NCBI RefSeq assembly: GCF_030466405.1
Contig: NZ_JAGGJF010000004.1
Span: 62,001 to 126,000, forward strand
DNA: 64,000 nucleotides
Reading direction: 5' to 3'
Origin: Pseudidiomarina terrestris
Lineage (GTDB): Bacteria; Pseudomonadota; Gammaproteobacteria; Enterobacterales; Alteromonadaceae
Of the stretch, positions 1-64,000 are shown in pieces. Under the pieces are notes generated by a model. It saw only the letters and a program-made list of their open reading frames with translations. It ran no database searches and had not been told where the DNA came from. Position numbers and translations under genes: made by a program. Each line of letters begins with the position of its first letter. Position 1 is the stretch's first letter.

Positions 1-1
1 T

Positions 2-1195
2 ATTGGTGCAAATGACGTCGCTAACGCGATGGGCACCTCGGTAGGCTCCAAAGCCTTAACCATCAAGCAAGCCATTATCGTTGCCATGATCTTCGAATTT
101 GCCGGGGCCTACCTTGCTGGTGGTGAGGTAACGTCAACCATTCGTAAGGGGATTATCGATTCAGCCTACTTTATCGACACACCGGAGCTGTTGGTGTTTG
201 GTATGATCGGCTCCTTGCTGGCGGCAGGGTTTTGGCTACTTATCGCTTCTTATCTGGGCTGGCCGGTTTCTACCACGCACTCCATTATCGGTGCCATTGT
301 CGGTTTTGCTGCGGTGGGCGTAAGCCCGGACGCGGTCGAATGGGGCAAAGTTCTGGGTATCGTGGGAAGTTGGGTGGTGACACCGATGATCGCGGGCTTG
401 CTGGCTTACTTTATCTTTATCAGCGCACAGAAGCTGATTTTTGATAGCGAAAGTCCGCTGGATATGGCCAAACGTTACGTTCCCTTTTACATGGGCTTGA
501 CGGGCTTTGTCATCGCACTGGTAACCATCACCAAAGGTCTGAAACACGTTGGTTTGAACTTCACGTTAATGGAATCCATTGCCCTGGCGATAGGTATTGC
601 TGTGGTGGTGTTCTTCCTTGGTAAAATCATGATCGGCCGCTTACGCTTTGATCCGGCAGCTGACCGCGATATGCATTATACCAACGTCGAAAAAGTCTTT
701 GCGGTACTTATGGTTGTGACCGCGTGTGCCATGGCATTTGCCCACGGTTCGAATGACGTTGCTAATGCCATCGGTCCACTGGCCGCTGTGGTCAGTATTG
801 TGCAAAATGGTGGCGAAATTTCCAGCAAAGCCACCCTGGCCTGGTGGGTATTGCCAGTAGGTGCTGTAGGTATCGTGCTAGGTTTGGCAATGTTGGGCAA
901 GCGCGTCATTGCCACTATCGGTAAAGGCATCACCCATTTAACCCCAAGTCGTGGTTTCGCTGCGGAACTTGCAGCGGCCTCAACGGTGGTTATTGCATCA
1001 GGTACAGGCTTACCTATTTCAACCACACAAACCTTGGTTGGTGCGGTGCTTGGTGTTGGTATGGCCCGTGGTATTGCCGCCCTGAACCTTGGCGTGGTGC
1101 GCAACATCGTGGTCTCATGGGTCGTTACCCTGCCTGCGGGTGCAATCATGTCGATCATTTTCTTCTATATGATTAAAACAGCATTTGGCGTCTAA
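2..1195 (+). CDS. PiT-family inorganic phosphate permease, 3' part
   Basis: The reading frame is open from base 2, so the gene starts before the window; the ATG at 29 is an internal methionine. The first visible residues are GANDVANA, the PF01384 signature. A second copy of the signature (GSNDVANAIGP) lies near 744-775, giving the inverted duplication typical of PiT permeases, which take up inorganic phosphate (or metal-phosphate) by H+ or Na+ symport in the inner membrane. About 397 residues are visible with many hydrophobic segments, and the sequence is intact to the stop. A strong terminator follows 21 bases later, so the gene ends its transcription unit. Whether a PhoU-like partner lies upstream cannot be seen. 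Confidence 0.93.
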   Translation: MGANDVANAMGTSVGSKALTIKQAIIVAMIFEFAGAYLAGGEVTSTIRKGIIDSAYFIDTPELLVFGMIGSLLAAGFWLLIASYLGWPVSTTHSIIGAIVGFAAVGVSPDAVEWGKVLGIVGSWVVTPMIAGLLAYFIFISAQKLIFDSESPLDMAKRYVPFYMGLTGFVIALVTITKGLKHVGLNFTLMESIALAIGIAVVVFFLGKIMIGRLRFDPAADRDMHYTNVEKVFAVLMVVTACAMAFAHGSNDVANAIGPLAAVVSIVQNGGEISSKATLAWWVLPVGAVGIVLGLAMLGKRVIATIGKGITHLTPSRGFAAELAAASTVVIASGTGLPISTTQTLVGAVLGVGMARGIAALNLGVVRNIVVSWVVTLPAGAIMSIIFFYMIKTAFGV

Positions 1196-1216
1196 AGCCT
1201 TATGCAACCTGTTTTT

Positions 1217-1242
1217 AAAGGCGACTTCGGTCGCCTTTTTTT
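1217..1242 (+). terminator. Rho-independent terminator of the PiT gene
   Basis: A perfect 9-bp stem (AAAGGCGAC / GTCGCCTTT) with a TTCG tetraloop is followed directly by Ts to 1242. It ends one base before the ATG at 1243, which argues against using that ATG for the sigma factor. Confidence 0.9.
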
Positions 1243-1329
1243 ATGCCCGCTCGATTATTTTTTGCTTTTATGGCAACTTTTTTATCAGCCACCACGACCT
1301 TAGTGGCAGTAGAAAAAGGAAACGACACT

Positions 1330-1872
1330 GTGTTTGCACCATCAGATGAAAGGCTCGTGAAACGAGCTCTGGAAAATAATAAACAAGCTTGGCTGCAGCT
1401 GGTAAAGCGTTACGAGGGCTTGGTCTTTAACTACGCGTTGCGCATGAGTGGTAGTCGCGATGACGCTCTGGACCTGATGCAGGACGTATTTATGTCACTG
1501 TTTCGAAACCTGGCTGGCTGGCGTGGCGAGAGCTCGTTTAAGAACTGGCTGATGACCATCGCTCATCACCGTTGCATCGAGCACTTTCGCCGGCGCAAGG
1601 ATTTTGCTGACGATTACGATTTCGACCAGCAACCGAGCTCATCGGACTGGCACGACCCCGAGGCGGTGTACCGCGGCCAGCAGCAAACACAGCAGCTGGT
1701 GAGCGCGATGCAGAAGTTGCCTGTTGAGCAGCGCCTCATCGTGGAATTAAAGTTTTTTCAGCACTTGAAGCTGCAGGAAATTAGTCAGCAACTTGAAGTG
1801 CCACTGAATACCGTTAAGTCTCGTTTGTACAAAGCGGTAGAAGAGTTGAAAACGTTGGTGGAGGCTATATGA
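1330..1872 (+). CDS. ECF-type RNA polymerase sigma factor
   Basis: A protein of about 180 residues with the two domains of an extracytoplasmic-function sigma factor. Sigma region 2 includes DDALDLMQDVFMSLF and the -10-reading helix around SFKNWLMTIAHHRCIEHFRR. Sigma region 4 is a helix-turn-helix (LQEISQQLEVPLNTVKSRLY) near the C-terminus. I chose the GTG at 1330 because AAAGGA lies about 8 bases upstream and the protein then starts just before region 2. The longer frame from 1243 would begin inside the upstream terminator tail and add a hydrophobic leader that sigma factors lack. The gene overlaps the next one by ATGA, so it is translationally coupled to its likely anti-sigma factor. The inducing signal is unknown. 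Confidence 0.88.
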   Translation: MFAPSDERLVKRALENNKQAWLQLVKRYEGLVFNYALRMSGSRDDALDLMQDVFMSLFRNLAGWRGESSFKNWLMTIAHHRCIEHFRRRKDFADDYDFDQQPSSSDWHDPEAVYRGQQQTQQLVSAMQKLPVEQRLIVELKFFQHLKLQEISQQLEVPLNTVKSRLYKAVEELKTLVEAI

Positions 1873-2441
1873 ACAAGCACGATGAATTCCAGAACTGGAT
1901 CGAAAAAACGGCCACTGACACCCGGCCTGAGGCTGTGCCTGAGTGGCCGCGGGAAACGACCTTTCGCGCTCGTTACAACAGCACCGAAACCCTGCGCTGG
2001 TGGCAACGCCCCCTGTTACCTGTTGCTTCGCTGGCGTGCTCAGCACTGGCAGTACTGGCTGTTGTTACACAGTTACAAGTGCAGGTCACAGAGCAAGGTT
2101 TTAACGTACATTTCGGCGGTAGCCTGACAGAGCAGCAGTTGCAGGCTGCGGTCAATGAGCAAATCACTGTTTTTGCAGCAGAGCAGCAACTGCAACTGGC
2201 GAATTACGCAGCCAATTTACGACAGGATTTTAGCGACGATGTAGCGGCTGCGAATCAGCAACTGGTGAATTATATTCTGACCACCAATCGCACCGAACGT
2301 CAGGAAGATATGGAAGATATCATCCGCTACGTCAACGCCCAGCGTGAAGACGACCAAGTCTACCTGGCCTACCAATTATCACAGGTTACCGGCGAATTAC
2401 TCGAAGACGGTGACTATCAGAACGACCCAACTCAGGAGTAA
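1869..2441 (+). CDS. putative membrane anti-sigma factor
   Basis: A 190-residue protein whose start overlaps the sigma stop (ATGA). It has a cytoplasmic N-terminal segment of about 45 residues, one hydrophobic segment (about 47-68, LLPVASLACSALAVLAVV), and a Gln/Ala-rich, probably periplasmic C-terminal part of about 120 residues with helical heptad character. No HxxxCxxC zinc anti-sigma motif is visible, so it is not a classical ZAS protein. Position, topology and coupling to the ECF gene are the basis of the call; the sequence itself I do not recognise. It probably holds the sigma factor at the membrane and senses an envelope signal. Confidence 0.6.
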   Translation: MNKHDEFQNWIEKTATDTRPEAVPEWPRETTFRARYNSTETLRWWQRPLLPVASLACSALAVLAVVTQLQVQVTEQGFNVHFGGSLTEQQLQAAVNEQITVFAAEQQLQLANYAANLRQDFSDDVAAANQQLVNYILTTNRTERQEDMEDIIRYVNAQREDDQVYLAYQLSQVTGELLEDGDYQNDPTQE

Positions 2442-2445
2442 GACC

Positions 2446-3387
2446 ATGCGTACATTAGCAGTAGTTTCAGCCATCGCGGTGGCGTTGCTGGGCAGTGCCG
2501 GAGCACAGGCCGACCAGCAGCAGCGAGAGGAGTTACGTAAGCAGCTAGAGATTATGAACAGCATTTTTACCACGACGCTTGATCAGGAGCGCAGTGAAGA
2601 CGGCCAGGGTAACCTGCGCAGCAATCGTCTCAGCTTTAATTACCTGGCGGGTCAGGGGGTCGTGTACCGGACCAAACTAGGTGGCGGACACCGGGTGTTT
2701 TTCAATGGCGGTGTGCCGATGCCCCCAATGCCGGATCTGCCCCACTTAGATGGCATAGAAAGCATCGAGCTGGAGGCTGCCATGGCCGAAGGACTGGCCG
2801 CTGCAGGTGAAGTGATGCGTGAGATTGAGGTGGTGACCGATGAAATCGTGATCAATGACGGCGAAGTGTATTTCACCAGCGACGATGGCGATGGCAAAGT
2901 GAAAGTGGTGCGCCAGGTCTCACGAAAAATGCGCGACCATGCCCAACAGGTGCGCGAATTACGGCGCCAGGTGCGCGACCTTGAATTAGCGCGCGCCAAC
3001 GCGGACGATGGCAAAGCTATTGAAAAGCAGTTAACGGAAGTTCGCGAACAGCTGCGGAAAAGCGAAGAGAAAGTTGCCAGCGCCCGCGCGGAACTTGACG
3101 AAGCGAAGACGCAACTGCAAGCAAGAGCAGCAGAACATCGTGCTAAACGCGCTGAGAAAAGAGCACAGCAATTGGCGCAGTTTGAGCAAACCATGACCAG
3201 TACCTTGTGCAATTACGGCCGTACCTTACGCGCCTTACCAGACCAGGAGCACGTCACCTTTGTCGTTGAGGGCGCAGGAAACGGCGCAGACGGAAGTGAC
3301 AAAATCTTTATTTTTTCTAAGCAGCAATTGGAAAATTGTTCATCGGCCAGTGATCTATTAGCAAAAGCAACCACGTATAGCTTTTAA
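2446..3387 (+). CDS. periplasmic coiled-coil protein of the ECF module
   Basis: About 313 residues. The ATG at 2446 follows a CAGGAG ribosome site and opens a clear signal peptide ([22 protein letters not shown]). The mature protein has a Pro/Met-rich stretch (about 87-95) and then a long charged helical region (about 160-250, rich in Arg, Glu, Gln and Ala) predicted to be coiled coil. Two Cys lie near the C-terminus. It starts 4 bases after the anti-sigma stop and ends before a terminator, so the three genes form one operon. It could be the sensor, a modulator of the anti-sigma factor, or the effector of the regulon. No family is recognised. Confidence 0.6.
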
Positions 3388-3418
3388 CTGACCAAAAGGT
3401 CGGTTGTCATCTCTGTTT

Positions 3419-3445
3419 AGCACGCCTGCCGGCGTGCTTTTTTTT
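3419..3445 (+). terminator. Rho-independent terminator of the ECF operon
   Basis: AGCACGCC / GGCGTGCT stem with a TGCC loop, followed by seven or more Ts. It lies 32 bases after the coiled-coil gene. Confidence 0.88.
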
Positions 3446-3497
3446 GTCGCGTAAAAAAGGTAAAGTACGCGCACAAAAACCAGCAGCAGTAAGCCCT

Positions 3498-4544
3498 ATG
3501 GACGTTAAAGACTTTAACTTTGATTTACCCGACCAATTGATTGCCCGCTACCCACAGCCAGAGCGCAGCGCGAGCCGATTACTCGTGCTCGATGGAGCGA
3601 CGGGTGAGGTGACCCACGACCAGTTCAAAGCCATTGAAGATCATTTGCAGGCAGGTGATTTGCTGGTTTTCAATGATACCCGGGTGATTCCAGCGCGGAT
3701 GCTGGGTGAAAAAATCTCGGGCGGCAAAGTCGAAATTCTCGTCGAGCGTATGCTTGATGATAACCGCGTGCTGGCGCACGTACGCAGTAACCGTGCGCCT
3801 AAGCCTGGCCAGCGGATGCGCATGGAAGATGCCGTTGAAGTTGAAATGCTAGGGCGCGACGGAGCGCTGTTTGAATTGCGCTTTGATACTGAACAAAGTG
3901 TGCTCGAGGTTCTGGAGCAGCATGGACACATGCCATTACCTCCTTATATCGATCGCCCCGATGAAGCCAGTGATCGTGAGCGCTATCAGACGGTCTATAA
4001 CAAAAAGCCCGGTGCCGTCGCAGCGCCCACGGCAGGATTGCACTTTGATGACGCCATTCTGGCCAAGCTGAAAGCCAAAGGCGTTAACTTTGCTTATGTG
4101 ACATTGCATGTCGGCGCCGGAACCTTCCAGCCGGTGCGCGTCGATAAGATTGAAGAGCATCACATGCACAGTGAATACGCTGAGGTCCCCGAAGAAACCG
4201 TGACCCTGATAAAACAAACTCAGGCCAATGGCGGCCGGGTGGTCGCAGTGGGCACGACTTCGGTGCGTTCACTGGAATCTGCCGCGCAGGCTGCGGTCCA
4301 GGAACAGCGAGAATTGGCACCGTTTTTCTCCGACACTGACATTTTTATCTACCCTGGCTACAAGTTTGAGATCATCGATGCGATGATCACCAACTTCCAT
4401 TTACCAGAGTCAACTCTCATCATGTTGGTGTCGGCATTTGCTGGTCGGGATCATGTGCTGAACGCCTACCAGCAGGCGATTGACAACAGCTATCGCTTCT
4501 TCAGCTACGGTGACGCGATGTTTGTGACCCGTCAGCCGAGCTAA
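3498..4544 (+). CDS. queA: S-adenosylmethionine:tRNA ribosyltransferase-isomerase
   Basis: QueA transfers and isomerises the ribosyl group of SAM onto 7-aminomethyl-7-deazaguanine in tRNA, giving epoxyqueuosine at wobble position 34. The 348-residue product opens [19 protein letters not shown], the usual QueA N-terminus, and contains [40 protein letters not shown] and SYGDAM. The start at 3498 gives the normal family length; the frame continues up to a TTG at 3444, but that lies in the upstream terminator. tgt follows 54 bases later and makes the preceding step of the same pathway. yajC-secDF, which usually follow, are not here (see findings). Confidence 0.97.
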
Positions 4545-4583
4545 GGTATACTGATGCTCTCGGACTGTTTTTCCGTGATTTAA

Positions 4584-5714
<1,131 letters not shown>

Positions 5715-5720
5715 CGAAAT

Positions 5721-5748
5721 CGATCCCGGTCTGCTCAGGCCGGGATCG
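5721..5748. terminator. hairpin between convergent tgt and marC-family gene
   Basis: A 12-bp stem with one G-T pair (5721-5732 with 5737-5748) and a 4-base loop lies just after the tgt stop and overlaps the last codons of the MarC-family gene. There is no U-run on either side, so it may act as a weak bidirectional terminator or as an mRNA 3'-end protector. Confidence 0.6.
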
Positions 5749-6382
5749 ACGTCGCGATATCAATGATGTAGGGCTTGATGCCGGCGAAGAAGAACTCGAC
5801 GGCAATCAGCATGACGATTAAGCCCATCAGGCGCATCAGGATCTTACTGCCGCTACGACCGAGCTTAGCCAGCATTTGCCGGCCACTGGCCAAGACGATG
5901 GCCGTCAGTACGCATACCGTGGCAATAGCAATAAATAAGCTAATAGTGGCAGAGGCGGTTGCTTCGGTAACTTTGCCTTCCTGAATAAACAGAATCACCA
6001 TGGTGATCGCACCGGGTCCGGCAATCATCGGAATGCCTATAGGGGTGACTGCCACATCAGAACCAAAGTCCCCGTCGGTCTCACCGTCCACCCGCTTGGG
6101 TACCGTGCGCCCGCGCAGCATCTCAAAGCCCATCACGAAGAACAAAATACCACCAGCGACGCGTAAGCCGTTTACGGAGATATTAAAAAAGCTGAAGATT
6201 GCTTCGCCCAGCAGGGCAAACACTGTTAGAGCAATAAAAGCCGTGACAGCCGCACGCATAGCAACCCAACGCGCAGCCTTCGGAGTCATTGCCTCAGTTA
6301 ACGCGATATAGATGGGAATTGCGGCAATCGGGTTAATCATGGTGAATAACGAAGTGAACTGGAACAGAAAAGTGTCAAGCAT
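5735..6382 (-). CDS. MarC-family integral membrane protein
   Basis: A 215-residue polytopic protein with about six hydrophobic helices. The N-terminus FTSLFTMINPIAAIPIYIAL and the motifs GGILFFVMGFEMLRG and PIGIPMIAGPGAITMVI are characteristic of the MarC/UPF0056 family (YchE, YhgN). The molecular function of this family is not established; E. coli marC itself is not needed for multiple antibiotic resistance. It is convergent with tgt and divergent from rpsU, and is probably transcribed alone from the 6383-6570 region. Confidence 0.92.
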   Translation of the reverse strand: MLDTFLFQFTSLFTMINPIAAIPIYIALTEAMTPKAARWVAMRAAVTAFIALTVFALLGEAIFSFFNISVNGLRVAGGILFFVMGFEMLRGRTVPKRVDGETDGDFGSDVAVTPIGIPMIAGPGAITMVILFIQEGKVTEATASATISLFIAIATVCVLTAIVLASGRQMLAKLGRSGSKILMRLMGLIVMLIAVEFFFAGIKPYIIDIATSIPA

Positions 6383-6571
6383 GGTGCGATTCCCGAAAAA
6401 ATAAGTTGAGGTATTGTATCAACTTATAAAAATTGTAGCTAAAAAAGAAAAAGTTTTAAGCGAAAAAAGTTGCTGCGACACGCTTTGGCGCAATAAACTG
6501 TCATACTACTGGTTACAAAAATGAAACAATAGTCTCAGTTCATTTGAGGCGAACCCTTCGGCCAAAAATTT

Positions 6572-6635
6572 GGAAGCGGTGACTAAGAGCATGGGACTCT
6601 CGTTGACCAGCCTGATACCATGCTTCACCGCTTCC
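6572..6635. other. long interrupted inverted repeat in the marC-rpsU spacer (possible small RNA)
   Basis: An 11-bp perfect stem (GGAAGCGGTGA at 6572-6582 with its complement at 6625-6635) encloses a second 6-bp stem (GCATGG 6589-6594 with CCATGC 6618-6623) and a 23-base loop. On the minus strand the outer stem is followed by AAATTTTTGG, so the structure could terminate or form the 3' end of a minus-strand transcript. The rest of the 6383-6798 gene-free stretch is A+T-rich leader and the rpsU promoter; I see no coding potential in it. Confidence 0.5.
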
Positions 6636-6685
6636 ATCCCTGCCGCTGCTAGTGCTAAATCCCCTTAATTAAATTGATCGCAGGC

Positions 6686-6714
6686 TTTACATCAGGATCT
6701 GAACTCGCTACAAT
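6686..6714 (+). promoter_or_regulatory. sigma-70 promoter of rpsU
   Basis: TTTACA (6686-6691), a 17-base spacer and TACAAT (6709-6714) form a near-consensus promoter about 85 bases upstream of the rpsU ATG. The leader ends in a GAGGTGAG ribosome site (about 6784-6791). Confidence 0.8.
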
Positions 6715-6786
6715 TCAGCACCATTTTTATTCGTCTTGGTTAATTAGTAACCAATGTTGATAACCCAACAACAGAATTTTCATTGA

Positions 6787-7014
<228 letters not shown>

Positions 7015-7068
7015 GAACAAGCAAGTATTGCTTAGTAGAGAGAGTCGCTAGCTTTTACGTCGCGACTG

Positions 7069-7129
7069 GTTACTGAAAGCTTCAGTAACTAATCGAAGGC
7101 CGGAGCACGGAAACGTGGTCCGGCTTTTT
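7069..7129 (+). terminator. internal hairpin and terminator between rpsU and dnaG
   Basis: Two hairpins lie in tandem: GTTACTGAA / TTCAGTAAC (7069-7077 / 7081-7089), then GCCGGAGCACG / CGTGGTCCGGC with a GAAA loop and one G-G mismatch (7099-7124), followed by TTTTT. A weaker AGTCGC / GCGACT pair lies at 7043-7067. A partial terminator here would give more S21 than primase, as in the E. coli operon. Confidence 0.82.
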
Positions 7130-7215
7130 CATTTGGGCTTTTTGATTTAGGCTTTTGCAATTCCCATTCAGCAAGTACAATCAAGTCAGTTCAGAACAAC
7201 GGAACACAAATAACC

Positions 7216-8979
7216 ATGGCAGGCCTGATCCCAAAAAGCTTTATTCATGATCTCCTTGATCGCGCAGACGTGGTCGAAGTCGTGGACAGCCGCGTTCCGT
7301 TAAAAAAAGCAGGCCGTAACTACCAGGCGTGTTGCCCCTTTCATAATGAAAAGTCCCCAAGTTTCACTGTTGCTCCCGACAAGCAATTCTTTCATTGCTT
7401 TGGTTGCGGTGAGCATGGCAATGCCATTGATTTTTTGATGCGCTATGACGGCCTGGACTTTCCTGATGCAATTGAAGAGTTAGCGGCAATGCTGGGCATG
7501 GAAGTGCCGCGGGAAACCTCAGTTAATCCTCAGGCAGAGGCGCGCAAACGTCAACAGGCGGCCGATGACTACCAGCAAATGGAACATGCGGCTAAGTTCT
7601 TTGCTCACCAGCTTCGCCGCCATGCCAATGCACCTAAGGTCATTGACTACCTAAAGGGCCGAGGCCTGAGTGGTGAAGTGGTGAAAGCTTTCCAGATTGG
7701 CTATGCCCCCGATGGTTGGGACGATCTGCTGAAAACCCTGGGCAAAGGCCAGGGATCACGCGATCAGTTAGTGGATCTGAAACTCGTCAATCGCAACGAT
7801 AACGGACGTTATTATGACTTTTTCCGGGATCGGGTGATGTTTCCGATCCGGGATCGCCGTGGTCGCGTGGTCGGTTTCGGTGGCCGCATCCTTGAAGGCG
7901 ATGGGCCTAAGTACCTCAATTCGCCCGAAACCCGTGTTTTTCACAAAGGCCGGGAGCTGTACGGATTTTATGAGGTGAAGCAGGCCCATCGGCAGATTGA
8001 ACAAATCGTCATTGTCGAAGGCTACATGGACGTGGTGGCACTGGCTCAGGCGGGCATTGATTTTGCTGTTGCCTCGTTGGGTACAGCCACTACGACGGAC
8101 CAGTTACAGATGCTGTTCCGCGCTACGCGCAAGGTGGTCTGCTGTTACGATGGCGATCGCGCCGGCCGTGATGCTGCATGGCGCGCACTGGAAAATGCCT
8201 TACCTCTTTTAACCGACGGCCTGGAATTGAGCTTTCTGTTTCTGCCTGACGGTGAGGATCCCGATAGTCTGGTCCGCCAGGAGGGTGCTGAAGCCTTCAC
8301 CGCGCGACTCGCTCAGGCGCAAAGCTTCACCAGCTATTTTTTCAGTCATCTGTCAGAGCAGTTGGATCTGGCTTCCGACAGTGGCCGAGCGGCATTGCTC
8401 AACCAAGCCAAGCCTTTAATTGAGCGCATTGCCAGTGACTATTACCGCGAAGCGCTGTTGGCCGAGCTCGCGCGGCTGTTGCGCCGCGAGGTGTCACAGG
8501 TTGCGGCACAGGTACGGCAAGCGAAAGCCACCACCACCGAGCGGGACGAGCTTAAGATCACGCCAATTCGACGTGCTATTGCACTGTTATTGCAATACCC
8601 GCAACTGGCCCAGGAAGTACCGGTTCATGATGCGCTTGGTCAGCTCAAGCTACCAGGTATCCAGGTATTTATGCAGCTGCATCAGCAGGCCCGCGAACAG
8701 AACCTGACTTCAGCTCAGCTACTCGAACAGTGGCGCGGCAGCCGTGAAGAGAAACTGCTACGTCAGTTAGTGACCTGGGAGCACCACCTGGATCAGGATA
8801 AGATTGGCCAGGAATTTTTTGATACGTTCTTGTTCTTTATCGATCTTTTTGTTGAGCAACGTGCCAACGAACTGCTCGCCAAGGAACGTGAAGCACCGCT
8901 GACCCATACCGAGAAAAAAGAGTACATGGCGCTGATGCAGCACCGCGCACAAAAAAGCCAGGTTAGCGACAGCGACTAG
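7216..8979 (+). CDS. dnaG: DNA primase
   Basis: DnaG makes the RNA primers for replication. The 587-residue protein has the N-terminal CHC2 zinc-binding domain (CCPFH ... CFGCG, about residues 38-65), the catalytic core with the TOPRIM segment (IVEGYMDVVAL, and CYDGDRAGRDAAWRAL with its acidic metal ligands), and a C-terminal helical domain that in the family binds DnaB helicase. Length is normal. The ribosome site upstream of the ATG is weak (GGAACA), in keeping with low primase levels after a leaky terminator. The gene is intact. Confidence 0.97.
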   Translation: MAGLIPKSFIHDLLDRADVVEVVDSRVPLKKAGRNYQACCPFHNEKSPSFTVAPDKQFFHCFGCGEHGNAIDFLMRYDGLDFPDAIEELAAMLGMEVPRETSVNPQAEARKRQQAADDYQQMEHAAKFFAHQLRRHANAPKVIDYLKGRGLSGEVVKAFQIGYAPDGWDDLLKTLGKGQGSRDQLVDLKLVNRNDNGRYYDFFRDRVMFPIRDRRGRVVGFGGRILEGDGPKYLNSPETRVFHKGRELYGFYEVKQAHRQIEQIVIVEGYMDVVALAQAGIDFAVASLGTATTTDQLQMLFRATRKVVCCYDGDRAGRDAAWRALENALPLLTDGLELSFLFLPDGEDPDSLVRQEGAEAFTARLAQAQSFTSYFFSHLSEQLDLASDSGRAALLNQAKPLIERIASDYYREALLAELARLLRREVSQVAAQVRQAKATTTERDELKITPIRRAIALLLQYPQLAQEVPVHDALGQLKLPGIQVFMQLHQQAREQNLTSAQLLEQWRGSREEKLLRQLVTWEHHLDQDKIGQEFFDTFLFFIDLFVEQRANELLAKEREAPLTHTEKKEYMALMQHRAQKSQVSDSD

Positions 8980-9183
8980 CGAATTTGACCAACGCTTGGT
9001 GATTCTGCCAAACAATTTCTCGAACGAGTTTCCATACCTTTTCTTGTTTAAACTTTAAGTGTTTGAATTAAAGTATAAAAATAGAATTCTGATAACTTGG
9101 CATCATCTTTGCTTTAAAACCTATGTCATAAGTCAAAACCACGACCTAATAATAACCTGACGTCTTATCTAGGAGAAAAACGA

Positions 9184-9573
9184 ATGAAAGCAATAAAAGG
9201 TTTAGCAGCTGCTGTAGCAATCTTAGCCGCGAGTGCGACTTTGCAAGGATGTATCATTGTTGCCGACGGCGAGCATGGCGATGGCTACTCAAGCAGTGAC
9301 TTCCGCAAACAGGAAGAGCAGAACCGCCAGATGATTTCGGCGTTGTCGGATAGCGCGACCTTGACCGATGTTCGCAGTCGCATGGGAACCCCGGATTTTG
9401 CCAATCGCACCACCCTTGATGGCGCCCGCTACGATGTCCTTTACTACCGTACACACCGCGTCGAAGCTGATGGCAATACCAGCAAAGACGAGTGCACACC
9501 GCTGGTTTTTAAAGACAGTATTCTGGTCGGAACCGGTGAATTGGCACTCAGCCGAATCCCACAAAGCTACTGA
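9184..9573 (+). CDS. DUF3192-family lipoprotein between dnaG and rpoD
   Basis: A 129-residue protein with a lipoprotein signal peptide: a hydrophobic stretch ending LQGCI, with Cys 23 as the predicted lipidated residue. The mature part (SDFRKQEEQNRQMISAL, then LTDVRSRMGTPDFAN, then YDVLYYRTHR) has the SmpA/BamE-like outline of DUF3192 proteins: a short helix, then a small beta sheet with the GTPD turn. AGGAG lies 6 bases upstream of the ATG. The gene splits the classical dnaG-rpoD junction. The function is unknown; a BamE-like outer-membrane role is only a guess from the fold outline. Confidence 0.8.
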   Translation: MKAIKGLAAAVAILAASATLQGCIIVADGEHGDGYSSSDFRKQEEQNRQMISALSDSATLTDVRSRMGTPDFANRTTLDGARYDVLYYRTHRVEADGNTSKDECTPLVFKDSILVGTGELALSRIPQSY

Positions 9574-9604
9574 TTAATTTCTGGCTCAAAACTGCATATT
9601 CTGC

Positions 9605-9652
9605 TATAATTTCCGGTCTTGAATTTGATTCGTAAGTTTAAGACCGGTTTTT
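9605..9652 (+). promoter_or_regulatory. candidate rpoD promoter overlapping a terminator hairpin
   Basis: A perfect TATAAT lies at 9605-9610; the matching -35 is poor (TGGCTC at 9582-9587, 17-base spacing). It is followed by CCGGTCTT / AAGACCGG (9613-9620 / 9640-9647) and a T-rich tail, which looks like the terminator of the DUF3192 gene. Transcripts starting from this -10 would begin inside the left arm and so escape termination, which would separate rpoD from upstream read-through. Confidence 0.55.
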
Positions 9653-9687
9653 ATTTATCCATTTGAAATGACAGGTGGTAGATCTGT

Positions 9688-11526
9688 ATGCAGCAGAGTC
9701 GTCAATCGCAACTCAGAATTCTTATTGCCAAAGGGAAAGAGCAGGGGTACCTGACATTTTCCGAGGTTAACGATCATTTACCTTCTGAGATTGTAGATTC
9801 CGATCAAATCGAAGATATTATTGCCATGATCAATGACATGGGTATCAAGGTGTTTGAAAACGCCCCTGATGCCGATGACCTGATGATGAGCGAAGACACT
9901 GCCGATGAAGATGCCGCGGAAGCCGCAGCTCAAGCACTTGCGAGTGTTGACGGTGAACTTGGCCGTACCACCGACCCGGTGCGTATGTACATGCGGGAAA
10001 TGGGTACCGTTGAGCTATTGACTCGTGAAGGCGAGATCGATATTGCCAAGCGTATCGAAGAAGGCATCAACCAGGTCCAGTGTTCCGTCGCTGAATATCC
10101 AGAAGCGATTAACTTTTTACTTGATCAATGGGATCAATGTGAAGCCGAAGAGATGCGTTTAACCGACATCATCTCTGGCTTTATCGATCCAAACGAAGTC
10201 GACGAAGCGCCTGTCGCCGCGACCCACATCGGTTCTGAGCTATCTCAGGATGAGCTCGATGACGAAGATGATGACGACGACGATGACGATGACGACGATG
10301 ATGCAAATGAGGGCGGTATCGATCCGGAATTTGCACGGCAAAAGTTTGGCGAATTACGCGCGCAGTATGAAAAAACGCGCAAAGCTATCAGCAAACATGG
10401 CCGCGATAACGCAAAAGCTCGTAAAGAAATCGACGCGCTGAGCGACTTATTTAAGCAATTCCGTCTGGTTCCTAAGCAGTTTGACCGCTTGGTCAAAGAT
10501 ATGCGTGACATGATGCATCGTGTTCGCGTGCAAGAGCGCTTGATCATGAAGATGAGTGTCGAACAGGCACAAATGCCAAAACGCGCCTTCATGAAAGCTT
10601 TTGCCGGTAACGAGAACAGCACTGCCTGGCTTGATGCCGCTATCGACAGTGGCGAAAGCTATGCGCAAGGCTTGAGTGACCTGCGCCCGGAAATCGAGCG
10701 TTGCATCTCAAAACTGTCTGAAGTCGAAATTGAAACCGGTTTGACCATCGCGAAAGTGAAGGATATCAACCGTCGCATGTCGATTGGCGAAGCCAAGGCA
10801 CGGCGCGCCAAGAAAGAGATGGTCGAAGCGAACTTACGTTTGGTTATCTCGATTGCCAAGAAATACACCAACCGTGGTCTGCAGTTCCTGGACTTGATTC
10901 AGGAAGGTAACATTGGTCTGATGAAAGCCGTCGACAAATTCGAATACCGTCGTGGCTATAAATTCTCAACTTATGCGACCTGGTGGATCCGTCAGGCGAT
11001 CACCCGTTCGATTGCCGATCAGGCACGGACCATCCGTATTCCTGTGCATATGATCGAGACCATCAACAAGCTCAACCGTATTTCGCGGCAGATGCTGCAG
11101 GAGATGGGTCGCGAACCGTCACCTGAAGAGCTGGCTGAGCGCATGGTGATGCCAGAAGATAAAATCCGTAAAGTGCTGAAAATTGCCAAAGAGCCGATCT
11201 CCATGGAGACGCCAATTGGCGATGATGAAGATTCGCATCTTGGCGATTTTATCGAGGACACGACCCTCGACCTGCCAGTCGACTCTGCAACCTCGGAAAG
11301 CTTGCGTAATTCAGTCCGCGAAGTCCTGGGAGGATTGACCCAGCGTGAAGCGAAGGTCTTGCGGATGCGCTTCGGTATTGATATGAATACGGACCATACG
11401 TTGGAAGAAGTGGGCAAACAGTTCGATGTCACCCGCGAACGAATTCGTCAGATCGAAGCTAAGGCGCTGCGTAAACTGCGTCATCCTAGCCGTTCTGAGC
11501 AACTGAAATCGTTCCTTGACGAGTAA
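9688..11526 (+). CDS. rpoD: RNA polymerase primary sigma factor, sigma-70
   Basis: A 612-residue housekeeping sigma factor. Region 1.1 is at the N-terminus ([23 protein letters not shown]). Region 1.2 is [22 protein letters not shown] non-conserved region carries a long acidic tract at about residues 188-206, almost pure Asp. Regions 2.1-2.4 include [20 protein letters not shown] and [13 protein letters not shown]. Region 3 follows, and region 4.2 has [20 protein letters not shown]. Length and order match E. coli RpoD. It is the last gene of the block and ends in a clear terminator. Confidence 0.98.
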
Positions 11527-11562
11527 GCGTCTTACCCCGAGGTAAGTGCTTACTACTTCGAA

Positions 11563-11595
11563 AGCCCTTGTAGCGAATAGCTCAGGGGCTTTTTT
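11563..11595 (+). terminator. Rho-independent terminator of rpoD
   Basis: AGCCCTTG (11563-11570) pairs with CAGGGGCT (11583-11590) with one G-T pair and is followed by TTTTT. It lies about 37 bases after the rpoD stop. Confidence 0.82.
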
Positions 11596-11677
11596 GTAAT
11601 GAGTATAAACGCGGCTGATGTGAAATTTGCCGCTAAATTTGTTAAGGTGAGGCTAACTTCGCTGAAAAGGATACCTT

Positions 11678-12472
11678 ATGACAGAGTCGGATAAGAAAAT
11701 CGCTGATAACCCACAACCGGGTCGTATTATTGACGCGCATCTACACATTTATAATGATGCGTATCCGTTGATCGAGAATCAGGGATTTTTACCGCCACCA
11801 TTTTCGGTGGAAGACTACCAACATCGTACACGCGATCTGCCGATCGTGGGTGGGGTTGTTGTGTCAGGCTCATCCCATGGGTTTGATCAAAAGTATTTGA
11901 AACCCGCACTGGAGAAGCTCGGTGATCAGTTTGTTGGCATCACCAATCTGCCGAGTACGGTCTCCGATGAAAAGATTTTGAGCCTGCGGGACGCAGGTGT
12001 GCGAGGCGTTCGTGTTAATTTGAAGCGCGGCGTGGTGAGCGGTCTGGATAACCTGGTCGATTTCGGCATGCGGATCTGGGATCTGGCGGGCTGGCATCTG
12101 GAAATGTACGTCGATAGCCGTGAGCTCGATGAAATCATTCCGAAGCTGATAAAGTTACCAAAGGCATCAGTGGATCATCTGGGCATGGCACGTTCAGGTC
12201 TGTCACAGGTGCGCAAGCTGGCAGAAGCTGGGGTGAAGATTAAAGCAAGTGGCTTTGGTCGGACGGAAGTAAACGTTGCTGAAGCCGTGCAGAAGCTGTA
12301 CGAGACCAACCCTGACTGTTTGATGTTCGGTACCGACCTGCCGTCAAATCGCGCTGAGCGACCGTTTAACAGAACCGACATCTCAGTTGTCGCTGGCGCG
12401 TTGGACAACGCCGACGCGATTGACAAAGTATTCGCGCGCAACGCTGCCGAATTCTACAATATTAAACTGTAA
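11678..12472 (+). CDS. amidohydrolase-2 family TIM-barrel hydrolase
   Basis: A 264-residue protein of the PF04909/COG3618 group (lactone and dicarboxylate hydrolases). Visible metal-site elements are IIDAHLHIY near the N-terminus (HxH), ASVDHLG (about residue 167) and MFGTDLPSNR (about 220, the terminal Asp), all in the expected order on a TIM barrel. The start follows AAAAGGA with good spacing. Family members act on lactones such as 2-pyrone-4,6-dicarboxylate; the substrate here cannot be read from sequence. The gene stands alone between the rpoD terminator and the tRNA promoter. Confidence 0.82.
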   Translation: MTESDKKIADNPQPGRIIDAHLHIYNDAYPLIENQGFLPPPFSVEDYQHRTRDLPIVGGVVVSGSSHGFDQKYLKPALEKLGDQFVGITNLPSTVSDEKILSLRDAGVRGVRVNLKRGVVSGLDNLVDFGMRIWDLAGWHLEMYVDSRELDEIIPKLIKLPKASVDHLGMARSGLSQVRKLAEAGVKIKASGFGRTEVNVAEAVQKLYETNPDCLMFGTDLPSNRAERPFNRTDISVVAGALDNADAIDKVFARNAAEFYNIKL

Positions 12473-12490
12473 AAACCGCCCTCAGGGGTC

Positions 12491-12519
12491 ATGACAAGCG
12501 GGCCGAAATTTCATATACT
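12491..12519 (+). promoter_or_regulatory. stable-RNA promoter of tRNA-Ile2
   Basis: ATGACA (12491-12496), a 17-base spacer and TATACT (12514-12519), followed by the G+C-rich discriminator TGCGCCCGC. This is typical of growth-rate- and stringently controlled tRNA promoters. AAGCGGGC / GCCCGCTT (12496-12503 / 12523-12530) with a short T tail overlaps it and could serve as the terminator of the amidohydrolase gene. Confidence 0.75.
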
Positions 12520-12550
12520 TGCGCCCGCTTTTTCAATTCCTATCTGTAAT

Positions 12551-12626
12551 GGCCCCTTAGCTCAGTGGTTAGAGCAGCCGACTCATAATCGGTTGGTCCC
12601 CAGTTCAAATCTGGGAGGGGCCACCA
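12551..12626 (+). tRNA. tRNA-Ile2, anticodon CAT (lysidine-modified)
   Basis: A full 76-base cloverleaf. The acceptor stem is GGCCCCT / AGGGGCC with encoded CCA. The D stem is GCTC / GAGC. The anticodon stem is GCCGA / TCGGT with loop CTCATAA, and a normal T arm follows. A CAT anticodon alone could mean Met, but the body closely matches E. coli ileX/ileY tRNA-Ile2, and the position after rpoD is the ileX position. The C34 is expected to become lysidine (TilS) to read AUA. The gene sits at the left edge of an atypical region and is a plausible integration site. Confidence 0.93.
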
Positions 12627-12658
12627 TCTTAAGTCTATGTAGCTGGCCTATTTTTAAT

Positions 12659-13411
12659 TTACTTCACCGGCAGCGAAATCCCGTTTTGGCGCAACTCGTC
12701 TTCAACTTGGTCTCTGATTTCTTTCATTTGATTGGCAAAGTAATGAAATTGCGCTGCATGCAAGCGAGCGAACGTAAGAAAGTTATAAATCGAGGCGCGT
12801 AGCCGGGTTAACTCGGCCGAACTAATATCGTTAAAGCGCTTGATGCTGCCAAAATCGATATCTGAGGCGGTACTCTGAAACTCCAGTGCAGGGGTTAAGT
12901 CATCTACCATTGTAAGAAAAAGCTGAATGAGCATCTCATTGACTGTCGTCATGTGCTTTGACGTGCTCTCGTAGTAGCCACCCAGCCTACGCTGTAATTG
13001 AGGATCGTCAATTTGGGTAAGTAAGTTTTGTGCTTTGGCCGATTCGTAGCCAGCGCGATTTTGCTTGATTGGTGAGCCGCTCAGTAGCGACAGAATACGT
13101 TTTTCAAGTTCAGGTGATGCACGCCATTGAGCTGGGTTCTCTGCCGTTTGATAAACATACAGCCCGCTTTTCGCACTTAAGGCGAAAGATTGTCCGAGCT
13201 GCTCAAATAATTGAATGTCTTGCTGCAAGTCAGCATGAATAATGAGTAGAACATCATTCTTCTGATTTTCTATAGTGAGCTTCTCGCGCAAGTCGTCGGC
13301 GAAAAAGCCAAGTATCACCGCAATGAAGATGACGACCCCCTCAAGGGCAGCCTTCCTGATAAACGCGAAATCAATCCTGTTGTTGTTGTTGTTTTTTGCA
13401 GAGGCGGACAT
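12659..13411 (-). CDS. uncharacterised one-TM membrane protein
   Basis: A 250-residue product with AAGGAA ahead of the ATG. It begins with a poly-Asn stretch (NNNNN, about residues 7-11), then one transmembrane segment (about 20-43, AALEGVVIFIAVILGFFADDL), then about 200 residues of mostly helical, soluble sequence without Cys. Similar layouts (short N-terminus, one TM ending near a LREK-like motif, helical tail) occur in DUF6090-like orphan proteins, but I cannot assign it firmly. It ends 33 bases from the tRNA. The base composition is lower in G+C than the pair that follows, suggesting a separate origin. Confidence 0.6.
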   Translation of the reverse strand: MSASAKNNNNNRIDFAFIRKAALEGVVIFIAVILGFFADDLREKLTIENQKNDVLLIIHADLQQDIQLFEQLGQSFALSAKSGLYVYQTAENPAQWRASPELEKRILSLLSGSPIKQNRAGYESAKAQNLLTQIDDPQLQRRLGGYYESTSKHMTTVNEMLIQLFLTMVDDLTPALEFQSTASDIDFGSIKRFNDISSAELTRLRASIYNFLTFARLHAAQFHYFANQMKEIRDQVEDELRQNGISLPVK

Positions 13412-13453
13412 GTTGTTTTCCTTAATTTGCTGCCTATGACTTATACTATGCCA

Positions 13454-13564
13454 TCAGCTGGTCAGGATTTTAAGCTCCTCGCGAGGGTCACCACGGATGC
13501 CGCTGGGAAATGTATAAATACCGGCGAGTTTGAACATTGGACTGTATTTCTTTCCTTTGGTCAT
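13454..13564 (-). pseudogene. small ORF, possible IS3-type orfA remnant
   Basis: This 36-codon frame has a strong AAGGAG 5 bases before its ATG. Its first residues, MTKGKKYSPMFKL, resemble the start of IS3-family OrfA transposases (MTK-basic-YSPEFKL); the remainder (AGIYTFPSGIRGD) does not. It may be a decayed or frameshifted insertion-sequence fragment at the island edge, or a genuine small protein. The rest of the 13412-13736 gene-free stretch shows nothing else I can support, apart from a weak TATACT at 13698-13703 that could serve the downstream pair. Confidence 0.3.
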
Positions 13565-13736
13565 GAACACTCCTTATGGGCATATCAAAGCCTCGTTTGG
13601 AATGTGTGCGTAAAATTTGCGTAGAACCAATCTCAGTGCTCCCGCTCTCGGTCTATTCGCAGGCTCGTCCAAATAGGAAATTTCTTAAGACGTGTCCTAT
13701 ACTTCTGGAAAGTCTAGCAGTACAGGGATATTACAG

Positions 13737-15068
13737 ATGAACGATCGGACTCAGGCCAGCAGCGGCAAAAAAAAGATCTTCGTCGTCGGTGCCGACGACT
13801 TCAATCTCTCCCTGATCGAGAAAATTCCAGGCTCGGAGAACTGGGAACTGATCCGCACACTTGAATATTCTGACGTTCAGCCAGCCAGCGGCCGTATCGA
13901 TTTCGACGAGCTTTACGAGCATGCCAGATCCATTATCGACGCGCATGGCGGCAGCCCAGATGCGATCATCGGCTATCTGGATTTTCCTGTGACCTCGCTC
14001 GTTTCGTTGCTGCTGCGCGACTACGCAATGCCGGGTGCTAGTCCCGAAGCGGTCGCGAAATGTGAGCACAAGTACTGGGCACGCCTGAAGGAGAAAGAGA
14101 CCTTCCCCGATGTTGCACCCGAGGTGCGTGCCATCAATCCCTTCGAGCCGGAAAATGCGAAGAAAGACGCGCCGGACTATCCGTTTTGGCTCAAACCGGT
14201 CAAAGGTCATTCCTCGGTGCTCGGGTTTCTGGTCGAGGACGAGGAAGGATTCGATGCGGCGTTGCAAGCCTGTCGCCAGAAGATCCATCTGATCGGCGAG
14301 CCTTTCAACGCTTTCCTGGACAAGCTTGAGGACCGCAGCGAGATCGACGGTATCGACGGTAATTTCGCCGTGGCCGAACAACTTATTTCGGCCCAGCGGC
14401 AGTTCACGCTGGAAGGCTATGTCTGGCAGGGCGAAATTAGGGTCTACGGCGCGGTGGAGTCCCTGCGCGAGGGCGAGCACGCGTCCAGCTTCTCGCGCTA
14501 TCAGTACCCCGCCGATCTGCCCGAAGAGGTCATCGAGCGCTCCACCGAGATCGCCGGCAAGATGATGACGGCGATCGGCTATGACGGCTCGCCGTTCAAT
14601 GTCGAATTCTTCTACGATCCCGAAAGCGGCGACCTGCATCTGCTCGAGATCAACGCCCGAATCTCCAAGTCCCACTCTCCGTTATTCCACATGGTCGACG
14701 GCGCGGCTCACCAGAAGGTGGCTATCGAGCTGTCGATGGGGCTCGAGCCAGACATGCCTTACCGCGAAGGAAAAGACGCCATCGCGGGCAAGTTTATGCT
14801 GAGAAGCTTCGAGGCCGATGGCATCGTCAAGCGCGTGCCCAGCTCTGAAGAGATCGCGGAGTTGAAGCGCATCCTGCCCGATTTCGATGCGAACGTTCTG
14901 GTCGAGAAGGATCAGCGTCTCTCTGACATGTTTTACCAAGACAGTTATTCGTACGAGCTTGCCGACATTTTCCTCGGCGGCCATGACAAGGACATGCTGG
15001 AGGATGCGTATAACCGGATTTTAGCTTCGCTTCCCATCTACATTCAGCCGCACCCCGAGGACTTATGA
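13737..15068 (+). CDS. ATP-grasp ligase of the island pair
   Basis: A 443-residue ATP-grasp enzyme. The N-terminal pre-ATP-grasp Rossmann-like part is KIFVVGADDFNL; PFWLKPVKGHSSVLGF holds the ATP-binding lysine; YDGSPFNVEFF and LHLLEINARISKSHS carry the acidic metal ligands and the conserved Asn. The layout resembles L-amino-acid/carboxylate-amine ligases (BacD type), which join a carboxylate to an amine through an acyl-phosphate. The true substrates cannot be read. I start at the ATG at 13737 (AGGG upstream) rather than the GTG at 13692. The gene is much richer in G+C than its surroundings and overlaps the next gene by ATGA, so both products are probably made together. Confidence 0.82.
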   Translation: MNDRTQASSGKKKIFVVGADDFNLSLIEKIPGSENWELIRTLEYSDVQPASGRIDFDELYEHARSIIDAHGGSPDAIIGYLDFPVTSLVSLLLRDYAMPGASPEAVAKCEHKYWARLKEKETFPDVAPEVRAINPFEPENAKKDAPDYPFWLKPVKGHSSVLGFLVEDEEGFDAALQACRQKIHLIGEPFNAFLDKLEDRSEIDGIDGNFAVAEQLISAQRQFTLEGYVWQGEIRVYGAVESLREGEHASSFSRYQYPADLPEEVIERSTEIAGKMMTAIGYDGSPFNVEFFYDPESGDLHLLEINARISKSHSPLFHMVDGAAHQKVAIELSMGLEPDMPYREGKDAIAGKFMLRSFEADGIVKRVPSSEEIAELKRILPDFDANVLVEKDQRLSDMFYQDSYSYELADIFLGGHDKDMLEDAYNRILASLPIYIQPHPEDL

Positions 15069-17095
15069 AAAGCGTATCCGACTTTCCCCGCGAGATCATC
15101 GAGGAGGAGAATGTCTGGATCCCGGTCGGCGACGGCCTGAAGCTGGCCGCGCGCGTCTGGCGCCCGAAGGATTCAGGCGACGATCCGGTACCGGCGATCC
15201 TGGAATACATTCCCTACAGAAAGCGCTTCGGTTCGACCGTGCGCGACGAGATCACGCACAAATACCTCGCCGGGCACGGCTATGCCTGTGTTCGCCTGGA
15301 CATTCGGGGCAGCGGGGAGTCCGAGGGCGTGCTGACTGACGAGTACCTGCAGAGCGAGCTCGATGACGGCGTGGCCGCCATCCACTGGCTGGCCGAGCAG
15401 GACTGGTGCGACGGCAATGTCGGAATGATGGGCATCAGCTGGGGCGGGTTCAACGGTCTGATGATCGCGGCGATGCAGCCCGAACCGCTCAAGGCCATCG
15501 TTACGGTCTGCTCCAGCGACGACCGCTATGCCGACGACATCCACCACATGGGCGGCACGCTGTTGGGCGACAATCTCTCCTGGGCTGGCGTCATGTTCTC
15601 TTACAACACCATGCCGCCCGACCCCGCGCTAGTCGGGGACCGCTGGAAGGAGATGTGGATGGAGCGCCTGAAGGGGAGCGGACTGTGGCTGAAGACCTGG
15701 CTGCAGCATCAGCGCCGCGACAGCTACTGGCGGCACGGCTCAGTTTCTGAGCATTACGGCGACATCAAGATCCCGGTCTTCGCAGTCTCAGGGTGGGCCG
15801 ACGGCTATACCAATACCGTCTTCCGCCTCATGGAAAATCTCGACGTGCCGCGTAAGGGCCTCGTCGGGCCCTGGGGTCACACCTATCCGCATATCGGAAG
15901 CCCCGGGCCGGCCATCGACTTTCTCGGCGAGCTTCTCGATTGGTGGGATCACTGGCTGAAGGGCAAGGACCAGGGCATGGACGACGAGAACATGCTGTGC
16001 GCCTACATGCAGGACTCCGCGCCGCCCAATCCCCAGTACAAATACCGCAAAGGCCGCTGGGTGGTCGAGGCTGAATGGCCGAGCCCGGATATCGAGCCTC
16101 GCGCCTACAGCTTCGGGACTGGACGCCACCTCATCGCAGAGGATAGCGGTGAGGAGACCGAGGAGGTGGGCATGAAGGTCCAGTCCCCGGTCACGCTGGG
16201 ACTGTTTGCCGGCAAATGGTGTTCCTACGCCAACGGGCCGGATCTCGCAGGTGACCAGCGTTCCGAGGACGGCGGCGGACTGATCTTCCAGACCCACGAG
16301 CTGGAAGAGGACGTGGAGATTCTTGGTCAGCCGGTCGTCGAACTCGACTTGGAGAGCGACCAGCCGATCGCCATGGTCGCGGTGCGTCTGTCGGATTTCC
16401 TGCCCGACCATCAAATCACGCGCGTGACCTACGGGATGCTCAACCTCACCCATCGTGACAGCCGCCAGCACCCCGAATTACTGGAACCGGGCAAGCGCTA
16501 CAGGGTCAAGGTGCCCTTGAACCATATCGCCCAGCGCTTCGAGAAGGGCCACCGAATTCGGGTTTCCGTCTCCACCGTCTACTGGCCGATGGCTTGGACC
16601 CCGCCGGAATCCACCAAGCTCACGGTCTATACGGGCAAGAGCCGGATCATCCTGCCCTGCCGCACGAAAAATGTCGGCGGCGAGGAGGAGGCAAGCTTCG
16701 ATCCGCCGGTCTGCGCGCATCCCCCCTCGACCACTGTGTACAAATCGGGCGAGCATCGCTGGCTGGTCCATCGCGATCTTGCTGACCAGCGCTCCGAACT
16801 GGAGGTCATCGATGATCGCGGCCTGTTCCGGTTCGACGATATCGACCTGACGGTCGGCACCCATGCAGTGGAGAAATATTCAGCCGTCACGGGCGATTTC
16901 ACCAGCGTGATGGGGACAACTGAGTGGATCCGGACGCTCCAGCGCGACGACTGGAAGATCAAGACCCGGACCTATACCTGTCTGACCTCGGACGAGAACA
17001 ATTTCTACATCCGCGCCGAGCTCGATGCCTATGAAGGTGAGACGCGGGTGTGCTGCATGAGTTGGGACGAGACGATCCCGCGCGACCATATCTGA
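15065..17095 (+). CDS. CocE/NonD-family serine hydrolase (X-Pro dipeptidyl-peptidase S15 type)
   Basis: A 676-residue alpha/beta hydrolase with the S15 architecture: catalytic domain, cap, and C-terminal jelly-roll (about residues 380-560), then an extra C-terminal extension. Visible catalytic elements are MMGISWGGFNG (nucleophile Ser), SGWADGYTN (Asp) and VGPWGHTYPHIG (His). YIPYRKRFG and LDIRGSGESEGV are family hallmarks. Members cleave acyl esters, amides or X-Pro peptides. There is no signal peptide, so it is cytoplasmic. It is coupled by a 4-base overlap to the ATP-grasp gene; a hand count of 15121-15180 gives 45 of 60 G+C, against 31 of 60 at 17521-17580 in the next native gene, which supports recent transfer. 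Confidence 0.88.
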   Translation: MKSVSDFPREIIEEENVWIPVGDGLKLAARVWRPKDSGDDPVPAILEYIPYRKRFGSTVRDEITHKYLAGHGYACVRLDIRGSGESEGVLTDEYLQSELDDGVAAIHWLAEQDWCDGNVGMMGISWGGFNGLMIAAMQPEPLKAIVTVCSSDDRYADDIHHMGGTLLGDNLSWAGVMFSYNTMPPDPALVGDRWKEMWMERLKGSGLWLKTWLQHQRRDSYWRHGSVSEHYGDIKIPVFAVSGWADGYTNTVFRLMENLDVPRKGLVGPWGHTYPHIGSPGPAIDFLGELLDWWDHWLKGKDQGMDDENMLCAYMQDSAPPNPQYKYRKGRWVVEAEWPSPDIEPRAYSFGTGRHLIAEDSGEETEEVGMKVQSPVTLGLFAGKWCSYANGPDLAGDQRSEDGGGLIFQTHELEEDVEILGQPVVELDLESDQPIAMVAVRLSDFLPDHQITRVTYGMLNLTHRDSRQHPELLEPGKRYRVKVPLNHIAQRFEKGHRIRVSVSTVYWPMAWTPPESTKLTVYTGKSRIILPCRTKNVGGEEEASFDPPVCAHPPSTTVYKSGEHRWLVHRDLADQRSELEVIDDRGLFRFDDIDLTVGTHAVEKYSAVTGDFTSVMGTTEWIRTLQRDDWKIKTRTYTCLTSDENNFYIRAELDAYEGETRVCCMSWDETIPRDHI

Positions 17096-17433
17096 GGGTG
17101 CCTAGCTGCGGCGGGCGTGCTGTCCGGCTTCTTATTCTTGTCTACGCCGGCTCTTGTTCTCGCAACCGAGCCTACAAAGCTACCAATAATCTATCTGGAA
17201 GTCGTCACGCTACACGCACACGATTTTTTTGTCTCAATTTAGCATGCCAAGTTGCAGATTTAGCTTGCATGGCAAAACAAACGCTTTACAACAAAATTTG
17301 TGAAAACAAAAAAGTTGGCCCTATTCATTCAGTACCTCCTTACACTTGAAAAACTCATTAAGTAAAAAGGCGCCAATGGCGCCTTTTGGTTAGAGCTCAC
17401 GAATGCGTCATGCATTCCGCGCTTGTTAAACTA
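17096..17433. other. A+T-rich spacer at the right edge of the G+C-rich pair
   Basis: Composition drops sharply within about 100 bases of the hydrolase stop; 17220-17360 is A/T-rich with runs of A and T. The frames crossing it are continuations of shadows and show no protein-like sequence. It contains the terminator at 17365-17387. I found no copy of the tRNA-Ile 3' end here. Confidence 0.5.
17365..17387 (-). terminator. bidirectional terminator downstream of the S8 peptidase gene
   Basis: A perfect 10-bp stem AAAAGGCGCC / GGCGCCTTTT with an AAT loop. On the minus strand it is followed by T and ends transcription of the S8 gene; on the plus strand it also has a T-rich arm and could stop the island transcript. 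Confidence 0.85.
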
Positions 17434-19509
17434 TTACCGTACTTCAGAGGTGATGTCGGTCGTGATGGTAAATGGTGTAGCAAGACTAATGTAGCCAGTT
17501 ACACGCAGCGTGTAGGTGCCTGGCATATCGGTCCAGAACTGGATTACCTCAGGGTTCTCCAATGATGCACTGGAAGCGACTTCGACGCCCTCTGGATTGA
17601 CCAGGAAAAAGTCCAAGTCAGCCACACCCGTCCAGTTCAGGGTTGAAGTGATGCTGACATCATTTGGTGCGATTTCCAGCGGGAATTCTTGTACTTCGAG
17701 GTTCTCGGCTGAAACGCCCATAGTGCCGGAATCCATCTGCTGACTGGTGGTAAAGCTGACATCTGGAGATAGAATTGCTCCATCCACATCCATACGGTCA
17801 AACATGACGCGTTTATCCAGAATTCGGACTTCCAGGTCGTGGATTCCTTCACCTAAGTGATCAAAGGCGACGGCAACGTCCTTTGGTGCCGCTTCTGACG
17901 CATCAGCAGCATAGATTGTTTTCGTCCCCATGGATTGCCCATCAGCAATAAGCTCAATCGAAACTGGCTTATCATTGACGGCTAAAAAGTGAAAACGAAC
18001 CCGTTCGCCACGTACTTTTACGAAAACCGACGAATGAGGATTCTTCGCCGTAGTCACGGTTTGTTGGAATGCGGAATCGTAGTGTTTAGTTTGCCACTTA
18101 CCCACATAAACAAATTGTTCAGCGCTTTCATCGGCCGCCGTCCACTCACCTTGACTCGACCATAGAGTATCGCCGTCCAAAAAGGCACGGCGCTTACCAG
18201 TTGTTACTTTCGCTAAATCGACAGCTGCTTTGACATCTATATAGCCGCTACCCACCTCGTGCGGTGCGTAGTCCATTGGCTCTGCAGTATCTTTTATGAT
18301 TTGCTCAATCTGATCAGGCGATAAGTCTGGATTAACTTCCAGCAACAATGCGGCGACCCCTGCTACAAATGGCGTGGCCATCGAAGTACCGCTGATCGTG
18401 TGGTAATACACTGTATATTCAGGGTGCGCTGGGTCGGTAACCGGGCCGGTTGCTCCAATAGCGGTATTCGGAGCCCGGGTAGAAGTAATATCTTGCCCTG
18501 GTGCTGTAATATCCGGTAGCTTGTACGGGTGGCCCGCCACACCGCGACTTGAGAAGTCGGCGAGAAGTTTTTCGCTCGTGCCCGCCGCGACATTAATTAC
18601 CCATGGTGCAACGGCATACTGGTTTAGGGTATCTTCAGCAGGACCGGAATTAGAAGCTGCGAAGCTGACAACCATACCCTTACTATAAGCCTCGAAGGAA
18701 GCCTTGTTGATAGGGTTATTTGGATCAAATTCAGCACCGTCTCCGCCGCCCCAACTATTAGTTATAATATCAATATCAAGTCGGTCTTGATTGGCAATGG
18801 CATAATCGAAACCTAATAACGCATATAGGATCGAGATACCTTCCCCTGCGCCAAGGCCAATAAGACTTGCTCCTGGGGCAATACCATCGTGATAGTAAGC
18901 CCGGCGCTCATCGTTAACTGACGCCATACCAGAGCCTGCAACTGTGCCCGCAACGTGGGTACCATGACCTGACGAAGTATCGCTATTGGGAACTCCTTCG
19001 ATAAAGGCGTTGCGTCCACCAAGCAAATCAAGGTCACCGACAATCTTCACATTTTCAACGGTTTTTGTCTGAAACTCTAGGTCTGGGTGCGTTGCATCTA
19101 CTCCTGAGTCAAGTACCGCTATGGTCACGCCGTGTCCGTCTAAGCCATAATAGTCTTGCACGTAATGACCACCAGTAATCTCACCAGAGGTGTAATTACT
19201 GTATTCTAAAGGGGTATTCGCATAAATACTGCTAACTGCAGGGTTAACCATCAGCGCTTCTAATTGCAATTTAGTTACAGTGGCGCCCGCCATTGGCATG
19301 GTTTTAAGTGCCAGAAATGGGATTCCCAAATTCTGCAACACGGGTTCGATAGTACTCTGTTCGTCAAAGGATACGATGACATCGTATGGCCCGGTAAGGC
19401 TTTTTAAATCTTGTGCCAATTTAGGTCCCAGTAATGCATCAGCGCTAACCGCTGGTGCGACGAAGAGGCCTGAGGCCAAAATACCTAATGATAGAAGTGT
19501 TCGTTTCAT
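17434..19509 (-). CDS. secreted subtilisin-like serine peptidase (S8) with C-terminal domains
   Basis: A 691-residue extracellular protease. It has a signal peptide (MKRTLLSLGILASGLFVAPAVSA), an I9-like propeptide (about 24-100), and a catalytic domain with Asp 134 (AVLDSGVDATHPDL), His 182 (GHGTHVAGTVAG), oxyanion Asn 287 (AASNSGP) and Ser 376 (SGTSMATPFVAG). It ends in two beta-rich regions, the last resembling a pre-peptidase C-terminal (PPC) domain. The complete triad suggests an active enzyme for digesting external protein. It is transcribed alone, divergent from the S10 peptidase gene, with a shared 234-base upstream region; co-regulation is possible but no operator is recognised. Confidence 0.95.
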   Translation of the reverse strand: MKRTLLSLGILASGLFVAPAVSADALLGPKLAQDLKSLTGPYDVIVSFDEQSTIEPVLQNLGIPFLALKTMPMAGATVTKLQLEALMVNPAVSSIYANTPLEYSNYTSGEITGGHYVQDYYGLDGHGVTIAVLDSGVDATHPDLEFQTKTVENVKIVGDLDLLGGRNAFIEGVPNSDTSSGHGTHVAGTVAGSGMASVNDERRAYYHDGIAPGASLIGLGAGEGISILYALLGFDYAIANQDRLDIDIITNSWGGGDGAEFDPNNPINKASFEAYSKGMVVSFAASNSGPAEDTLNQYAVAPWVINVAAGTSEKLLADFSSRGVAGHPYKLPDITAPGQDITSTRAPNTAIGATGPVTDPAHPEYTVYYHTISGTSMATPFVAGVAALLLEVNPDLSPDQIEQIIKDTAEPMDYAPHEVGSGYIDVKAAVDLAKVTTGKRRAFLDGDTLWSSQGEWTAADESAEQFVYVGKWQTKHYDSAFQQTVTTAKNPHSSVFVKVRGERVRFHFLAVNDKPVSIELIADGQSMGTKTIYAADASEAAPKDVAVAFDHLGEGIHDLEVRILDKRVMFDRMDVDGAILSPDVSFTTSQQMDSGTMGVSAENLEVQEFPLEIAPNDVSITSTLNWTGVADLDFFLVNPEGVEVASSASLENPEVIQFWTDMPGTYTLRVTGYISLATPFTITTDITSEVR

Positions 19510-19743
19510 GGTTAATCTCCAAAAAGGTTGTGGTTGACCTTCTCAGAGTTACACCTCCCCCTGAAGAACGATATAGGGGAGTTCCCCCTAAATTGCCCCG
19601 TGGGCGAACACTACCTTAGGTCTTCGGTGCTGTATGTTCATTCCGCTGCACATGCAGCCATAACAGGCTTGGTTGCTTATGCATCGCTTTGCCTTTCCTA
19701 TTTATGGTAATCTGCGTAAATAGCCCAGATAGGAAGCAAAACA

Positions 19744-21285
19744 GTGAAAATAATGCACAACTACTTAGCGTTTTTATCTCTTTTAATGTTGGTGGCGTTG
19801 CCTGCCAGCGTTTCAGCGCAACCGGCTGAAACCAGCAAAGCAGCAGAGCAAGCCGAGCAGCCAGTGCCGGCGCCGACGCGTTTTCGCTCGGAACATAAAG
19901 GTACCTTTAATGGCAAGCGCCTGACTTATACGGTCGACGCCGGCGAAACCTATATTCGCAATGGTGAAGGGGAGCCAACAGCGGCGATTTTCTCGTTCGA
20001 TTATGTGGTCGACAAAGAGCAGAATCGCCCGGTGACCTTCATCTGGAATGGCGGTCCGGGATCCTCTTCGACCTGGTTACACATGGGGGGCTACGGTCCC
20101 AAACGTATCGTTGTTCCGAGCGATGCGGAGCATCCGGGCGTTGCGCCCTATACGCTAAAAGATGCACCGGAAACCATTCTCGATGTCACCGACATGGTCT
20201 TTATTGATCCCGTAGGCACAGGCTTTTCCCGCGCTATCGGTAAAGGCAAAAAGGAAGACTTCTGGGGACTGACGGAAGACGCCAACTCAATGGCAGCCTT
20301 CATTGCTGAGTGGCTGACTGCGAATAATCGTTGGAACTCCCCGGTCATCCTGATGGGGGAGAGCTTTGGTACCACCCGCGCGGCAGCCGTAGCCAAGGTG
20401 TTGCTGGATGACTACGTGATCAACGTCAACGGCATCGTGTTTGTCTCACAAGCCCTGGATTACCAGGGGTCGACTCCGTACGTTGATGACAATATCATTT
20501 CCTACATTACCTATGTGCCGACCATGGCGGCGACCGCCTGGTATCACGGCAAAGTGGATAACTCAGGCGATTTTGAAGCCTTTATTCAGGCCAGCCGCGA
20601 CTTTGCTGCGCAGGAATTGTTACCGGCACTGTTCCAGGGCAATCTGCTAAGTGACGCCAAACGTGCAGAATTAGTGGCTAAACTGCAGCGTTTTACCGGT
20701 TTGAGTAAAGAGTACATTGAGCGTGTTGACTTGCGCATCAATGCGTTCCGTTTTGCCAAAGAGCTGCGTCGCGATGAAGGCATCGCAGTCGGTCTCCTCG
20801 ATAGCCGCTATACCCAAGACGAGCGCGATGATGTCGCAGCACGACCTGAAGGTGATGCGGCTCGTGTGATTTCACCTGCGTACAAAGCGGCGTTGATGCA
20901 TTACATGGCGAGTGACTTAGGTATTGACTGGCAGCGTAAGTATCTCAATCCGTCGGACCCTGAATTGTCAGGCAAGTGGCGTTGGAGCCCTCTGCCTGAA
21001 GGCCGTTCGTGGGAGCCGCATTACGTTAATACCGCCCCTGATTTGGCGGATGTTCTGCGCAATAATCCCATGTTAAAGGTGATGGTAGGTTCCGGTTATT
21101 ATGATCTGGTCACACCTTTTTTCGATGCTGAGTACACCTTGAATCGCCATGGCATTGCGGGCGAGGACATTATTTACCACTATTATCACGGTGGCCACAT
21201 GATGTATGTGCACGAGCCGGCGCGGCAGGCGTTGTTAAAAGACACCCGCGCCTTTATTAAGGCACAGACGGGGCAAGCTGACTAA
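19744..21285 (+). CDS. exported S10 serine carboxypeptidase-like enzyme
   Basis: A 513-residue protein with a signal peptide (KIMHNYLAFLSLLMLVALPASVSA). Motifs of the S10 family are WNGGPGSSS (oxyanion), MGESFGTTRAA (nucleophile Ser), the Asp near YDLVTPFFD and the His in YHGGHMMYVH. S10 enzymes release C-terminal amino acids at acidic pH. The GTG at 19744 is preferred because AGGAAG lies 7 bases upstream; the ATG at 19753 is too far from it. PhzF follows after 19 bases. With the S8 enzyme it forms an endo/exo-peptidase set typical of a peptide-consuming marine bacterium. Confidence 0.92.
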   Translation: MKIMHNYLAFLSLLMLVALPASVSAQPAETSKAAEQAEQPVPAPTRFRSEHKGTFNGKRLTYTVDAGETYIRNGEGEPTAAIFSFDYVVDKEQNRPVTFIWNGGPGSSSTWLHMGGYGPKRIVVPSDAEHPGVAPYTLKDAPETILDVTDMVFIDPVGTGFSRAIGKGKKEDFWGLTEDANSMAAFIAEWLTANNRWNSPVILMGESFGTTRAAAVAKVLLDDYVINVNGIVFVSQALDYQGSTPYVDDNIISYITYVPTMAATAWYHGKVDNSGDFEAFIQASRDFAAQELLPALFQGNLLSDAKRAELVAKLQRFTGLSKEYIERVDLRINAFRFAKELRRDEGIAVGLLDSRYTQDERDDVAARPEGDAARVISPAYKAALMHYMASDLGIDWQRKYLNPSDPELSGKWRWSPLPEGRSWEPHYVNTAPDLADVLRNNPMLKVMVGSGYYDLVTPFFDAEYTLNRHGIAGEDIIYHYYHGGHMMYVHEPARQALLKDTRAFIKAQTGQAD

Positions 21286-21304
21286 GCAAGGTAGGGGAGA
21301 GCAG

Positions 21305-22087
21305 ATGAAGTTAAAGATGTTTCAGGTGGATGCGTTCAGTGAGCATGTCTTTGGAGGTAACCCGGCTGCGGTTTGTCCCCTGGAGGCCTGGCTTGATGAC
21401 AGTATGCTGCAAGCTATTGCTGAGGAAAATAACCTTTCTGAGACGGCATTTTTTGTCGCCAAAGACGATGTTTTTGAGCTGCGTTGGTTCACCCCCGTTG
21501 AAGAAGTGGATCTGTGTGGTCATGCGACCTTGGCGACGGCGCATGTGATCTTTACTCACCTTGCCTTTAACGAGCCTGAGGTTGTCTTTCAGACCCGCAG
21601 TGGTGAGCTTCGTGTAAGCCGCGCAGAAAGCGGTTATGCCATGGACTTTCCTGGAACCTTGCCGAACCCAACTGAAGCACCACAGGAGCTTACGGATGGA
21701 CTGGGCAAGCCACCTGAACAGGTACTTGCCGGGTTTGATTATGTAGCGGTGTATGGTTCAGAAGACGAAATTCGCTCGTTATCCCCTGATTTCGAAAAAC
21801 TCAAAGACCTCAGCTTGCGAGGAGTTGTCGTTACCGCACCTGGCAAGAATGTCGATTTTGTCAGTCGCTGTTTTTTCCCCAAGCTGCGGGTAAACGAAGA
21901 TCCCGTCACCGGTTCAGCACATTGTGAGCTTGCGCCGTACTGGGCCGACCAACTTGGTAGGAGTAAACTCAGCGCCGAACAACTTTCCCAACGGGGTGGC
22001 AGGATAGAGTGTGAAGTCAAAGGCGAGCGCGTAGTTCTTATCGGGCGTTGTGCAGATTTCATGAGCGCTGAAATTCAGGTGGCTTAA
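21305..22087 (+). CDS. PhzF-family isomerase/epimerase
   Basis: A 260-residue PhzF/DapF-fold protein. KMFQVDAFSEHVFGGNPAAV and ENNLSETAFFV (with the catalytic Glu) at the N-terminus, LCGHATLATAHV, and DPVTGSAHCELAPYW in the second half are the signature blocks. PhzF-fold proteins catalyse proton-transfer isomerisations; most members outside phenazine operons have no known substrate. No phenazine genes are present here. AGGGGAG precedes the ATG, and the gene is probably cotranscribed with the S10 peptidase. Confidence 0.93.
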   Translation: MKLKMFQVDAFSEHVFGGNPAAVCPLEAWLDDSMLQAIAEENNLSETAFFVAKDDVFELRWFTPVEEVDLCGHATLATAHVIFTHLAFNEPEVVFQTRSGELRVSRAESGYAMDFPGTLPNPTEAPQELTDGLGKPPEQVLAGFDYVAVYGSEDEIRSLSPDFEKLKDLSLRGVVVTAPGKNVDFVSRCFFPKLRVNEDPVTGSAHCELAPYWADQLGRSKLSAEQLSQRGGRIECEVKGERVVLIGRCADFMSAEIQVA

Positions 22088-22157
22088 TAGCTGAATAAAG
22101 GAAGGGTTCAAATGCTGCAACAGACCCCATGACCGTTTTATAGAGGAAAGAGTAACG

Positions 22158-23354
22158 TTGTCATCCGCACAGAAACAATTTGATCTCCATTGGTTGACCG
22201 GACAATTTCGCGATCCTGACAAGGAGTCGGATTATCGCAGTTCGATCAAAACCAGAGTTCGGCATGAGTCGCGTCTCGCCTGGGTACTGATAGCCATAGT
22301 CTTTGGTATGTTTACCATTACGGACTACAGTCTGCTCGGTTTAACCGGTGAGTATTACCTGTTGGCGAGCATGCGCGCGGTGGTGGTCAGTCTTTGTCTG
22401 GTGTTGGCACTTGTTCTTGGCCGGCGAGGCGACTACAACCGGAACCGCTGGCTGCATCTATTACCGCTTTTGATTGTGGCTACGGGCATTCTTTTAATCG
22501 TTCCTCTGCGCCCGGAAAGTCTCTCGAGCCAGGTGACAGCGGCGGCCGTTGCGGTTCTGGCGTTCTTCCTGCTCATCCCCAACCTGCTTACCGTAGCCGC
22601 GTTAGGCTGCCTGTATTTGAGTGTTGGCTTTATCGCTGCGGTGATGCTTTTTACGGGACTCTCACCGGCGGAAATTGTGCGGATAGTGCTGTTGTTAATT
22701 ATGGCTAATATCGTTGGCTACTGCGCGTTACTGCGACTCGAGTTCCTGCAGCGTAAACAATTTGCGCTACTTCACGAAGAGCGTCAGCAAAATCGCGATC
22801 TAGTCGCAGAAATTGCTCACCGGAAGTCACTGGAAGCACAGTTACGAATGGTTGCCGAGCGGGACGCGCTGACCGGGCTCGACAGCCGCTCTTATTTCAT
22901 GAAACGCGCCGAAGGGCTGCTGCAACGCTCATGCTCAGAAAAAACACCGTTCTGCCTGTTCATGATTGATGTGGACCATTTTAAAAGTATCAATGATACC
23001 TGGGGGCATACCCGCGGCGACCTTATTTTGACCAAAATCGCCGAGGTTTGTGCACAATCGCTGCGCCCCACAGATGTGATTGGGCGCTTTGGTGGTGAAG
23101 AGTTTATTGTCGGACTGCCACAAACTAGTCCCGCCGACGCCCAGGTGATAGCTGAGCGATTGAAGATGAAGGTCGCCGAACTGCCAGAGAAGGAAGACAT
23201 GGGCGATCTTAATTTAAGCGTCACCGTTGGAATTGCAGTCGCGCACGACGACGATGTTGATCTGGAGGCCCTCATCACGCGCGCCGACAAGATGCTGTAT
23301 GCGGGCAAGCGCGAGGGCCGAAACCGGGTCATCATGTGCGAACAAGGACGCTAA
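22158..23354 (+). CDS. membrane-bound diguanylate cyclase (GGDEF)
   Basis: A 398-residue protein starting at a TTG with a good AGGAAAG site. The N-terminal half has about six transmembrane helices (about residues 40-200) and resembles an uncharacterised membrane sensor. It is followed by a short helix and a GGDEF domain (about 230-395). The active-site loop is RFGGEEF, compatible with c-di-GMP synthesis, and RPTD lies five residues before it, matching the inhibitory I-site RxxD. The stop overlaps the stop of the convergent alpha-E gene by 4 bases. Confidence 0.93.
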   Translation: MSSAQKQFDLHWLTGQFRDPDKESDYRSSIKTRVRHESRLAWVLIAIVFGMFTITDYSLLGLTGEYYLLASMRAVVVSLCLVLALVLGRRGDYNRNRWLHLLPLLIVATGILLIVPLRPESLSSQVTAAAVAVLAFFLLIPNLLTVAALGCLYLSVGFIAAVMLFTGLSPAEIVRIVLLLIMANIVGYCALLRLEFLQRKQFALLHEERQQNRDLVAEIAHRKSLEAQLRMVAERDALTGLDSRSYFMKRAEGLLQRSCSEKTPFCLFMIDVDHFKSINDTWGHTRGDLILTKIAEVCAQSLRPTDVIGRFGGEEFIVGLPQTSPADAQVIAERLKMKVAELPEKEDMGDLNLSVTVGIAVAHDDDVDLEALITRADKMLYAGKREGRNRVIMCEQGR

Positions 23355-24271
23355 AAATACGTCTCGTTGATCTCCTCGGCAATCTTGATCAACCCTAACT
23401 GCATCTCATCAATAAACTCGTGCAGGCTATCCTGTTTTAAGGATTGCGGTTTGGCTTTTAACAGCTTCGACTGCAGCTTATCAATAGGTTCTATCGCGCT
23501 GCTATGATGCGGTAGCTCCTGCAATAGTGCCTTAACCTGCTTCAGGGTATGCGACAAGGAACGCGGAAAGCGAGGCTCCTGGAGCAGAAATTTCAGCACG
23601 TCGGCGCGGTTGATACGCAGGCGCATTTCCCGCCGGTACATTTGATACGCAGACATGGATTTAAGCACGCCCATCCACTGAATATTTTCGAACGCTGATT
23701 GCTCTGTATCAAGTTCAGGGAGCAAGGTCGCCGAGCGTACATCAATAATACGAGTGGTCATATCGCCTCGTTCAAGGTTACGGCCAATGCGCAAAAAGGC
23801 GTAGCCCTCATCCTGAGTCATGGTACCCGAGAGCATACCCGTGATCGTTTGGTTGGAGCGGATGACATCGCCTAGCGCTTCGTAGCGGTGACGTCTGCCC
23901 AGCATCGAAGCACGATTTTGCATGGCCGAAAGGTATAGGGAATTAATCTGCTCCCAGGTTTCGGTGGGTAAAATTTCCCTTATCGTGCGGGCGTTTTCTC
24001 TGGCCATGGTGAGCGAACTGATAATAGAGCTGGGATTATTTTTATCTGTGACCATATATTTGACCACACTGTGCTCATCAGCCTCTTCATAATTTTCATA
24101 GAAATCTTCCCTGACGGATAAAATATCGATAATCGGCTCCCAACCGAGCTTTACCGTGCGCGGTAAATCCATTAACAAATGCGAATTAACGTTAATGACC
24201 CTGGCGGTGTTTTCAGCGCGCTCAAGGTACCTGCCCATCCAGAAGATATTGCTAGCTACTCGTGACAACAT
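23351..24271 (-). CDS. alpha-E domain protein of the Anbu locus (COG2307)
   Basis: A 306-residue, all-helical protein beginning MLSRVASNIFWMGRYLERAENTARV, the classic start of the alpha-E family (DUF403). Such proteins are found with circularly permuted ATP-grasp and transglutaminase-like proteins in a predicted amide-ligation system often linked to the Anbu proteasome. It begins 2 bases after the stop of the ATP-grasp gene, so both are translated from one message. The biochemical role is unproven; it may be a scaffold or a small-molecule ligand-binding partner. Confidence 0.93.
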   Translation of the reverse strand: MLSRVASNIFWMGRYLERAENTARVINVNSHLLMDLPRTVKLGWEPIIDILSVREDFYENYEEADEHSVVKYMVTDKNNPSSIISSLTMARENARTIREILPTETWEQINSLYLSAMQNRASMLGRRHRYEALGDVIRSNQTITGMLSGTMTQDEGYAFLRIGRNLERGDMTTRIIDVRSATLLPELDTEQSAFENIQWMGVLKSMSAYQMYRREMRLRINRADVLKFLLQEPRFPRSLSHTLKQVKALLQELPHHSSAIEPIDKLQSKLLKAKPQSLKQDSLHEFIDEMQLGLIKIAEEINETYF

Positions 24272-24273
24272 GA

Positions 24274-25725
24274 TTAGGCCTCCATATCCACTATCCAGGT
24301 ATCCTTACTGCCGCCACCCTGAGAGGAGTTGACGACGATTGAACCTTTGCGCAGAGCTACCCGGGTTAAGCCGCCCATGGTGACCTCAATAGCTTTACCA
24401 CTTAAGACAAATGGTCGTAAATCCAAATGTCTGGGCTCAGCTTTATTGCCAATTAAGGTTGGCGCGGTGGATAGCATCAGCATAGGCTGCGCGACATAAT
24501 TACGCGGATCTCTGCGGATCAGACGCTTAAACTTTTCACATTCTGCTTTGCTGGAATGGGGACCGATCAGCATGCCGGCGCCACCAGACTCATTAGCTGG
24601 CTTAACTACCATGTTATGAATATTCTCGATGACATGGTCCCGCTCGTCTTTGTTAATACACTTGTAGGTGGGAACATTGGGCAGGATGGCATCTTCGTTT
24701 AAATAATACTTAATGATATCGGGCACGAAAGCGTAGACGACTTTGTCATCCGCAACTCCTGAGCCAGGCGCATTGGCAAGTGCGACATTGCCCGCTTTCC
24801 AGGCGCGCATCAGACCAGGAACACCCAGCATCGAATCCGGGTTGAATACCTCAGGGTCAATAAAGTGGTCATCAACCCGCCGATAGATAACATCCACCCG
24901 TGCAGGACCCTCAATCGTACGCATGTAGACAACATCGTCGTCATCGACAAACATATCCCGTCCTTCAACCACCTCTGCTCCCATCTGCTGGGCCAGGTAA
25001 GCATGCTCGAAATAGGCGGAATTGTAGATGCCCGGAGTTAGCAGGACGATTTCCGGCTGTTCAATGTCTCTTGGTGATAGTTCACACAACATGTCGTAAA
25101 GGTGCGATGGGTAATCGTCCACCGGTAAAATACTGTATTGTTCAAACATTTCCGGGAAAACCCGTTTCATCACCTTACGGTTTTCAAGCATATAGGATAC
25201 GCCTGAAGGAACGCGCAAGTTATCCTCAAGGACGTAAACTGTACCGTCGTTATCCCTCACTAAATCTGATCCGCAAATATGTGCCCATATTCCTAAGGGA
25301 GGATGAACACCTTTGCATTGCGGTAGAAAATTCTTAGACTTTTTCAGGAGGTCAGCCGGAAATACGCCGTCTTTGACGATGTTCTGATCGTTGTACAGGT
25401 CATCGATAAACATATTTAAGGCTTTCACACGCTGTTTTAGCCCCGCCTCGATGTTTAGCCATTCCTGCTTGTCGATAATTCTTGGAATGATATCAAAGGG
25501 CCAGTCCCTGTCGATCGATCCTTCGTCCTCGTGATAGACGCGGAAGCTGATGCCCATGACATGAATGGCTGACTCTGCAGCCATCTTAAATTCTTCAAGA
25601 TCGTCATCTTTCAGACTGCGCAGATAACCGCATATGATTTCAGCTGCAGCCCTCGGTTTACCTGACGCTCGTAATAACTCATCGTACAAATTAGTGACTT
25701 TATAGCTTCCCCAACGAATGGTCAT
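24274..25725 (-). CDS. circularly permuted ATP-grasp protein of the Anbu locus (COG2308)
   Basis: A 483-residue member of the DUF404/DUF407 family (CP_ATPgrasp). Visible family blocks are SFRVYHEDEGSIDRDWPFD, LEDNLRVPSGVSYMLENR, LLTPGIYNSAYFEHAYLAQQ, VVKPANESGGAGMLIGP (ATP-binding) and HLDLRPFVL. It is predicted to ligate a peptide or amino acid through an acyl-phosphate. The ATG follows AAAGGAC. A perfect AAAGGAGGT lies further upstream (25749-25757) with no start codon at normal distance. It is divergent from the Anbu gene, with which it very probably works. Confidence 0.93.
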   Translation of the reverse strand: MTIRWGSYKVTNLYDELLRASGKPRAAAEIICGYLRSLKDDDLEEFKMAAESAIHVMGISFRVYHEDEGSIDRDWPFDIIPRIIDKQEWLNIEAGLKQRVKALNMFIDDLYNDQNIVKDGVFPADLLKKSKNFLPQCKGVHPPLGIWAHICGSDLVRDNDGTVYVLEDNLRVPSGVSYMLENRKVMKRVFPEMFEQYSILPVDDYPSHLYDMLCELSPRDIEQPEIVLLTPGIYNSAYFEHAYLAQQMGAEVVEGRDMFVDDDDVVYMRTIEGPARVDVIYRRVDDHFIDPEVFNPDSMLGVPGLMRAWKAGNVALANAPGSGVADDKVVYAFVPDIIKYYLNEDAILPNVPTYKCINKDERDHVIENIHNMVVKPANESGGAGMLIGPHSSKAECEKFKRLIRRDPRNYVAQPMLMLSTAPTLIGNKAEPRHLDLRPFVLSGKAIEVTMGGLTRVALRKGSIVVNSSQGGGSKDTWIVDMEA

Positions 25726-25870
25726 GCACGGTCCTTTTTTGTTTGATTACCTCCTTTAAACATAGTGGCAATCGCAGTAAAAAGACAAAACTGTTTGTTT
25801 TTAATGCGACTTGCATAGAGAATATGGCGAGTTTAAGCTGCGTATCAGCTGCTATTTTTTGGAGTGTTTT

Positions 25871-26611
25871 GTGACCTATTGTTTGGCAATTCGTGTTAAC
25901 AAAGGCTTGGTGTTTGCGTCTGATTCACGCACCAATGCCGGGGTAGATTACGTTGCGACCTACAGCAAGATGCATAGGTTTTCGTGGCCTGGTGAACGCA
26001 CTTTGGTGTTGCTTTCGGCGGGCAGTCTGGCGACCTCGCAGTCGGTGGTGAATGCCATAAACTCGGATCTGGAAGATCCCGAGGCTGAGTTTAACCTTCG
26101 CAAAGGCAAACATTTATATGACCTTGCCAGCTACATTGGCAACTTAAGTCAAAAAGAGCAACAACAGCACGCGTCGGCTCTGGAAAAAAGTAATGCCAGC
26201 GCCGAGGCAAGTTTCATTCTCGGTGGGCAAATTGCCGGTAAAGCTTCTGAAATCTATATGATTTATCCACAAGGCAATTACATTAGCGCGTCTGACGATA
26301 CACCCTATTTACAGATCGGCGAAAACAAATACGGTAAACCTATCCTGGATCGTATTATCGCGCCCAATACGTCGCTGGAAGATGCCGCGCGCTGCGCCAT
26401 GGTGTCTCTTGATTCTACCGTGCGCAGTAATATCAGTGTGGGGTTACCTATTGAGCTGGCGATTTACGATGACGGTAGTCTTGCCGAGCCCTGGCACAAC
26501 AAATACAGCGCCTTCAGCCCGATGTACAAATCTATGCAGAAGCAGTGGAATGAAGGTCTGCGACAGGCATTTTCCGGCCTGCCGCGGTTTGATTGGGAAA
26601 AAGAGGATTAA
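25871..26611 (+). CDS. Anbu, ancestral proteasome beta-like Ntn hydrolase
   Basis: A 246-residue protein. Starting at the GTG at 25871 (GGAG 7 bases upstream), the product begins MTYCLAIRVNKGLVFASDSRTN. Removal of Met would expose Thr 2, the nucleophile expected of an N-terminal-nucleophile hydrolase, and Asp 18 and Lys 33 (YSKMHRF) are in their proteasome positions. The frame is open further upstream to 25811, but a longer start would bury the nucleophile. Known Anbu proteins form large open-ring or helical assemblies. Its stop overlaps that of the convergent zinc peptidase gene. Confidence 0.93.
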   Translation: MTYCLAIRVNKGLVFASDSRTNAGVDYVATYSKMHRFSWPGERTLVLLSAGSLATSQSVVNAINSDLEDPEAEFNLRKGKHLYDLASYIGNLSQKEQQQHASALEKSNASAEASFILGGQIAGKASEIYMIYPQGNYISASDDTPYLQIGENKYGKPILDRIIAPNTSLEDAARCAMVSLDSTVRSNISVGLPIELAIYDDGSLAEPWHNKYSAFSPMYKSMQKQWNEGLRQAFSGLPRFDWEKED

Positions 26612-27699
26612 CTTGAACTGCTATGCGCTGAGCTTATGACCTTGTGCACAAAGCGGAGTTTACCTATGGCGACGTTGGAGAGTACGAAAGGATAGGCATC
26701 GTCCAGTCCCATGCTGCGATTAAGTGCATTTAATACCGCGGTGAGTCGACACCAGTCGTTATAGAGCTGATTGAAATGCGTTTCACTTTTCGCTTCATCA
26801 CTTTGTGGTAATTGCAGCAATGGATTGACGACCTGATGTGAAGATACGCTGAAATCAAAATCACTGGCGGTTTCCAGGGTGTCTACCATGTGTAAGTAAT
26901 GAGCCCAGGTTTCCGCCCAATCCTCCCATGGGTGCATACTGGCATAGGCACTGACCCATACCTTGTGCCAGTCCGGTGCTGGGCCCTGTTCATAGTAGTG
27001 CTGCAGCGCATAGGTATAATCCAGCCGCTCGTCACCAAAAAGCTCTCTAAAATCATCCAGCCAGTGGCTGTTACGTACCAGTCGGTCCCAAAAGTAATGC
27101 CCGGACTCATGCCGAAAATGCCCGACAAGAGTACGGTATTGCTCATTCATTTCTTCGCGCATTTTCATTCTTGAACTTGGTTCAGCTTCTTTTAAATCAA
27201 GCGTGATGATGCCGGCGTTGTGACCGGTGGTGACGAAATTCTTAACCGTCAGCTCGTTGCCATACTCATCTTCAGTCTGATCTTCAAGAAACTCAAAACC
27301 CAGACCTTGCTGTGGGTCTTGTTGTCGCGAGATGACCGGCAACTCAAGTTTATAAAGGGTATAGAGTAACCGCCGTTTGGCTTGCTCCATCTGCGCCCAT
27401 AGGCCCCGGTTATCAGGCTGGTCGAGATTAGGAATGGTTCGGGTTAACTCGCAGGACGCACATAACTCTCCCTGTTGGTCTGCCGGGACCATCCAGTTAC
27501 AGACGTCCTGTATCGAATAATTCTTGCACTGACGGTAGAGTTTGCCGTTCGCTGCGGCGCGCCAGACGCCTTTTTCGTGGTGGGTAAAAGCACTCAACTT
27601 TTTTTCGTCAGGCATAAAGCCTAGCATCAGACCACAACTGACACAGCGGGTGTTGGCAAAATGCAGAGTATTACCACACTGACAAGAAAACGTTTGCAT
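26608..27699 (-). CDS. zinc-ribbon putative metallopeptidase (COG4307 type)
   Basis: A 363-residue protein. The N-terminal zinc ribbon has paired Cys (FSCQCGNTLHFANTRCVSCG and later CASCEL); a C-terminal domain carries FRHESGHYFWDRLV, an HExxH zinc-peptidase motif (HESGH). This is the combination of the putative zinc-binding metallopeptidase family. I use the ATG at 27699 because the protein starts with the ribbon (MQTFSCQCG); the longer frame to 27753 adds 18 residues of unlikely sequence. It is convergent with Anbu and may belong to the same system, but this is inferred from position only. Confidence 0.85.
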   Translation of the reverse strand: MQTFSCQCGNTLHFANTRCVSCGLMLGFMPDEKKLSAFTHHEKGVWRAAANGKLYRQCKNYSIQDVCNWMVPADQQGELCASCELTRTIPNLDQPDNRGLWAQMEQAKRRLLYTLYKLELPVISRQQDPQQGLGFEFLEDQTEDEYGNELTVKNFVTTGHNAGIITLDLKEAEPSSRMKMREEMNEQYRTLVGHFRHESGHYFWDRLVRNSHWLDDFRELFGDERLDYTYALQHYYEQGPAPDWHKVWVSAYASMHPWEDWAETWAHYLHMVDTLETASDFDFSVSSHQVVNPLLQLPQSDEAKSETHFNQLYNDWCRLTAVLNALNRSMGLDDAYPFVLSNVAIGKLRFVHKVISSAHSSSS

Positions 27700-27775
27700 A
27701 ATTAGGTACCCAAGGTCCGGTGCTCGCTTGTATTGAGCGTTTATTTTATGCACTATTTTAACACGTTACCAAAAA

Positions 27776-27836
27776 AGCGCTGGGCATTATCGAAAAAACA
27801 CTTTAACTCCGTGTCGATAAAGGTGCGCCCAGCGCT
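27776..27836. other. long hairpin in the divergent leader of the zinc-peptidase and HSD genes
   Basis: AGCGCTGGGC (27776-27785) pairs perfectly with GCCCAGCGCT (27827-27836). An inner 7-bp stem TTATCGA / TCGATAA (27787-27793 / 27814-27820) stacks inside it. On the minus strand the structure is followed by TTTTT, so it has terminator form for transcription towards the zinc-peptidase gene (start 27699). Confidence 0.55.
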
Positions 27837-27880
27837 CTTGGAAACGACGTAAAGGTCACCATCACAGCTCAGGGAACACT

Positions 27881-28879
27881 ATGCGATCCTCCGTGAAACG
27901 ACAGTCTAAGACAGAACCCAAATTTGCACTACTGGTGGTCGGTGTTGGCCAGGTGGGGAGTTGCTGGCTGGAGAACTTTGCACCACAGCTACCGGCGTCT
28001 GCGGTCGTCACCAGCACCCACAACTCGCGTAACCCGCTAACCCTGGCGGACATTGAGCAGCAGCGAAGCCAAGGGCGCATACCGCTGGTGCTGGATCTGA
28101 CCGCATCGGAAGCTGTCAGTCGTTGCTATCCTGATTGGATTGGCGCCGGTGCTGATATTGTTAGCGCAAATAAATACGCTGGCGCTGCGCCGCGCGAATT
28201 CTATCAGGAGGTAAAAGCCGCTCTAGAAAAACATCAGCGGCAATGGCTCTATGCGGCCACAGTTGGCGCGGGTGTGCCAGTACCCCAGACCGTGCGGGAA
28301 TGTTATGAAGCGGGCGATTCAGTGCTGCGGGTGGAGGGAAACTTTTCCGGCTCACTGACGTGGATTTTTCAGCAGTATCGGCCCGGTGAGAAGCTCTCAG
28401 AGTTACTTCGTAAAGCGCGCGATGCCGGTATTACAGAGCCCGATCCACGTACCGACCTCGGCGGTAGGGACGTTGCGAAAAAACTACTGATCGTTGCGCG
28501 CGAGGCAGGTTGGGACTTTGCGCTGGAAGATGCCGAGATTCAGAGCCTGGTGCTGGCGTCCTCTTTAGATGATGAATTAGACGCGGCGTTCGACCATTGG
28601 CGCTTAACGACTTATCCGGATGCCACTCAGTTTTGTTACATAGGACGACTGCAGGCAGACGAGCATCAGCAAGTTAAAGCCAGCGCTGCGTTGGAGCCGG
28701 TAAGCAGTGACTCACCCTATGCTCAGCTCGCTCCCGAACGCGCATATTTCAGAGTCTGGACGGCGCGCGATCCAGACACCCCAATTCCCGTTGAGGGCGT
28801 AGGCGCTGGCCTTGAGGCGACGGCAGGCTCGGTTCACCAGGACGTGTTGGCGGCCATCGGTCATTACAGCAACCGTTAG
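27881..28879 (+). CDS. stand-alone homoserine dehydrogenase of the ThrA/MetL type
   Basis: A 332-residue NAD(P)-dependent oxidoreductase that aligns by eye with the C-terminal half of bifunctional aspartokinase-homoserine dehydrogenases: VVGVGQVGSCW (dinucleotide binding), SANKYAG (active-site Lys), ATVGAGVPVPQT, EGNFSGSLTWIF, and ITEPDPRTDLGGRDVAKK with the catalytic Glu, Asp and Lys. It has no aspartokinase part and no ACT domain. Homoserine dehydrogenase reduces aspartate semialdehyde to homoserine for Thr and Met synthesis; without regulatory domains it may be insensitive to feedback. A CAGGGA ribosome site precedes the ATG. No other thr or met genes are adjacent. Confidence 0.85.
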   Translation: MRSSVKRQSKTEPKFALLVVGVGQVGSCWLENFAPQLPASAVVTSTHNSRNPLTLADIEQQRSQGRIPLVLDLTASEAVSRCYPDWIGAGADIVSANKYAGAAPREFYQEVKAALEKHQRQWLYAATVGAGVPVPQTVRECYEAGDSVLRVEGNFSGSLTWIFQQYRPGEKLSELLRKARDAGITEPDPRTDLGGRDVAKKLLIVAREAGWDFALEDAEIQSLVLASSLDDELDAAFDHWRLTTYPDATQFCYIGRLQADEHQQVKASAALEPVSSDSPYAQLAPERAYFRVWTARDPDTPIPVEGVGAGLEATAGSVHQDVLAAIGHYSNR

Positions 28880-28968
28880 CGTGGCGCAGCACGCGACGAC
28901 TGGACGGATGCCACCGCCATCAACTAGGGTTTAGCTAGACAACTTTGCTCTGCGCGTGAGGAGGAATC

Positions 28969-29877
28969 ATGCTGGTGGTCGTGGCTTTGGGAGGTAATGC
29001 ATTGTTGCGTCGTGGCGAGGACGTCACCGCCAAAAATCAGCGCGATAACGTGCAAAAGGCGGTGAAAGTGTTGGCTGAACTAGTAAGGGAAGGACATCAC
29101 TTGGTAATCACCCACGGTAATGGTCCGCAGATAGGATTGCTGGCCTTGCAGAACCATGCTTATGACGCGGATAGCGCTTTTCCCCTGGATATCCTCGGTG
29201 CCGAATCTGAGGGCATGATTGGCTACCTGATTGAGCAGGAACTGGAAAATCAGCTGGGTGATAACTACTCTGTCGCTACCTTGCTCACCCAAATCGCTGT
29301 TGCCCCTGATGATCCTGGCTTCGACAATCCAAGCAAGTTTATCGGTCCGGTATATGATGAAGAGCAGGCAAACAAGCTCAAGCAACGACATGGCTGGACC
29401 CTTGCCAAAGACGGCGACGACTGGCGGCGGGTGGTGCCATCACCTGAGCCTGGGGAAATACTGGATTTAAAAATTCTCAAGCTGCTGCTAGCGGAGCAGG
29501 TCATCACCATCTGCATTGGCGGTGGCGGGATTCCTATTGTACGCCAGCCGGACGGCACCTACCGTGGGGTGGAAGCGGTCATCGACAAAGACGCCGCCAG
29601 CGCCTTATTGGCCGAACAGGTTAACGCCGATGCGCTGTTACTGCTGACCGATGTGGCCGCGGTTTATCATGATTTTGGCGGACCCGATGAGCACGCCATC
29701 GAAGCCATGACCGTCAGTGAAGCGGAACAGTTTGACGCGCCGCAAGGCTCGATGGGACCTAAATTAATCGCAGCGGCACGTTTTGCCCGTGCGGGCAGAT
29801 TTAGTGCAATAGGTGCAATGGAAGATGCGCTGGACCTGGTGCAAGGTAACGCAGGCACCCGCATCACTGAAGGATAA
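28969..29877 (+). CDS. arcC: carbamate kinase
   Basis: A 302-residue amino-acid-kinase-fold protein. MLVVVALGGNALLRRGE at the N-terminus, ITHGNGPQIGLLALQ, LGAESEGMIGYLIEQEL, ICIGGGGIPIV and the C-terminal DAPQGSMGPKLIAAARF are the carbamate kinase blocks. It makes ATP from carbamoyl phosphate and ADP in fermentation of arginine, agmatine or purine-derived ureido compounds. The usual arginine deiminase and ornithine carbamoyltransferase genes are not in the window. GAGGAGG lies ahead of the ATG. An EamA transporter gene begins 5 bases after the stop. Confidence 0.93.
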   Translation: MLVVVALGGNALLRRGEDVTAKNQRDNVQKAVKVLAELVREGHHLVITHGNGPQIGLLALQNHAYDADSAFPLDILGAESEGMIGYLIEQELENQLGDNYSVATLLTQIAVAPDDPGFDNPSKFIGPVYDEEQANKLKQRHGWTLAKDGDDWRRVVPSPEPGEILDLKILKLLLAEQVITICIGGGGIPIVRQPDGTYRGVEAVIDKDAASALLAEQVNADALLLLTDVAAVYHDFGGPDEHAIEAMTVSEAEQFDAPQGSMGPKLIAAARFARAGRFSAIGAMEDALDLVQGNAGTRITEG

Positions 29878-29882
29878 CGCCG

Positions 29883-30824
29883 ATGCCCTTTGGCTTATAC
29901 GCTCCTTTACGATTAGTCTCACCAGGCAAGTGGGTGCGGCGAAGTACGTTGCTGGTCACCCTGGCGGCATTTTGCTGGGGCCTCTCAGGCGGTATTGGCG
30001 CCATTTTGATGGAGCGCGGTTGGGATGCATTCACCGTGTCCTTCTACCGCGGAGCGGTCGGGTTCCTGTTTGTTGTCATCTGGCTAGCGCTGCGTCCACA
30101 GCGCAGTGGTTTAAGCAAACCAAAGTTGTGGCTATGGTCGGTCGTGGCCGGAGTTGGCGTTGCTGGTAACTTCGCTTTTTATTTTCTGAGCATTGCCGAA
30201 GGCAGTGTTGCTGTTGCCGCAACACTGATGTACTGCGCCCCGGTGTTTGTTTATCTGGTCTCCTTTGTTCTGGGTCTTGAATCACCTTCATTGTTCAAAT
30301 GCCTGGCCATTCTTCTGGTCATGTCAGGCGTGGTTTTATTAACGCAGATCTACACTCTGAGTGCCGGCGCGGTAACCCTGTTCGCAGTAACGACCGGTCT
30401 ACTCTCAGGATTGTCTTATGCAATGTTCATCTTTGGCTTCAAATACGCCGCACCCCACGGTAGTGCGCAGGCGATTCTTGTGATAGCTTTTGCGGTGCTT
30501 GCGGGAATCCTAATCGTGCTGGGTGAAGTCGATCAGGTCAGCGCCGCATGGTCCTCGGCAAGTTTTCCGTTACTGGTTTTATTGGGTGTGCTTGGCGCTG
30601 GATTGTCGTTTGTCTTTTATATATTTGGGCTCAACTATACCGCACCCGCGATCGCCTCAATGGTGGCGATGGTGGAACCTATTACCGCATCGTTGTTTGG
30701 AGTTGTGGTGCTGGGTGAAAACCTGAATGTCATTCAGATCCTGGGCATGGCGCTGATTTTAGTTACGGTCACTGCGCTAAGTGTACATTCGAGCCGTCGC
30801 AAAGCGTCCATTAAAGACGCATAA
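29883..30824 (+). CDS. EamA/DMT-family transporter
   Basis: A 313-residue inner-membrane protein with about ten hydrophobic helices in two repeats. The first half has LVTLAAFCWGLSGGIGAILM and the second AVTTGLLSGLSYAMFIFGFK, the EamA repeat starts. MVAMVEPITASLFGVVVLGE near the C-terminus is the standard end motif. DMT proteins export amino acids or other metabolites. Only 5 bases separate it from the carbamate kinase gene, so they are in one operon, but the substrate is unknown. Confidence 0.92.
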   Translation: MPFGLYAPLRLVSPGKWVRRSTLLVTLAAFCWGLSGGIGAILMERGWDAFTVSFYRGAVGFLFVVIWLALRPQRSGLSKPKLWLWSVVAGVGVAGNFAFYFLSIAEGSVAVAATLMYCAPVFVYLVSFVLGLESPSLFKCLAILLVMSGVVLLTQIYTLSAGAVTLFAVTTGLLSGLSYAMFIFGFKYAAPHGSAQAILVIAFAVLAGILIVLGEVDQVSAAWSSASFPLLVLLGVLGAGLSFVFYIFGLNYTAPAIASMVAMVEPITASLFGVVVLGENLNVIQILGMALILVTVTALSVHSSRRKASIKDA

Positions 30825-30854
30825 AACAGCTCCAGCTTAAGGTTAACCGCAAAC

Positions 30855-31694
30855 ATGACAACACATAAGTCACGAGCAATAGTGGTAGAGGGCGGTGCCA
30901 TGCGCGGCATCTTCGCTGCCGGTGTACTGGACGGTTTTATGCGCGAGTCCTTTAAACTCTATGATTTTGCCATAGGCGTTTCTGCTGGCTCGACTAATCT
31001 GATTGGTTATCTGACCGATGACTATCAACGCAGTTACCGGATCCTCACTGAACTGGCGCAATCGAAAGATTTTATCGACCCTGTCCGCGGTCTGCTGGGT
31101 GGTCACTTCTGTGATGTTGAGTGGCTCTGGCGTACCTCGTACAAGGAAATTGAACTGCATTTTTCGCGCTACCTTTCCGGGCATGTACCGCTCTATGTGG
31201 TCACCACTCAAGTTGAAGACGGCGCGCCGTGTTATATCGAGGTGACGGAGAACAATCTGCATCAGCTCTTCCCCGCTTCCTGTGCGATTCCATTAGCGTT
31301 TCGTGATTTCCCTGAAGTTGAGGGCGTGGCGATGACTGATGGCGGTGTCGCGGATTCTATTCCAGTCCTGAAAGCCTACGCAATGGGCGCCCGTGAAATA
31401 ACCGTAGTGCTGTCTCGGGCAAAGGGCTATCGTAAGAAAAATGGCCATACTCTAGGGATCACCCGACGCATCCTGAGCCAATATCCGAAGTTATGTGATG
31501 CGATTGAAGATCGCGCAGAACGCTACAATGCGACCGTGGATTTTATTGAGAACCCACCCGACGATTGTGTGGTGCACATTATCGCGCCACCCGAAGATAT
31601 GCCGGTAGGACGCTTTACCCGGCAACGCGAGCGCTTGGATGTCGGCTACAATGCTGGCTTACGTGCGGCGTTCGAGCATATTGACCACCTATAG
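30855..31694 (+). CDS. patatin-like phospholipase
   Basis: A 279-residue cytoplasmic or peripheral lipase of the bacterial patatin family (YjjU-like). The oxyanion Gly-rich motif is GGAMRGIFAAGVLDGF, the nucleophile elbow is GVSAGSTN, and the catalytic Asp lies in TDGGVADSIP. The Ser-Asp dyad is therefore complete. No signal peptide is visible. It starts 30 bases after the EamA gene and is likely the last gene of that operon; its stop is only 1 base from that of a convergent small gene. Confidence 0.92.
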   Translation: MTTHKSRAIVVEGGAMRGIFAAGVLDGFMRESFKLYDFAIGVSAGSTNLIGYLTDDYQRSYRILTELAQSKDFIDPVRGLLGGHFCDVEWLWRTSYKEIELHFSRYLSGHVPLYVVTTQVEDGAPCYIEVTENNLHQLFPASCAIPLAFRDFPEVEGVAMTDGGVADSIPVLKAYAMGAREITVVLSRAKGYRKKNGHTLGITRRILSQYPKLCDAIEDRAERYNATVDFIENPPDDCVVHIIAPPEDMPVGRFTRQRERLDVGYNAGLRAAFEHIDHL

Positions 31695-31695
31695 C

Positions 31696-31968
31696 TCAGA
31701 CGCTGTCATCGTTGTTGTCGTCCTGGTACCGCGCAGAGACACTCTGCCCTTTAGCGTTAATGCCGTTTACTGACCAGACGCCGGTAATGGGATGCTGGGT
31801 GACCCGCCCGGTAAGTTTGGCGACCTCCCCATTATCAAAAGTGACTTCAACGGTACAAAAGTGATTCAGTACTTTTTCGAAGTCGGGAACAGATATAGCA
31901 ACGGGTTGAGGCTCAACCGTTGCTTTGCGGCGTTTGTGCCAGCTCAGTTGCTGAATAATGAAGGTCAC
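31696..31968 (-). CDS. small uncharacterised beta-rich protein
   Basis: A 90-residue protein with a basic N-terminus, then alternating hydrophobic strands (CTVEVTFDNGEVAKLTGRV, then ITGVWSVNGINAKGQSVSARY) and an acidic tail. The pattern suggests a small SH3- or OB-like barrel. No family is recognised. It lies 61 bases downstream of the YcaO gene on the same strand and may share its transcript. Confidence 0.6.
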   Translation of the reverse strand: MTFIIQQLSWHKRRKATVEPQPVAISVPDFEKVLNHFCTVEVTFDNGEVAKLTGRVTQHPITGVWSVNGINAKGQSVSARYQDDNNDDSV

Positions 31969-32029
31969 GAAACCTCTCCTGTTCAGAGCTAAGTCTGAGT
32001 GTGCAATTATCAGATGACTTTTGTAGAGT

Positions 32030-34210
32030 TCATTTCATGCGAGCACGCGCGGCATGCAATTTCTGGTAACTATCCAGTAAGCGTTGATGCTTATCCAGGC
32101 CTTCCAGCTGCATGTTGGTTGGTGTCAGGCCGGAAAACTTAACAGAGCCAGCCACCGAACCGACCACCGCCTGCATGGTTTCGACGCCATACATACGTTG
32201 CAGATTATGCGAAAAGTCCGCCATTTCCAACTCGTCATCAAGTTCAATCTCAAGGGCTGCCTGCATGGCACGGTAGAACAGCACGCGCTCGACGGTATTA
32301 TCGTTGTATTGCAGGAAGGCTTCGACCAGTTCCAGTGCTTCTTCGTGACGCTGCAGAGCAAGGTAAATTAACAGTTTAAGCTCAAGTATCGTGAGTTGAC
32401 CCCATACGGTATTTTCATCGAACTCAACACCAATCAAGGTAATGATATCGGTGTAATTGTCGAGCTGACTTTCTTCCAGGCGATCCACCAGGTCCTCCAG
32501 CTCGGCATCACTGAGTCGGTGCAGATTCAGAATATCCTCACGGAAATTCAGCGCCTGATTGGTGTTGTCCCAAACCAAATCCTCAACGGGGTAAACTTCC
32601 GAATAGCCGGGCACCAGAATGCGGCAAACGGGTGCACCCAGAGCGTCATGCTGCGCCACGTAAACCTCTTTCCCCATTTGCGCAAAAATACCGAATAAGG
32701 TGTCGGCTTCTGCTTGGTTGGTGCCGGAGAAGTCCCACTCAGTAAAGTCATAATCGCTATGCGCACTAAAGAAGCGCCAGGAGATCACGCCGGATGAATC
32801 AATAAAGTGTTCGACAAAATTGTTCGGCTCGGTCACTTCCATGCTGTTGAAGGTGGGCGGTGGTAAATCATTAAGGCCCTCAAAGCTGCGGCCCTGTAGT
32901 AGCTCTGTCAGGCTGCGCTCAATAGCAACTGCCATGCTGGGATGCGCGCCAAATGAAGCAAACACGCCGCCGGTGCGGGGGTTCATCAGGGTCACACAAG
33001 CGACAGGGAACTGACCGCCCAGCGAAGCATCTTTAACCAGCACGGGGTAGCCCTGGGCTTCAAGAGCTTGCACACCTTCGACCAGATGCGGGTACTTGGC
33101 CAGTACCGTGTCCGGCACATCAGGTAGGGCAATCTCTTGCTCAATGATTTGTTTTTTGACCGCTCGTTCAAAGATCTCGGACAAACACTGGACCTGCGCT
33201 TCAGGAAAGGTATTTCCCGCGCTCATACCGTTGCTCAGGTAGAGGTTCTCAATCAAATTCGAAGGGAAATACACAGTTTCGCCATCGGAGCGACGCACGA
33301 AAGGCAGGGCACAAATGCCGCGTTCCACATTGCCGGAATTGGTGTCAATCAGGTGCGATCCGCATAGCTCGCCCTCTGGGTCGTAAAATGCCCGGCAGTG
33401 CTCATCCAGCACTCCGTCGGGCAGGCTATCGTCAGCACCGGGTTTAAACCATTTTTCATTCGGGTAATGCACAAACTCCGCGTTGGCGAGCTCTTCGCCA
33501 AAATACTGATCATTGTAGAAGAAGTTGCAGCTCAGACGTTCAATGAACTCACCAAGCGCGGACGCCAGCGCCGCTTCCTTCGTGGCGCCTTTGCCATTGG
33601 TGAAGCACATGGGCGAAGCCGCATCACGAATATGCAAAGACCAGACATGAGGCACAATATTGCGCCACGAGGCGATTTCAATTTTCATGCCCAGGTCAGC
33701 AAGAATCTGCGTCATATTAGCGATAGTCTGCTCCAGTGGCAGATCTTTACCTTCAATATAGGTCAGTGCGTTGCCATCTGGTGCACCCATCAGCAGAGCC
33801 TGAGCATCTTCATCAAGGTTCTCAACCACTTCAATCTGGAATTCGGGTCCCGTTTGCACCACTTTTTTAACCGTACAGCGCTCGATTGAGCGCAGAATAC
33901 CTTGCCGGTCTTTGTCAGAAATATCGTCTGGCAGCTCGACCTGGATCTTGAAGATCTGGTTGTAACGATTTTCCGGGTCGACAATATTATTTTGTGAAAG
34001 ACGAATGTTGTCGGTAGCGATATCGCGCGAGACGCAATAGACCTTTACGAAGTAGGCGGCGCATAGCGCTGATGAGGCCAGGAAATAGTCGAACGGACTC
34101 GGCGCCGAGCCGTCGCCTTTGTAACGGATAGGCTGATCGGTGATGACCGTGAAGTCGTCAAATTTAGCCTCGAGACGCAAGTTGTCGAGAAAGTTTACTT
34201 TTATTTCCAT
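32030..34210 (-). CDS. ycaO: OsmC-YcaO fusion protein
   Basis: A 726-residue protein. Residues about 1-135 are an OsmC-like domain (GSAPSPFDYFLASSALCAAYF). The rest matches E. coli YcaO over its full length: EIASWRNIVPHVWSLHIRD, CFTNGKGATKEAALASALGE, HYPNEKWF, NGMSAGNTFPEAQVQCLSE, SFGAHPSMAVAIERSLTELL, and a C-terminal TPR-like helical part. YcaO domains use ATP to activate amide backbones; E. coli YcaO has been linked to RimO-dependent beta-methylthiolation of ribosomal protein S12. The OsmC fusion, absent from E. coli YcaO, hints at a thiol-related step. The DUF1707 gene lies 53 bases upstream on the same strand. Confidence 0.93.
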   Translation of the reverse strand: MEIKVNFLDNLRLEAKFDDFTVITDQPIRYKGDGSAPSPFDYFLASSALCAAYFVKVYCVSRDIATDNIRLSQNNIVDPENRYNQIFKIQVELPDDISDKDRQGILRSIERCTVKKVVQTGPEFQIEVVENLDEDAQALLMGAPDGNALTYIEGKDLPLEQTIANMTQILADLGMKIEIASWRNIVPHVWSLHIRDAASPMCFTNGKGATKEAALASALGEFIERLSCNFFYNDQYFGEELANAEFVHYPNEKWFKPGADDSLPDGVLDEHCRAFYDPEGELCGSHLIDTNSGNVERGICALPFVRRSDGETVYFPSNLIENLYLSNGMSAGNTFPEAQVQCLSEIFERAVKKQIIEQEIALPDVPDTVLAKYPHLVEGVQALEAQGYPVLVKDASLGGQFPVACVTLMNPRTGGVFASFGAHPSMAVAIERSLTELLQGRSFEGLNDLPPPTFNSMEVTEPNNFVEHFIDSSGVISWRFFSAHSDYDFTEWDFSGTNQAEADTLFGIFAQMGKEVYVAQHDALGAPVCRILVPGYSEVYPVEDLVWDNTNQALNFREDILNLHRLSDAELEDLVDRLEESQLDNYTDIITLIGVEFDENTVWGQLTILELKLLIYLALQRHEEALELVEAFLQYNDNTVERVLFYRAMQAALEIELDDELEMADFSHNLQRMYGVETMQAVVGSVAGSVKFSGLTPTNMQLEGLDKHQRLLDSYQKLHAARARMK

Positions 34211-34263
34211 GGCGGGCTACCGGGGTTACGAATGAGGGTATGCCCGCTATTATCCCTGATAAG

Positions 34264-34932
34264 CTACTGCTTTTCCATGCCGAAGGTTTCCCGCATGCTG
34301 TTGGCAAAGGCGACCAGTTTTTCTTTCATGGTGCGTTTCACGGAAACTTCTACCGAGCCAAGCAGCGTCCAGCCGGTGATGGTAATTTGCGGAGCCTGAC
34401 GACTGCCCATCGATGGCGCATGGTTTTCTGCAGAGCCGATGATATTAAACATGCGGCTGGTGACATTTACATTTTCAGGGACAAAGACTTCCAGGCTGCC
34501 GAGGACATTAGATACGTGAATTTCTACATGCTGGTGCTGAAAAACGGCGTCGGTGAAGTCGATCTTAGCCGAGCCCAAAACATCCACAACGACAATCTTT
34601 TTAGGCACCAGCCATTGCCCTTCACGAACATTGGAACCCAGAATGCTAATGAGTTTATCGTCAGTCTCGCCATGCTCTGATTTTGTGTTGGCCGCGGCGT
34701 AATTTGGGGTAAACGAACGCTCTTTAGAATCGTCGTAGCCGGGGTCAGCTTCTAACGGCAAGTCAGCAACGAGCTCAACCAGCTGTTGATTGGAGTCCAT
34801 GGCCATAGCTTCATCAAGACGTCGTTCAAAAGCTTCGGCGGAAATAATCGCGCGACTATAATTGACGATAAGCTTATCGACGGTTTCTTCGCGGACTTGT
34901 TCAAGCGGACGGTCTTCGAGTTTAACAGGCAT
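34264..34932 (-). CDS. DUF1707 / LiaF-like C-terminal domain protein
   Basis: A 222-residue protein. The N-terminal part (about 8-65, LEQVREETVDKLIVNYSRAI followed by ISAEAFERRLDEAM) is a DUF1707/SHOCT-like helical module. The C-terminal part (about 110-205) is a repetitive beta helix with ISILGSNVREGQW, VVDVLGSAKIDFTDA and VHVSNVLGS-type repeats, like the LiaF C-terminal domain. LiaF proteins repress a cell-envelope stress two-component system in Firmicutes; the role in Gram-negatives is unknown. No transmembrane segment is seen. Confidence 0.82.
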   Translation of the reverse strand: MPVKLEDRPLEQVREETVDKLIVNYSRAIISAEAFERRLDEAMAMDSNQQLVELVADLPLEADPGYDDSKERSFTPNYAAANTKSEHGETDDKLISILGSNVREGQWLVPKKIVVVDVLGSAKIDFTDAVFQHQHVEIHVSNVLGSLEVFVPENVNVTSRMFNIIGSAENHAPSMGSRQAPQITITGWTLLGSVEVSVKRTMKEKLVAFANSMRETFGMEKQ

Positions 34933-35138
34933 TAGTCTTCCTTATTGTGCGAACCCTGCCGATAATTATGCAATATTAAGGCCAAAATATAAGCCATTGT
35001 AAGTCAACGTTTTTATCTTGGTCCGCATAGATACGGTTGGTTAATTTAACCAAATGCATTCAAAAGTCACCAGTTTTTAACGCGATTCGTTACGAGCGCA
35101 ATGACTGCAAGAATCTTAGTCGACCATCATTAATGTTG

Positions 35139-35675
35139 CTACTCGTTATCGGCATAGCCGCTACCGATGGCACTGAAGGGGAGCTTTAGCCCCAGTTGCG
35201 GAAATTGTAATGCAATCCAGGCCGGAAAAGTGTTGCTGTTGGGGCCAGGAACCGCGCGGTATTCATTTGCCCAGGGGTAACGGGTTGATGCTTCCGCAAT
35301 TTGTGGGATCAGCTCAGCCGCCTCTATACCGGTGAGCGACAGCAGCTTCTCAGGACGTGCGCCATACCAGTAGCGATCGGGAGTTTTAGTTTGGTAGACG
35401 CGCAGTGCAGGCTCGCCATTATCAACCCGCCAACCGACCACCTCATAAACCGTATACTCAGTCGCGTTCTCGGGTTTTACCGCCAGCCAGGTATGAACCG
35501 CAAACCAGCCGCGCCAACCAAAGGCATCAGCGGCATAGGCCTCAATAATGGCCTGATTCTGTAGCTGCGGATCCGCGGCCAAGCCCGCCGACTCCCGCGA
35601 TGCATCGCGCCAATCACTTGAAGAACAAGCACTGATCACGAGCAATAAAGTGAGAATAACAACTGATTTTTTCAT
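35139..35675 (-). CDS. DUF3750-type lipoprotein
   Basis: A 178-residue protein with a lipoprotein signal (VILTLLLVISACSSS, lipidated Cys about residue 17). The mature part has GWRGWFAVHTWLAVKP and a PGPNSNTFPAWIALQFP block near the C-terminus, which I associate with DUF3750. The function is unknown. It is a single gene divergent from the YdgA-like gene; no promoter is assigned. Confidence 0.78.
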   Translation of the reverse strand: MKKSVVILTLLLVISACSSSDWRDASRESAGLAADPQLQNQAIIEAYAADAFGWRGWFAVHTWLAVKPENATEYTVYEVVGWRVDNGEPALRVYQTKTPDRYWYGARPEKLLSLTGIEAAELIPQIAEASTRYPWANEYRAVPGPNSNTFPAWIALQFPQLGLKLPFSAIGSGYADNE

Positions 35676-35785
35676 AGCGCCGTGCCTTTCCTTATATTTA
35701 GTTACAACATTAAACTTAAAAAACTATGATAAGAAGGATCAATTTTGTTATCTTCTCGTTACTTTTAACATCAAGATATGGATCA

Positions 35786-37231
35786 ATGAGTATGAGCAAG
35801 AAGGGCGCATTTATCGGGATTGTCGTGGTTGCTGCAGGGCTATCGGTCACTCCTTATTTCATCGGAACGCAAACAGAGTCAGCGATTAAAGATTACGTGG
35901 CCCTTTTTGATGAATCTCAGCATTTATATCAAGCGCGGGTGGTCAGCTACGAGCGCGACTGGTTGAGCGCAAATGCTGTGATCGAGGTTGGTATTGATAC
36001 GCGTGCTCTGGGGCTCGAAGACGGGGCAACCGGTGAGGTGGTGACCACCGAGTTCGAACTTTCCCTGCAACACGGTCCGTTATTGACAGATCAGGGACTG
36101 GCAATTGGGCTTGCGTCGTGGCAGGTCAGCAATGATGGTCAGGGCCTGCAAGATTATGTGCAGTGGGATAGCAGCCGTTTACTTTACCTGCAGCAAGGTA
36201 CCGTCAATCTGGTTGGCAATGCCAGTTATCGCGACAGTATTCCGCAGTTGAGTAATACCGAGCGTACCGGCGAAGTACGTTTTGAACTGGCAGAATACGG
36301 TGGTCAGGGGCAGTACGACGGTAAAACGTTAAGATACGAAGGCGCTTTTTCAGAGTTTAATCTAGGGGTCGAGTCGTTGCAGGTTGAACTGCAAAATGCA
36401 CAGTTAAGTGGCCTTGCTGAAGCATCGCTGCAAACCCTGTTACGCGGTCAGTTTTACGAAGGGCACGGCAGTATGACTCTGGATGCCATGACAGTGACGA
36501 CCGCAGAAGCCGGCGAAGTGATGGGGGCCGACAAGGTCTCTATGGACTACGTCATGTCCATCAGTGAGGCAAGTGCGACCGGTAACGAGCTCGTGCAGAT
36601 GGCCATGGACTACGGGTTTGATACTCTACGGGTGAATGGCGTCGAGACCAATGACCTGCGTATGAATACGGCCATGAACGGTATCGATAAGGGATTTATG
36701 GATGCCTATCTGCAACTACTGCAAAGTGATGCTGGCACAGATCCCGAGCAGCTCCAGGCAGCTCTCGAAGAGTTGTTCGAGCAGCAGGGACTGGCGTTGT
36801 TACAGGCCGAGCCAGAGCTGACGATCACTAACTTTAGTGGCAGCTTGCCCGAAGGTCAGTTTGTTGCCAGCGCCTCGCTGTCGGTTGCTGGTGTCCGTGC
36901 CTTACCACAAGCCATGGACGATGATGCGTTTTGGCGTGAACACATGCGCGCCAGTACCCACCTGAATGTAGAAAAACCGCTGTTGCAGTGGGCAACCCAA
37001 ATGTATGTGCAGATGAGTCTGGTTAATGCCGGACAAGCGCGCGAATTGACCGTTGAACAACTGCAACAGATTGCAGCCCAGCAAGCCGCGATGATGATCC
37101 AAAGCTTTGTGCAGCAGGGTGTATTACGCGAGGAAGATGGTTCTTACGTATTGGATCTGCAGGTTGCCGCTGGCGTATTAGATATGAATGGCCAACAAGT
37201 GCCCTTAACGCAAGCTATGGGCGGCATGTAA
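35786..37231 (+). CDS. YdgA-family (DUF945) periplasmic protein
   Basis: A 481-residue protein opening MSMSKKGAFIGIVVVAAGLSV, a basic N-terminus plus one hydrophobic segment, as in E. coli YdgA. The rest is an extended beta-rich region with repeated amphipathic strands, ending in a Gln-rich helical part. DUF945 proteins belong to the AsmA-like/TAM-related group and are thought to be inner-membrane anchored in the periplasm. The frame is open to an ATG at 35726, but that start would place a second hydrophobic segment ahead of the anchor and has no ribosome site. The function is not established. Confidence 0.8.
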   Translation: MSMSKKGAFIGIVVVAAGLSVTPYFIGTQTESAIKDYVALFDESQHLYQARVVSYERDWLSANAVIEVGIDTRALGLEDGATGEVVTTEFELSLQHGPLLTDQGLAIGLASWQVSNDGQGLQDYVQWDSSRLLYLQQGTVNLVGNASYRDSIPQLSNTERTGEVRFELAEYGGQGQYDGKTLRYEGAFSEFNLGVESLQVELQNAQLSGLAEASLQTLLRGQFYEGHGSMTLDAMTVTTAEAGEVMGADKVSMDYVMSISEASATGNELVQMAMDYGFDTLRVNGVETNDLRMNTAMNGIDKGFMDAYLQLLQSDAGTDPEQLQAALEELFEQQGLALLQAEPELTITNFSGSLPEGQFVASASLSVAGVRALPQAMDDDAFWREHMRASTHLNVEKPLLQWATQMYVQMSLVNAGQARELTVEQLQQIAAQQAAMMIQSFVQQGVLREEDGSYVLDLQVAAGVLDMNGQQVPLTQAMGGM

Positions 37232-37357
37232 CAGGCGTACAGTCGTTACAGAAAACCTTGGTTACAATTGTTTACCACGCGGCAATGTTGTTGCGCTGCA
37301 GCCAGTGCTATGTTGTGCGCGTGGTCATTATCCGTTCTTTTAAACAGGTCATCAGCT

Positions 37358-38290
37358 ATGTTACGCACATCATTTCCGGGTCTCACGTTAGCAATCTTGC
37401 TCGCCGTATCTGCGATCTCGCTCAGTGCTGGCTCCGCGGCACATGCGCAGGTCAGTGAAAACCTGACCATTTGTGAAAGTGGCGATTGCCAGCGCCAGTT
37501 GGCAGAGCTTGAGCGTTTGGCACGCAAGGGCAGTGGCGATGCCGCTGCTGTGGTAGCGCTGGCCTACGCCAGTGGTGATGGTGTGGAACAAGACACCGAA
37601 AAAGCCCAACAGTTTATGGAGCAAGGCGCAAACCGGCGCAACCCGTTAGCGATGTACGTTATTTCTGACTGGTACCAACGCGGCTTCGTAGTGGAACAGA
37701 ATGCAGAGCAGAGTCAGCGCTGGCTCGACCGTGCTGTCAAAACTGGTTACGCGCCCGCCCTGTACTTGAAGGCAACGCAATTGCTGGCCAGTAATACTGT
37801 CACTGAGCAGCAACAGGCAGTTCCCTTGTTAGAGCAGGCTGCTGAAACAGGATTGCTGACGGCCATGTACGCGCTGGCACGGTTGCAACAAACCGGAACT
37901 CTGGTGGAGCAGGATTTGATTGCCGCAGGCACACTATTTGCGCGCTTAGCTCGCTCAGGTTATGGCGACGCGCGGCAGCAACTGCAGCAGGTTAATCAGC
38001 AGTTAGCCGGCACTGAATTTGCTGCGAGCGATGATGGCCAGCTGCTGCGTCAGGCTGAGCAGGCCATGGAGCGGATCACGGTCACCGCAGACGCAAGTCT
38101 GTACCGTACTCAACTCGATCGTCTGGTCAATCAGCTGGACGCTTCAGGCAGTTTTGATAACCGTTCCATTGGCTCACGCATTCGCGGCGTTGGCTGCGCT
38201 GACACGGGCTCTCCGTGCGCAGTATTGAGTCCTGGTAGAGGACAAAGCAGCCTTGGGGATGTGCTTAGCGGTAATCGCGGCGGCAACTAA
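37358..38290 (+). CDS. exported Sel1-repeat protein
   Basis: A 310-residue protein. The ATG at 37358 follows ACAGGT and begins a signal peptide (RTSFPGLTLAILLAVSAISL, cleavage after AHA). Residues about 50-210 contain Sel1-type TPR repeats (AAVVALAYASGDGVEQDTEKA, then NPLAMYVISDWYQRGFVVEQN, then TAMYALARLQQTGTLVEQD). Such proteins act as adaptors for protein contacts. The C-terminus is short and basic with two Cys. The frame upstream of 37358 lacks protein-like features. A hairpin follows directly after the stop. Confidence 0.85.
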   Translation: MLRTSFPGLTLAILLAVSAISLSAGSAAHAQVSENLTICESGDCQRQLAELERLARKGSGDAAAVVALAYASGDGVEQDTEKAQQFMEQGANRRNPLAMYVISDWYQRGFVVEQNAEQSQRWLDRAVKTGYAPALYLKATQLLASNTVTEQQQAVPLLEQAAETGLLTAMYALARLQQTGTLVEQDLIAAGTLFARLARSGYGDARQQLQQVNQQLAGTEFAASDDGQLLRQAEQAMERITVTADASLYRTQLDRLVNQLDASGSFDNRSIGSRIRGVGCADTGSPCAVLSPGRGQSSLGDVLSGNRGGN

Positions 38291-38388
38291 AATCGGCGGG
38301 GCATTTGCGCCGCCGCCTGATTTTCTATATCATTCCCGCCCTCTATAGGGCTTCGGCCCAAACCATGCAACAACAGTGGAGTTTGGGC
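38289..38388 (+). terminator. two hairpins between the Sel1 gene and sulP
   Basis: The first pairs AAAATC-GGCGG (from 38289) with CCGCC-TGATTTT (38313-38324), with one bulge, right at the Sel1-gene stop. The second pairs GCCCAAAC (38356-38363) with GTTTGGGC (38381-38388) and ends in TTTG. Either could terminate the Sel1 transcript. Confidence 0.6.
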
Positions 38389-38504
38389 TTTGTTCCTGCT
38401 TACGCCACCCTAGCCGTAACAGTTTTCTCTTCTTTTAGCTGGCCAGCTTCTGTGCCGGCGCATTTTCGTGTTCTTAATTTCTAACTTTAAAAGTGATAAC
38501 AATT

Positions 38505-39995
38505 ATGTTGAAGACCATTCAGAACCAATGGCTCTCGAATATCCGTGGCGATCTGCTCGCGGGTATCGTGGTGGCGCTGGCGCTTATCCCTGAAGCCATC
38601 GCCTTTTCTATTATTGCCGGAGTCGATCCAAAAGTTGGCTTGTATGCCTCGTTCTGTATCGCCGTTATTATTGCCTTTACAGGTGGCCGACCGGGCATGA
38701 TTTCTGCCGCTACTGGCGCCATGGCGCTGCTGATGGTGACGCTGGTTCGTGAACATGGGCTTGAGTATTTGCTCGCGGCAACCTTGTTGACCGGCGTGCT
38801 GCAGATCGTCGCCGGCTATTTGAAACTTGGCGATTTAATGCGCTTTGTCTCCCGTTCTGTGGTGACGGGATTTGTGAATGCCCTGGCGATACTAATTTTC
38901 ATGGCACAATTACCTGAGCTGACGAATGTGACCTGGCATGTTTACGCTATGACCGCTGCCGGACTGGGTATCATCTACCTGTTCCCTTATGTTCCAGTGA
39001 TTGGCAAAGTACTGCCATCGCCGTTGATTTGTATTGTTGCACTGACCCTAGTTGCCATTTTCTGGAACATTGATATCCGTACCGTTGGTGATATGGGGCA
39101 GCTACCTGATACCTTGCCGATTTTTCTCTGGCCTGACGTGCCCTTAACGCTTGAAACCTTGTGGATCGTGTTTCCTTATTCAGCCGCATTAGCAATAGTA
39201 GGCTTGCTTGAATCGATGATGACCGCAACTATCGTTGATGACCTGACGGATACCGATAGTGATAAAAACCGTGAATGTAAAGGACAGGGTATTGCCAATG
39301 TGGGCGCCGGTTTGTTTGGCGGTATGGCGGGCTGTGCCATGATTGGTCAGTCGGTGATCAACGTGAAGTCCGGGGGCCGTACCCGCCTTTCAACTTTTGT
39401 TGCGGGCGCCTTTTTGATGGTGATGATCCTGGTGCTCGATGAGTGGTTGAAACAAATCCCGATGGCGGCCCTGGTCGCGGTCATGATTATGGTGTCTATC
39501 GGTACCTTCAGCTGGGCGTCAATTCGTGATTTGCGCAAGCACCCGTTGTCGACCAATATCGTGATGGTCACTACCGTAGCTGTGGTTGTAGCGACGCATA
39601 ATCTCGCCTTAGGTGTCGGCGTTGGTGTGCTTTTGGCGGCAATGTTCTTTGCCAATAAAATTGGCCATTTCATGCATGTTCAATCCACCATCAATGAGGC
39701 AGGGACTGAGCGTAAGTATCAGGTCATTGGCCAGGTTTTCTTTAGTTCTGCAGATAAATTTGTCGCTTTCTTTGACTTCAAAGAAGCAGTCGATAAAGTA
39801 GTAATAGACTTAACCCGTGCGCATTTCTGGGATATCACCGCTGTTGGTGCGTTGGATAAAGTGGTATTGAAGTTCCGTCGCGACGGTGCTGACGTTGAAG
39901 TCATAGGCCTGAATGAGGCCAGCGCAACAATTGTTGACCGTTTCGGTGTGCATGATAAACCTGACGCGGCCGATAAAATCATTGGCGGCCACTAG
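38505..39995 (+). CDS. SulP-family anion transporter with STAS domain
   Basis: A 496-residue inner-membrane protein. The N-terminal domain has about 10-14 helices, beginning [20 protein letters not shown] and including [20 protein letters not shown], a SulP signature. A C-terminal STAS domain spans about 400-490 ([19 protein letters not shown]). SulP members carry sulfate, bicarbonate or organic anions by H+ or Na+ symport; pairing with a UspA gene is common for bicarbonate-type members. The ATG at 38505 is preferred to a GTG at 38493. A universal stress protein gene follows after 16 bases. Confidence 0.93.
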
Positions 39996-40011
39996 GCTGC
40001 AGGAGGACAAG

Positions 40012-40863
40012 ATGTCATTTGTTATTGGATGTATCGATGGGGCCACAGCCAGCACCGCAGTGTGTGAGTATTCCGCCTGGGCCGCAACACAGCTTTCTGC
40101 GCCAGTACTACTTTTGCACGTGCTCGAAAACTCGACCCTGGAAGCGAGCACGGATGTTACCGGTAACATCGGGTTTGGGACTCGTGAGCATCTACTCGAG
40201 CAACTGGCAGAGCTGGATGAACAACGCGCGAAACTGGCGTTGAAGCATGGCCATATGCTGCTTGAGCAAGCTGAACAGAAGGTGCGCAAGCTAGGTCTTA
40301 CCGACATTCATCAGCGCCAGCGCCACGGTGGGCTAGCACCCACTCTGCTCGACATGGAGCAGGATGTGCGGCTGGCGGTGTTGGGCTTACACGGCGAAGA
40401 CTCAATAAATCAGCTCCGCAAAGTTGGCAGTCATCTGGAAACCGTGATTCGTAGCGTTCATCGGCCGTTACTGCTGACCCCTGATGAGTTCCAGCCACCG
40501 AAAAGCGCGATGCTGGCTTATGATGGCAGTGAAACCGCCAAAAAAGGGGTTGAGCTAGTGACCGAGAGCCCACTTTTTAAAGGTATGCCGGTGCACCTGG
40601 TAATGGTTGATGATGACACTGTGGAAAACCAGGAGCGCCTGGACTGGGCCGCAGAGCATCTGCGCGCGGGCGGGCACGACGTCGAAACCAAACTGTTGAG
40701 CGGAAATGTAGAAGAAAGCTTACACAGTTATCAGACCGACCATGGCATCGACATCATGGTGATGGGGGCCTTTGGCCACTCACGCATTCGCCAGTTTTTG
40801 GTGGGCAGCACCACCATGCGCATGCTGCAGGAAAGCACAACTCCAGTTCTGGTGTTGCGCTAG
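40012..40863 (+). CDS. tandem-domain universal stress protein
   Basis: A 283-residue protein starting MSFVIGCIDGATAS after a perfect AGGAGG. It has two UspA domains (about 1-150 and 155-283). The second carries the nucleotide-binding pattern GxxG-x9-G(S/T) in MGAFGHSRIRQFLVGSTT, so it probably binds ATP; the first is degenerate. It is cotranscribed with the SulP gene and is probably its soluble regulatory partner. It is convergent with kynU with only 14 bases between stops. Confidence 0.93.
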   Translation: MSFVIGCIDGATASTAVCEYSAWAATQLSAPVLLLHVLENSTLEASTDVTGNIGFGTREHLLEQLAELDEQRAKLALKHGHMLLEQAEQKVRKLGLTDIHQRQRHGGLAPTLLDMEQDVRLAVLGLHGEDSINQLRKVGSHLETVIRSVHRPLLLTPDEFQPPKSAMLAYDGSETAKKGVELVTESPLFKGMPVHLVMVDDDTVENQERLDWAAEHLRAGGHDVETKLLSGNVEESLHSYQTDHGIDIMVMGAFGHSRIRQFLVGSTTMRMLQESTTPVLVLR

Positions 40864-40877
40864 CCTGTCCGGGTTGA

Positions 40878-42155
40878 TCAGGTGACTGCCTGACGCGTCT
40901 GAAAACGTGGGTCTGTATAGGCCCGCGTTTGCATAATCTCCGCCAGACGCGCGACGGCACGCCCAATATCGGTAAAACTGGTGTAGAGTGGCGTGAAGCC
41001 GACGCGCAGATAATTCGGTGCGCGAAAATCGGCAATCACCTTGTGCTCAATCAGAGCCTGACAAATCGCATAAGCATCCGGGTGAGCGAACGACAGCTGA
41101 CTGCCGCGCTGCTGCGCCGTCTTCGGTGAAATGCAGTCGAATTCCCGGGCCAGTCCCGTTTGCTCTAAAAGTTCTAAAAACAGCTCTGCCAGGCCGATGG
41201 ATTTCTCGCGGACCTGCACCATGGTAACATCCGCAAATACATCTAATGCCGCATCGACAGCGCTCATGGCAAGAATTGATGGCGTCCCACTGAGCATTTT
41301 TCCGATGCCGTCAGTGGCTTCGAACTGTGCATCAAAGACGAATGGCCGGGCATGACCAAACCAGCCGGATAGTGGCTGTCTGACGCTACCCAGGTGACGC
41401 TCGGCCACATACACAAAGGCCGGTGCCCCGGGTCCACCGTTCAGGTATTTGTAAGTGCAACCTACAGCAAAATCCGCCTGCCACTTATCCAGCTCGACCG
41501 GCACAGCACCTGCGCTATGGGCGAGGTCAACAATGACTAATGCGCCAGCCGCGTGGGCATGAGCGATAATCTCGGCCATAGGTAATCGCCGGCCACTACG
41601 AAAGTTGACCTCGGTTAGCATTACGATGGCGGTTTGAGCATGAATATGCTTGCTAAGATCAGCAAGCAGCTCAGCTTCATCGGCAAGCACCAGCTCACAA
41701 TTCTCCGCGCCGATCAGTTGCTGCAACCCCTGCACCATATAAAGGTCGGTTGGGAAATTATCCGCGGTAGACAGCACTTGATGACGCTGGTTGCGTGGTT
41801 CGCCGCGGGCATCAAGAACCGCAAAAGCAGCACTGAGCGTTTTAAATAAGTTCACTGAGATGGAGTCACAGCAGATGACCTGTCCTGCCTGCGCGCCAAT
41901 GATTGGTGCCAGCTTGTCGCCGATTTTAGCGGGCAGGTGAACCCAGCCATGTTCGTTCCAGCTGCGGATGCCGTCCTGACCCCATTGTTGCGCGGTCGTC
42001 TCGGCCACACGAGCTTGAGTGCCGTGGGTCATTAAACCCAAGGAATTACCATCGAGGTAAACGGTGTCTTCGGGAATGACAAATTCATCCCGCAGATGAG
42101 TAAGCGGATCAGCTTGGTCCAGGCGCTCGAGCGCACTGAAATTAATATCAGTCAT
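40878..42155 (-). CDS. kynU: kynureninase
   Basis: A 425-residue PLP enzyme. It starts MTDINFSALERLDQADPLTH and has VYLDGNSLGLM, VIVDLAHSAGAVPVELD, and FAVGCTYKYLNGGPGAPAFV with the Schiff-base Lys. KynU cleaves kynurenine to anthranilate and alanine (or 3-hydroxykynurenine to 3-hydroxyanthranilate). The start at 42155 gives the family length and overlaps the upstream hydrolase gene by 8 bases. With that gene it forms a small tryptophan-catabolic operon. The frame upstream of 42155 is a shadow. Confidence 0.95.
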   Translation of the reverse strand: MTDINFSALERLDQADPLTHLRDEFVIPEDTVYLDGNSLGLMTHGTQARVAETTAQQWGQDGIRSWNEHGWVHLPAKIGDKLAPIIGAQAGQVICCDSISVNLFKTLSAAFAVLDARGEPRNQRHQVLSTADNFPTDLYMVQGLQQLIGAENCELVLADEAELLADLSKHIHAQTAIVMLTEVNFRSGRRLPMAEIIAHAHAAGALVIVDLAHSAGAVPVELDKWQADFAVGCTYKYLNGGPGAPAFVYVAERHLGSVRQPLSGWFGHARPFVFDAQFEATDGIGKMLSGTPSILAMSAVDAALDVFADVTMVQVREKSIGLAELFLELLEQTGLAREFDCISPKTAQQRGSQLSFAHPDAYAICQALIEHKVIADFRAPNYLRVGFTPLYTSFTDIGRAVARLAEIMQTRAYTDPRFQTRQAVT

Positions 42156-42996
42156 GCATCGCTTCCAGGGTGGTGAGCAGCTGTTGCCAGGCCGCTGTAT
42201 TTGGATGAACCCAGTCGAAATGGCCAGCACTTTCTGCCAGAACGACCTGAACCGCACCTTTTTGTGCATAAGCGCGGGCCTGTTCGGTAGGCACGATACT
42301 ATCGGCGCCTCCCTGCAGCAAGGTGACTGCGACCTTAATGTCCTGCTCAATAGGGTTGGCTTGCTGCCAGTCGCTGGCCGAGGCGCTCTGCATAAACTGC
42401 GCGCCGGCCTGCTGGCAGCCGCCGTCGGCTGCGGTATAAGCAGCAAGATCGGTAATGGCCGCCAGGCCAACAACATGATCCACAGACTCAGCGAATGCGC
42501 TACCGGCAAGTAAAGCCAGATGTCCGCCGGCACTGTGCCCCATCACAACGACGTGTCGCTCACGAAGCGCTAACTCAGGCAGAGCAATGAGCCGCTGCAT
42601 GGCATTCTGGATATCATGCCAGGTTCCGGGCCAACCCCCGCCATTATCGCCGGTACGGCGATACTCAATCGAGGCCACCGCATAGCCTGCCTGCTGCAAA
42701 GCAGTGGCGGCTGGTCGGGTATGGTCGATGTTGTAGGCATTTAACCAGCATCCACCATGAATGAATACTACCAAGGGCGCAGACACCCCAGATGTTGGCC
42801 AGAGATCGATAAATTGCAGCGGATCATCACCGTAGCTTAACCGTTGCTGTGCTGCGCTATAGCTGAGCTCGGTAACGCTTGAGTAGGCAACGTCAGGTCC
42901 AGCCAGTGTGGTCGTGTCGGTGCTGGCCACCAGGGGCGATGAGGCAAGAGAGAATCCTGCTGCGAGCACAGAGAAAATAAGTTTGCGTGGGTCCAT
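42148..42996 (-). CDS. alpha/beta hydrolase of the kynureninase operon
   Basis: A 282-residue serine hydrolase. HGGCWLNAYN (HGGxW oxyanion motif, as in AFMID-type kynurenine formamidases and related esterases), VVMGHSAGGHLALLAG (nucleophile Ser), the Asp in LLQGGADSIVPTEQ and the His in AGHFDWVHP complete the triad. Overlap with kynU suggests that it removes the formyl group from N-formylkynurenine. Against this, residues 1-25 (LIFSVLAAGFSLASSPLVAS) look like a signal peptide, which would place it in the periplasm. The gene overlaps kynU by 8 bases and begins 1 base after the Mpo1-like gene. Confidence 0.82.
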   Translation of the reverse strand: MDPRKLIFSVLAAGFSLASSPLVASTDTTTLAGPDVAYSSVTELSYSAAQQRLSYGDDPLQFIDLWPTSGVSAPLVVFIHGGCWLNAYNIDHTRPAATALQQAGYAVASIEYRRTGDNGGGWPGTWHDIQNAMQRLIALPELALRERHVVVMGHSAGGHLALLAGSAFAESVDHVVGLAAITDLAAYTAADGGCQQAGAQFMQSASASDWQQANPIEQDIKVAVTLLQGGADSIVPTEQARAYAQKGAVQVVLAESAGHFDWVHPNTAAWQQLLTTLEAMHD

Positions 42997-43488
42997 TTAC
43001 GAGAATCTCTTTTCGATGGCCTGGTGCAAATCTTTTTTCAAACCCAGCATAAAAACCACTTCCGCGACGACAAACAGGGGGCCAATGGCCAGTCCCATAA
43101 TGTCGTCGACAAACGCTGGTTTGCGCCCTTCAAAATAATGCCCAATAAACTGAAAAGCCCAGCCCACTACGAACAAGCCAACCCCCCAGCTCAACCACGC
43201 ACTGGTCGACAGGGCTGCTACTTGCACGCCTAGCACCACGGTCAAGGCAAGTAATACTGCCATCAGCAGTCCTAACGGACGGTCGAGACGCAAGTAGAAA
43301 AAAGATGCGATAACAGCAATAATCAGAGCCGGGCTTAAGAACCAACCCTCAAAAGACCAATGCGGACGCGAGAGTAAAATCTGTATCGCGATGACAATCA
43401 TCGGGATACCCAGCAGATGGGTTGCAATATTACGGCGGTCGCGATGGTACGCGGCATACTCAGACAAATGGTCTGTTATTGTTTTCAT
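42997..43488 (-). CDS. Mpo1-like (DUF962) membrane protein
   Basis: A 163-residue protein with four hydrophobic helices. SEYAAYHRDRRNIATHLLGIP and FIGHYFEGRKPAF hold the His residues conserved in the YGL010w/Mpo1 family. Yeast Mpo1 is an Fe(II)-dependent dioxygenase that removes one carbon from 2-hydroxy fatty acids; bacterial roles are not known. It abuts the alpha/beta hydrolase gene, so it is in the kynU operon. AGGG-like sequence precedes the ATG. Confidence 0.88.
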   Translation of the reverse strand: MKTITDHLSEYAAYHRDRRNIATHLLGIPMIVIAIQILLSRPHWSFEGWFLSPALIIAVIASFFYLRLDRPLGLLMAVLLALTVVLGVQVAALSTSAWLSWGVGLFVVGWAFQFIGHYFEGRKPAFVDDIMGLAIGPLFVVAEVVFMLGLKKDLHQAIEKRFS

Positions 43489-43570
43489 AGTCTTGCCCTG
43501 TAGCTATTGTGCTGTCAGTATGACGGTTTGCCATCTACTATAAATAGAAAATCCACTGAAGGGAAAGGCC

Positions 43571-44617
43571 ATGCGCGATAAATTGGAGCGTCGCTCGTTT
43601 TTGCTTCTGCTTATACTGGTAAGCATCGCTTTCGGATTCATTTTAGAGCCGTTTTTTGGCGCTATTTTCTGGGCCTGTGCGGTGACGGTTATTTTTGCAC
43701 CTATGCAACGCTGGGTACTGTCAAAAATAGGCGAAAAACCCAATACCGCCGCCGGATTCACTCTATTGACCTGTATGGCGATTGTCGTTATCCCGGTTAT
43801 CTTCCTGAGTACAGCCTTCGTGAAAGAGGGGATTCAATTTTACCAGCGAGTTGAAGCGGGAGAGATTGATCCCCGGCAAATCCTGCAGCAGCTCCGTGAT
43901 GCTTTCCCTTGGTTTGATCAGGTATTGGTCGAGCTTGGCATCGATACCACTAACCTGCGCGAGCGCATTTCTAACAGTCTGGTCAGTGCAACGCAATTTC
44001 TAGCCAAAGAAACTCTCAGTATCGGGCAGAATACCTTTAGCTTTTTGATCAGTCTGGCGCTGATGATGTACCTGACCTTTTTCCTGCTGCGTGATGGCAG
44101 TAAGCTGATGCGGATTATCGTCAGAGCTCTTCCGCTTGGCGACGAACGCGAAGAGGCATTATTTAAAAAGTTCGCTGAAGTGACCCGCGCGACAGTAAAA
44201 GGGAACTTAGTGGTGGCGATCGTGCAGGGTGCTCTTGGCGGTATTATCTTCTGGCTGCTTGCGATACCAGGGCCCTTGTTATGGGGTGTGGTGATGGCGT
44301 TCTTGTCCTTGATCCCTGCGGTGGGCGCGGCGATTATCTGGTTCCCGGTGTGTTTGTATTTATTCGCCACCGGCGACTGGATAAGCGGCACCATCCTGCT
44401 CGCCTACGGTGCTGTTGTCATAGGCCTGGCCGACAATGTGTTACGACCGATTCTGGTTGGACGCGATACCAAGCTTCCGGATTATGTGGTGCTATTTTCT
44501 ACCATCGGTGGTATCACCCTTTTTGGTATCAATGGCTTTGTCATCGGCCCGCTGGTCGCCGCGCTGTTCATGGCGACCTGGCAGATTTTTATGAAAGACT
44601 TTAATGGCGAAATGTAG
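43571..44617 (+). CDS. AI-2E-family (PerM-like) membrane protein
   Basis: A 348-residue polytopic protein with about seven helices. LVSIAFGFILEPFFGAIFWA near the N-terminus, the long hydrophilic segment after helix 3 (about 90-150), and the C-terminal SLIPAVGAAIIWFPVCLYL and LADNVLRPILVG blocks are typical of the AI-2E/UPF0118 family (PerM, YdiK, TqsA). Members include autoinducer-2 exporters and Na+/H+ antiporters, so the substrate is open. It is convergent with cfa, with 12 bases between stops. Confidence 0.9.
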   Translation: MRDKLERRSFLLLLILVSIAFGFILEPFFGAIFWACAVTVIFAPMQRWVLSKIGEKPNTAAGFTLLTCMAIVVIPVIFLSTAFVKEGIQFYQRVEAGEIDPRQILQQLRDAFPWFDQVLVELGIDTTNLRERISNSLVSATQFLAKETLSIGQNTFSFLISLALMMYLTFFLLRDGSKLMRIIVRALPLGDEREEALFKKFAEVTRATVKGNLVVAIVQGALGGIIFWLLAIPGPLLWGVVMAFLSLIPAVGAAIIWFPVCLYLFATGDWISGTILLAYGAVVIGLADNVLRPILVGRDTKLPDYVVLFSTIGGITLFGINGFVIGPLVAALFMATWQIFMKDFNGEM

Positions 44618-44629
44618 CCTGTCCGCGAC

Positions 44630-45745
44630 TTAGTCCAATGTCGGGCGGTGATAGCCGCCCTCAATCCCGTTTTTACTGAAGACCCACTGCCAGAGCTGCA
44701 GGTCGCGGGCACGAAAGGCGCCGGCACAGGAGTGCAGGTAGTACCGCCACATGCGTTTAAAGGTTTCATCGTAATCGCCGCTTAACTGTTCCCAGTTGCG
44801 CTCAAAATTGTCACTCCAGGCCATTAACGTCCGATCATAGTCGGCACCAAAATTATGGATATCTTCGGCGGTGAAATGTGCGCGGGAACTGTTATCGATG
44901 TGGGCCAGGCACGGCAACTCGCCGTTAGGGAAAATATGCCGGTTGATCCAGGGATCAGTACCACGGACATCGCGGTTTCTGCCAATCGTATGTAGCAGGA
45001 ACAGCCCGTCGTCTTTTAGACTGCGCGCGGCGACTTCCATAAAACTGTCGTAATTTTTCTGACCGACGTGTTCAAACATACCAATACTGACCACAGCGTC
45101 GAAATGTTCGTTAATATCACGATAGTCTTGCAGGCGGAATTCAATGGGCAGGCCCGCGCACATTTTTTCACCAAGCTCGACCTGTGCTTTGGAGACGGTT
45201 ACGCCGACACACCTGACAGAGTAGTTCTCTGCTGCATACTTCATAAAGCTGCCCCAGCCGCAGCCAATATCCAGCAGTTGCATGCCCGGACGTAATTGTA
45301 GCTTCTGACAGATCAGTTCCAGCTTGTCGCGCTGGGCATCGGCAAGATTCTCAGCCCGCTGCCAATAACCGCAGGTGTAGACCATACGCTCATCGAGCAT
45401 GGCCTGATAAAGTTGATTGCCTAAATCGTAATGCTGTTCACCGACCTGGAAGGCACGCGCTCGACTTTGTAAGTTCAGCCAGCGCGCTTTAAGGTGCTGC
45501 CATAGAAAGCGCGTGGGTTTAATTTCCTGACCAAGTTGCGCGCGTAAGATTCGATAAAAGAATTCATCCAGCTGCTCACAATCCCAGTCGCCGCGCATGT
45601 AGCCTTCGCCTAAACCAAGATTACCTCGGGCGAGGACATCATTGAGTACATCAGCACGATGCAGCTGCATGTCCCATGGCCTGGAACCGTTTATACTGAT
45701 ATCGGCGCGGGCAAGTAACTTTTCGATATAAGCTCGGGTTTCCAT
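44630..45745 (-). CDS. cfa: cyclopropane-fatty-acyl-phospholipid synthase
   Basis: A 371-residue SAM-dependent enzyme that adds a methylene to unsaturated acyl chains of membrane phospholipids. The N-terminal lipid-binding region is followed by GEQHYDLGNQLYQAML (substrate-binding), GMQLLDIGCGWGSFMKYA (SAM site), SIGMFEHVGQKNYDSFM, and LHTIGRN. Length is close to the E. coli enzyme. AGGAGAGAGG lies before the ATG. It is monocistronic. Confidence 0.95.
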   Translation of the reverse strand: METRAYIEKLLARADISINGSRPWDMQLHRADVLNDVLARGNLGLGEGYMRGDWDCEQLDEFFYRILRAQLGQEIKPTRFLWQHLKARWLNLQSRARAFQVGEQHYDLGNQLYQAMLDERMVYTCGYWQRAENLADAQRDKLELICQKLQLRPGMQLLDIGCGWGSFMKYAAENYSVRCVGVTVSKAQVELGEKMCAGLPIEFRLQDYRDINEHFDAVVSIGMFEHVGQKNYDSFMEVAARSLKDDGLFLLHTIGRNRDVRGTDPWINRHIFPNGELPCLAHIDNSSRAHFTAEDIHNFGADYDRTLMAWSDNFERNWEQLSGDYDETFKRMWRYYLHSCAGAFRARDLQLWQWVFSKNGIEGGYHRPTLD

Positions 45746-45895
45746 GATCGCCTCTCTCCTGATTGCTAATAAGTGTAGCTAAGCTGGTGAAAAACGCAGA
45801 CTATCGCAGCGAACGTTTTAGCATAGAGCGAATCGTTCTAGACTTTAGTCTGAGCAAAACGTATGGTTTCTACAAACTTATCGAAGAGGCATTTT

Positions 45896-46291
45896 ATGTG
45901 CAAGATCCGCAACATGTGCAGCAAAGCCGCCGCCACTTTCGCGAGCCTGATGCTGTTGACTGGCTTGTCAGCGTGCGCCAGCGCACCCCAGGGGATGAGC
46001 GCCGAGCAACTTGCTAAAGCAGGTCAGGTCGAGTTTATGCGACCTTATGAATTGTCACGCTCAGACGTCGAGTTTGTCAGCGTAGGTCCGGTTCGGGGCG
46101 AGTCGTGCGCGAGTCACCTGCTGGCGGATGAGGCCTCGCAGGAACAAGCGCGCATGCGGATGAAACTTGCCGCCGCTGAACGGCAGGCAAACCGTTTAGT
46201 GTTGAAAAAATGCGTTAAAGACGACGAAGGCGGATGCACGACCCGTTGGTGGTGCGAGGGCGATGCGTACCAAGCTGTGCCATTGCAGTAA
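45896..46291 (+). CDS. rcsF: RcsF-like outer-membrane lipoprotein
   Basis: A 131-residue lipoprotein. The ATG at 45896 follows GAAGAGG; the signal ends in TGLSACAS (lipidated Cys about residue 27). The mature part resembles RcsF: GPVRGESCASH, ARMRMKLAAAERQANRLVLKKC and a C-terminal GGCTTRWWCEGDAY, giving four Cys for the two disulfides of RcsF. In enterobacteria RcsF senses envelope defects and signals to IgaA and the Rcs phosphorelay; whether this organism has that relay cannot be seen. The N-terminus has two extra Cys before the hydrophobic core. Confidence 0.78.
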   Translation: MCKIRNMCSKAAATFASLMLLTGLSACASAPQGMSAEQLAKAGQVEFMRPYELSRSDVEFVSVGPVRGESCASHLLADEASQEQARMRMKLAAAERQANRLVLKKCVKDDEGGCTTRWWCEGDAYQAVPLQ

Positions 46292-46310
46292 TAAAGAATA
46301 GGAGTTGGTT

Positions 46311-47354
46311 ATGCGCAACGCACAACGTCCGACAGATTTGATTGGCCAGACGGACATGATTCGTGTCCGCTCGCTGTCGGAGCTGACCGGTTGTGATATC
46401 TGGATGAAGTTGGAGTCACAGAATCCCGGAGGCTCTATCAAGGATCGTGCATCTTATCAGATGATAAAAGATGCTCTCGACAGTGGTGAGCTGGAGCCCG
46501 GCATGACCGTAGTTGAAGGCACTGCGGGGAATACTGGTATCGGTTTGGCACTGGTGGCGCGGTCCCTGGGTTTACAGATGCTGGCAGTCATGCCGAATGA
46601 TCAGTCGCCGGAGAAAGAGCGCATGATCCGCCTGCATGGGGCGCAATGTAAAACTGTTGATCCGGTGCCGTTTCGCAATGACAACCATTTTTATCACACC
46701 GCCAGGCGACTGGCCGAAAGTCGCGATGATTACTGGTGGGCAAACCAGTTCGAAAATACCAGCAACGCCCGCGCTCATTATTTGGGAACTGGGCCGGAGA
46801 TCTGGCAGCAAACCGAGGGTAGCATCGACATTTTGGTGTCGGTCGCCGGCACCGGCGGTACCATTGCTGGCTCATCGATGTATCTGAAAGAGCGTAATGA
46901 AGACGTTCAGGTGTGGTTGACGGACCCAGATGGTTCCGGCATTTACAGCTTTTTGAAAGACGGTGAGTATGTTGCCACTGGCGGCTCCTTTACCGAAGGG
47001 ATCGGTATTATGCGTCTGGTCGAGAATTTCAAGCAGGCTCGCATCGACGCCGCGGTGAATTTGCCAGATCAGGATCTCTACGCGCTGTCGCGCTATGTTC
47101 GGGATCATGACGGTCTGGTCTTGGGTAGCAGTTCAGCGCTGAATCTTGCCGGAGCATTGCAGGCAGCAGCTCTGCATGGGCCAGGCAAAACCATCGTTAC
47201 CTTTGCCTGCGACCTAGGTGAGCGCTCAGCCAGTAAACTCTACAACGAGAACTATTTGCGTGAGCGCGGTATAGAGCTTGCTGCTGAACCCGCCAGGGAG
47301 ATGGTCGCCCGTTACCGCGAAATGGGTGAACGGGTCTGGTACGCGGCTAAGTAA
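46311..47354 (+). CDS. PLP-dependent cysteine synthase
   Basis: A 347-residue fold-type II PLP enzyme making cysteine from O-acetylserine and sulfide. NPGGSIKDRASYQM holds the Schiff-base Lys; EGTAGNTGIGLALVARS is the substrate loop; SVAGTGGTIAG is the PLP-phosphate cup. The loop reads TAGNTG rather than the TSGNTG of CysK/CysM, marking the CysK2-like (long-form) subfamily seen in several proteobacteria and fungi. AGGAG lies just ahead of the ATG. The stop overlaps the convergent GNAT stop by 8 bases. Confidence 0.9.
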   Translation: MRNAQRPTDLIGQTDMIRVRSLSELTGCDIWMKLESQNPGGSIKDRASYQMIKDALDSGELEPGMTVVEGTAGNTGIGLALVARSLGLQMLAVMPNDQSPEKERMIRLHGAQCKTVDPVPFRNDNHFYHTARRLAESRDDYWWANQFENTSNARAHYLGTGPEIWQQTEGSIDILVSVAGTGGTIAGSSMYLKERNEDVQVWLTDPDGSGIYSFLKDGEYVATGGSFTEGIGIMRLVENFKQARIDAAVNLPDQDLYALSRYVRDHDGLVLGSSSALNLAGALQAAALHGPGKTIVTFACDLGERSASKLYNENYLRERGIELAAEPAREMVARYREMGERVWYAAK

Positions 47355-47805
47355 AACTCAAACGCATGCGATAGCCGTCGGCATGCCCAGGATAATAGTC
47401 CGGAAGCAGGTCGACCACCTCAAAATCATAGCGGCGATAAAGTTCGATCGCCGCTGTGTTGTCCACCTTAACTTCCAGCGATAGTCCTTTAGCGCCCTTT
47501 GCTTCTGCATAGCTCATGGCGTGTTCAAGCAACTGCCGGCCAACGCCTTGCCCGCGAGCCTGCGCCGCTACAGCAATGGAGTACAGGCGCCAGACGCGAC
47601 TGTTTTTGCGGGTCAATAGCAGGCTGTAGCCCAGCACCTGTGCTGGCGCGGCTGGTGTTGTAAAGACAAAGATGTGGGCGGACTCAGCTTTCAGCAAGCG
47701 CTGGAAACTGCGCTTGCCCAATTGGCTGTAATCAAAGGTTGCAGCTTCAAGTGCAACCAGAGCGTTAACGTCAGATAGTTCTGCAGGACGAATGGAGCTG
47801 GCCAT
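47347..47805 (-). CDS. GNAT-family N-acetyltransferase
   Basis: A 152-residue GNAT. IRPAELSDVNALVALE opens the fold and VAAQARGQGVGRQLLEHA is the acetyl-CoA loop (Q/RxxGxG/A). It resembles RimI-like enzymes. Its ATG overlaps the stop of the RLAN ligase gene by one base, so it probably acetylates the ligase product, its substrate, or a peptide end. Convergent with the cysteine synthase gene. Confidence 0.9.
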   Translation of the reverse strand: MASSIRPAELSDVNALVALEAATFDYSQLGKRSFQRLLKAESAHIFVFTTPAAPAQVLGYSLLLTRKNSRVWRLYSIAVAAQARGQGVGRQLLEHAMSYAEAKGAKGLSLEVKVDNTAAIELYRRYDFEVVDLLPDYYPGHADGYRMRLSFT

Positions 47806-49271
47806 TATTTTTCGTCTAACCGCCTCGCAAAATCACGCATGATAATGTGATAGAGCTCATCACCGAGAAGTAAGTCTTCCACCCCTGCATCAATCGATGG
47901 ATTATCGTTGATCTCGATGATCACTGGCCCCTGTGCCGTTAACTTCATATCGACGCCATACAAACCATCGCCAATCAACCGGGTCGCCTGCAACGCGGTT
48001 TTCACCACATCCTTTGGCACCTGATGGATGCCAACTGTTTCAAAGCCACCTGATTTGCTGCGACTGGTCGCACTGGCATGGTTATAGATCTGCCAGTGAT
48101 TACGTGCCATATAGTATTTACAGGCGTAAATGGCCCGGTTATTCAAAATACCAATACGCCAGTCGAACTCCGTACGCACAAACTCCTGTGCAAGTAGTAT
48201 GGTAGAAGTCTTAAACAAATCAGCGGCAATACTTTTTAACTCATCAATGGACTCAGCTTTTTCGACGCCGATGGAGAACGAGCCATCAGGAATCTTCAGC
48301 ACTACAGGATAGCCTAAACGCTCACCTATGGCTTCGTAGTCGATGTCCTGCTGACTGAGAATAAGTTCTGTCCGAGGCGTCGGAATACGGTGCTTATCGA
48401 GCAGTTCCTTCAAAAAGACTTTATTCGCACATTGTAAAATCGAGTGCGGCGCGTCAATCACCACCATGCCGTTCGCTTCGGCTTTTTTGGCAAAGTGATA
48501 GGTGTAATGGCTGATGCGAGTCGTCTCACGAATAAAGAGCGCGTCGAATTCCAGCAGACGGTTGTAGTCATCTGCAGTGATTAGTTCAGCATCGATATCA
48601 GCCTCTTTAGCGGCTTTGATAAACTTCTGCAGGGCTTTTTTATCGCTGGTCGGAATGGGCTCTTCCGGATCATGCAGAATCGCCAAATCGTAACGATACT
48701 CTTTTTTCGCGCGCGCTTTACGCCAGACGCGCTTGCTAAAGCTGTCCAGACTATCGCCAAAAAAGGTCTGCTGCTCGTCCGTCAGCTCGGCCAAATTGCC
48801 AGCGATCAGGTTATGAATAAACCAGCGCCCCTGATAGCTGAACTCAACCCATAAAATTGGGCAGGGGTAACGGTCAAAGATCTGGCGTGCAAAGCTGGCC
48901 AGCAAAGGATCCTGAGTCTGGCCAAAGCAAATGAGAACACGCTGGCGCTGGCTTTCGGTTTGCTGCGTCAGATAACGACTGATCTGTTTGTCGGTGCTGG
49001 CGGGTAGCAATAACTGGTAATGCGAGAAGTTAGCCAGATCGTTGATCGTGGAGACCGAGGGCAGCACCCGCTGACCTCGCGCTTCAGCCAATAAGCTGAC
49101 GTAGTAACCGGTCGACAAATAGCTCAGGTCACCACACAAATTGAGAATTTGTGCGCGCGCTTTTGCGTCCTGCTCCAGCAGGTAATCGCTGGCAGAAATG
49201 ATCGATTGACTGGGGTAATAGGGCTGCCAGTCGGCAATGGAATCAAGAATAATCAGGGCTGCGTTTTGCAT
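47805..49271 (-). CDS. RimK-like ATP-grasp ligase with RLAN N-terminal domain
   Basis: A 488-residue protein. The first 200 residues are the RLAN domain (RimK-like ATP-grasp N-terminal). The second half is an ATP-grasp of RimK type: ANKVFLKELLDKHRIPTPRT, LGYPVVLKIPDGSFSIGVEK (ATP lysine), GVDMKLTAQGPVIIEINDNP (metal-binding Asp/Glu/Asn). RimK-type enzymes add glutamate or other amino acids to a carboxyl end. The pairing with a GNAT suggests a two-step peptide-like modification. GGAG precedes the ATG. The product is unknown. Confidence 0.9.
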   Translation of the reverse strand: MQNAALIILDSIADWQPYYPSQSIISASDYLLEQDAKARAQILNLCGDLSYLSTGYYVSLLAEARGQRVLPSVSTINDLANFSHYQLLLPASTDKQISRYLTQQTESQRQRVLICFGQTQDPLLASFARQIFDRYPCPILWVEFSYQGRWFIHNLIAGNLAELTDEQQTFFGDSLDSFSKRVWRKARAKKEYRYDLAILHDPEEPIPTSDKKALQKFIKAAKEADIDAELITADDYNRLLEFDALFIRETTRISHYTYHFAKKAEANGMVVIDAPHSILQCANKVFLKELLDKHRIPTPRTELILSQQDIDYEAIGERLGYPVVLKIPDGSFSIGVEKAESIDELKSIAADLFKTSTILLAQEFVRTEFDWRIGILNNRAIYACKYYMARNHWQIYNHASATSRSKSGGFETVGIHQVPKDVVKTALQATRLIGDGLYGVDMKLTAQGPVIIEINDNPSIDAGVEDLLLGDELYHIIMRDFARRLDEK

Positions 49272-49427
49272 AGTAACTCCGCATTAGAATTGCGCGCATA
49301 TTTACGGCTAAATTTACGAAAACACAAGTAAAATTTTATTTTATGCTCAATAAAAAAGGGTAGCACAACAAACCAAGTAAGCTATCCTTAACTAATTCAA
49401 TGGGTTCACTTATTTAGGAGAGTTTAC

Positions 49428-49934
49428 ATGCTCACGTTACTCGCGCGATTGCTTCGTGCTTTGAACTCAGAATCCGGTGCCTGGGCACTGGCAATCGCCT
49501 TCGTGCTTGGCATGATTATGGGATTCACTCCGTTATGGCGAGTGCATAACCTGGTGATTCTGCTGATAGCTTTACTGTTCCGAGTCAATCTCTCTGGGTT
49601 TATTCTCAGCTTTGTGATTTGTTCCGGACTGGCCTTTTTACTGGACCCTGTTTTCCATCAGGTCGGCTTCGCGATACTTTCCGCTGAGAGCTGGCAGCCG
49701 GTATGGCAGGGCATGTACGATTCTGCCTTTTGGCGGGTTGTGCAATTTCACCATACCATCACGTTAGGCAGTCTGGTCATTAGTCTCGCTTTTGCACCTA
49801 TACTTGCGATCCTGAGCTTTTGGCTGGTGACGCAATATCGACGTCGCATCCAGGTCTGGTTTAACAAACTGAAAATCGTTCAGGCACTTAAAGCCAATCG
49901 ATTCTGGGCCGTTTATTCGAACTTGAGAGGGTAA
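49428..49934 (+). CDS. TIGR03546-family membrane protein
   Basis: A 168-residue protein with about four hydrophobic helices (LAIAFVLGMIMGFTPLW, LVILLIALLFRVNLSGF, SFVICSGLAFLLDPVF, LGSLVISLAFAPILAIL). The layout and its partner match the TIGR03546 family, which occurs with TIGR03545. AGGAG precedes the ATG. The function is unknown; the pair is probably an inner-membrane complex. Confidence 0.85.
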   Translation: MLTLLARLLRALNSESGAWALAIAFVLGMIMGFTPLWRVHNLVILLIALLFRVNLSGFILSFVICSGLAFLLDPVFHQVGFAILSAESWQPVWQGMYDSAFWRVVQFHHTITLGSLVISLAFAPILAILSFWLVTQYRRRIQVWFNKLKIVQALKANRFWAVYSNLRG

Positions 49935-49939
49935 CAAGC

Positions 49940-51715
49940 ATGGAACAGCATACTGTTCGCCGTAGTGCGTTTCGCTGGCCAGGACTGGTCGCTTTTCTCG
50001 TTATTGTCGGGCTGATTGCAGCTTTTTCCTGGTTGCTGCTCGATACTATTTTAAAATGGTCGCTGGAGCGGACGCTGGGCACACTCAACGGTGCTGAGGT
50101 GAATATTGAACGGGTCGAGCATCAGTGGGTTCCACTTACGGTCGAGCTCTCTGGCATTCAGGTGACGGATCCTTTGCAGCCTGATTTTAACCGGGTTGCC
50201 GTGGGAGATGTGCGCGGAGAATTAAGCTGGGAGCAGCTGCTTATGGGCCGTTTCCATTTTGAAGATGTGGTGAGCACAGGCATTCGTGTTCATACTCCGC
50301 GGGCAACCACCGGTGAGGTTTATCAACTGCCAAGTAAAGAGCAGGTGGGGGGCTGGTTCGGCGAAGGCATGGATAAGCTTCAGTTGTCGATGCCGTCGGT
50401 CGATGAGGTCATGGCCCGTGTTGACTTGCGCACACCAGCAGCCGTCGCTGAGGCAAAAACAAGCTTTGAGCAGCAACAAGAGCGCGTTAAAGCGGTCATG
50501 GATAAGCTGCCAAGCAAAGAGCGTCTCGCAACCTATGAAGCCGAGTTAAAAGCGCTCACCGAGGGCAAAATTGAGACCCCCGTTCAGTTGCAGGAGAGAA
50601 AAGAAAAGTTTGCCGAGTTGAAAGAAAAATTTGCAGCCGACCGGCAGGCGCTGCAGGAGTTTAAAGAAATTGCCTCAACTGCTGCGGCTGAATTAAAGAC
50701 GCAAATGGAAAAAGTGAAAACGGCGCCCCAACGCGATTTAGACCGGGTCGGCGAGCTTTTGCAGATGAATAGCCAGGGGTTGAGCGAGATAACAACCGTA
50801 CTTTTTGGCGAACAGGCTCGGCGCTGGGCCGACTATATGCTGCTTGCTTATGAACAACTGGCGCCTATGTTAATGCGCTCCGCGGATGAAACCGCGCTGC
50901 AACCTCCGCGCGGCGAAGGTATTTGGTTTTCCTTCACCGGTAGCGATGCGCCACCGGATTTTCTGATAAAAAAAGCACGTACTGAATTCGCAATAGGGCC
51001 TACGGTGCTGGATGTTGACTGGGCCAATATCACCCATCAGCACCAGCAACTGGGTCAACCGACCACCTTCCGTGCCCGTGGCGAAAACAACGCGCTCTGG
51101 TCGTCATTGCAGCTCAATGGCGAACTGGCCCTGACTGAGGCCGGATTTGATGCGCGCCAGGAATGGCGAGTGCAAGGGGTAAACCTGGCTCGCACGGCAT
51201 TAAGTGAGCGTAGCGAGTTAGCGGCGAGCATTTTGTCGGCGCTACTGGATAGTGAAGGGAATGTCGCTTTACGCAACAGTCAGTTTGACGGCAATGCAAC
51301 GCTGCGCCTGGCCGACATGGTGATCGAGGCCAGTGCTGAGAATCAGTGGGCGGCGGTGATCGCCAAAGCTTTGGAGAGCCTGCAGCGACTAGATATTAAC
51401 GCCGACCTGAAAGGCGAGCTGATGAATCCCGATTTCAGTTTGTCATCTGATCTTGACCGACAGCTTGGCCAGGCATTACAGGCCGCTGCTAAAGACGCCG
51501 CTAAGGGTGAGCTGGCAAATCTTCGCCAGCGCCTGACATCACAGTCAGATGGCTTTGTTGGTGAGTATCAGGAAGAGCTGACGCAGCTGACAAGTTTACT
51601 GACTGATGCAGAAAATCGCGAAGCACGGCTGCAGGAAATGCTGGAAATGAAGTTACAGAATCAGCTTGAAGATAAAGTAAAAGATAAACTGAAAGGATTG
51701 CTGGGGAACGGTTAG
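49940..51715 (+). CDS. TIGR03545-family membrane-anchored coiled-coil protein
   Basis: A 591-residue protein with one N-terminal transmembrane helix (about 12-37), an AsmA-like beta region (EVNIERVEHQWVPLTVELSG, about 50-120), a central coiled coil (about 190-280, rich in Lys and Glu), and a second beta-rich region that resembles AsmA C-terminal parts. It begins 5 bases after the TIGR03546 stop, the known pairing. It is probably periplasmic, anchored in the inner membrane. The function is unestablished. A hairpin terminator spans its stop codon. Confidence 0.87.
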   Translation: MEQHTVRRSAFRWPGLVAFLVIVGLIAAFSWLLLDTILKWSLERTLGTLNGAEVNIERVEHQWVPLTVELSGIQVTDPLQPDFNRVAVGDVRGELSWEQLLMGRFHFEDVVSTGIRVHTPRATTGEVYQLPSKEQVGGWFGEGMDKLQLSMPSVDEVMARVDLRTPAAVAEAKTSFEQQQERVKAVMDKLPSKERLATYEAELKALTEGKIETPVQLQERKEKFAELKEKFAADRQALQEFKEIASTAAAELKTQMEKVKTAPQRDLDRVGELLQMNSQGLSEITTVLFGEQARRWADYMLLAYEQLAPMLMRSADETALQPPRGEGIWFSFTGSDAPPDFLIKKARTEFAIGPTVLDVDWANITHQHQQLGQPTTFRARGENNALWSSLQLNGELALTEAGFDARQEWRVQGVNLARTALSERSELAASILSALLDSEGNVALRNSQFDGNATLRLADMVIEASAENQWAAVIAKALESLQRLDINADLKGELMNPDFSLSSDLDRQLGQALQAAAKDAAKGELANLRQRLTSQSDGFVGEYQEELTQLTSLLTDAENREARLQEMLEMKLQNQLEDKVKDKLKGLLGNG

Positions 51716-51724
51716 TTCCCCAGC
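51700..51724. terminator. hairpin over the TIGR03545 stop
   Basis: GCTGGGGAAC / GTTCCCCAGC, a perfect 10-bp stem with a GGTTA loop, overlaps the TAG at 51713-51715. No U-run follows, so it is a weak or bidirectional terminator for the convergent genes. Confidence 0.65.
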
Positions 51725-51742
51725 GGGTGTGGCGCTGCACGC

Positions 51743-52933
51743 TTATTCTTCGATAAAAGCTTTCAGTGTTGCGGCTTTGCTAGGAATACTGAACAGACCG
51801 TCCAGGTGTCCCCATACACCCTCAATTTCCTCGTATTGCGGCGCTTTGCCCTGGCGTTCCAGCTCAGTGACCGCCTGTTTGGCGAGGTACGGCTGTAACA
51901 ACAGGTCATTCGTCGCTGGCAAAAACAGGGTTTTCGCTTTCACTTTAGCAAGGCCGCTGGCCAGATCATTGTTGTGCCCTGCGACAAACAGCTGATTCGC
52001 CCGCACCAGGTAAAGCAGGTGATTACCATCCGCAAGGGGCGCCCGGGTGGCGCTGCTGGCAAACAGGTAGTCAAGCACAGGAGTACTGTTGGTGACGCTT
52101 TCCAGCGCGGCTTGCGGGAGAACTTCAGGCTTAGGTGCGCGTAAGTTCATGATGACCGGATGCATCGCTTGTTGAGTAATCATGGCCAGAGTGCTGGTGA
52201 CGCCTGTTAAAGGAGCTTCACCATCGTAGTAATCACCATTGTTCCAGTTCGGGTCGTGGCGGATCGGGCGGGCCCAGTGCTCAAGTGCCATAATGGTCCA
52301 GGCATCCATGGCACCCGCACCGATCACTGAAACCATTCGCTCGACCATATCCGGATAAGCAATTGACCACTCCAGAGCCTGTAGCGAGCCCATGGAGGCG
52401 CCGACCACAGCATGCAGCTTAGTAATGCCCATACTTTGCAATAGCTCATACTGTACGTTGACAAAATCACGGATGGTCACCACCGGGAAATCCAGACCGT
52501 AGGGTTCGCCGGTAGCTGGATTAATCGAGGCTGGACCAGTGGTGATAACATTTGGGTCATGTGGAAAAGCATTGACCAGAGTGTCTGAGCTAATCACAAA
52601 ATACTTATTGGTATCAATGGCTTTGCCGGGACCGATAATCGCGTCCCAGTAGCCCGGCAGCACGTCATCGGCCGCGTATTTACCTGCTGCGTGGCTATTA
52701 CCAGAGAAGAAGTGCGTGATCAGAATTACATTGTCTTTGTCGGCATTGAGCTCGCCATAGCTTTCCCAGCCAACCGTCACTTCGGGAATGACTTCACCGC
52801 CTAAAGTGGTGTAGTCGGTAAAGGTGAAAGAGTTTTTCTCCACCAGCATCGGCTCGGTTTCGGTCTGCGCGTGGCATCCATAACTCAGCAGCAGTGTGAA
52901 TAAGCTAACAATGAAAATCATAGTACGTTGCAT
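51743..52933 (-). CDS. exported MetX-like alpha/beta hydrolase
   Basis: A 396-residue alpha/beta hydrolase with the MetX (homoserine O-acetyltransferase) outline: VIGPGKAIDTNKYFVISSD, VVGASMGSLQALEWS (nucleophile Ser), and C-terminal Asp and His (LFLPATNDLLL, GVWGHLDGLF). Residues 1-23 (MIFIVSLFTLLLSYGCHAQ) are a signal peptide, unlike cytosolic MetX, so an acyltransferase role in Met synthesis is unlikely; it is better seen as a secreted esterase or lactonase of unknown substrate. It begins 12 bases after the acyl-CoA ligase stop. Confidence 0.83.
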   Translation of the reverse strand: MQRTMIFIVSLFTLLLSYGCHAQTETEPMLVEKNSFTFTDYTTLGGEVIPEVTVGWESYGELNADKDNVILITHFFSGNSHAAGKYAADDVLPGYWDAIIGPGKAIDTNKYFVISSDTLVNAFPHDPNVITTGPASINPATGEPYGLDFPVVTIRDFVNVQYELLQSMGITKLHAVVGASMGSLQALEWSIAYPDMVERMVSVIGAGAMDAWTIMALEHWARPIRHDPNWNNGDYYDGEAPLTGVTSTLAMITQQAMHPVIMNLRAPKPEVLPQAALESVTNSTPVLDYLFASSATRAPLADGNHLLYLVRANQLFVAGHNNDLASGLAKVKAKTLFLPATNDLLLQPYLAKQAVTELERQGKAPQYEEIEGVWGHLDGLFSIPSKAATLKAFIEE

Positions 52934-52945
52934 AGCAGGCTCCCG

Positions 52946-54619
52946 TTATGCGTCAGATGATTGCTCAAGTAAGTAATTTTCATACTGCTTGCGCAATTCG
53001 TTTTTTACCAGTTTACCGGTGCCAGTATGCGGCAGTTCGGCAACAATCAAAATATCGTCAGGTGTCCACCATTTTGCGATTTTACCCTGTAGGAACTCAT
53101 ACAGCATGGCTTTATCAACGCTGGCGCCTTTATTCGGTACCACCAGTAGCAACGGTCGTTCATCCCATTTCGGATGTTTTACGCCAATGACGCAGCTTTC
53201 GTTTACCGCCGGATGCTGGCTACAGATGTTTTCAATATCAAGAGAGCTAATCCATTCGCCGCCGCTTTTGATGACATCCTTTTTACGATCCACAACCTTC
53301 ATGTAGCCTTGCGGATCGATGACGGCGATGTCGCCAGTAGCTAACCAGCCGTCGGCGAAAGTTTCCGGGTCGTTGCGCTGATAATAACTATTCGCGATCC
53401 AGGGACCGCGCACGCGTAATTCGCCGCTGGTTTCGCCATCGTGTGGCAGTGCTTCACCGTCAGCATTAACGATTTCCATGTCGACACCAAAGCAAGCGCG
53501 TCCGGCAGTGGTCTGGATCCGATACCGCTGTGCTTTTGGTAATGCCATAAGACTCGGTTCAGGCGGAGCAGAACAGGCTAACGGGCCAGTCTCGGTCATC
53601 CCCCAGATAGGTTGCCAGTAGACGTCGTAATCCTCATCGAACGCTTTCACAAGGCCCAGTGGAGATGCAGCCCCGCCGACACAAACGCGTTCCAGCGATG
53701 GCACGCTGGACGTTGTCTCGTTGAGGTAATTATGCAGGGTTAACCAGATGGTGGGAACACCCAGTCCCACGGTGACGTTCTCCGTTGCTATCAGTTCGTA
53801 CATCGCCGCGCCGCTCATACCCATACCAGGCAGCACCAGTTTACAGCCCGCCAATGGAGCAGCGTAGGGCGCGCCCCAGGCTCCCGCATGATACATAGCG
53901 ACCATCGGCATCAGTACGGTGTTGGCGCGCAAATCCAGTAGCTCGGCGCTGACCGTTGCCTGCGCATGCAGGACCATGGCCCGCTGCGAGCTTAACACGC
54001 CCTTGGGGTTACCGGTTGTACCTGAGGTATAGCAGAGCAGTGCCGCGCTATCCTCATGCAGTGCAGGCCAGCTGAACTCGCCGGGTAAATCCTCGAGTAA
54101 CGACTCGTACGCATAGAGTTGCGCCTGGCACTCGGCCAGCTCAGGTTGCTGGCAATCATCAGCCAGTACGATCACACCCTTGAGCTGAGGAACCTGATTG
54201 ACCACTGCAGCGGCAAGCTCGGCAAAGCATGCATCAACGAACAGCCAGGTTGCGTTGGCGTCATTTAAAATCCATTCGATCTGGTCGGCAATCAGCCGTG
54301 GGTTGACCGTATGCAAAACTGCGCCAATGCCACTGACCGCATAATAGAGTTCCAGATGCCGATAGGTGTTCCAGGCGAGTGTAGCGACACGTTCGCCGGG
54401 CTTAACGCCAAACTTAGTTAAGCTGTGGGCAAGCTGACAGGTGCGCTGGTAACAGTCGGTATACGTGTAACGATGAATATCGCCCTCAATACGACGGCTC
54501 ACAATTTCCTGAGTTGGATGGCGACGCACGCCATGGCGCAGCAAATCAATAATCAATAACTGGCTTGCTTGCATGGCGCCTGCAAGTTGCGGCGCCTGAT
54601 GTTGTGTTGTTTCAAACAT
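52946..54619 (-). CDS. AlkK-like fatty-acid-CoA ligase
   Basis: A 557-residue member of the AMP-forming ligase family. IHRYTYTDCYQRTCQLAHSL, RVATLAWNTYRHLELYYAVS and GAVLHTVNPRL are AlkK/DmdB-like N-terminal blocks. LLCYTSGTTGNPKGV is the AMP/P-loop, WGMTETGPLA and GWLATGDIAVID are core motifs, and VKHPKWDERPLL leads to the C-terminal catalytic Lys (TGTGKLVKNELR). It makes acyl-CoA from medium-chain or related acids. It sits between the permease and the hydrolase genes with 12- to 15-base gaps and is clearly in their operon. Confidence 0.92.
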   Translation of the reverse strand: MFETTQHQAPQLAGAMQASQLLIIDLLRHGVRRHPTQEIVSRRIEGDIHRYTYTDCYQRTCQLAHSLTKFGVKPGERVATLAWNTYRHLELYYAVSGIGAVLHTVNPRLIADQIEWILNDANATWLFVDACFAELAAAVVNQVPQLKGVIVLADDCQQPELAECQAQLYAYESLLEDLPGEFSWPALHEDSAALLCYTSGTTGNPKGVLSSQRAMVLHAQATVSAELLDLRANTVLMPMVAMYHAGAWGAPYAAPLAGCKLVLPGMGMSGAAMYELIATENVTVGLGVPTIWLTLHNYLNETTSSVPSLERVCVGGAASPLGLVKAFDEDYDVYWQPIWGMTETGPLACSAPPEPSLMALPKAQRYRIQTTAGRACFGVDMEIVNADGEALPHDGETSGELRVRGPWIANSYYQRNDPETFADGWLATGDIAVIDPQGYMKVVDRKKDVIKSGGEWISSLDIENICSQHPAVNESCVIGVKHPKWDERPLLLVVPNKGASVDKAMLYEFLQGKIAKWWTPDDILIVAELPHTGTGKLVKNELRKQYENYLLEQSSDA

Positions 54620-54634
54620 AATTACAGCCTTGGC

Positions 54635-55930
54635 TTAAAACAGGTTAAATAAAGCGATGGCAATGCTCAGGCCGATAAAGGGGACCACCACGGTGACTGC
54701 TGCGACCGGCCAGTAAGCGGCTTGGTGCGTTTCATTACAAATCGCGCGAATGGTCGTGACCACGTAGCCATTATGCGGCAGAGAATCCAGCGCCCCCGAG
54801 GAGATCGCGACAATACGGTGCAGCTGATCTGGATTGACGCCCTGATCCATGTAGTGCGGGCCAATTTCCGGCAATGCGATTGCCTGGCCGCCTGAGGCAG
54901 AACCGGTCAGGCCGGCAATCACGCTAACCGCGACGGCTGCGCCCACCAGCTCGTTACCGGGCAGGTTGGTCATAAAGGTCACTGCTTCAGCGAAGGCCGG
55001 GGTGACCTTAGCAATACTGCCAAAACCGACCACGGCTGAGGTGTTGCCGATAGCAATCAGCGCACCTGTGGAAGCCTCACCGACAGCCCGCGACATATTC
55101 TGGAAGTACTTAAAGTTAATAATAGCAATGGCCAGTACGCCGCCACTCAAAGCAATAATCAGCGCATTTTGCTTCAGATCTTCGTGGAATAAGAAACTTA
55201 ACGACAGCACCACGATAAGTGGTATCAGCCCGCTAAACGGCGATGGCAGTTTGCGTTCAATCAGTTGTGGATCACTTTCGCGCTGTTGGAAGCTTTCACC
55301 GCGCGAAACTGCGGCTTTAATCATTTTGGTCAGCCACCAGTAGCCGATGATAAACATGATCACCGCGACCACAATGGACACTTCCCAGGCTGCGTAAGGT
55401 GAGGTCCCCAGATACTGAATCGGAATCCAGTTCTGGATTTCAGGTGAGCCTGCCGACGTCATAGTGAAGGTAACTGAGCCGAAAGCCAGTGCCGCGGGAA
55501 TAAAGCGGCGGGGCAGGTCAGCATCTTTAAACAAAGACAAGGCCATTGGATAAACGGAAAACGCCACCACGAAGACACTGACGCCACCATAGGTAAGAAT
55601 GGCGCAGGCCAGCACGACTGCCAGTACCGCTTGTTTTTTGCCCAGCTTGCCGATGATCCAGTGGGCTACACTGTCGGCGGCCCCGGTGTCTTCCATGAAT
55701 TTACCAAAGAGTGAGCCGAGTAAGAACATGAAGAACCAGTTGGCAACAAAGCTGGCGAAACCGTCCATGTAAGCGTTAACGAAATTCACCTCACCCTGAA
55801 ACAGAGGGACACCGCTGGTGAGGGCAACCACCACGGCGCACAAAGGCGCACTAATAAATAAGTTCATGCCGCGCAGCGTCAGTACAATGAGTAGTACTAA
55901 GCCGCCGACTAATCCAATCATGCTTAACAT
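54635..55930 (-). CDS. GntP-family permease
   Basis: A 431-residue transporter with about 12 helices. ILTYGGVSVFVVAFSVYPMA, FGSVTFTMTSAGSPEIQNW and GLTGSASGGQAIALPEIG are hallmarks of the GntP group, which carries gluconate, related sugar acids, or short hydroxy acids such as 3-hydroxybutyrate. Coupling to an acyl-CoA ligase favours a carboxylic acid as substrate. It heads the minus-strand operon and is divergent from the TonB receptor gene, with a 215-base shared region. Confidence 0.9.
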   Translation of the reverse strand: MLSMIGLVGGLVLLIVLTLRGMNLFISAPLCAVVVALTSGVPLFQGEVNFVNAYMDGFASFVANWFFMFLLGSLFGKFMEDTGAADSVAHWIIGKLGKKQAVLAVVLACAILTYGGVSVFVVAFSVYPMALSLFKDADLPRRFIPAALAFGSVTFTMTSAGSPEIQNWIPIQYLGTSPYAAWEVSIVVAVIMFIIGYWWLTKMIKAAVSRGESFQQRESDPQLIERKLPSPFSGLIPLIVVLSLSFLFHEDLKQNALIIALSGGVLAIAIINFKYFQNMSRAVGEASTGALIAIGNTSAVVGFGSIAKVTPAFAEAVTFMTNLPGNELVGAAVAVSVIAGLTGSASGGQAIALPEIGPHYMDQGVNPDQLHRIVAISSGALDSLPHNGYVVTTIRAICNETHQAAYWPVAAVTVVVPFIGLSIAIALFNLF

Positions 55931-56145
55931 GCATTACCTCGTTGTAGTTATTATATCGGCTCGAGTTCACTATTCGGTGAGATGGCATCATCATGCGTGA
56001 GACCGTGTGAAAATTACATAGTACTAACGTACAGAATACAAACTCGAGACTTTGCGCTAGGGTAACTGTGCCATAACAAATAACGTGCCGTCACACGCAC
56101 TTTTTATAACAAGACAACAATAACAGTAACCGGGAGAATGACATC

Positions 56146-58413
56146 ATGAGTCAACCCAAGTTTCGTCACTCATTAGTAGCGCTGGCTATCGCATCCGTTG
56201 TGAGTTTGCCGGCATATGCGCAAGCGCAGGATGAGCAGGAAGAACAAGCAGCAGCAAACAGCAAATTAGAGCGTATTGAAGTTACCGCACGCCGCAAGAC
56301 AGAGAGTCTGCAGAACGTGCCGGTCTCAGTCACTTCGTTTGGCGCTGGCGATCTTGAAGAACTTGGTGTCGAAGACATCACTGAACTTCAGCAACGGATT
56401 CCAAACGCCACCATTCAGGTCAGCCGCGGCACGAACTCCACCCTGACCGCTTACATTCGTGGTGTCGGTCAGCAGGATCCTTTATGGGGCTTCGAACCTG
56501 GTGTTGGTGTCTACATTGATGATGTCTACGTCGCTCGTCCCCAAGGCGCAGTGTTAGAGGTTTTTGATCTCGAGCGTATCGAAGTATTGCGTGGACCGCA
56601 GGGCACCTTGTACGGCAAAAATACCATTGGTGGTGCGCTGAAGTATGTGACCAAAGAGCTTACCGGCTACAACGAACTGTCGTTACAAGGCACCGTTGGC
56701 AGTTACAACCAGCGTGATATTAAAATCTCAGGCCAAACCGCCTTAGCAGACAATTTCTTCGTTGGTGGTGCAGTTGCTTCACTGCAACGTGATGGCTTCG
56801 GTGAATACGTGAACACCGGTGAAGAGAACTACAATAAAGATCTTTTAACCTACCGGTTATCGGCCAAATGGCTGGTCAGCGATACAGTCGATGTGAAGTT
56901 TTCTTACGATAAAACAGAAGATGAGTCGAACTCGAAAGGGGCCCATCGTCTGTTGACCAGTGGCGTTACCGGTCAGGAACCTTATGAAGATGTTTACGAT
57001 TCAAATACCGCCATGCCAGTGGATAACCTGGTGGAAACTGAAGGCGCGTCTTTGGTTCTGAACTGGGATATTAACGCTGAGTGGGACTTTAAATCAGTTA
57101 CCGCAAGCCGCGAAGGATATACCGATACCAACATCGACTTTAATGCAACCGGTGAACCTATCTTCATGGTTCCTGCGATCTACGAAGACGAGCAATTTAC
57201 TCAGGAATTCCAGTTAAGCTACACCAACAACAACAACTTCGACTTCGTCGGTGGTGTTTACTACTACGACGGTGAAGCATGTGGTGTGTTTGGTACTGTC
57301 TTGCCAATGTACCTGGCAGCACTGGGTGGCGTTACCGTTGATAACGGCGGTTGTGTGCAGACGGAAAGTTTCGCTGTCTACGGACAGGGCGACTACCGCA
57401 TGACCGACGACTTGACGCTAACCATTGGTGGTCGTTACACCAGCGATGAAAAAGAAGCCGATGTCTTCCGTTACACGTATCTGGGTGTGCACTACATCAA
57501 CCGTGCTGGCTTAGATACGCCATACGATCCAAATGAAGTGATTGCTACCTTTGGCCAGCCGTTCAGCGTCAATTCGAACTTCAATTCGCAAGGCGACTGG
57601 AGTCGTTTCTCCCCGCACGTTGCGCTTAATTACGATGTGAACGACGATGTGATGGTTTATGCCAGCTACAGCAACGGCTTTAAGTCTGGCGGTGTTGATA
57701 TGCGCGGTGATAAGTCGCTGAACCCCACCATTGATGAGCCTTACGATCCTGAGATTGTCGATACCTTCGAATTTGGTATGAAATCAGAGTTACTCGATGG
57801 CCGTATGCGCTTGAACAGCGCGGTATTCTACTCTGATTACCAGGATATGCAGGTTACTGTGCAACGTGTAGTTGAGTCGGGAATTTCGTCACAGGTCCTG
57901 AATGCCGGTGAATCGACGGTAAAAGGCTTTGAAGTTGAAACGGTATTTGCGGCAACGGATAGCTTAAACGTGACTGCTATGTTGGGTTACATCGACGCTG
58001 AGTTCGACTCTGTTGTTTATCAGGAGCCAGCAACGGGTGAAACCACCGATGTGACAGATGCCTGGTCGTTCCAGAATACGCCTGAACTGACCTACAACGT
58101 CGGCTTTAACCAGACTTTTGAAATGGAAGCCGGCCAAGTGGTCTGGTCTGCGAACTACGCGTTCCGTGACGATACGCAAATGTTTGAAGCTCCGTCACCA
58201 CTGGATCAGGAGAGCTACGGCTTACTGAACACCAGTGTGGTCTGGTACTCGGCTAACGGTCAATGGAACGTTGGTTTACATGGCAAGAACCTGACTGACG
58301 AAGAATATCGTGTTGGTGGCTATAACTTCGGCCCAACCTTTGGCGATGACGCCGTTGTTGGTTACTACGGCGACCCTCGTACGTTCTCCCTGAGCGTGGG
58401 TTATAAGTTTTAA
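56146..58413 (+). CDS. TonB-dependent outer-membrane receptor
   Basis: A 755-residue receptor. The signal peptide ends near AYAQA; the plug domain (about 48-165) begins IEVTARRKTESLQNVPVSV and has NTIGGALKYVTKE. The 22-strand barrel follows, ending YYGDPRTFSLSVGYKF with a C-terminal Phe. No FecA-type signalling domain is present. The class (short N-terminus with IEVTARR) is usually for carbohydrates, siderophores or complex organics, so the ligand is open. The divergent GntP operon suggests a nutrient route. It ends in a clear terminator. Confidence 0.94.
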   Translation: MSQPKFRHSLVALAIASVVSLPAYAQAQDEQEEQAAANSKLERIEVTARRKTESLQNVPVSVTSFGAGDLEELGVEDITELQQRIPNATIQVSRGTNSTLTAYIRGVGQQDPLWGFEPGVGVYIDDVYVARPQGAVLEVFDLERIEVLRGPQGTLYGKNTIGGALKYVTKELTGYNELSLQGTVGSYNQRDIKISGQTALADNFFVGGAVASLQRDGFGEYVNTGEENYNKDLLTYRLSAKWLVSDTVDVKFSYDKTEDESNSKGAHRLLTSGVTGQEPYEDVYDSNTAMPVDNLVETEGASLVLNWDINAEWDFKSVTASREGYTDTNIDFNATGEPIFMVPAIYEDEQFTQEFQLSYTNNNNFDFVGGVYYYDGEACGVFGTVLPMYLAALGGVTVDNGGCVQTESFAVYGQGDYRMTDDLTLTIGGRYTSDEKEADVFRYTYLGVHYINRAGLDTPYDPNEVIATFGQPFSVNSNFNSQGDWSRFSPHVALNYDVNDDVMVYASYSNGFKSGGVDMRGDKSLNPTIDEPYDPEIVDTFEFGMKSELLDGRMRLNSAVFYSDYQDMQVTVQRVVESGISSQVLNAGESTVKGFEVETVFAATDSLNVTAMLGYIDAEFDSVVYQEPATGETTDVTDAWSFQNTPELTYNVGFNQTFEMEAGQVVWSANYAFRDDTQMFEAPSPLDQESYGLLNTSVVWYSANGQWNVGLHGKNLTDEEYRVGGYNFGPTFGDDAVVGYYGDPRTFSLSVGYKF

Positions 58414-58426
58414 CCCTGGTGAATTG

Positions 58427-58467
58427 GTGGTTGCCCGTATTTTATGCGGGTAACCACTGACTTTTTT
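58427..58467 (+). terminator. Rho-independent terminator of the TonB receptor gene
   Basis: GTGGTTGCCCG (58427-58437) pairs with CGGGTAACCAC (58447-58457) with one G-T pair, followed by TGACTTTTTT. Confidence 0.88.
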
Positions 58468-58483
58468 CTGTGGACGCGCTAGC

Positions 58484-59182
58484 ATGAGCACATCAGTTTC
58501 AAGCCAATCAGGTTCACACATGGCGCGCGCTATTATCGCAGATGACCATCCTCTTTTTCGTGCGGCGCTTCGTCAGGCTCTTACTGAAACTCTTGATACA
58601 CCTATTCTGGAAGCTGCCTCGTTTGAACAGTTGAGCGAATTGATCCACAGCGAACCCCAAATTGAACTGATCTTACTCGACCTCACCATGCCCGGAAATC
58701 GCGGCCTAACCGGTCTCACCTCGTTGCGCAGCCGCTATCCGGATATTCTGGTAGTGATTGTTTCGGCTAACGAGCAAGTGGCGACCATTCGTCAGGCGAT
58801 GGCTTTTGGTGCGAGTGCTTATATTCCCAAGTCAATGCCCTTAGCTGAGCTTCAGCAGGCGGTGCATGCAGTGCTGGCCGGGGATACCTGGTTGCCTGAG
58901 CATCTTCGCGATGCCGTTGAGGCAGAATTACCCACTGAGCATGTCGATTTTGCGCAGCGCCTGGAACAACTCACCCCACAACAATTTCGGGTGCTTGAGT
59001 GTCTCGCTGACGGTCTTCTGAATAAGCAGATTGCGTTTGAGCTCAATGTGCAGGAAACAACGATCAAGCAGCATGTTTCTGCGATTTTACGGAAGCTAAA
59101 TGTGATCAACCGGACGCAAGCCGGAATCGTCTTCAAACAAATGCTGAACTCTCCGGATCTTAACGCCGCAACAGACGTTTGA
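58484..59182 (+). CDS. CrbR/ErdR-like LuxR-type response regulator
   Basis: A 232-residue regulator. The receiver domain (about 13-130) has AIIADDHPLF (acidic pocket), LILLDLTMPG (phospho-Asp) and YIPKSM (conserved Lys). The C-terminal LuxR HTH (about 165-220) has LTPQQFRVLECLADGLLNKQ and ETTIKQHVSAILRKL. It closely resembles CrbR/ErdR, which with CrbS/MxtR control acetyl-CoA synthetase and short-chain acid use. Starts at 58484 or 58520 (MARAIIADD) are both possible; neither has a strong ribosome site. It is convergent with the sensor kinase, and the last 23 bases overlap. Confidence 0.87.
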   Translation: MSTSVSSQSGSHMARAIIADDHPLFRAALRQALTETLDTPILEAASFEQLSELIHSEPQIELILLDLTMPGNRGLTGLTSLRSRYPDILVVIVSANEQVATIRQAMAFGASAYIPKSMPLAELQQAVHAVLAGDTWLPEHLRDAVEAELPTEHVDFAQRLEQLTPQQFRVLECLADGLLNKQIAFELNVQETTIKQHVSAILRKLNVINRTQAGIVFKQMLNSPDLNAATDV

Positions 59183-62100
59183 TTAACCTCTTCAGAGCTG
59201 CAATTTTGATCGGTTTTGAGGCAAACAGCGCGTGCTCAGCGATCACTTCTTCACGCACGGTCTCGTCCGGATCGGCGGAATTTATAATGGCCGGAAGTTT
59301 CTCCAGCGCGAAGTGTGCACGCACCGCTTTAAGGACTTCGATTCCGGTATCACTGTCATCCAGATGGTAATCAAAGACGGCAAGATCGGGCGGGGTTGCC
59401 TGCCAGGGCAGCTGTCCACGGTGAGTTGCTGTGGTTACCTTCGCGCCCCAGCTTTGGAAGAGCTGATCCATGGCCTGCAGTACGCTGGCGTCATTATCAA
59501 GTAGCCAAACGTGACATCCTTTTAAGAACTGCTCGGCATCTGTGCGGGTGGCAGGCTTGGCCTTTGCGAGCTGCGGCTGCCAGGTCACATCGTGGAAGGT
59601 CAAAGTGAAGGTCGTTCCCCGATCCACATGTGACTCCAGTGATAACGGAATGCCAAGCAGGCGACACATGCGATCGACAATGGCTAAGCCAAGGCCAATC
59701 CCCGGGTTGTCGCCGGTCTGATTCACCTGATGAAACTCGCGAAAGATCTTGTCACGCTGATCGCTGGGAATACCGCGGCCGGTATCCATGACTTTGAGTT
59801 GTGCAGTATTGCCGCGTCGGCGGACACCGATGAGCACCTTGCCGCTGTCGGTATAGCGCACCGCATTCGACAGTAAGTTCTGAACAATTCGGCCAATCAT
59901 TTTGCGATCGGTCGTCAGTTGCAAACGGGAGGGGACGTAGTGCACCGCGACGGACTTTTCCGCAGCAATAATTTTCTGGTTGTCGACAATCGGCTGAATA
60001 ATGTCATGGAGGGAGACAATCTGCTTATTCACTGGCAGATTTCCTGCCTCCAGCCGCGTCATCTCCAGCAACATGGTCAGTAATTCTTCCGCGTTATCGA
60101 GGGACTGTTGAATCTGTTGGGCGAGCTTCGACTCTTCACCCTTCAGGCGCTGGGTCAGCATGTCGCAAAATAGCGTGGCGGCGTTAAAGGGCTGCATCAG
60201 GTCGTGGCTGACGGCGGCAAAAAAGCGGGTTTTACTCTGGTGCGCACGCTCCTCCGCTTGTTTGGCATCAAGCAGCTGCGCGGTGCGATCGGCAACCCGT
60301 TGTTCCAGTTCTGCGTTGATCCGCTCTAACGCGCGTTGCGCCTGCACCAGCTCGGTAATATCGGTATAGGTGGTCACAAAGCCACCACCTGGCATAGGCG
60401 CGCCCTGTAACTCAATCACATGCTCGCCCTGCTGGCGCTGATAGCGGTAGGCACTGCCGAGCCGAAGGTAATTCAGGCGCTTTTCCACTTCGTCGCTGAT
60501 GGCATTGCTATCTTCTGCCTGAATCAGTCCGCGCTCTGCGTTATAGCGCAGCAGATCGGCGACCGGCATACCTGCATGTAAAAAGCCCGGCGGATACTGA
60601 AAGACTTCGACGTACCTATGGTTCCAGGCCACCAGGCGCAGGTCCTGGTCGATCACGCTGATACCCTGCGGGATATTTTCTACTGAGGCCTGCAGCAACT
60701 CACGATTAAATTTATAGAGTTGTGATGCTTCAGTCGCCCAGGTGACGACTTGAGAAATGGGCACTGAGGGCTGCTGGGTGACGGTATCGAGTAAAATACG
60801 GCTGGCTGCACTTCCTATCACCGCTGATAATTCGCGCTCGACACGCGCGAGCAGCGAGCCGGGTACAAGTTCATCCGCGGGAGCGCTGGTCAAGTCATGT
60901 TTGACGCGCTCGTTGAGACGCTCCAGTTCAATGGAATCGAAAAAGCGTGCCAGCAACTGTCGTAAGCGCCCCCAGGAAATCGGTTGATGCTGATAAAGCT
61001 CGGGGTGGCCGCCAGTCGGATCGGTAAACAACCGATGTTGCTGTTGTTCGGTGACGTTGGCCTTGCTGAGCCAGGAGGTGAGCACATAAATCAACAGATT
61101 CAGACCAAGGCTCAGCAGCACCCCAGCGCTAAGCTCGCTGTCAGTCAGACCGCGGTTGAGCTGCACGGAAGGGAAAAACAGCAGCCACAGCCAAAGTATG
61201 GTACCTACGGCAATCCCTATACTCGCGCCTTTCTTATTACCGCGCTGCCAGACCAACCCGCCAAGCAGTGCCGGGGCCAGCTGTGCCAGCAGGGCCAGCG
61301 ACAACAAACCAGCATTAACCAGTGGCAGACTGGTTTCAGTGAGTTTATGAAAACCGAAGGCCAAAACAATAATGCCGGCAATGGTCGTGCGCCGAATCCG
61401 CAGAATGCGTCGCGGAGTAAAGGTTACATTACGCAGTCGGCGTTTGGTGGCGCGCAGCCAGAAAGGCATCACCACATCGTTCGACATCATGATACTCAGC
61501 GCCAAAGTGGCGATAATGACCATACTGGTCGCGGATGCCAGACCACCGATAAAAGCGACGGTGGTGATCCACGGATTATCTGCTTGCAGCAGAATGGTGA
61601 TCATAAAAGTGTCGGATTGCGCTGCCTCTGGCACCAGCAGCATGCCGGCCAGCGCAATGGGCAGAATAAACAGGTTGATGGCAAACAAGTACAGCGGAAA
61701 TGCCCAGCGTGCTGTCCGCAGCTCTTCGGGGTCAGTGTTTTCGATGTAGATGACATGAAACTGTCGCGGCAGACAGAACATTGAAATAGCGCCCAGCAGG
61801 ATATGGGTGACATAGACAAAGCCTCCTGATGGACGCCCTTGCAACAGGCTGCTGACTTCAGCTGACTGCGCCGCTTGCAAGAACACGTCAGCAACACCGT
61901 CAAAAAGACTGTAACTGACGTAGAGCCCCACTCCCATGAAGGCCAAGAGCTTCACCACGGATTCAAACGCAACCGCATCCATAAGTCCCGAGTGCTGTTC
62001 AGCCAGACTCATGCGGCGGGTGCCAAACAATATCGCGAACATCATCATGGCAAGTGCGACCAGCGCTGCGACGTCACCAAACCACGGTAAGGGTTGGTCT

Positions 62101-62537
62101 GCCAGCCCGGTGACTGCGGCAAAACTGCCTGTGACCGCACGCAGTTGCAATGAAATATAAGGTACAATTCCAACCAAAGCGATGACCGCAACAGCTAGCG
62201 CCAAAGTAGGAGATTTACCATACCTGTGGCTAATCACATCGGCGATAGAGGTCAGGTTTTGCTGTTTACACACATGTAGCAAGCGCAGTTGTATGCGATG
62301 GGCAAACAAAAACACCAGCATGGCACCAATATAGGTGGGCGCGACCGACCAGCCATAATAAGCCGACTGAGTTATGGTGCCATAGAAGGCCCAGGTGGTG
62401 CAGTGAATGCCTTGGGCCAATGCATAACGGTAGGGTTTGATTTGATTGGGCGGTTTACGCTCACCGCGATAAGCGATGCTGTAAAGAATGGCGATATAGG
62501 CGACGGCCAGTAAAATGGCAACACCGGTACTCAACAT
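59160..62537 (-). CDS. CrbS/MxtR-like SSS-domain hybrid histidine kinase
   Basis: A 1125-residue protein. A Na+/solute-symporter-like domain with about 12-13 helices is followed by a linker and PAS region (about 620-740, GISVIDQDLRLVAWNHRY). HisKA has FFAAVSHDLMQPFNAATLF; HATPase has NLLSNAVRY, DTGRGIPSDQ and GIGLGLAIVDR. A C-terminal receiver carries LAVFDYHLDDSDTG. This is the CrbS/MxtR architecture. I use the ATG at 62537 because it is 2 bases after the TRIC-family stop. It is transcribed with that gene and is convergent with the response regulator. Confidence 0.92.
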   Translation of the reverse strand: MLSTGVAILLAVAYIAILYSIAYRGERKPPNQIKPYRYALAQGIHCTTWAFYGTITQSAYYGWSVAPTYIGAMLVFLFAHRIQLRLLHVCKQQNLTSIADVISHRYGKSPTLALAVAVIALVGIVPYISLQLRAVTGSFAAVTGLADQPLPWFGDVAALVALAMMMFAILFGTRRMSLAEQHSGLMDAVAFESVVKLLAFMGVGLYVSYSLFDGVADVFLQAAQSAEVSSLLQGRPSGGFVYVTHILLGAISMFCLPRQFHVIYIENTDPEELRTARWAFPLYLFAINLFILPIALAGMLLVPEAAQSDTFMITILLQADNPWITTVAFIGGLASATSMVIIATLALSIMMSNDVVMPFWLRATKRRLRNVTFTPRRILRIRRTTIAGIIVLAFGFHKLTETSLPLVNAGLLSLALLAQLAPALLGGLVWQRGNKKGASIGIAVGTILWLWLLFFPSVQLNRGLTDSELSAGVLLSLGLNLLIYVLTSWLSKANVTEQQQHRLFTDPTGGHPELYQHQPISWGRLRQLLARFFDSIELERLNERVKHDLTSAPADELVPGSLLARVERELSAVIGSAASRILLDTVTQQPSVPISQVVTWATEASQLYKFNRELLQASVENIPQGISVIDQDLRLVAWNHRYVEVFQYPPGFLHAGMPVADLLRYNAERGLIQAEDSNAISDEVEKRLNYLRLGSAYRYQRQQGEHVIELQGAPMPGGGFVTTYTDITELVQAQRALERINAELEQRVADRTAQLLDAKQAEERAHQSKTRFFAAVSHDLMQPFNAATLFCDMLTQRLKGEESKLAQQIQQSLDNAEELLTMLLEMTRLEAGNLPVNKQIVSLHDIIQPIVDNQKIIAAEKSVAVHYVPSRLQLTTDRKMIGRIVQNLLSNAVRYTDSGKVLIGVRRRGNTAQLKVMDTGRGIPSDQRDKIFREFHQVNQTGDNPGIGLGLAIVDRMCRLLGIPLSLESHVDRGTTFTLTFHDVTWQPQLAKAKPATRTDAEQFLKGCHVWLLDNDASVLQAMDQLFQSWGAKVTTATHRGQLPWQATPPDLAVFDYHLDDSDTGIEVLKAVRAHFALEKLPAIINSADPDETVREEVIAEHALFASKPIKIAALKRLIKRLLRR

Positions 62538-62539
62538 GG

Positions 62540-63166
62540 TTAACGATGCCCGTCGCCATGTTCCTGGAACACGGTCAGTGACCATTGCCAACGGATCGCA
62601 CCGAGTCGTAGCAACAAGGTCACTAAACCGCCAACCAGGAGTGCGGTGAGCGCGGTATAGGGCGCGAGCAAGACATACACACTGGCACCGACGATGCAGG
62701 TGGTGGCGTAGAGCTCGCTTTTTAGCACCATGGGAATGTCCCGTGCGAGGACATCACGCAGCATGCCGCCAAAACAGGCTGTAATGGTTCCCATAACGAC
62801 ACAGACCACTGCCGGGTAATCGGCTTCAAGAGCTTTTTGTGCGCCCATCACGGTAAAAAAGGAAACCCCAAAAGCATCGGCGATGAGTAAGGTTTTCTGA
62901 TGAATATAGTCACGCAGGCGCAACCATAAAATAGTACCGAAAGCGGCCACTAAAATGGTATAGATATAGGTTGGGTCATGGGCCCAGAAGACTGGCAAAT
63001 CAAGGATTAAGTCGCGAACGGTGCCGCCACCTATAGCTGTGACCGAGGCGAGCACGACGACACCAAAGCCATCCATATTTTTACGGAATGCGAGTAAGGT
63101 GCCGGAGATTGCAAAAACAGCAACTCCGAGATGATCAAACCAGTAGAAGAATGTCTCTATAGCCAT
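62540..63166 (-). CDS. TRIC-type cation channel family protein (UPF0126)
   Basis: A 208-residue protein with about seven helices. FYWFDHLGVAVFAISGTLLA, ASVTAIGGGTVRDLIL and ACFGGMLRDVLARDIPMV are the two repeated UPF0126 halves with the GGGxxRD motif. Bacterial homologues form trimeric channels for monovalent cations or neutral solutes. The ATG at 63166 gives the family length; the frame to 63247 adds a poor leader. The sensor kinase gene follows after 2 bases. Confidence 0.9.
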   Translation of the reverse strand: MAIETFFYWFDHLGVAVFAISGTLLAFRKNMDGFGVVVLASVTAIGGGTVRDLILDLPVFWAHDPTYIYTILVAAFGTILWLRLRDYIHQKTLLIADAFGVSFFTVMGAQKALEADYPAVVCVVMGTITACFGGMLRDVLARDIPMVLKSELYATTCIVGASVYVLLAPYTALTALLVGGLVTLLLRLGAIRWQWSLTVFQEHGDGHR

Positions 63167-63379
63167 GGTAAACAGACGTTTTTTTCTTGTAATGGGGCCA
63201 GTTTGGCATGGATTGTTACAGAAGCCTAGCGATCTGTGTTGCAACATCTCTCCCCATTCACTGTTAAATTCGTTAGAATGCGGAACAATTTTCTAAAAAA
63301 AACCTGAGAGGGCTTGTTTGCAAGCAGAACAACCCCATCTCAATGCTATTCAAACTAACTCGATAAGACAGAGGGATTT

Positions 63380-63715
63380 ATGGACTTTTTAATCGGTACG
63401 GCTCACGCACAAGACGGCGCAGCGCAACAAGGTGGCGGTATGGAATTGATTTTCATGCTGGTCATGTTCGGTTTGATTTTCTATTTCATGATTTACCGTC
63501 CGCAAGCAAAACGCGTCAAGCAACATAAAGAACTTATCGCTGGCATTAGCAAAGGCGACGAAGTACTGATGAACGGTGGCATGGTAGGTCGCATTACTAA
63601 AATCAGTGAAGATAAAGACTTTATGGTTATCGCACTCGCTGAGAGTGTGGAAGTGACTGTGCAGAAATCAGCGGTAACCGCGGTTCTGCCAAAAGGAACC
63701 ATGAAATCTCTGTAA
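63380..63715 (+). CDS. yajC: preprotein translocase subunit YajC
   Basis: A 111-residue protein with one helix (MELIFMLVMFGLIFYFMIYRP) followed by QAKRVKQHKELIAGISKGDEV, the YajC core, and a small beta domain. YajC associates with SecDF in the inner membrane and aids Sec-dependent secretion. A ribosome site (GAGGGA) precedes the ATG. secD begins 18 bases after the stop. The usual tgt neighbour is far away in this window. Confidence 0.96.
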   Translation: MDFLIGTAHAQDGAAQQGGGMELIFMLVMFGLIFYFMIYRPQAKRVKQHKELIAGISKGDEVLMNGGMVGRITKISEDKDFMVIALAESVEVTVQKSAVTAVLPKGTMKSL

Positions 63716-63733
63716 TAGAGATAAGGATTTAAC

Positions 63734-64000
63734 GTGTTAAACAAGTTTCCGCTCTGGAAAAACCTGATGGTGGTCGGCATTTTGCTGATCGCCGCAGTGT
63801 ACGCTTTACCGAATCTCTATGGTGAAGACTTCGCGGTTCAGGTATCGGCAACGCGCACCACCAGCGTTGATACACAGGTCATGGGCCGTGTTGAAGATAC
63901 GCTGGCTGAATTGGATATCATGCCCAAGTCGATTGTGATGGAAGACGACCAGCTGTTGATTCGACTGTCTTCGGATAGCGAGCAACTGCAGGCGCGCCAG
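63734..64000 (+). CDS. secD: protein translocase subunit SecD, 5' part
   Basis: A GTG start at 63734 after AAGGATT. The 89 visible residues begin with MLNKFPLWKNLMVVGILLIA (GTG read as Met) and continue VYALPNLYGEDFAVQVSATR, the SecD N-terminus with its first helix and the start of the P1 domain. SecD with SecF uses the proton gradient to complete export through SecYEG. The gene runs past the end of the window. Confidence 0.95.
   Translation, partial: MLNKFPLWKNLMVVGILLIAAVYALPNLYGEDFAVQVSATRTTSVDTQVMGRVEDTLAELDIMPKSIVMEDDQLLIRLSSDSEQLQARQ

Follow-up and report, generated by a model that had tools for sequence, protein, structure and literature searches.

Two adjacent genes in the genome of Pseudidiomarina terrestris, lying downstream of a tRNA gene, raise the question of whether they form a unit, how they arrived at this site and what the encoded enzymes might act on. 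We analyzed them within a window of 64,000 nt, i.e. the whole stretch of DNA under study. The tRNA gene (12551–12626, + strand, anticodon CAU) is the 5' border of a variable site and is present in all 19 congener loci examined; ARAGORN labels it Met, while we take it to be tRNA-Ile2 from its likeness to E. coli ileX. It is followed by an orphan gene of 250 aa on the − strand (12659–13411), a probable remnant of an IS3-type transposase (13528–13628, no strand assigned), the genes of an ATP-grasp ligase (13737–15068, + strand, 443 aa) and of a CocE/NonD (peptidase S15) hydrolase (15065–17095, + strand, 676 aa), and a spacer (17096–17433) with a G+C content of 45.3%. The GC3 values of the ligase ORF (0.72, z 4.3) and the hydrolase ORF (0.82, z 7.1) compare with 0.57 (SD 0.035) in 41 others and rank as the top two among the 43 ORFs of at least 200 aa in the window. 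This profiling by codon position agrees with the initial annotation, which had described the pair as far richer in G+C than its neighbours; its counts (45 of 60 at 15121–15180, 31 of 60 at 17521–17580) were right on a recount by eye, and the orphan after the tRNA has the lower G+C content (46.2%) that it had noted. The transposase scrap that it had proposed held in part: seven plasmid records match 13528–13628 at 73–85% identity, but the IS3 label rests on two of them, both marginal (E 0.07, 40–48 bases), whereas the five stronger matches list no feature at the matched stretch. Scanning the region for promoters and terminators gave nothing better than shuffled sequences, and its repeats resemble chance.

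The orphan is an addition in this window that lies outside the ligase/hydrolase pair. It matched nothing in Pfam and NCBIfam up to E 0.01, and tblastn against the pair regions of P. insulisalsae and P. salinarum, where about 150 bp separate the tRNA from the ligase start, found no match. Neither the orphan nor the S8 genes were found within 18 kb around the pair in the two other carrier species, and these flanking genes are separate from the two-gene unit.

The ligase probably starts at the ATG at 13737, which suits the conserved sequence better than the first GTG (13692), an unlikely true start. With scores above two profile cut-offs (PF13535, 30.0 bits against 27; PF02786, 27.4 bits against 19.8) and the fold of its structure model (pLDDT 88.6), the protein is assigned to the ATP-grasp superfamily. 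In a re-examination of Foldseek matches, which excludes no family, the top fold match of the model was the L-amino acid ligase 3vot (Z 30.3, rmsd 3.5, 382 residues); BacD, which acts in bacilysin synthesis, reached Z 27.9 and RizA Z 26.1, so that three Lal enzymes stand in the top 20 fold rows, with PurK-like and biotin carboxylase folds close behind. Using hmmsearch, the ligase profile found 3vot at E 8.6e-11, and urea amidolyase scored alike over a shorter stretch. The ATP-grasp architecture of BL00235 (PDB 3vot), BacD/YwfE (3vmm) and RizA (4wd3) is shared over nearly the whole ligase model, and by sequence and modelled fold the ligase is related to the L-amino acid ligases BL00235 and BacD, dipeptide formation by it being a prediction. 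All three enzymes are dipeptide makers (PMC6920838). However, the identity of our ligase to them is only about 13–16%, its subfamily has its own consensus motifs (CEHKYWSR and LEINPRxSxSH), and, unlike Lal enzymes, the core ligase group is always accompanied by CocE in the same genome.

The hydrolase is a member of the CocE/NonD family (TIGR00976, 233 bits against a cut-off of 66.3; PF02129, 225.6 bits; PF08530, 151.3 bits), while its scores for the Xaa-Pro dipeptidyl-peptidase models NF003780, NF003781 and NF003782 (94.5, 34.0 and 31.8 bits) remained under the cut-offs (642, 881 and 711). Its N-terminus is not signal-peptide-like by hydropathy. Judged from the alignment with cocaine esterase the catalytic triad is intact: Ser125 (codon at 15437–15439, + strand), Asp246 and His272, like Tyr51, which takes the oxyanion position, are conserved without exception in 71 homologues. 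Cocaine esterase CocE and the alpha-amino acid ester hydrolases (1mpx, 2b9v) share the alpha/beta hydrolase and PepX_C regions as well as the triad, with fold scores of Z about 26 for the former and about 23 for the latter against a structure model that is weak (pLDDT 69). In contrast to CocE, the 676 aa include an additional beta-rich C-terminal region in this model (about residues 540–676; 16682–17092, + strand), and the CocE fold matches end near residue 535. Moreover, all 51 linked-clade rows have Asp152 and Asp157, whereas cocaine esterase has alanines at these positions. The initial annotation had expected a bond-making and a bond-breaking enzyme, and the Lal-like predicted fold and the apparently intact triad are consistent with these families.

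Next, we asked whether the two genes belong together. The ATGA stop/start overlap by which they had been said to be coupled is found at 15065–15068 (+ strand), and a 4-base overlap also occurs in 7 of 39 other pairs of the same order. Adjacency across genomes proved consistent as well: the hydrolase lies within 600 bp in 45 of the 57 rows (56 distinct genes) of the main ligase-tree clade, including L017, which is linked yet was counted as unlinked in the trees and the distance comparison and stands outside the 44 gene-order pairs. Among those 44 pairs the ligase precedes the hydrolase in 40, follows it in 3 and is divergent in 1; at locus L023 a frameshift seems to be present (gap −882). A hydrolase at E ≤ 1e-100 was found somewhere in all 40 core-ligase genomes (39 of these above 1000 bits, the remaining one being truncated where its contig stops; the hydrolase of G632 is partial, at a contig end), compared to 4 of 58 ligase-free genomes, where the copies are more distant and none exceeds 873 bits (Fisher 3e-23, for carriers that came from ligase searches, or in the case of G477–G481 through named loci, and are not random draws, and for controls that are listed negatives unmatched for genome size, completeness and taxon). 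The 40 leave out G1105, G1120 and G1227, whose ligase is outside the 57-row clade and with which the count becomes 43 of 43, and the hydrolase count also leaves out G331, G1171 and G1040 with remote or fragmentary ligases. Duplicates remain within the counts (G109/G1077 and G366/G848, judging from coordinates and size; L014 and L114 are identical). Among 94 non-carrier relatives, part of which were checked for ligase status, 2 have a hydrolase at E ≤ 1e-100. The more distant ligases of G1105, G1120 and G1227 are not near any hydrolase, the placed hydrolases of G1105 and G1227 fall outside the linked clade, and a search of six other remote-ligase genomes found no hydrolase.

The protein distance matrices of ligase and hydrolase agree (Mantel r 0.86, 0 of 999 permutations). 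In the hydrolase tree a single starred clade of 52 contains each of the 44 linked hydrolases, and of its 8 unlinked members 7 belong to genomes that have the ligase at another place. The genes co-occur at a distance too, 134 kb apart on one contig in G1012 and on different contigs in G897 and G621. What surrounds them changes: when neighbours were clustered, based on simple gene calls, first for 28 loci and later for 62, no cluster was present in more than 7 of the 62. The largest clusters were made up of antisense ORFs that overlie the pair, of GGDEF proteins, of ABC ATPases and of sets shared within one actinobacterial family, and 50 neighbour proteins scanned with Pfam were mostly unrelated to each other. 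We therefore rejected the pair as a piece of a larger conserved cluster. Across Pseudomonadota and Actinomycetota, ligase and hydrolase genes make up one unit, almost certainly a functional one; because they occur together in every core-ligase genome tested despite changing neighbours, the enzymes very probably share a metabolite. We found no description of the pair in the open-licence literature; for the Ancylobacter strain, one of whose plasmids is considered below, the literature search gave nothing beyond a title on 1,4-dioxane.

Within Pseudidiomarina the pair is carried by 3 of 26 genomes, always at the same site after the CAU tRNA, which rules out its presence at this locus in all close relatives. 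The hydrolase is missing from 23 of the 26 congeners, and the comparison with empty sites that had been proposed found the ligase absent after the tRNA at 16 of the 19 congener sites seen and present at 3; in genome G003 the S10 gene comes after the tRNA and no part of the pair is present. Between carrier species dS is 0.08–0.17 for the pair and 1.35 to saturation for the flanking genes. Because the former is far below the latter, the pair must have moved recently, and together with its absence in close relatives this identifies a recently transferred gene pair, as the initial annotation had supposed. In line with its suggestion of an alphaproteobacterial donor, the nearest relative found is the pair of a Parvularcula MAG (59% and 72% identity to the two proteins), sister in both the ligase and the hydrolase tree with a starred support of 100 (SH-aLRT, a quick method, no bootstrap). 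Genes for importer ATPase, peptidase and amidase lie above this Parvularcula pair, a setting that we counted against the explanation favoured further on. The idea of an island flanked by tRNA-Ile2 found no support: the tRNA 3' end is single copy within the 64 kb window with up to 3 mismatches allowed, so that no att repeat was found; scanning six proteins between 11.7 and 21.3 kb, namely the pair plus four neighbours, revealed no integrase; and neither the orphan nor the S8 genes belong with the pair. On the absence of repeat and integrase, within these limits, we rejected a classical tRNA-integrated island. Carriage of the pair on plasmids was likewise ruled out, as the ligase has just 6 plasmid matches, all remote (25–36% identity).

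In order to narrow down the metabolite we considered osmolyte genes in the carriers. Ectoine synthase occurs in 19 of 40 carriers and 2 of 40 controls, a control set from which the smallest genomes were dropped and to which four congeners were added, and glycine/sarcosine N-methyltransferase exceeds its cut-off in 10 of 38 carriers and 0 of 50 controls. At locus L116 the pair is the end of a cluster for glycine-betaine synthesis and uptake in the order GSMT, SDMT-like, ProV, permease, OpuAC, ligase (2 bp after OpuAC) and CocE. Against an osmolyte, betaine genes adjoin only 1 of the 53 core-ligase loci searched, some of which are shortened by contig ends; a second betaine-adjacent case, L109, has a remote ligase without hydrolase. 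Several carriers are Streptomyces, which we counted against an osmolyte, and the halophily markers of the carriers may reflect shared habitat alone. The initial annotation had left an unknown amide or ester metabolite: the families for making and breaking an amide stood, and because the genomic context points to osmoadaptation the metabolite can be narrowed in this direction.

Taken together, we favour a self-contained make-and-break module that moves horizontally and serves a small amide, likeliest a compatible solute, at a probability of about 0.45. The ATP-grasp enzyme would turn a carboxylate into an acyl phosphate and couple an amine to it, as L-amino acid ligases do, yielding a small peptide-like amide, and the CocE-type serine hydrolase, probably cytosolic, would split the same amide (or ester). 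It is somewhat more probable than not that ligase and hydrolase have one bond in common; that the product is an osmolyte, built on a rise in salt and degraded on a fall, is a tentative proposal drawn from genomic association. Alternatively, the hydrolase could split an imported or damage-formed amide while the ligase masks or recycles the released part with a common amino acid, similar to the glutamylation steps of amine catabolism. CocE hydrolases from plasmid importer operons of rhizobia and roseobacters belong to the same long subfamily (about 40–52% identity over nearly the full length, for the best 40 of 214 rows); unlike ours they have no ligase neighbour in the 9 contexts read and fall outside the ligase-linked clade, except that of Roseivivax marinus. 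ABC importer parts, mostly of the peptide type, adjoin them or lie one gene off in 8 of these 9 contexts (9 of 214 records), an Ancylobacter plasmid clusters two such hydrolases with glycine-betaine-type importers, and L050 has two hydrolases with SBP_bac_5 and a CN hydrolase. Since importers adjoin these relatives, both those outside the clade and that of Roseivivax within it, catabolism of an imported amide would suit them; beside the ligase-linked hydrolases, however, no importer, oxidase or regulator is conserved, and we regard salvage or detoxification as rather improbable for the pair.

Similarly improbable is that the pair makes a small peptide or amide as a signal, an antibiotic or a storage compound, the hydrolase being there for maturation, self-protection or reuse. 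Dipeptides are the products of the ligases that come closest among those with a known structure (BL00235, BacD and RizA; PMC6920838), and carriers include Streptomyces and Prauserella, but neither the clustering of neighbours nor the Pfam scan of 50 neighbour proteins revealed a conserved tailoring, export or regulatory gene nearby. As a last alternative, the two could be chance neighbours or hitchhiking genes of separate pathways; co-occurrence in 40 of 40 genomes, also with the genes far apart (G1012, G897 and G621) and in two other arrangements, makes this very improbable and strongly disfavoured.

For the module that we favour, the N-acetylglutaminylglutamine amide (NAGGN) system offers an analogy, in which an ATP-grasp synthetase and a peptidase stand around a peptide-like compatible solute. 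NAGGN parts include an asparagine-synthetase-like amidotransferase and an M42 peptidase; neither is in this pair, whose hydrolase belongs to a different family. A peptide-like amide as a new class of compatible solutes, with perhaps glycine betaine or another quaternary-ammonium acyl part, its two genes spreading as a cassette among salt-adapted bacteria from two phyla or more, is a rather unlikely extension. If true, the cassette would fill a gap in Pseudidiomarina, where ectoine and betaine synthesis are missing; neither ectoine synthase nor glycine/sarcosine methyltransferase exceeds its cut-off in the three carriers, which also counts against the link with osmolyte genes. The authors of PMC10893183 state that the osmoadaptation strategy of P. 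terrestris is not deducible from the genome. An osmolyte, if it is one, would help to explain the salt tolerance of some hypersaline Pseudidiomarina, and according to the same paper (PMC10893183) the two named carriers, P. insulisalsae and P. salinarum, originate from hypersaline places.

All features named in the initial annotation were recovered in the window of the P. terrestris genome (2.63 Mb): a tRNA with anticodon CAU (12551-12626), an orphan gene of 250 aa (12659-13411), a probable IS3 remnant (13528-13628), an ATP-grasp ligase gene (13737-15068, plus strand) and a CocE/S15-type hydrolase gene (15065-17095, plus strand) joined to the ligase gene by an ATGA overlap. The claim that the two genes are rich in G+C held as well: with third-position values of 0.72 (ligase ORF) and 0.82 (hydrolase) they rank as the top two of the 43 ORFs that reach 200 aa, the remaining 41 having a mean of 0.566 (sd 0.035, maximum 0.628), which is well beyond chance. 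The orphan protein has a single N-terminal hydrophobic stretch and no family match, and was not found in the two other pair-bearing species, P. insulisalsae and P. salinarum. RpoD (9688-11526) carries a long aspartate run.

We investigated the association of both genes in other genomes by searching for the pair, as had been proposed, and found the hydrolase directly downstream at 14 of 15 ligase loci in the genome contigs. The ligase occurred in 11/398, 17/296, 14/274 and 8/240 genomes of four samples, counts that include centre genomes and remote matches. Of the 57 main-clade (core) rows of the ligase tree, representing 56 distinct genes, 45 had a hydrolase within 600 bp. As for the remaining 12, L099, L105 and L108 lie at contig ends, L121 and the second ligase of L120 each have a hydrolase within 4 kb, four are extra copies in hydrolase-bearing genomes (L119, L124 and L014/L114, one gene appearing twice), and for three (L098, L122, L123) the hydrolase is elsewhere in the genome. 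Wenzhouxiangella G478 (L114, L121, L124) has a single hydrolase but three complete ligase copies plus a ligase fragment. Among 44 pairs the ligase preceded the hydrolase in 40, followed it in 3 and was divergent in 1, and the gap was at most 30 bp in 23 of the 40 (one a frameshift artefact). At L113 a D-Ala-D-Ala-ligase-like gene (9525-10556) lies directly 3' of the hydrolase of a divergent pair. A hydrolase at E<=1e-100 was present in 40 of 40 core-ligase genomes (above 1000 bits in 39, one partial at a contig end), in 4 of 58 ligase-free genomes (none above 873 bits) and in 2 of 94 non-carrier relatives. G1105, G1120 and G1227, whose ligase is more distant, contain hydrolases that do not adjoin it, and the hydrolase was absent from six genomes whose only ligase is remote. 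In the hydrolase tree all 44 linked hydrolases fell inside one starred clade of 52; for seven of its eight unlinked members the genome holds a ligase elsewhere, and the eighth is a Roseivivax plasmid hydrolase adjoining an ABC importer. All 19 hydrolases outside this clade, where those placed from G1105 and G1227 also fall, are unlinked. Ligase and hydrolase distance matrices were correlated (Mantel r 0.86, 0 of 999 permutations), partly via host relatedness. Importer genes adjoin the hydrolase, or lie one gene off, in 8 of 9 plasmid contexts inspected (9 of 214 records).

Within Pseudidiomarina the hydrolase was found at high identity in 3 of 26 genomes searched, three of the 26 being less than 90% complete. 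Of the 26, 19 yielded the upstream amidohydrolase gene, and the ligase followed the tRNA at 3 of these 19 loci. About 150 bp separate the tRNA from the ligase start in P. insulisalsae and P. salinarum, and the 18 kb extracted there yielded neither the orphan nor the neighbouring S8 gene. The pair-free G003, which the flanking amidohydrolase (93%) marks as the closest relative, has an S10 gene about 740 bp after the tRNA and no trace of orphan, pair or S8 gene; other congeners differ in content, the S8 gene being inverted in G018 and G020. Because the orphan and S8 gene were not found near the pair in other carriers and the site differs among congeners, the locus is a variable site behind a tRNA, and only the pair makes up the mobile unit. 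The pair shows dS of 0.08-0.17 between the window and the two other carriers, against 1.35 to saturation for rpoD, the amidohydrolase gene and four downstream genes; the pair thus moved between the three species long after their split. The suspected alphaproteobacterial donor agrees with the trees, in both of which a Parvularcula MAG (identities 59% and 72%) is sister with starred support of 100, making it the nearest relative found. Integration at the tRNA was not borne out: an att repeat was looked for and not found, and none of six proteins scanned was an integrase, so spread by homologous exchange via the conserved flanks is plausible.

The ligase passes PF13535 and PF02786, and its profile matched the L-amino acid ligase BL00235 (E 8.6e-11), with urea amidolyase and carbamoyl-phosphate synthetase scoring similarly over a shorter stretch. 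BL00235 was also the best fold match of the model (pLDDT 88.6; Z 30.3, 382 residues, 16% identity), followed by BacD and, close behind, PurK-type folds. The invariant residues H111-K112, K153-P154, E290 and E304-x-N306 fit nucleotide and metal binding of the ATP-grasp fold, a role we presume from the alignment and from what is known of the family. A remote ligase group (L109-L112, L127, L128; about 28-34% identity) occurs in six genomes without hydrolase; very remote relatives (26-28%) lie in other contexts on Paraburkholderia (L148) and Sphingobium (L149) plasmids, one adjoining a FAD oxidoreductase. The hydrolase is over the cut-offs of TIGR00976 and the two S15 domains but under those of the Xaa-Pro dipeptidase models, and Tyr51, Ser125, Asp246 and His272 are unchanged in all 71 rows. 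Its weaker model (pLDDT 69) matched cocaine esterase (Z about 26) and alpha-amino acid ester hydrolases (Z about 23), with a predicted beta-rich region beyond about residue 535 outside these matches. Hydropathy showed no signal-peptide-like N-terminus in either protein, which makes a cytosolic location probable for both. Both families are already known. Open-licence papers yielded nothing joining ATP-grasp with CocE, with S15 peptidase or with X-Pro dipeptidyl, and for ATP-grasp with alpha-amino acid ester hydrolase one review of peptide synthesis; as a coupled and mobile unit that spans phyla, the module appears undescribed in that literature.

Since no third gene is conserved beside the pair, its substrates should be common metabolites. 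Our best guess, which is not a result, is that the product is an osmolyte. A role in osmoadaptation is suggested by L116, where a glycine/sarcosine N-methyltransferase (505 bits, cut-off 350), a sarcosine/dimethylglycine methyltransferase relative (413, under the 550 cut-off), a ProV-type ATPase (376, cut-off 327), a permease and OpuAC are followed 2 bp later by the ligase and then the hydrolase. It is further suggested by the enrichment of markers in carriers versus unmatched controls (glycine/sarcosine N-methyltransferase over cut-off 10/38 versus 0/50, p 1e-4; ectoine synthase 19/40 versus 2/40, p 1e-5), and by the hypersaline origin of P. insulisalsae and P. salinarum (PMC10893183). According to that paper, P. 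terrestris is also hypersaline, genes for ectoine or betaine synthesis were not found in it, and its strategy is not deducible from the genome. In all three Pseudidiomarina carriers both markers were absent over cut-off. A remote ligase without hydrolase (L109) lies downstream of a glycine-betaine importer (OsmF 427 bits, cut-off 400), and a ligase-free hydrolase (L049) downstream of a BCCT transporter. However, betaine genes adjoin only 1 of 53 core-ligase loci searched, Streptomyces is among the carriers, the Parvularcula pair sits below importer ATPase, peptidase and amidase genes, and ligase-free hydrolase relatives look catabolic; for these reasons, and with unmatched controls, the osmolyte stays a best guess, and the marker enrichment may reflect habitat. 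Ectoine synthase is present in G003, the nearest pair-free congener, and absent from the three carriers, but three other pair-free congeners likewise lack it, so replacement of ectoine synthesis by the pair is only a hint. On the Ancylobacter polymorphus plasmid pB (L146, 3781-14670) we observed two long CocE-type hydrolases, glycine-betaine-type ABC importers and a carbon-nitrogen hydrolase but no ligase, a cluster that may serve to break down a betaine-like amide.
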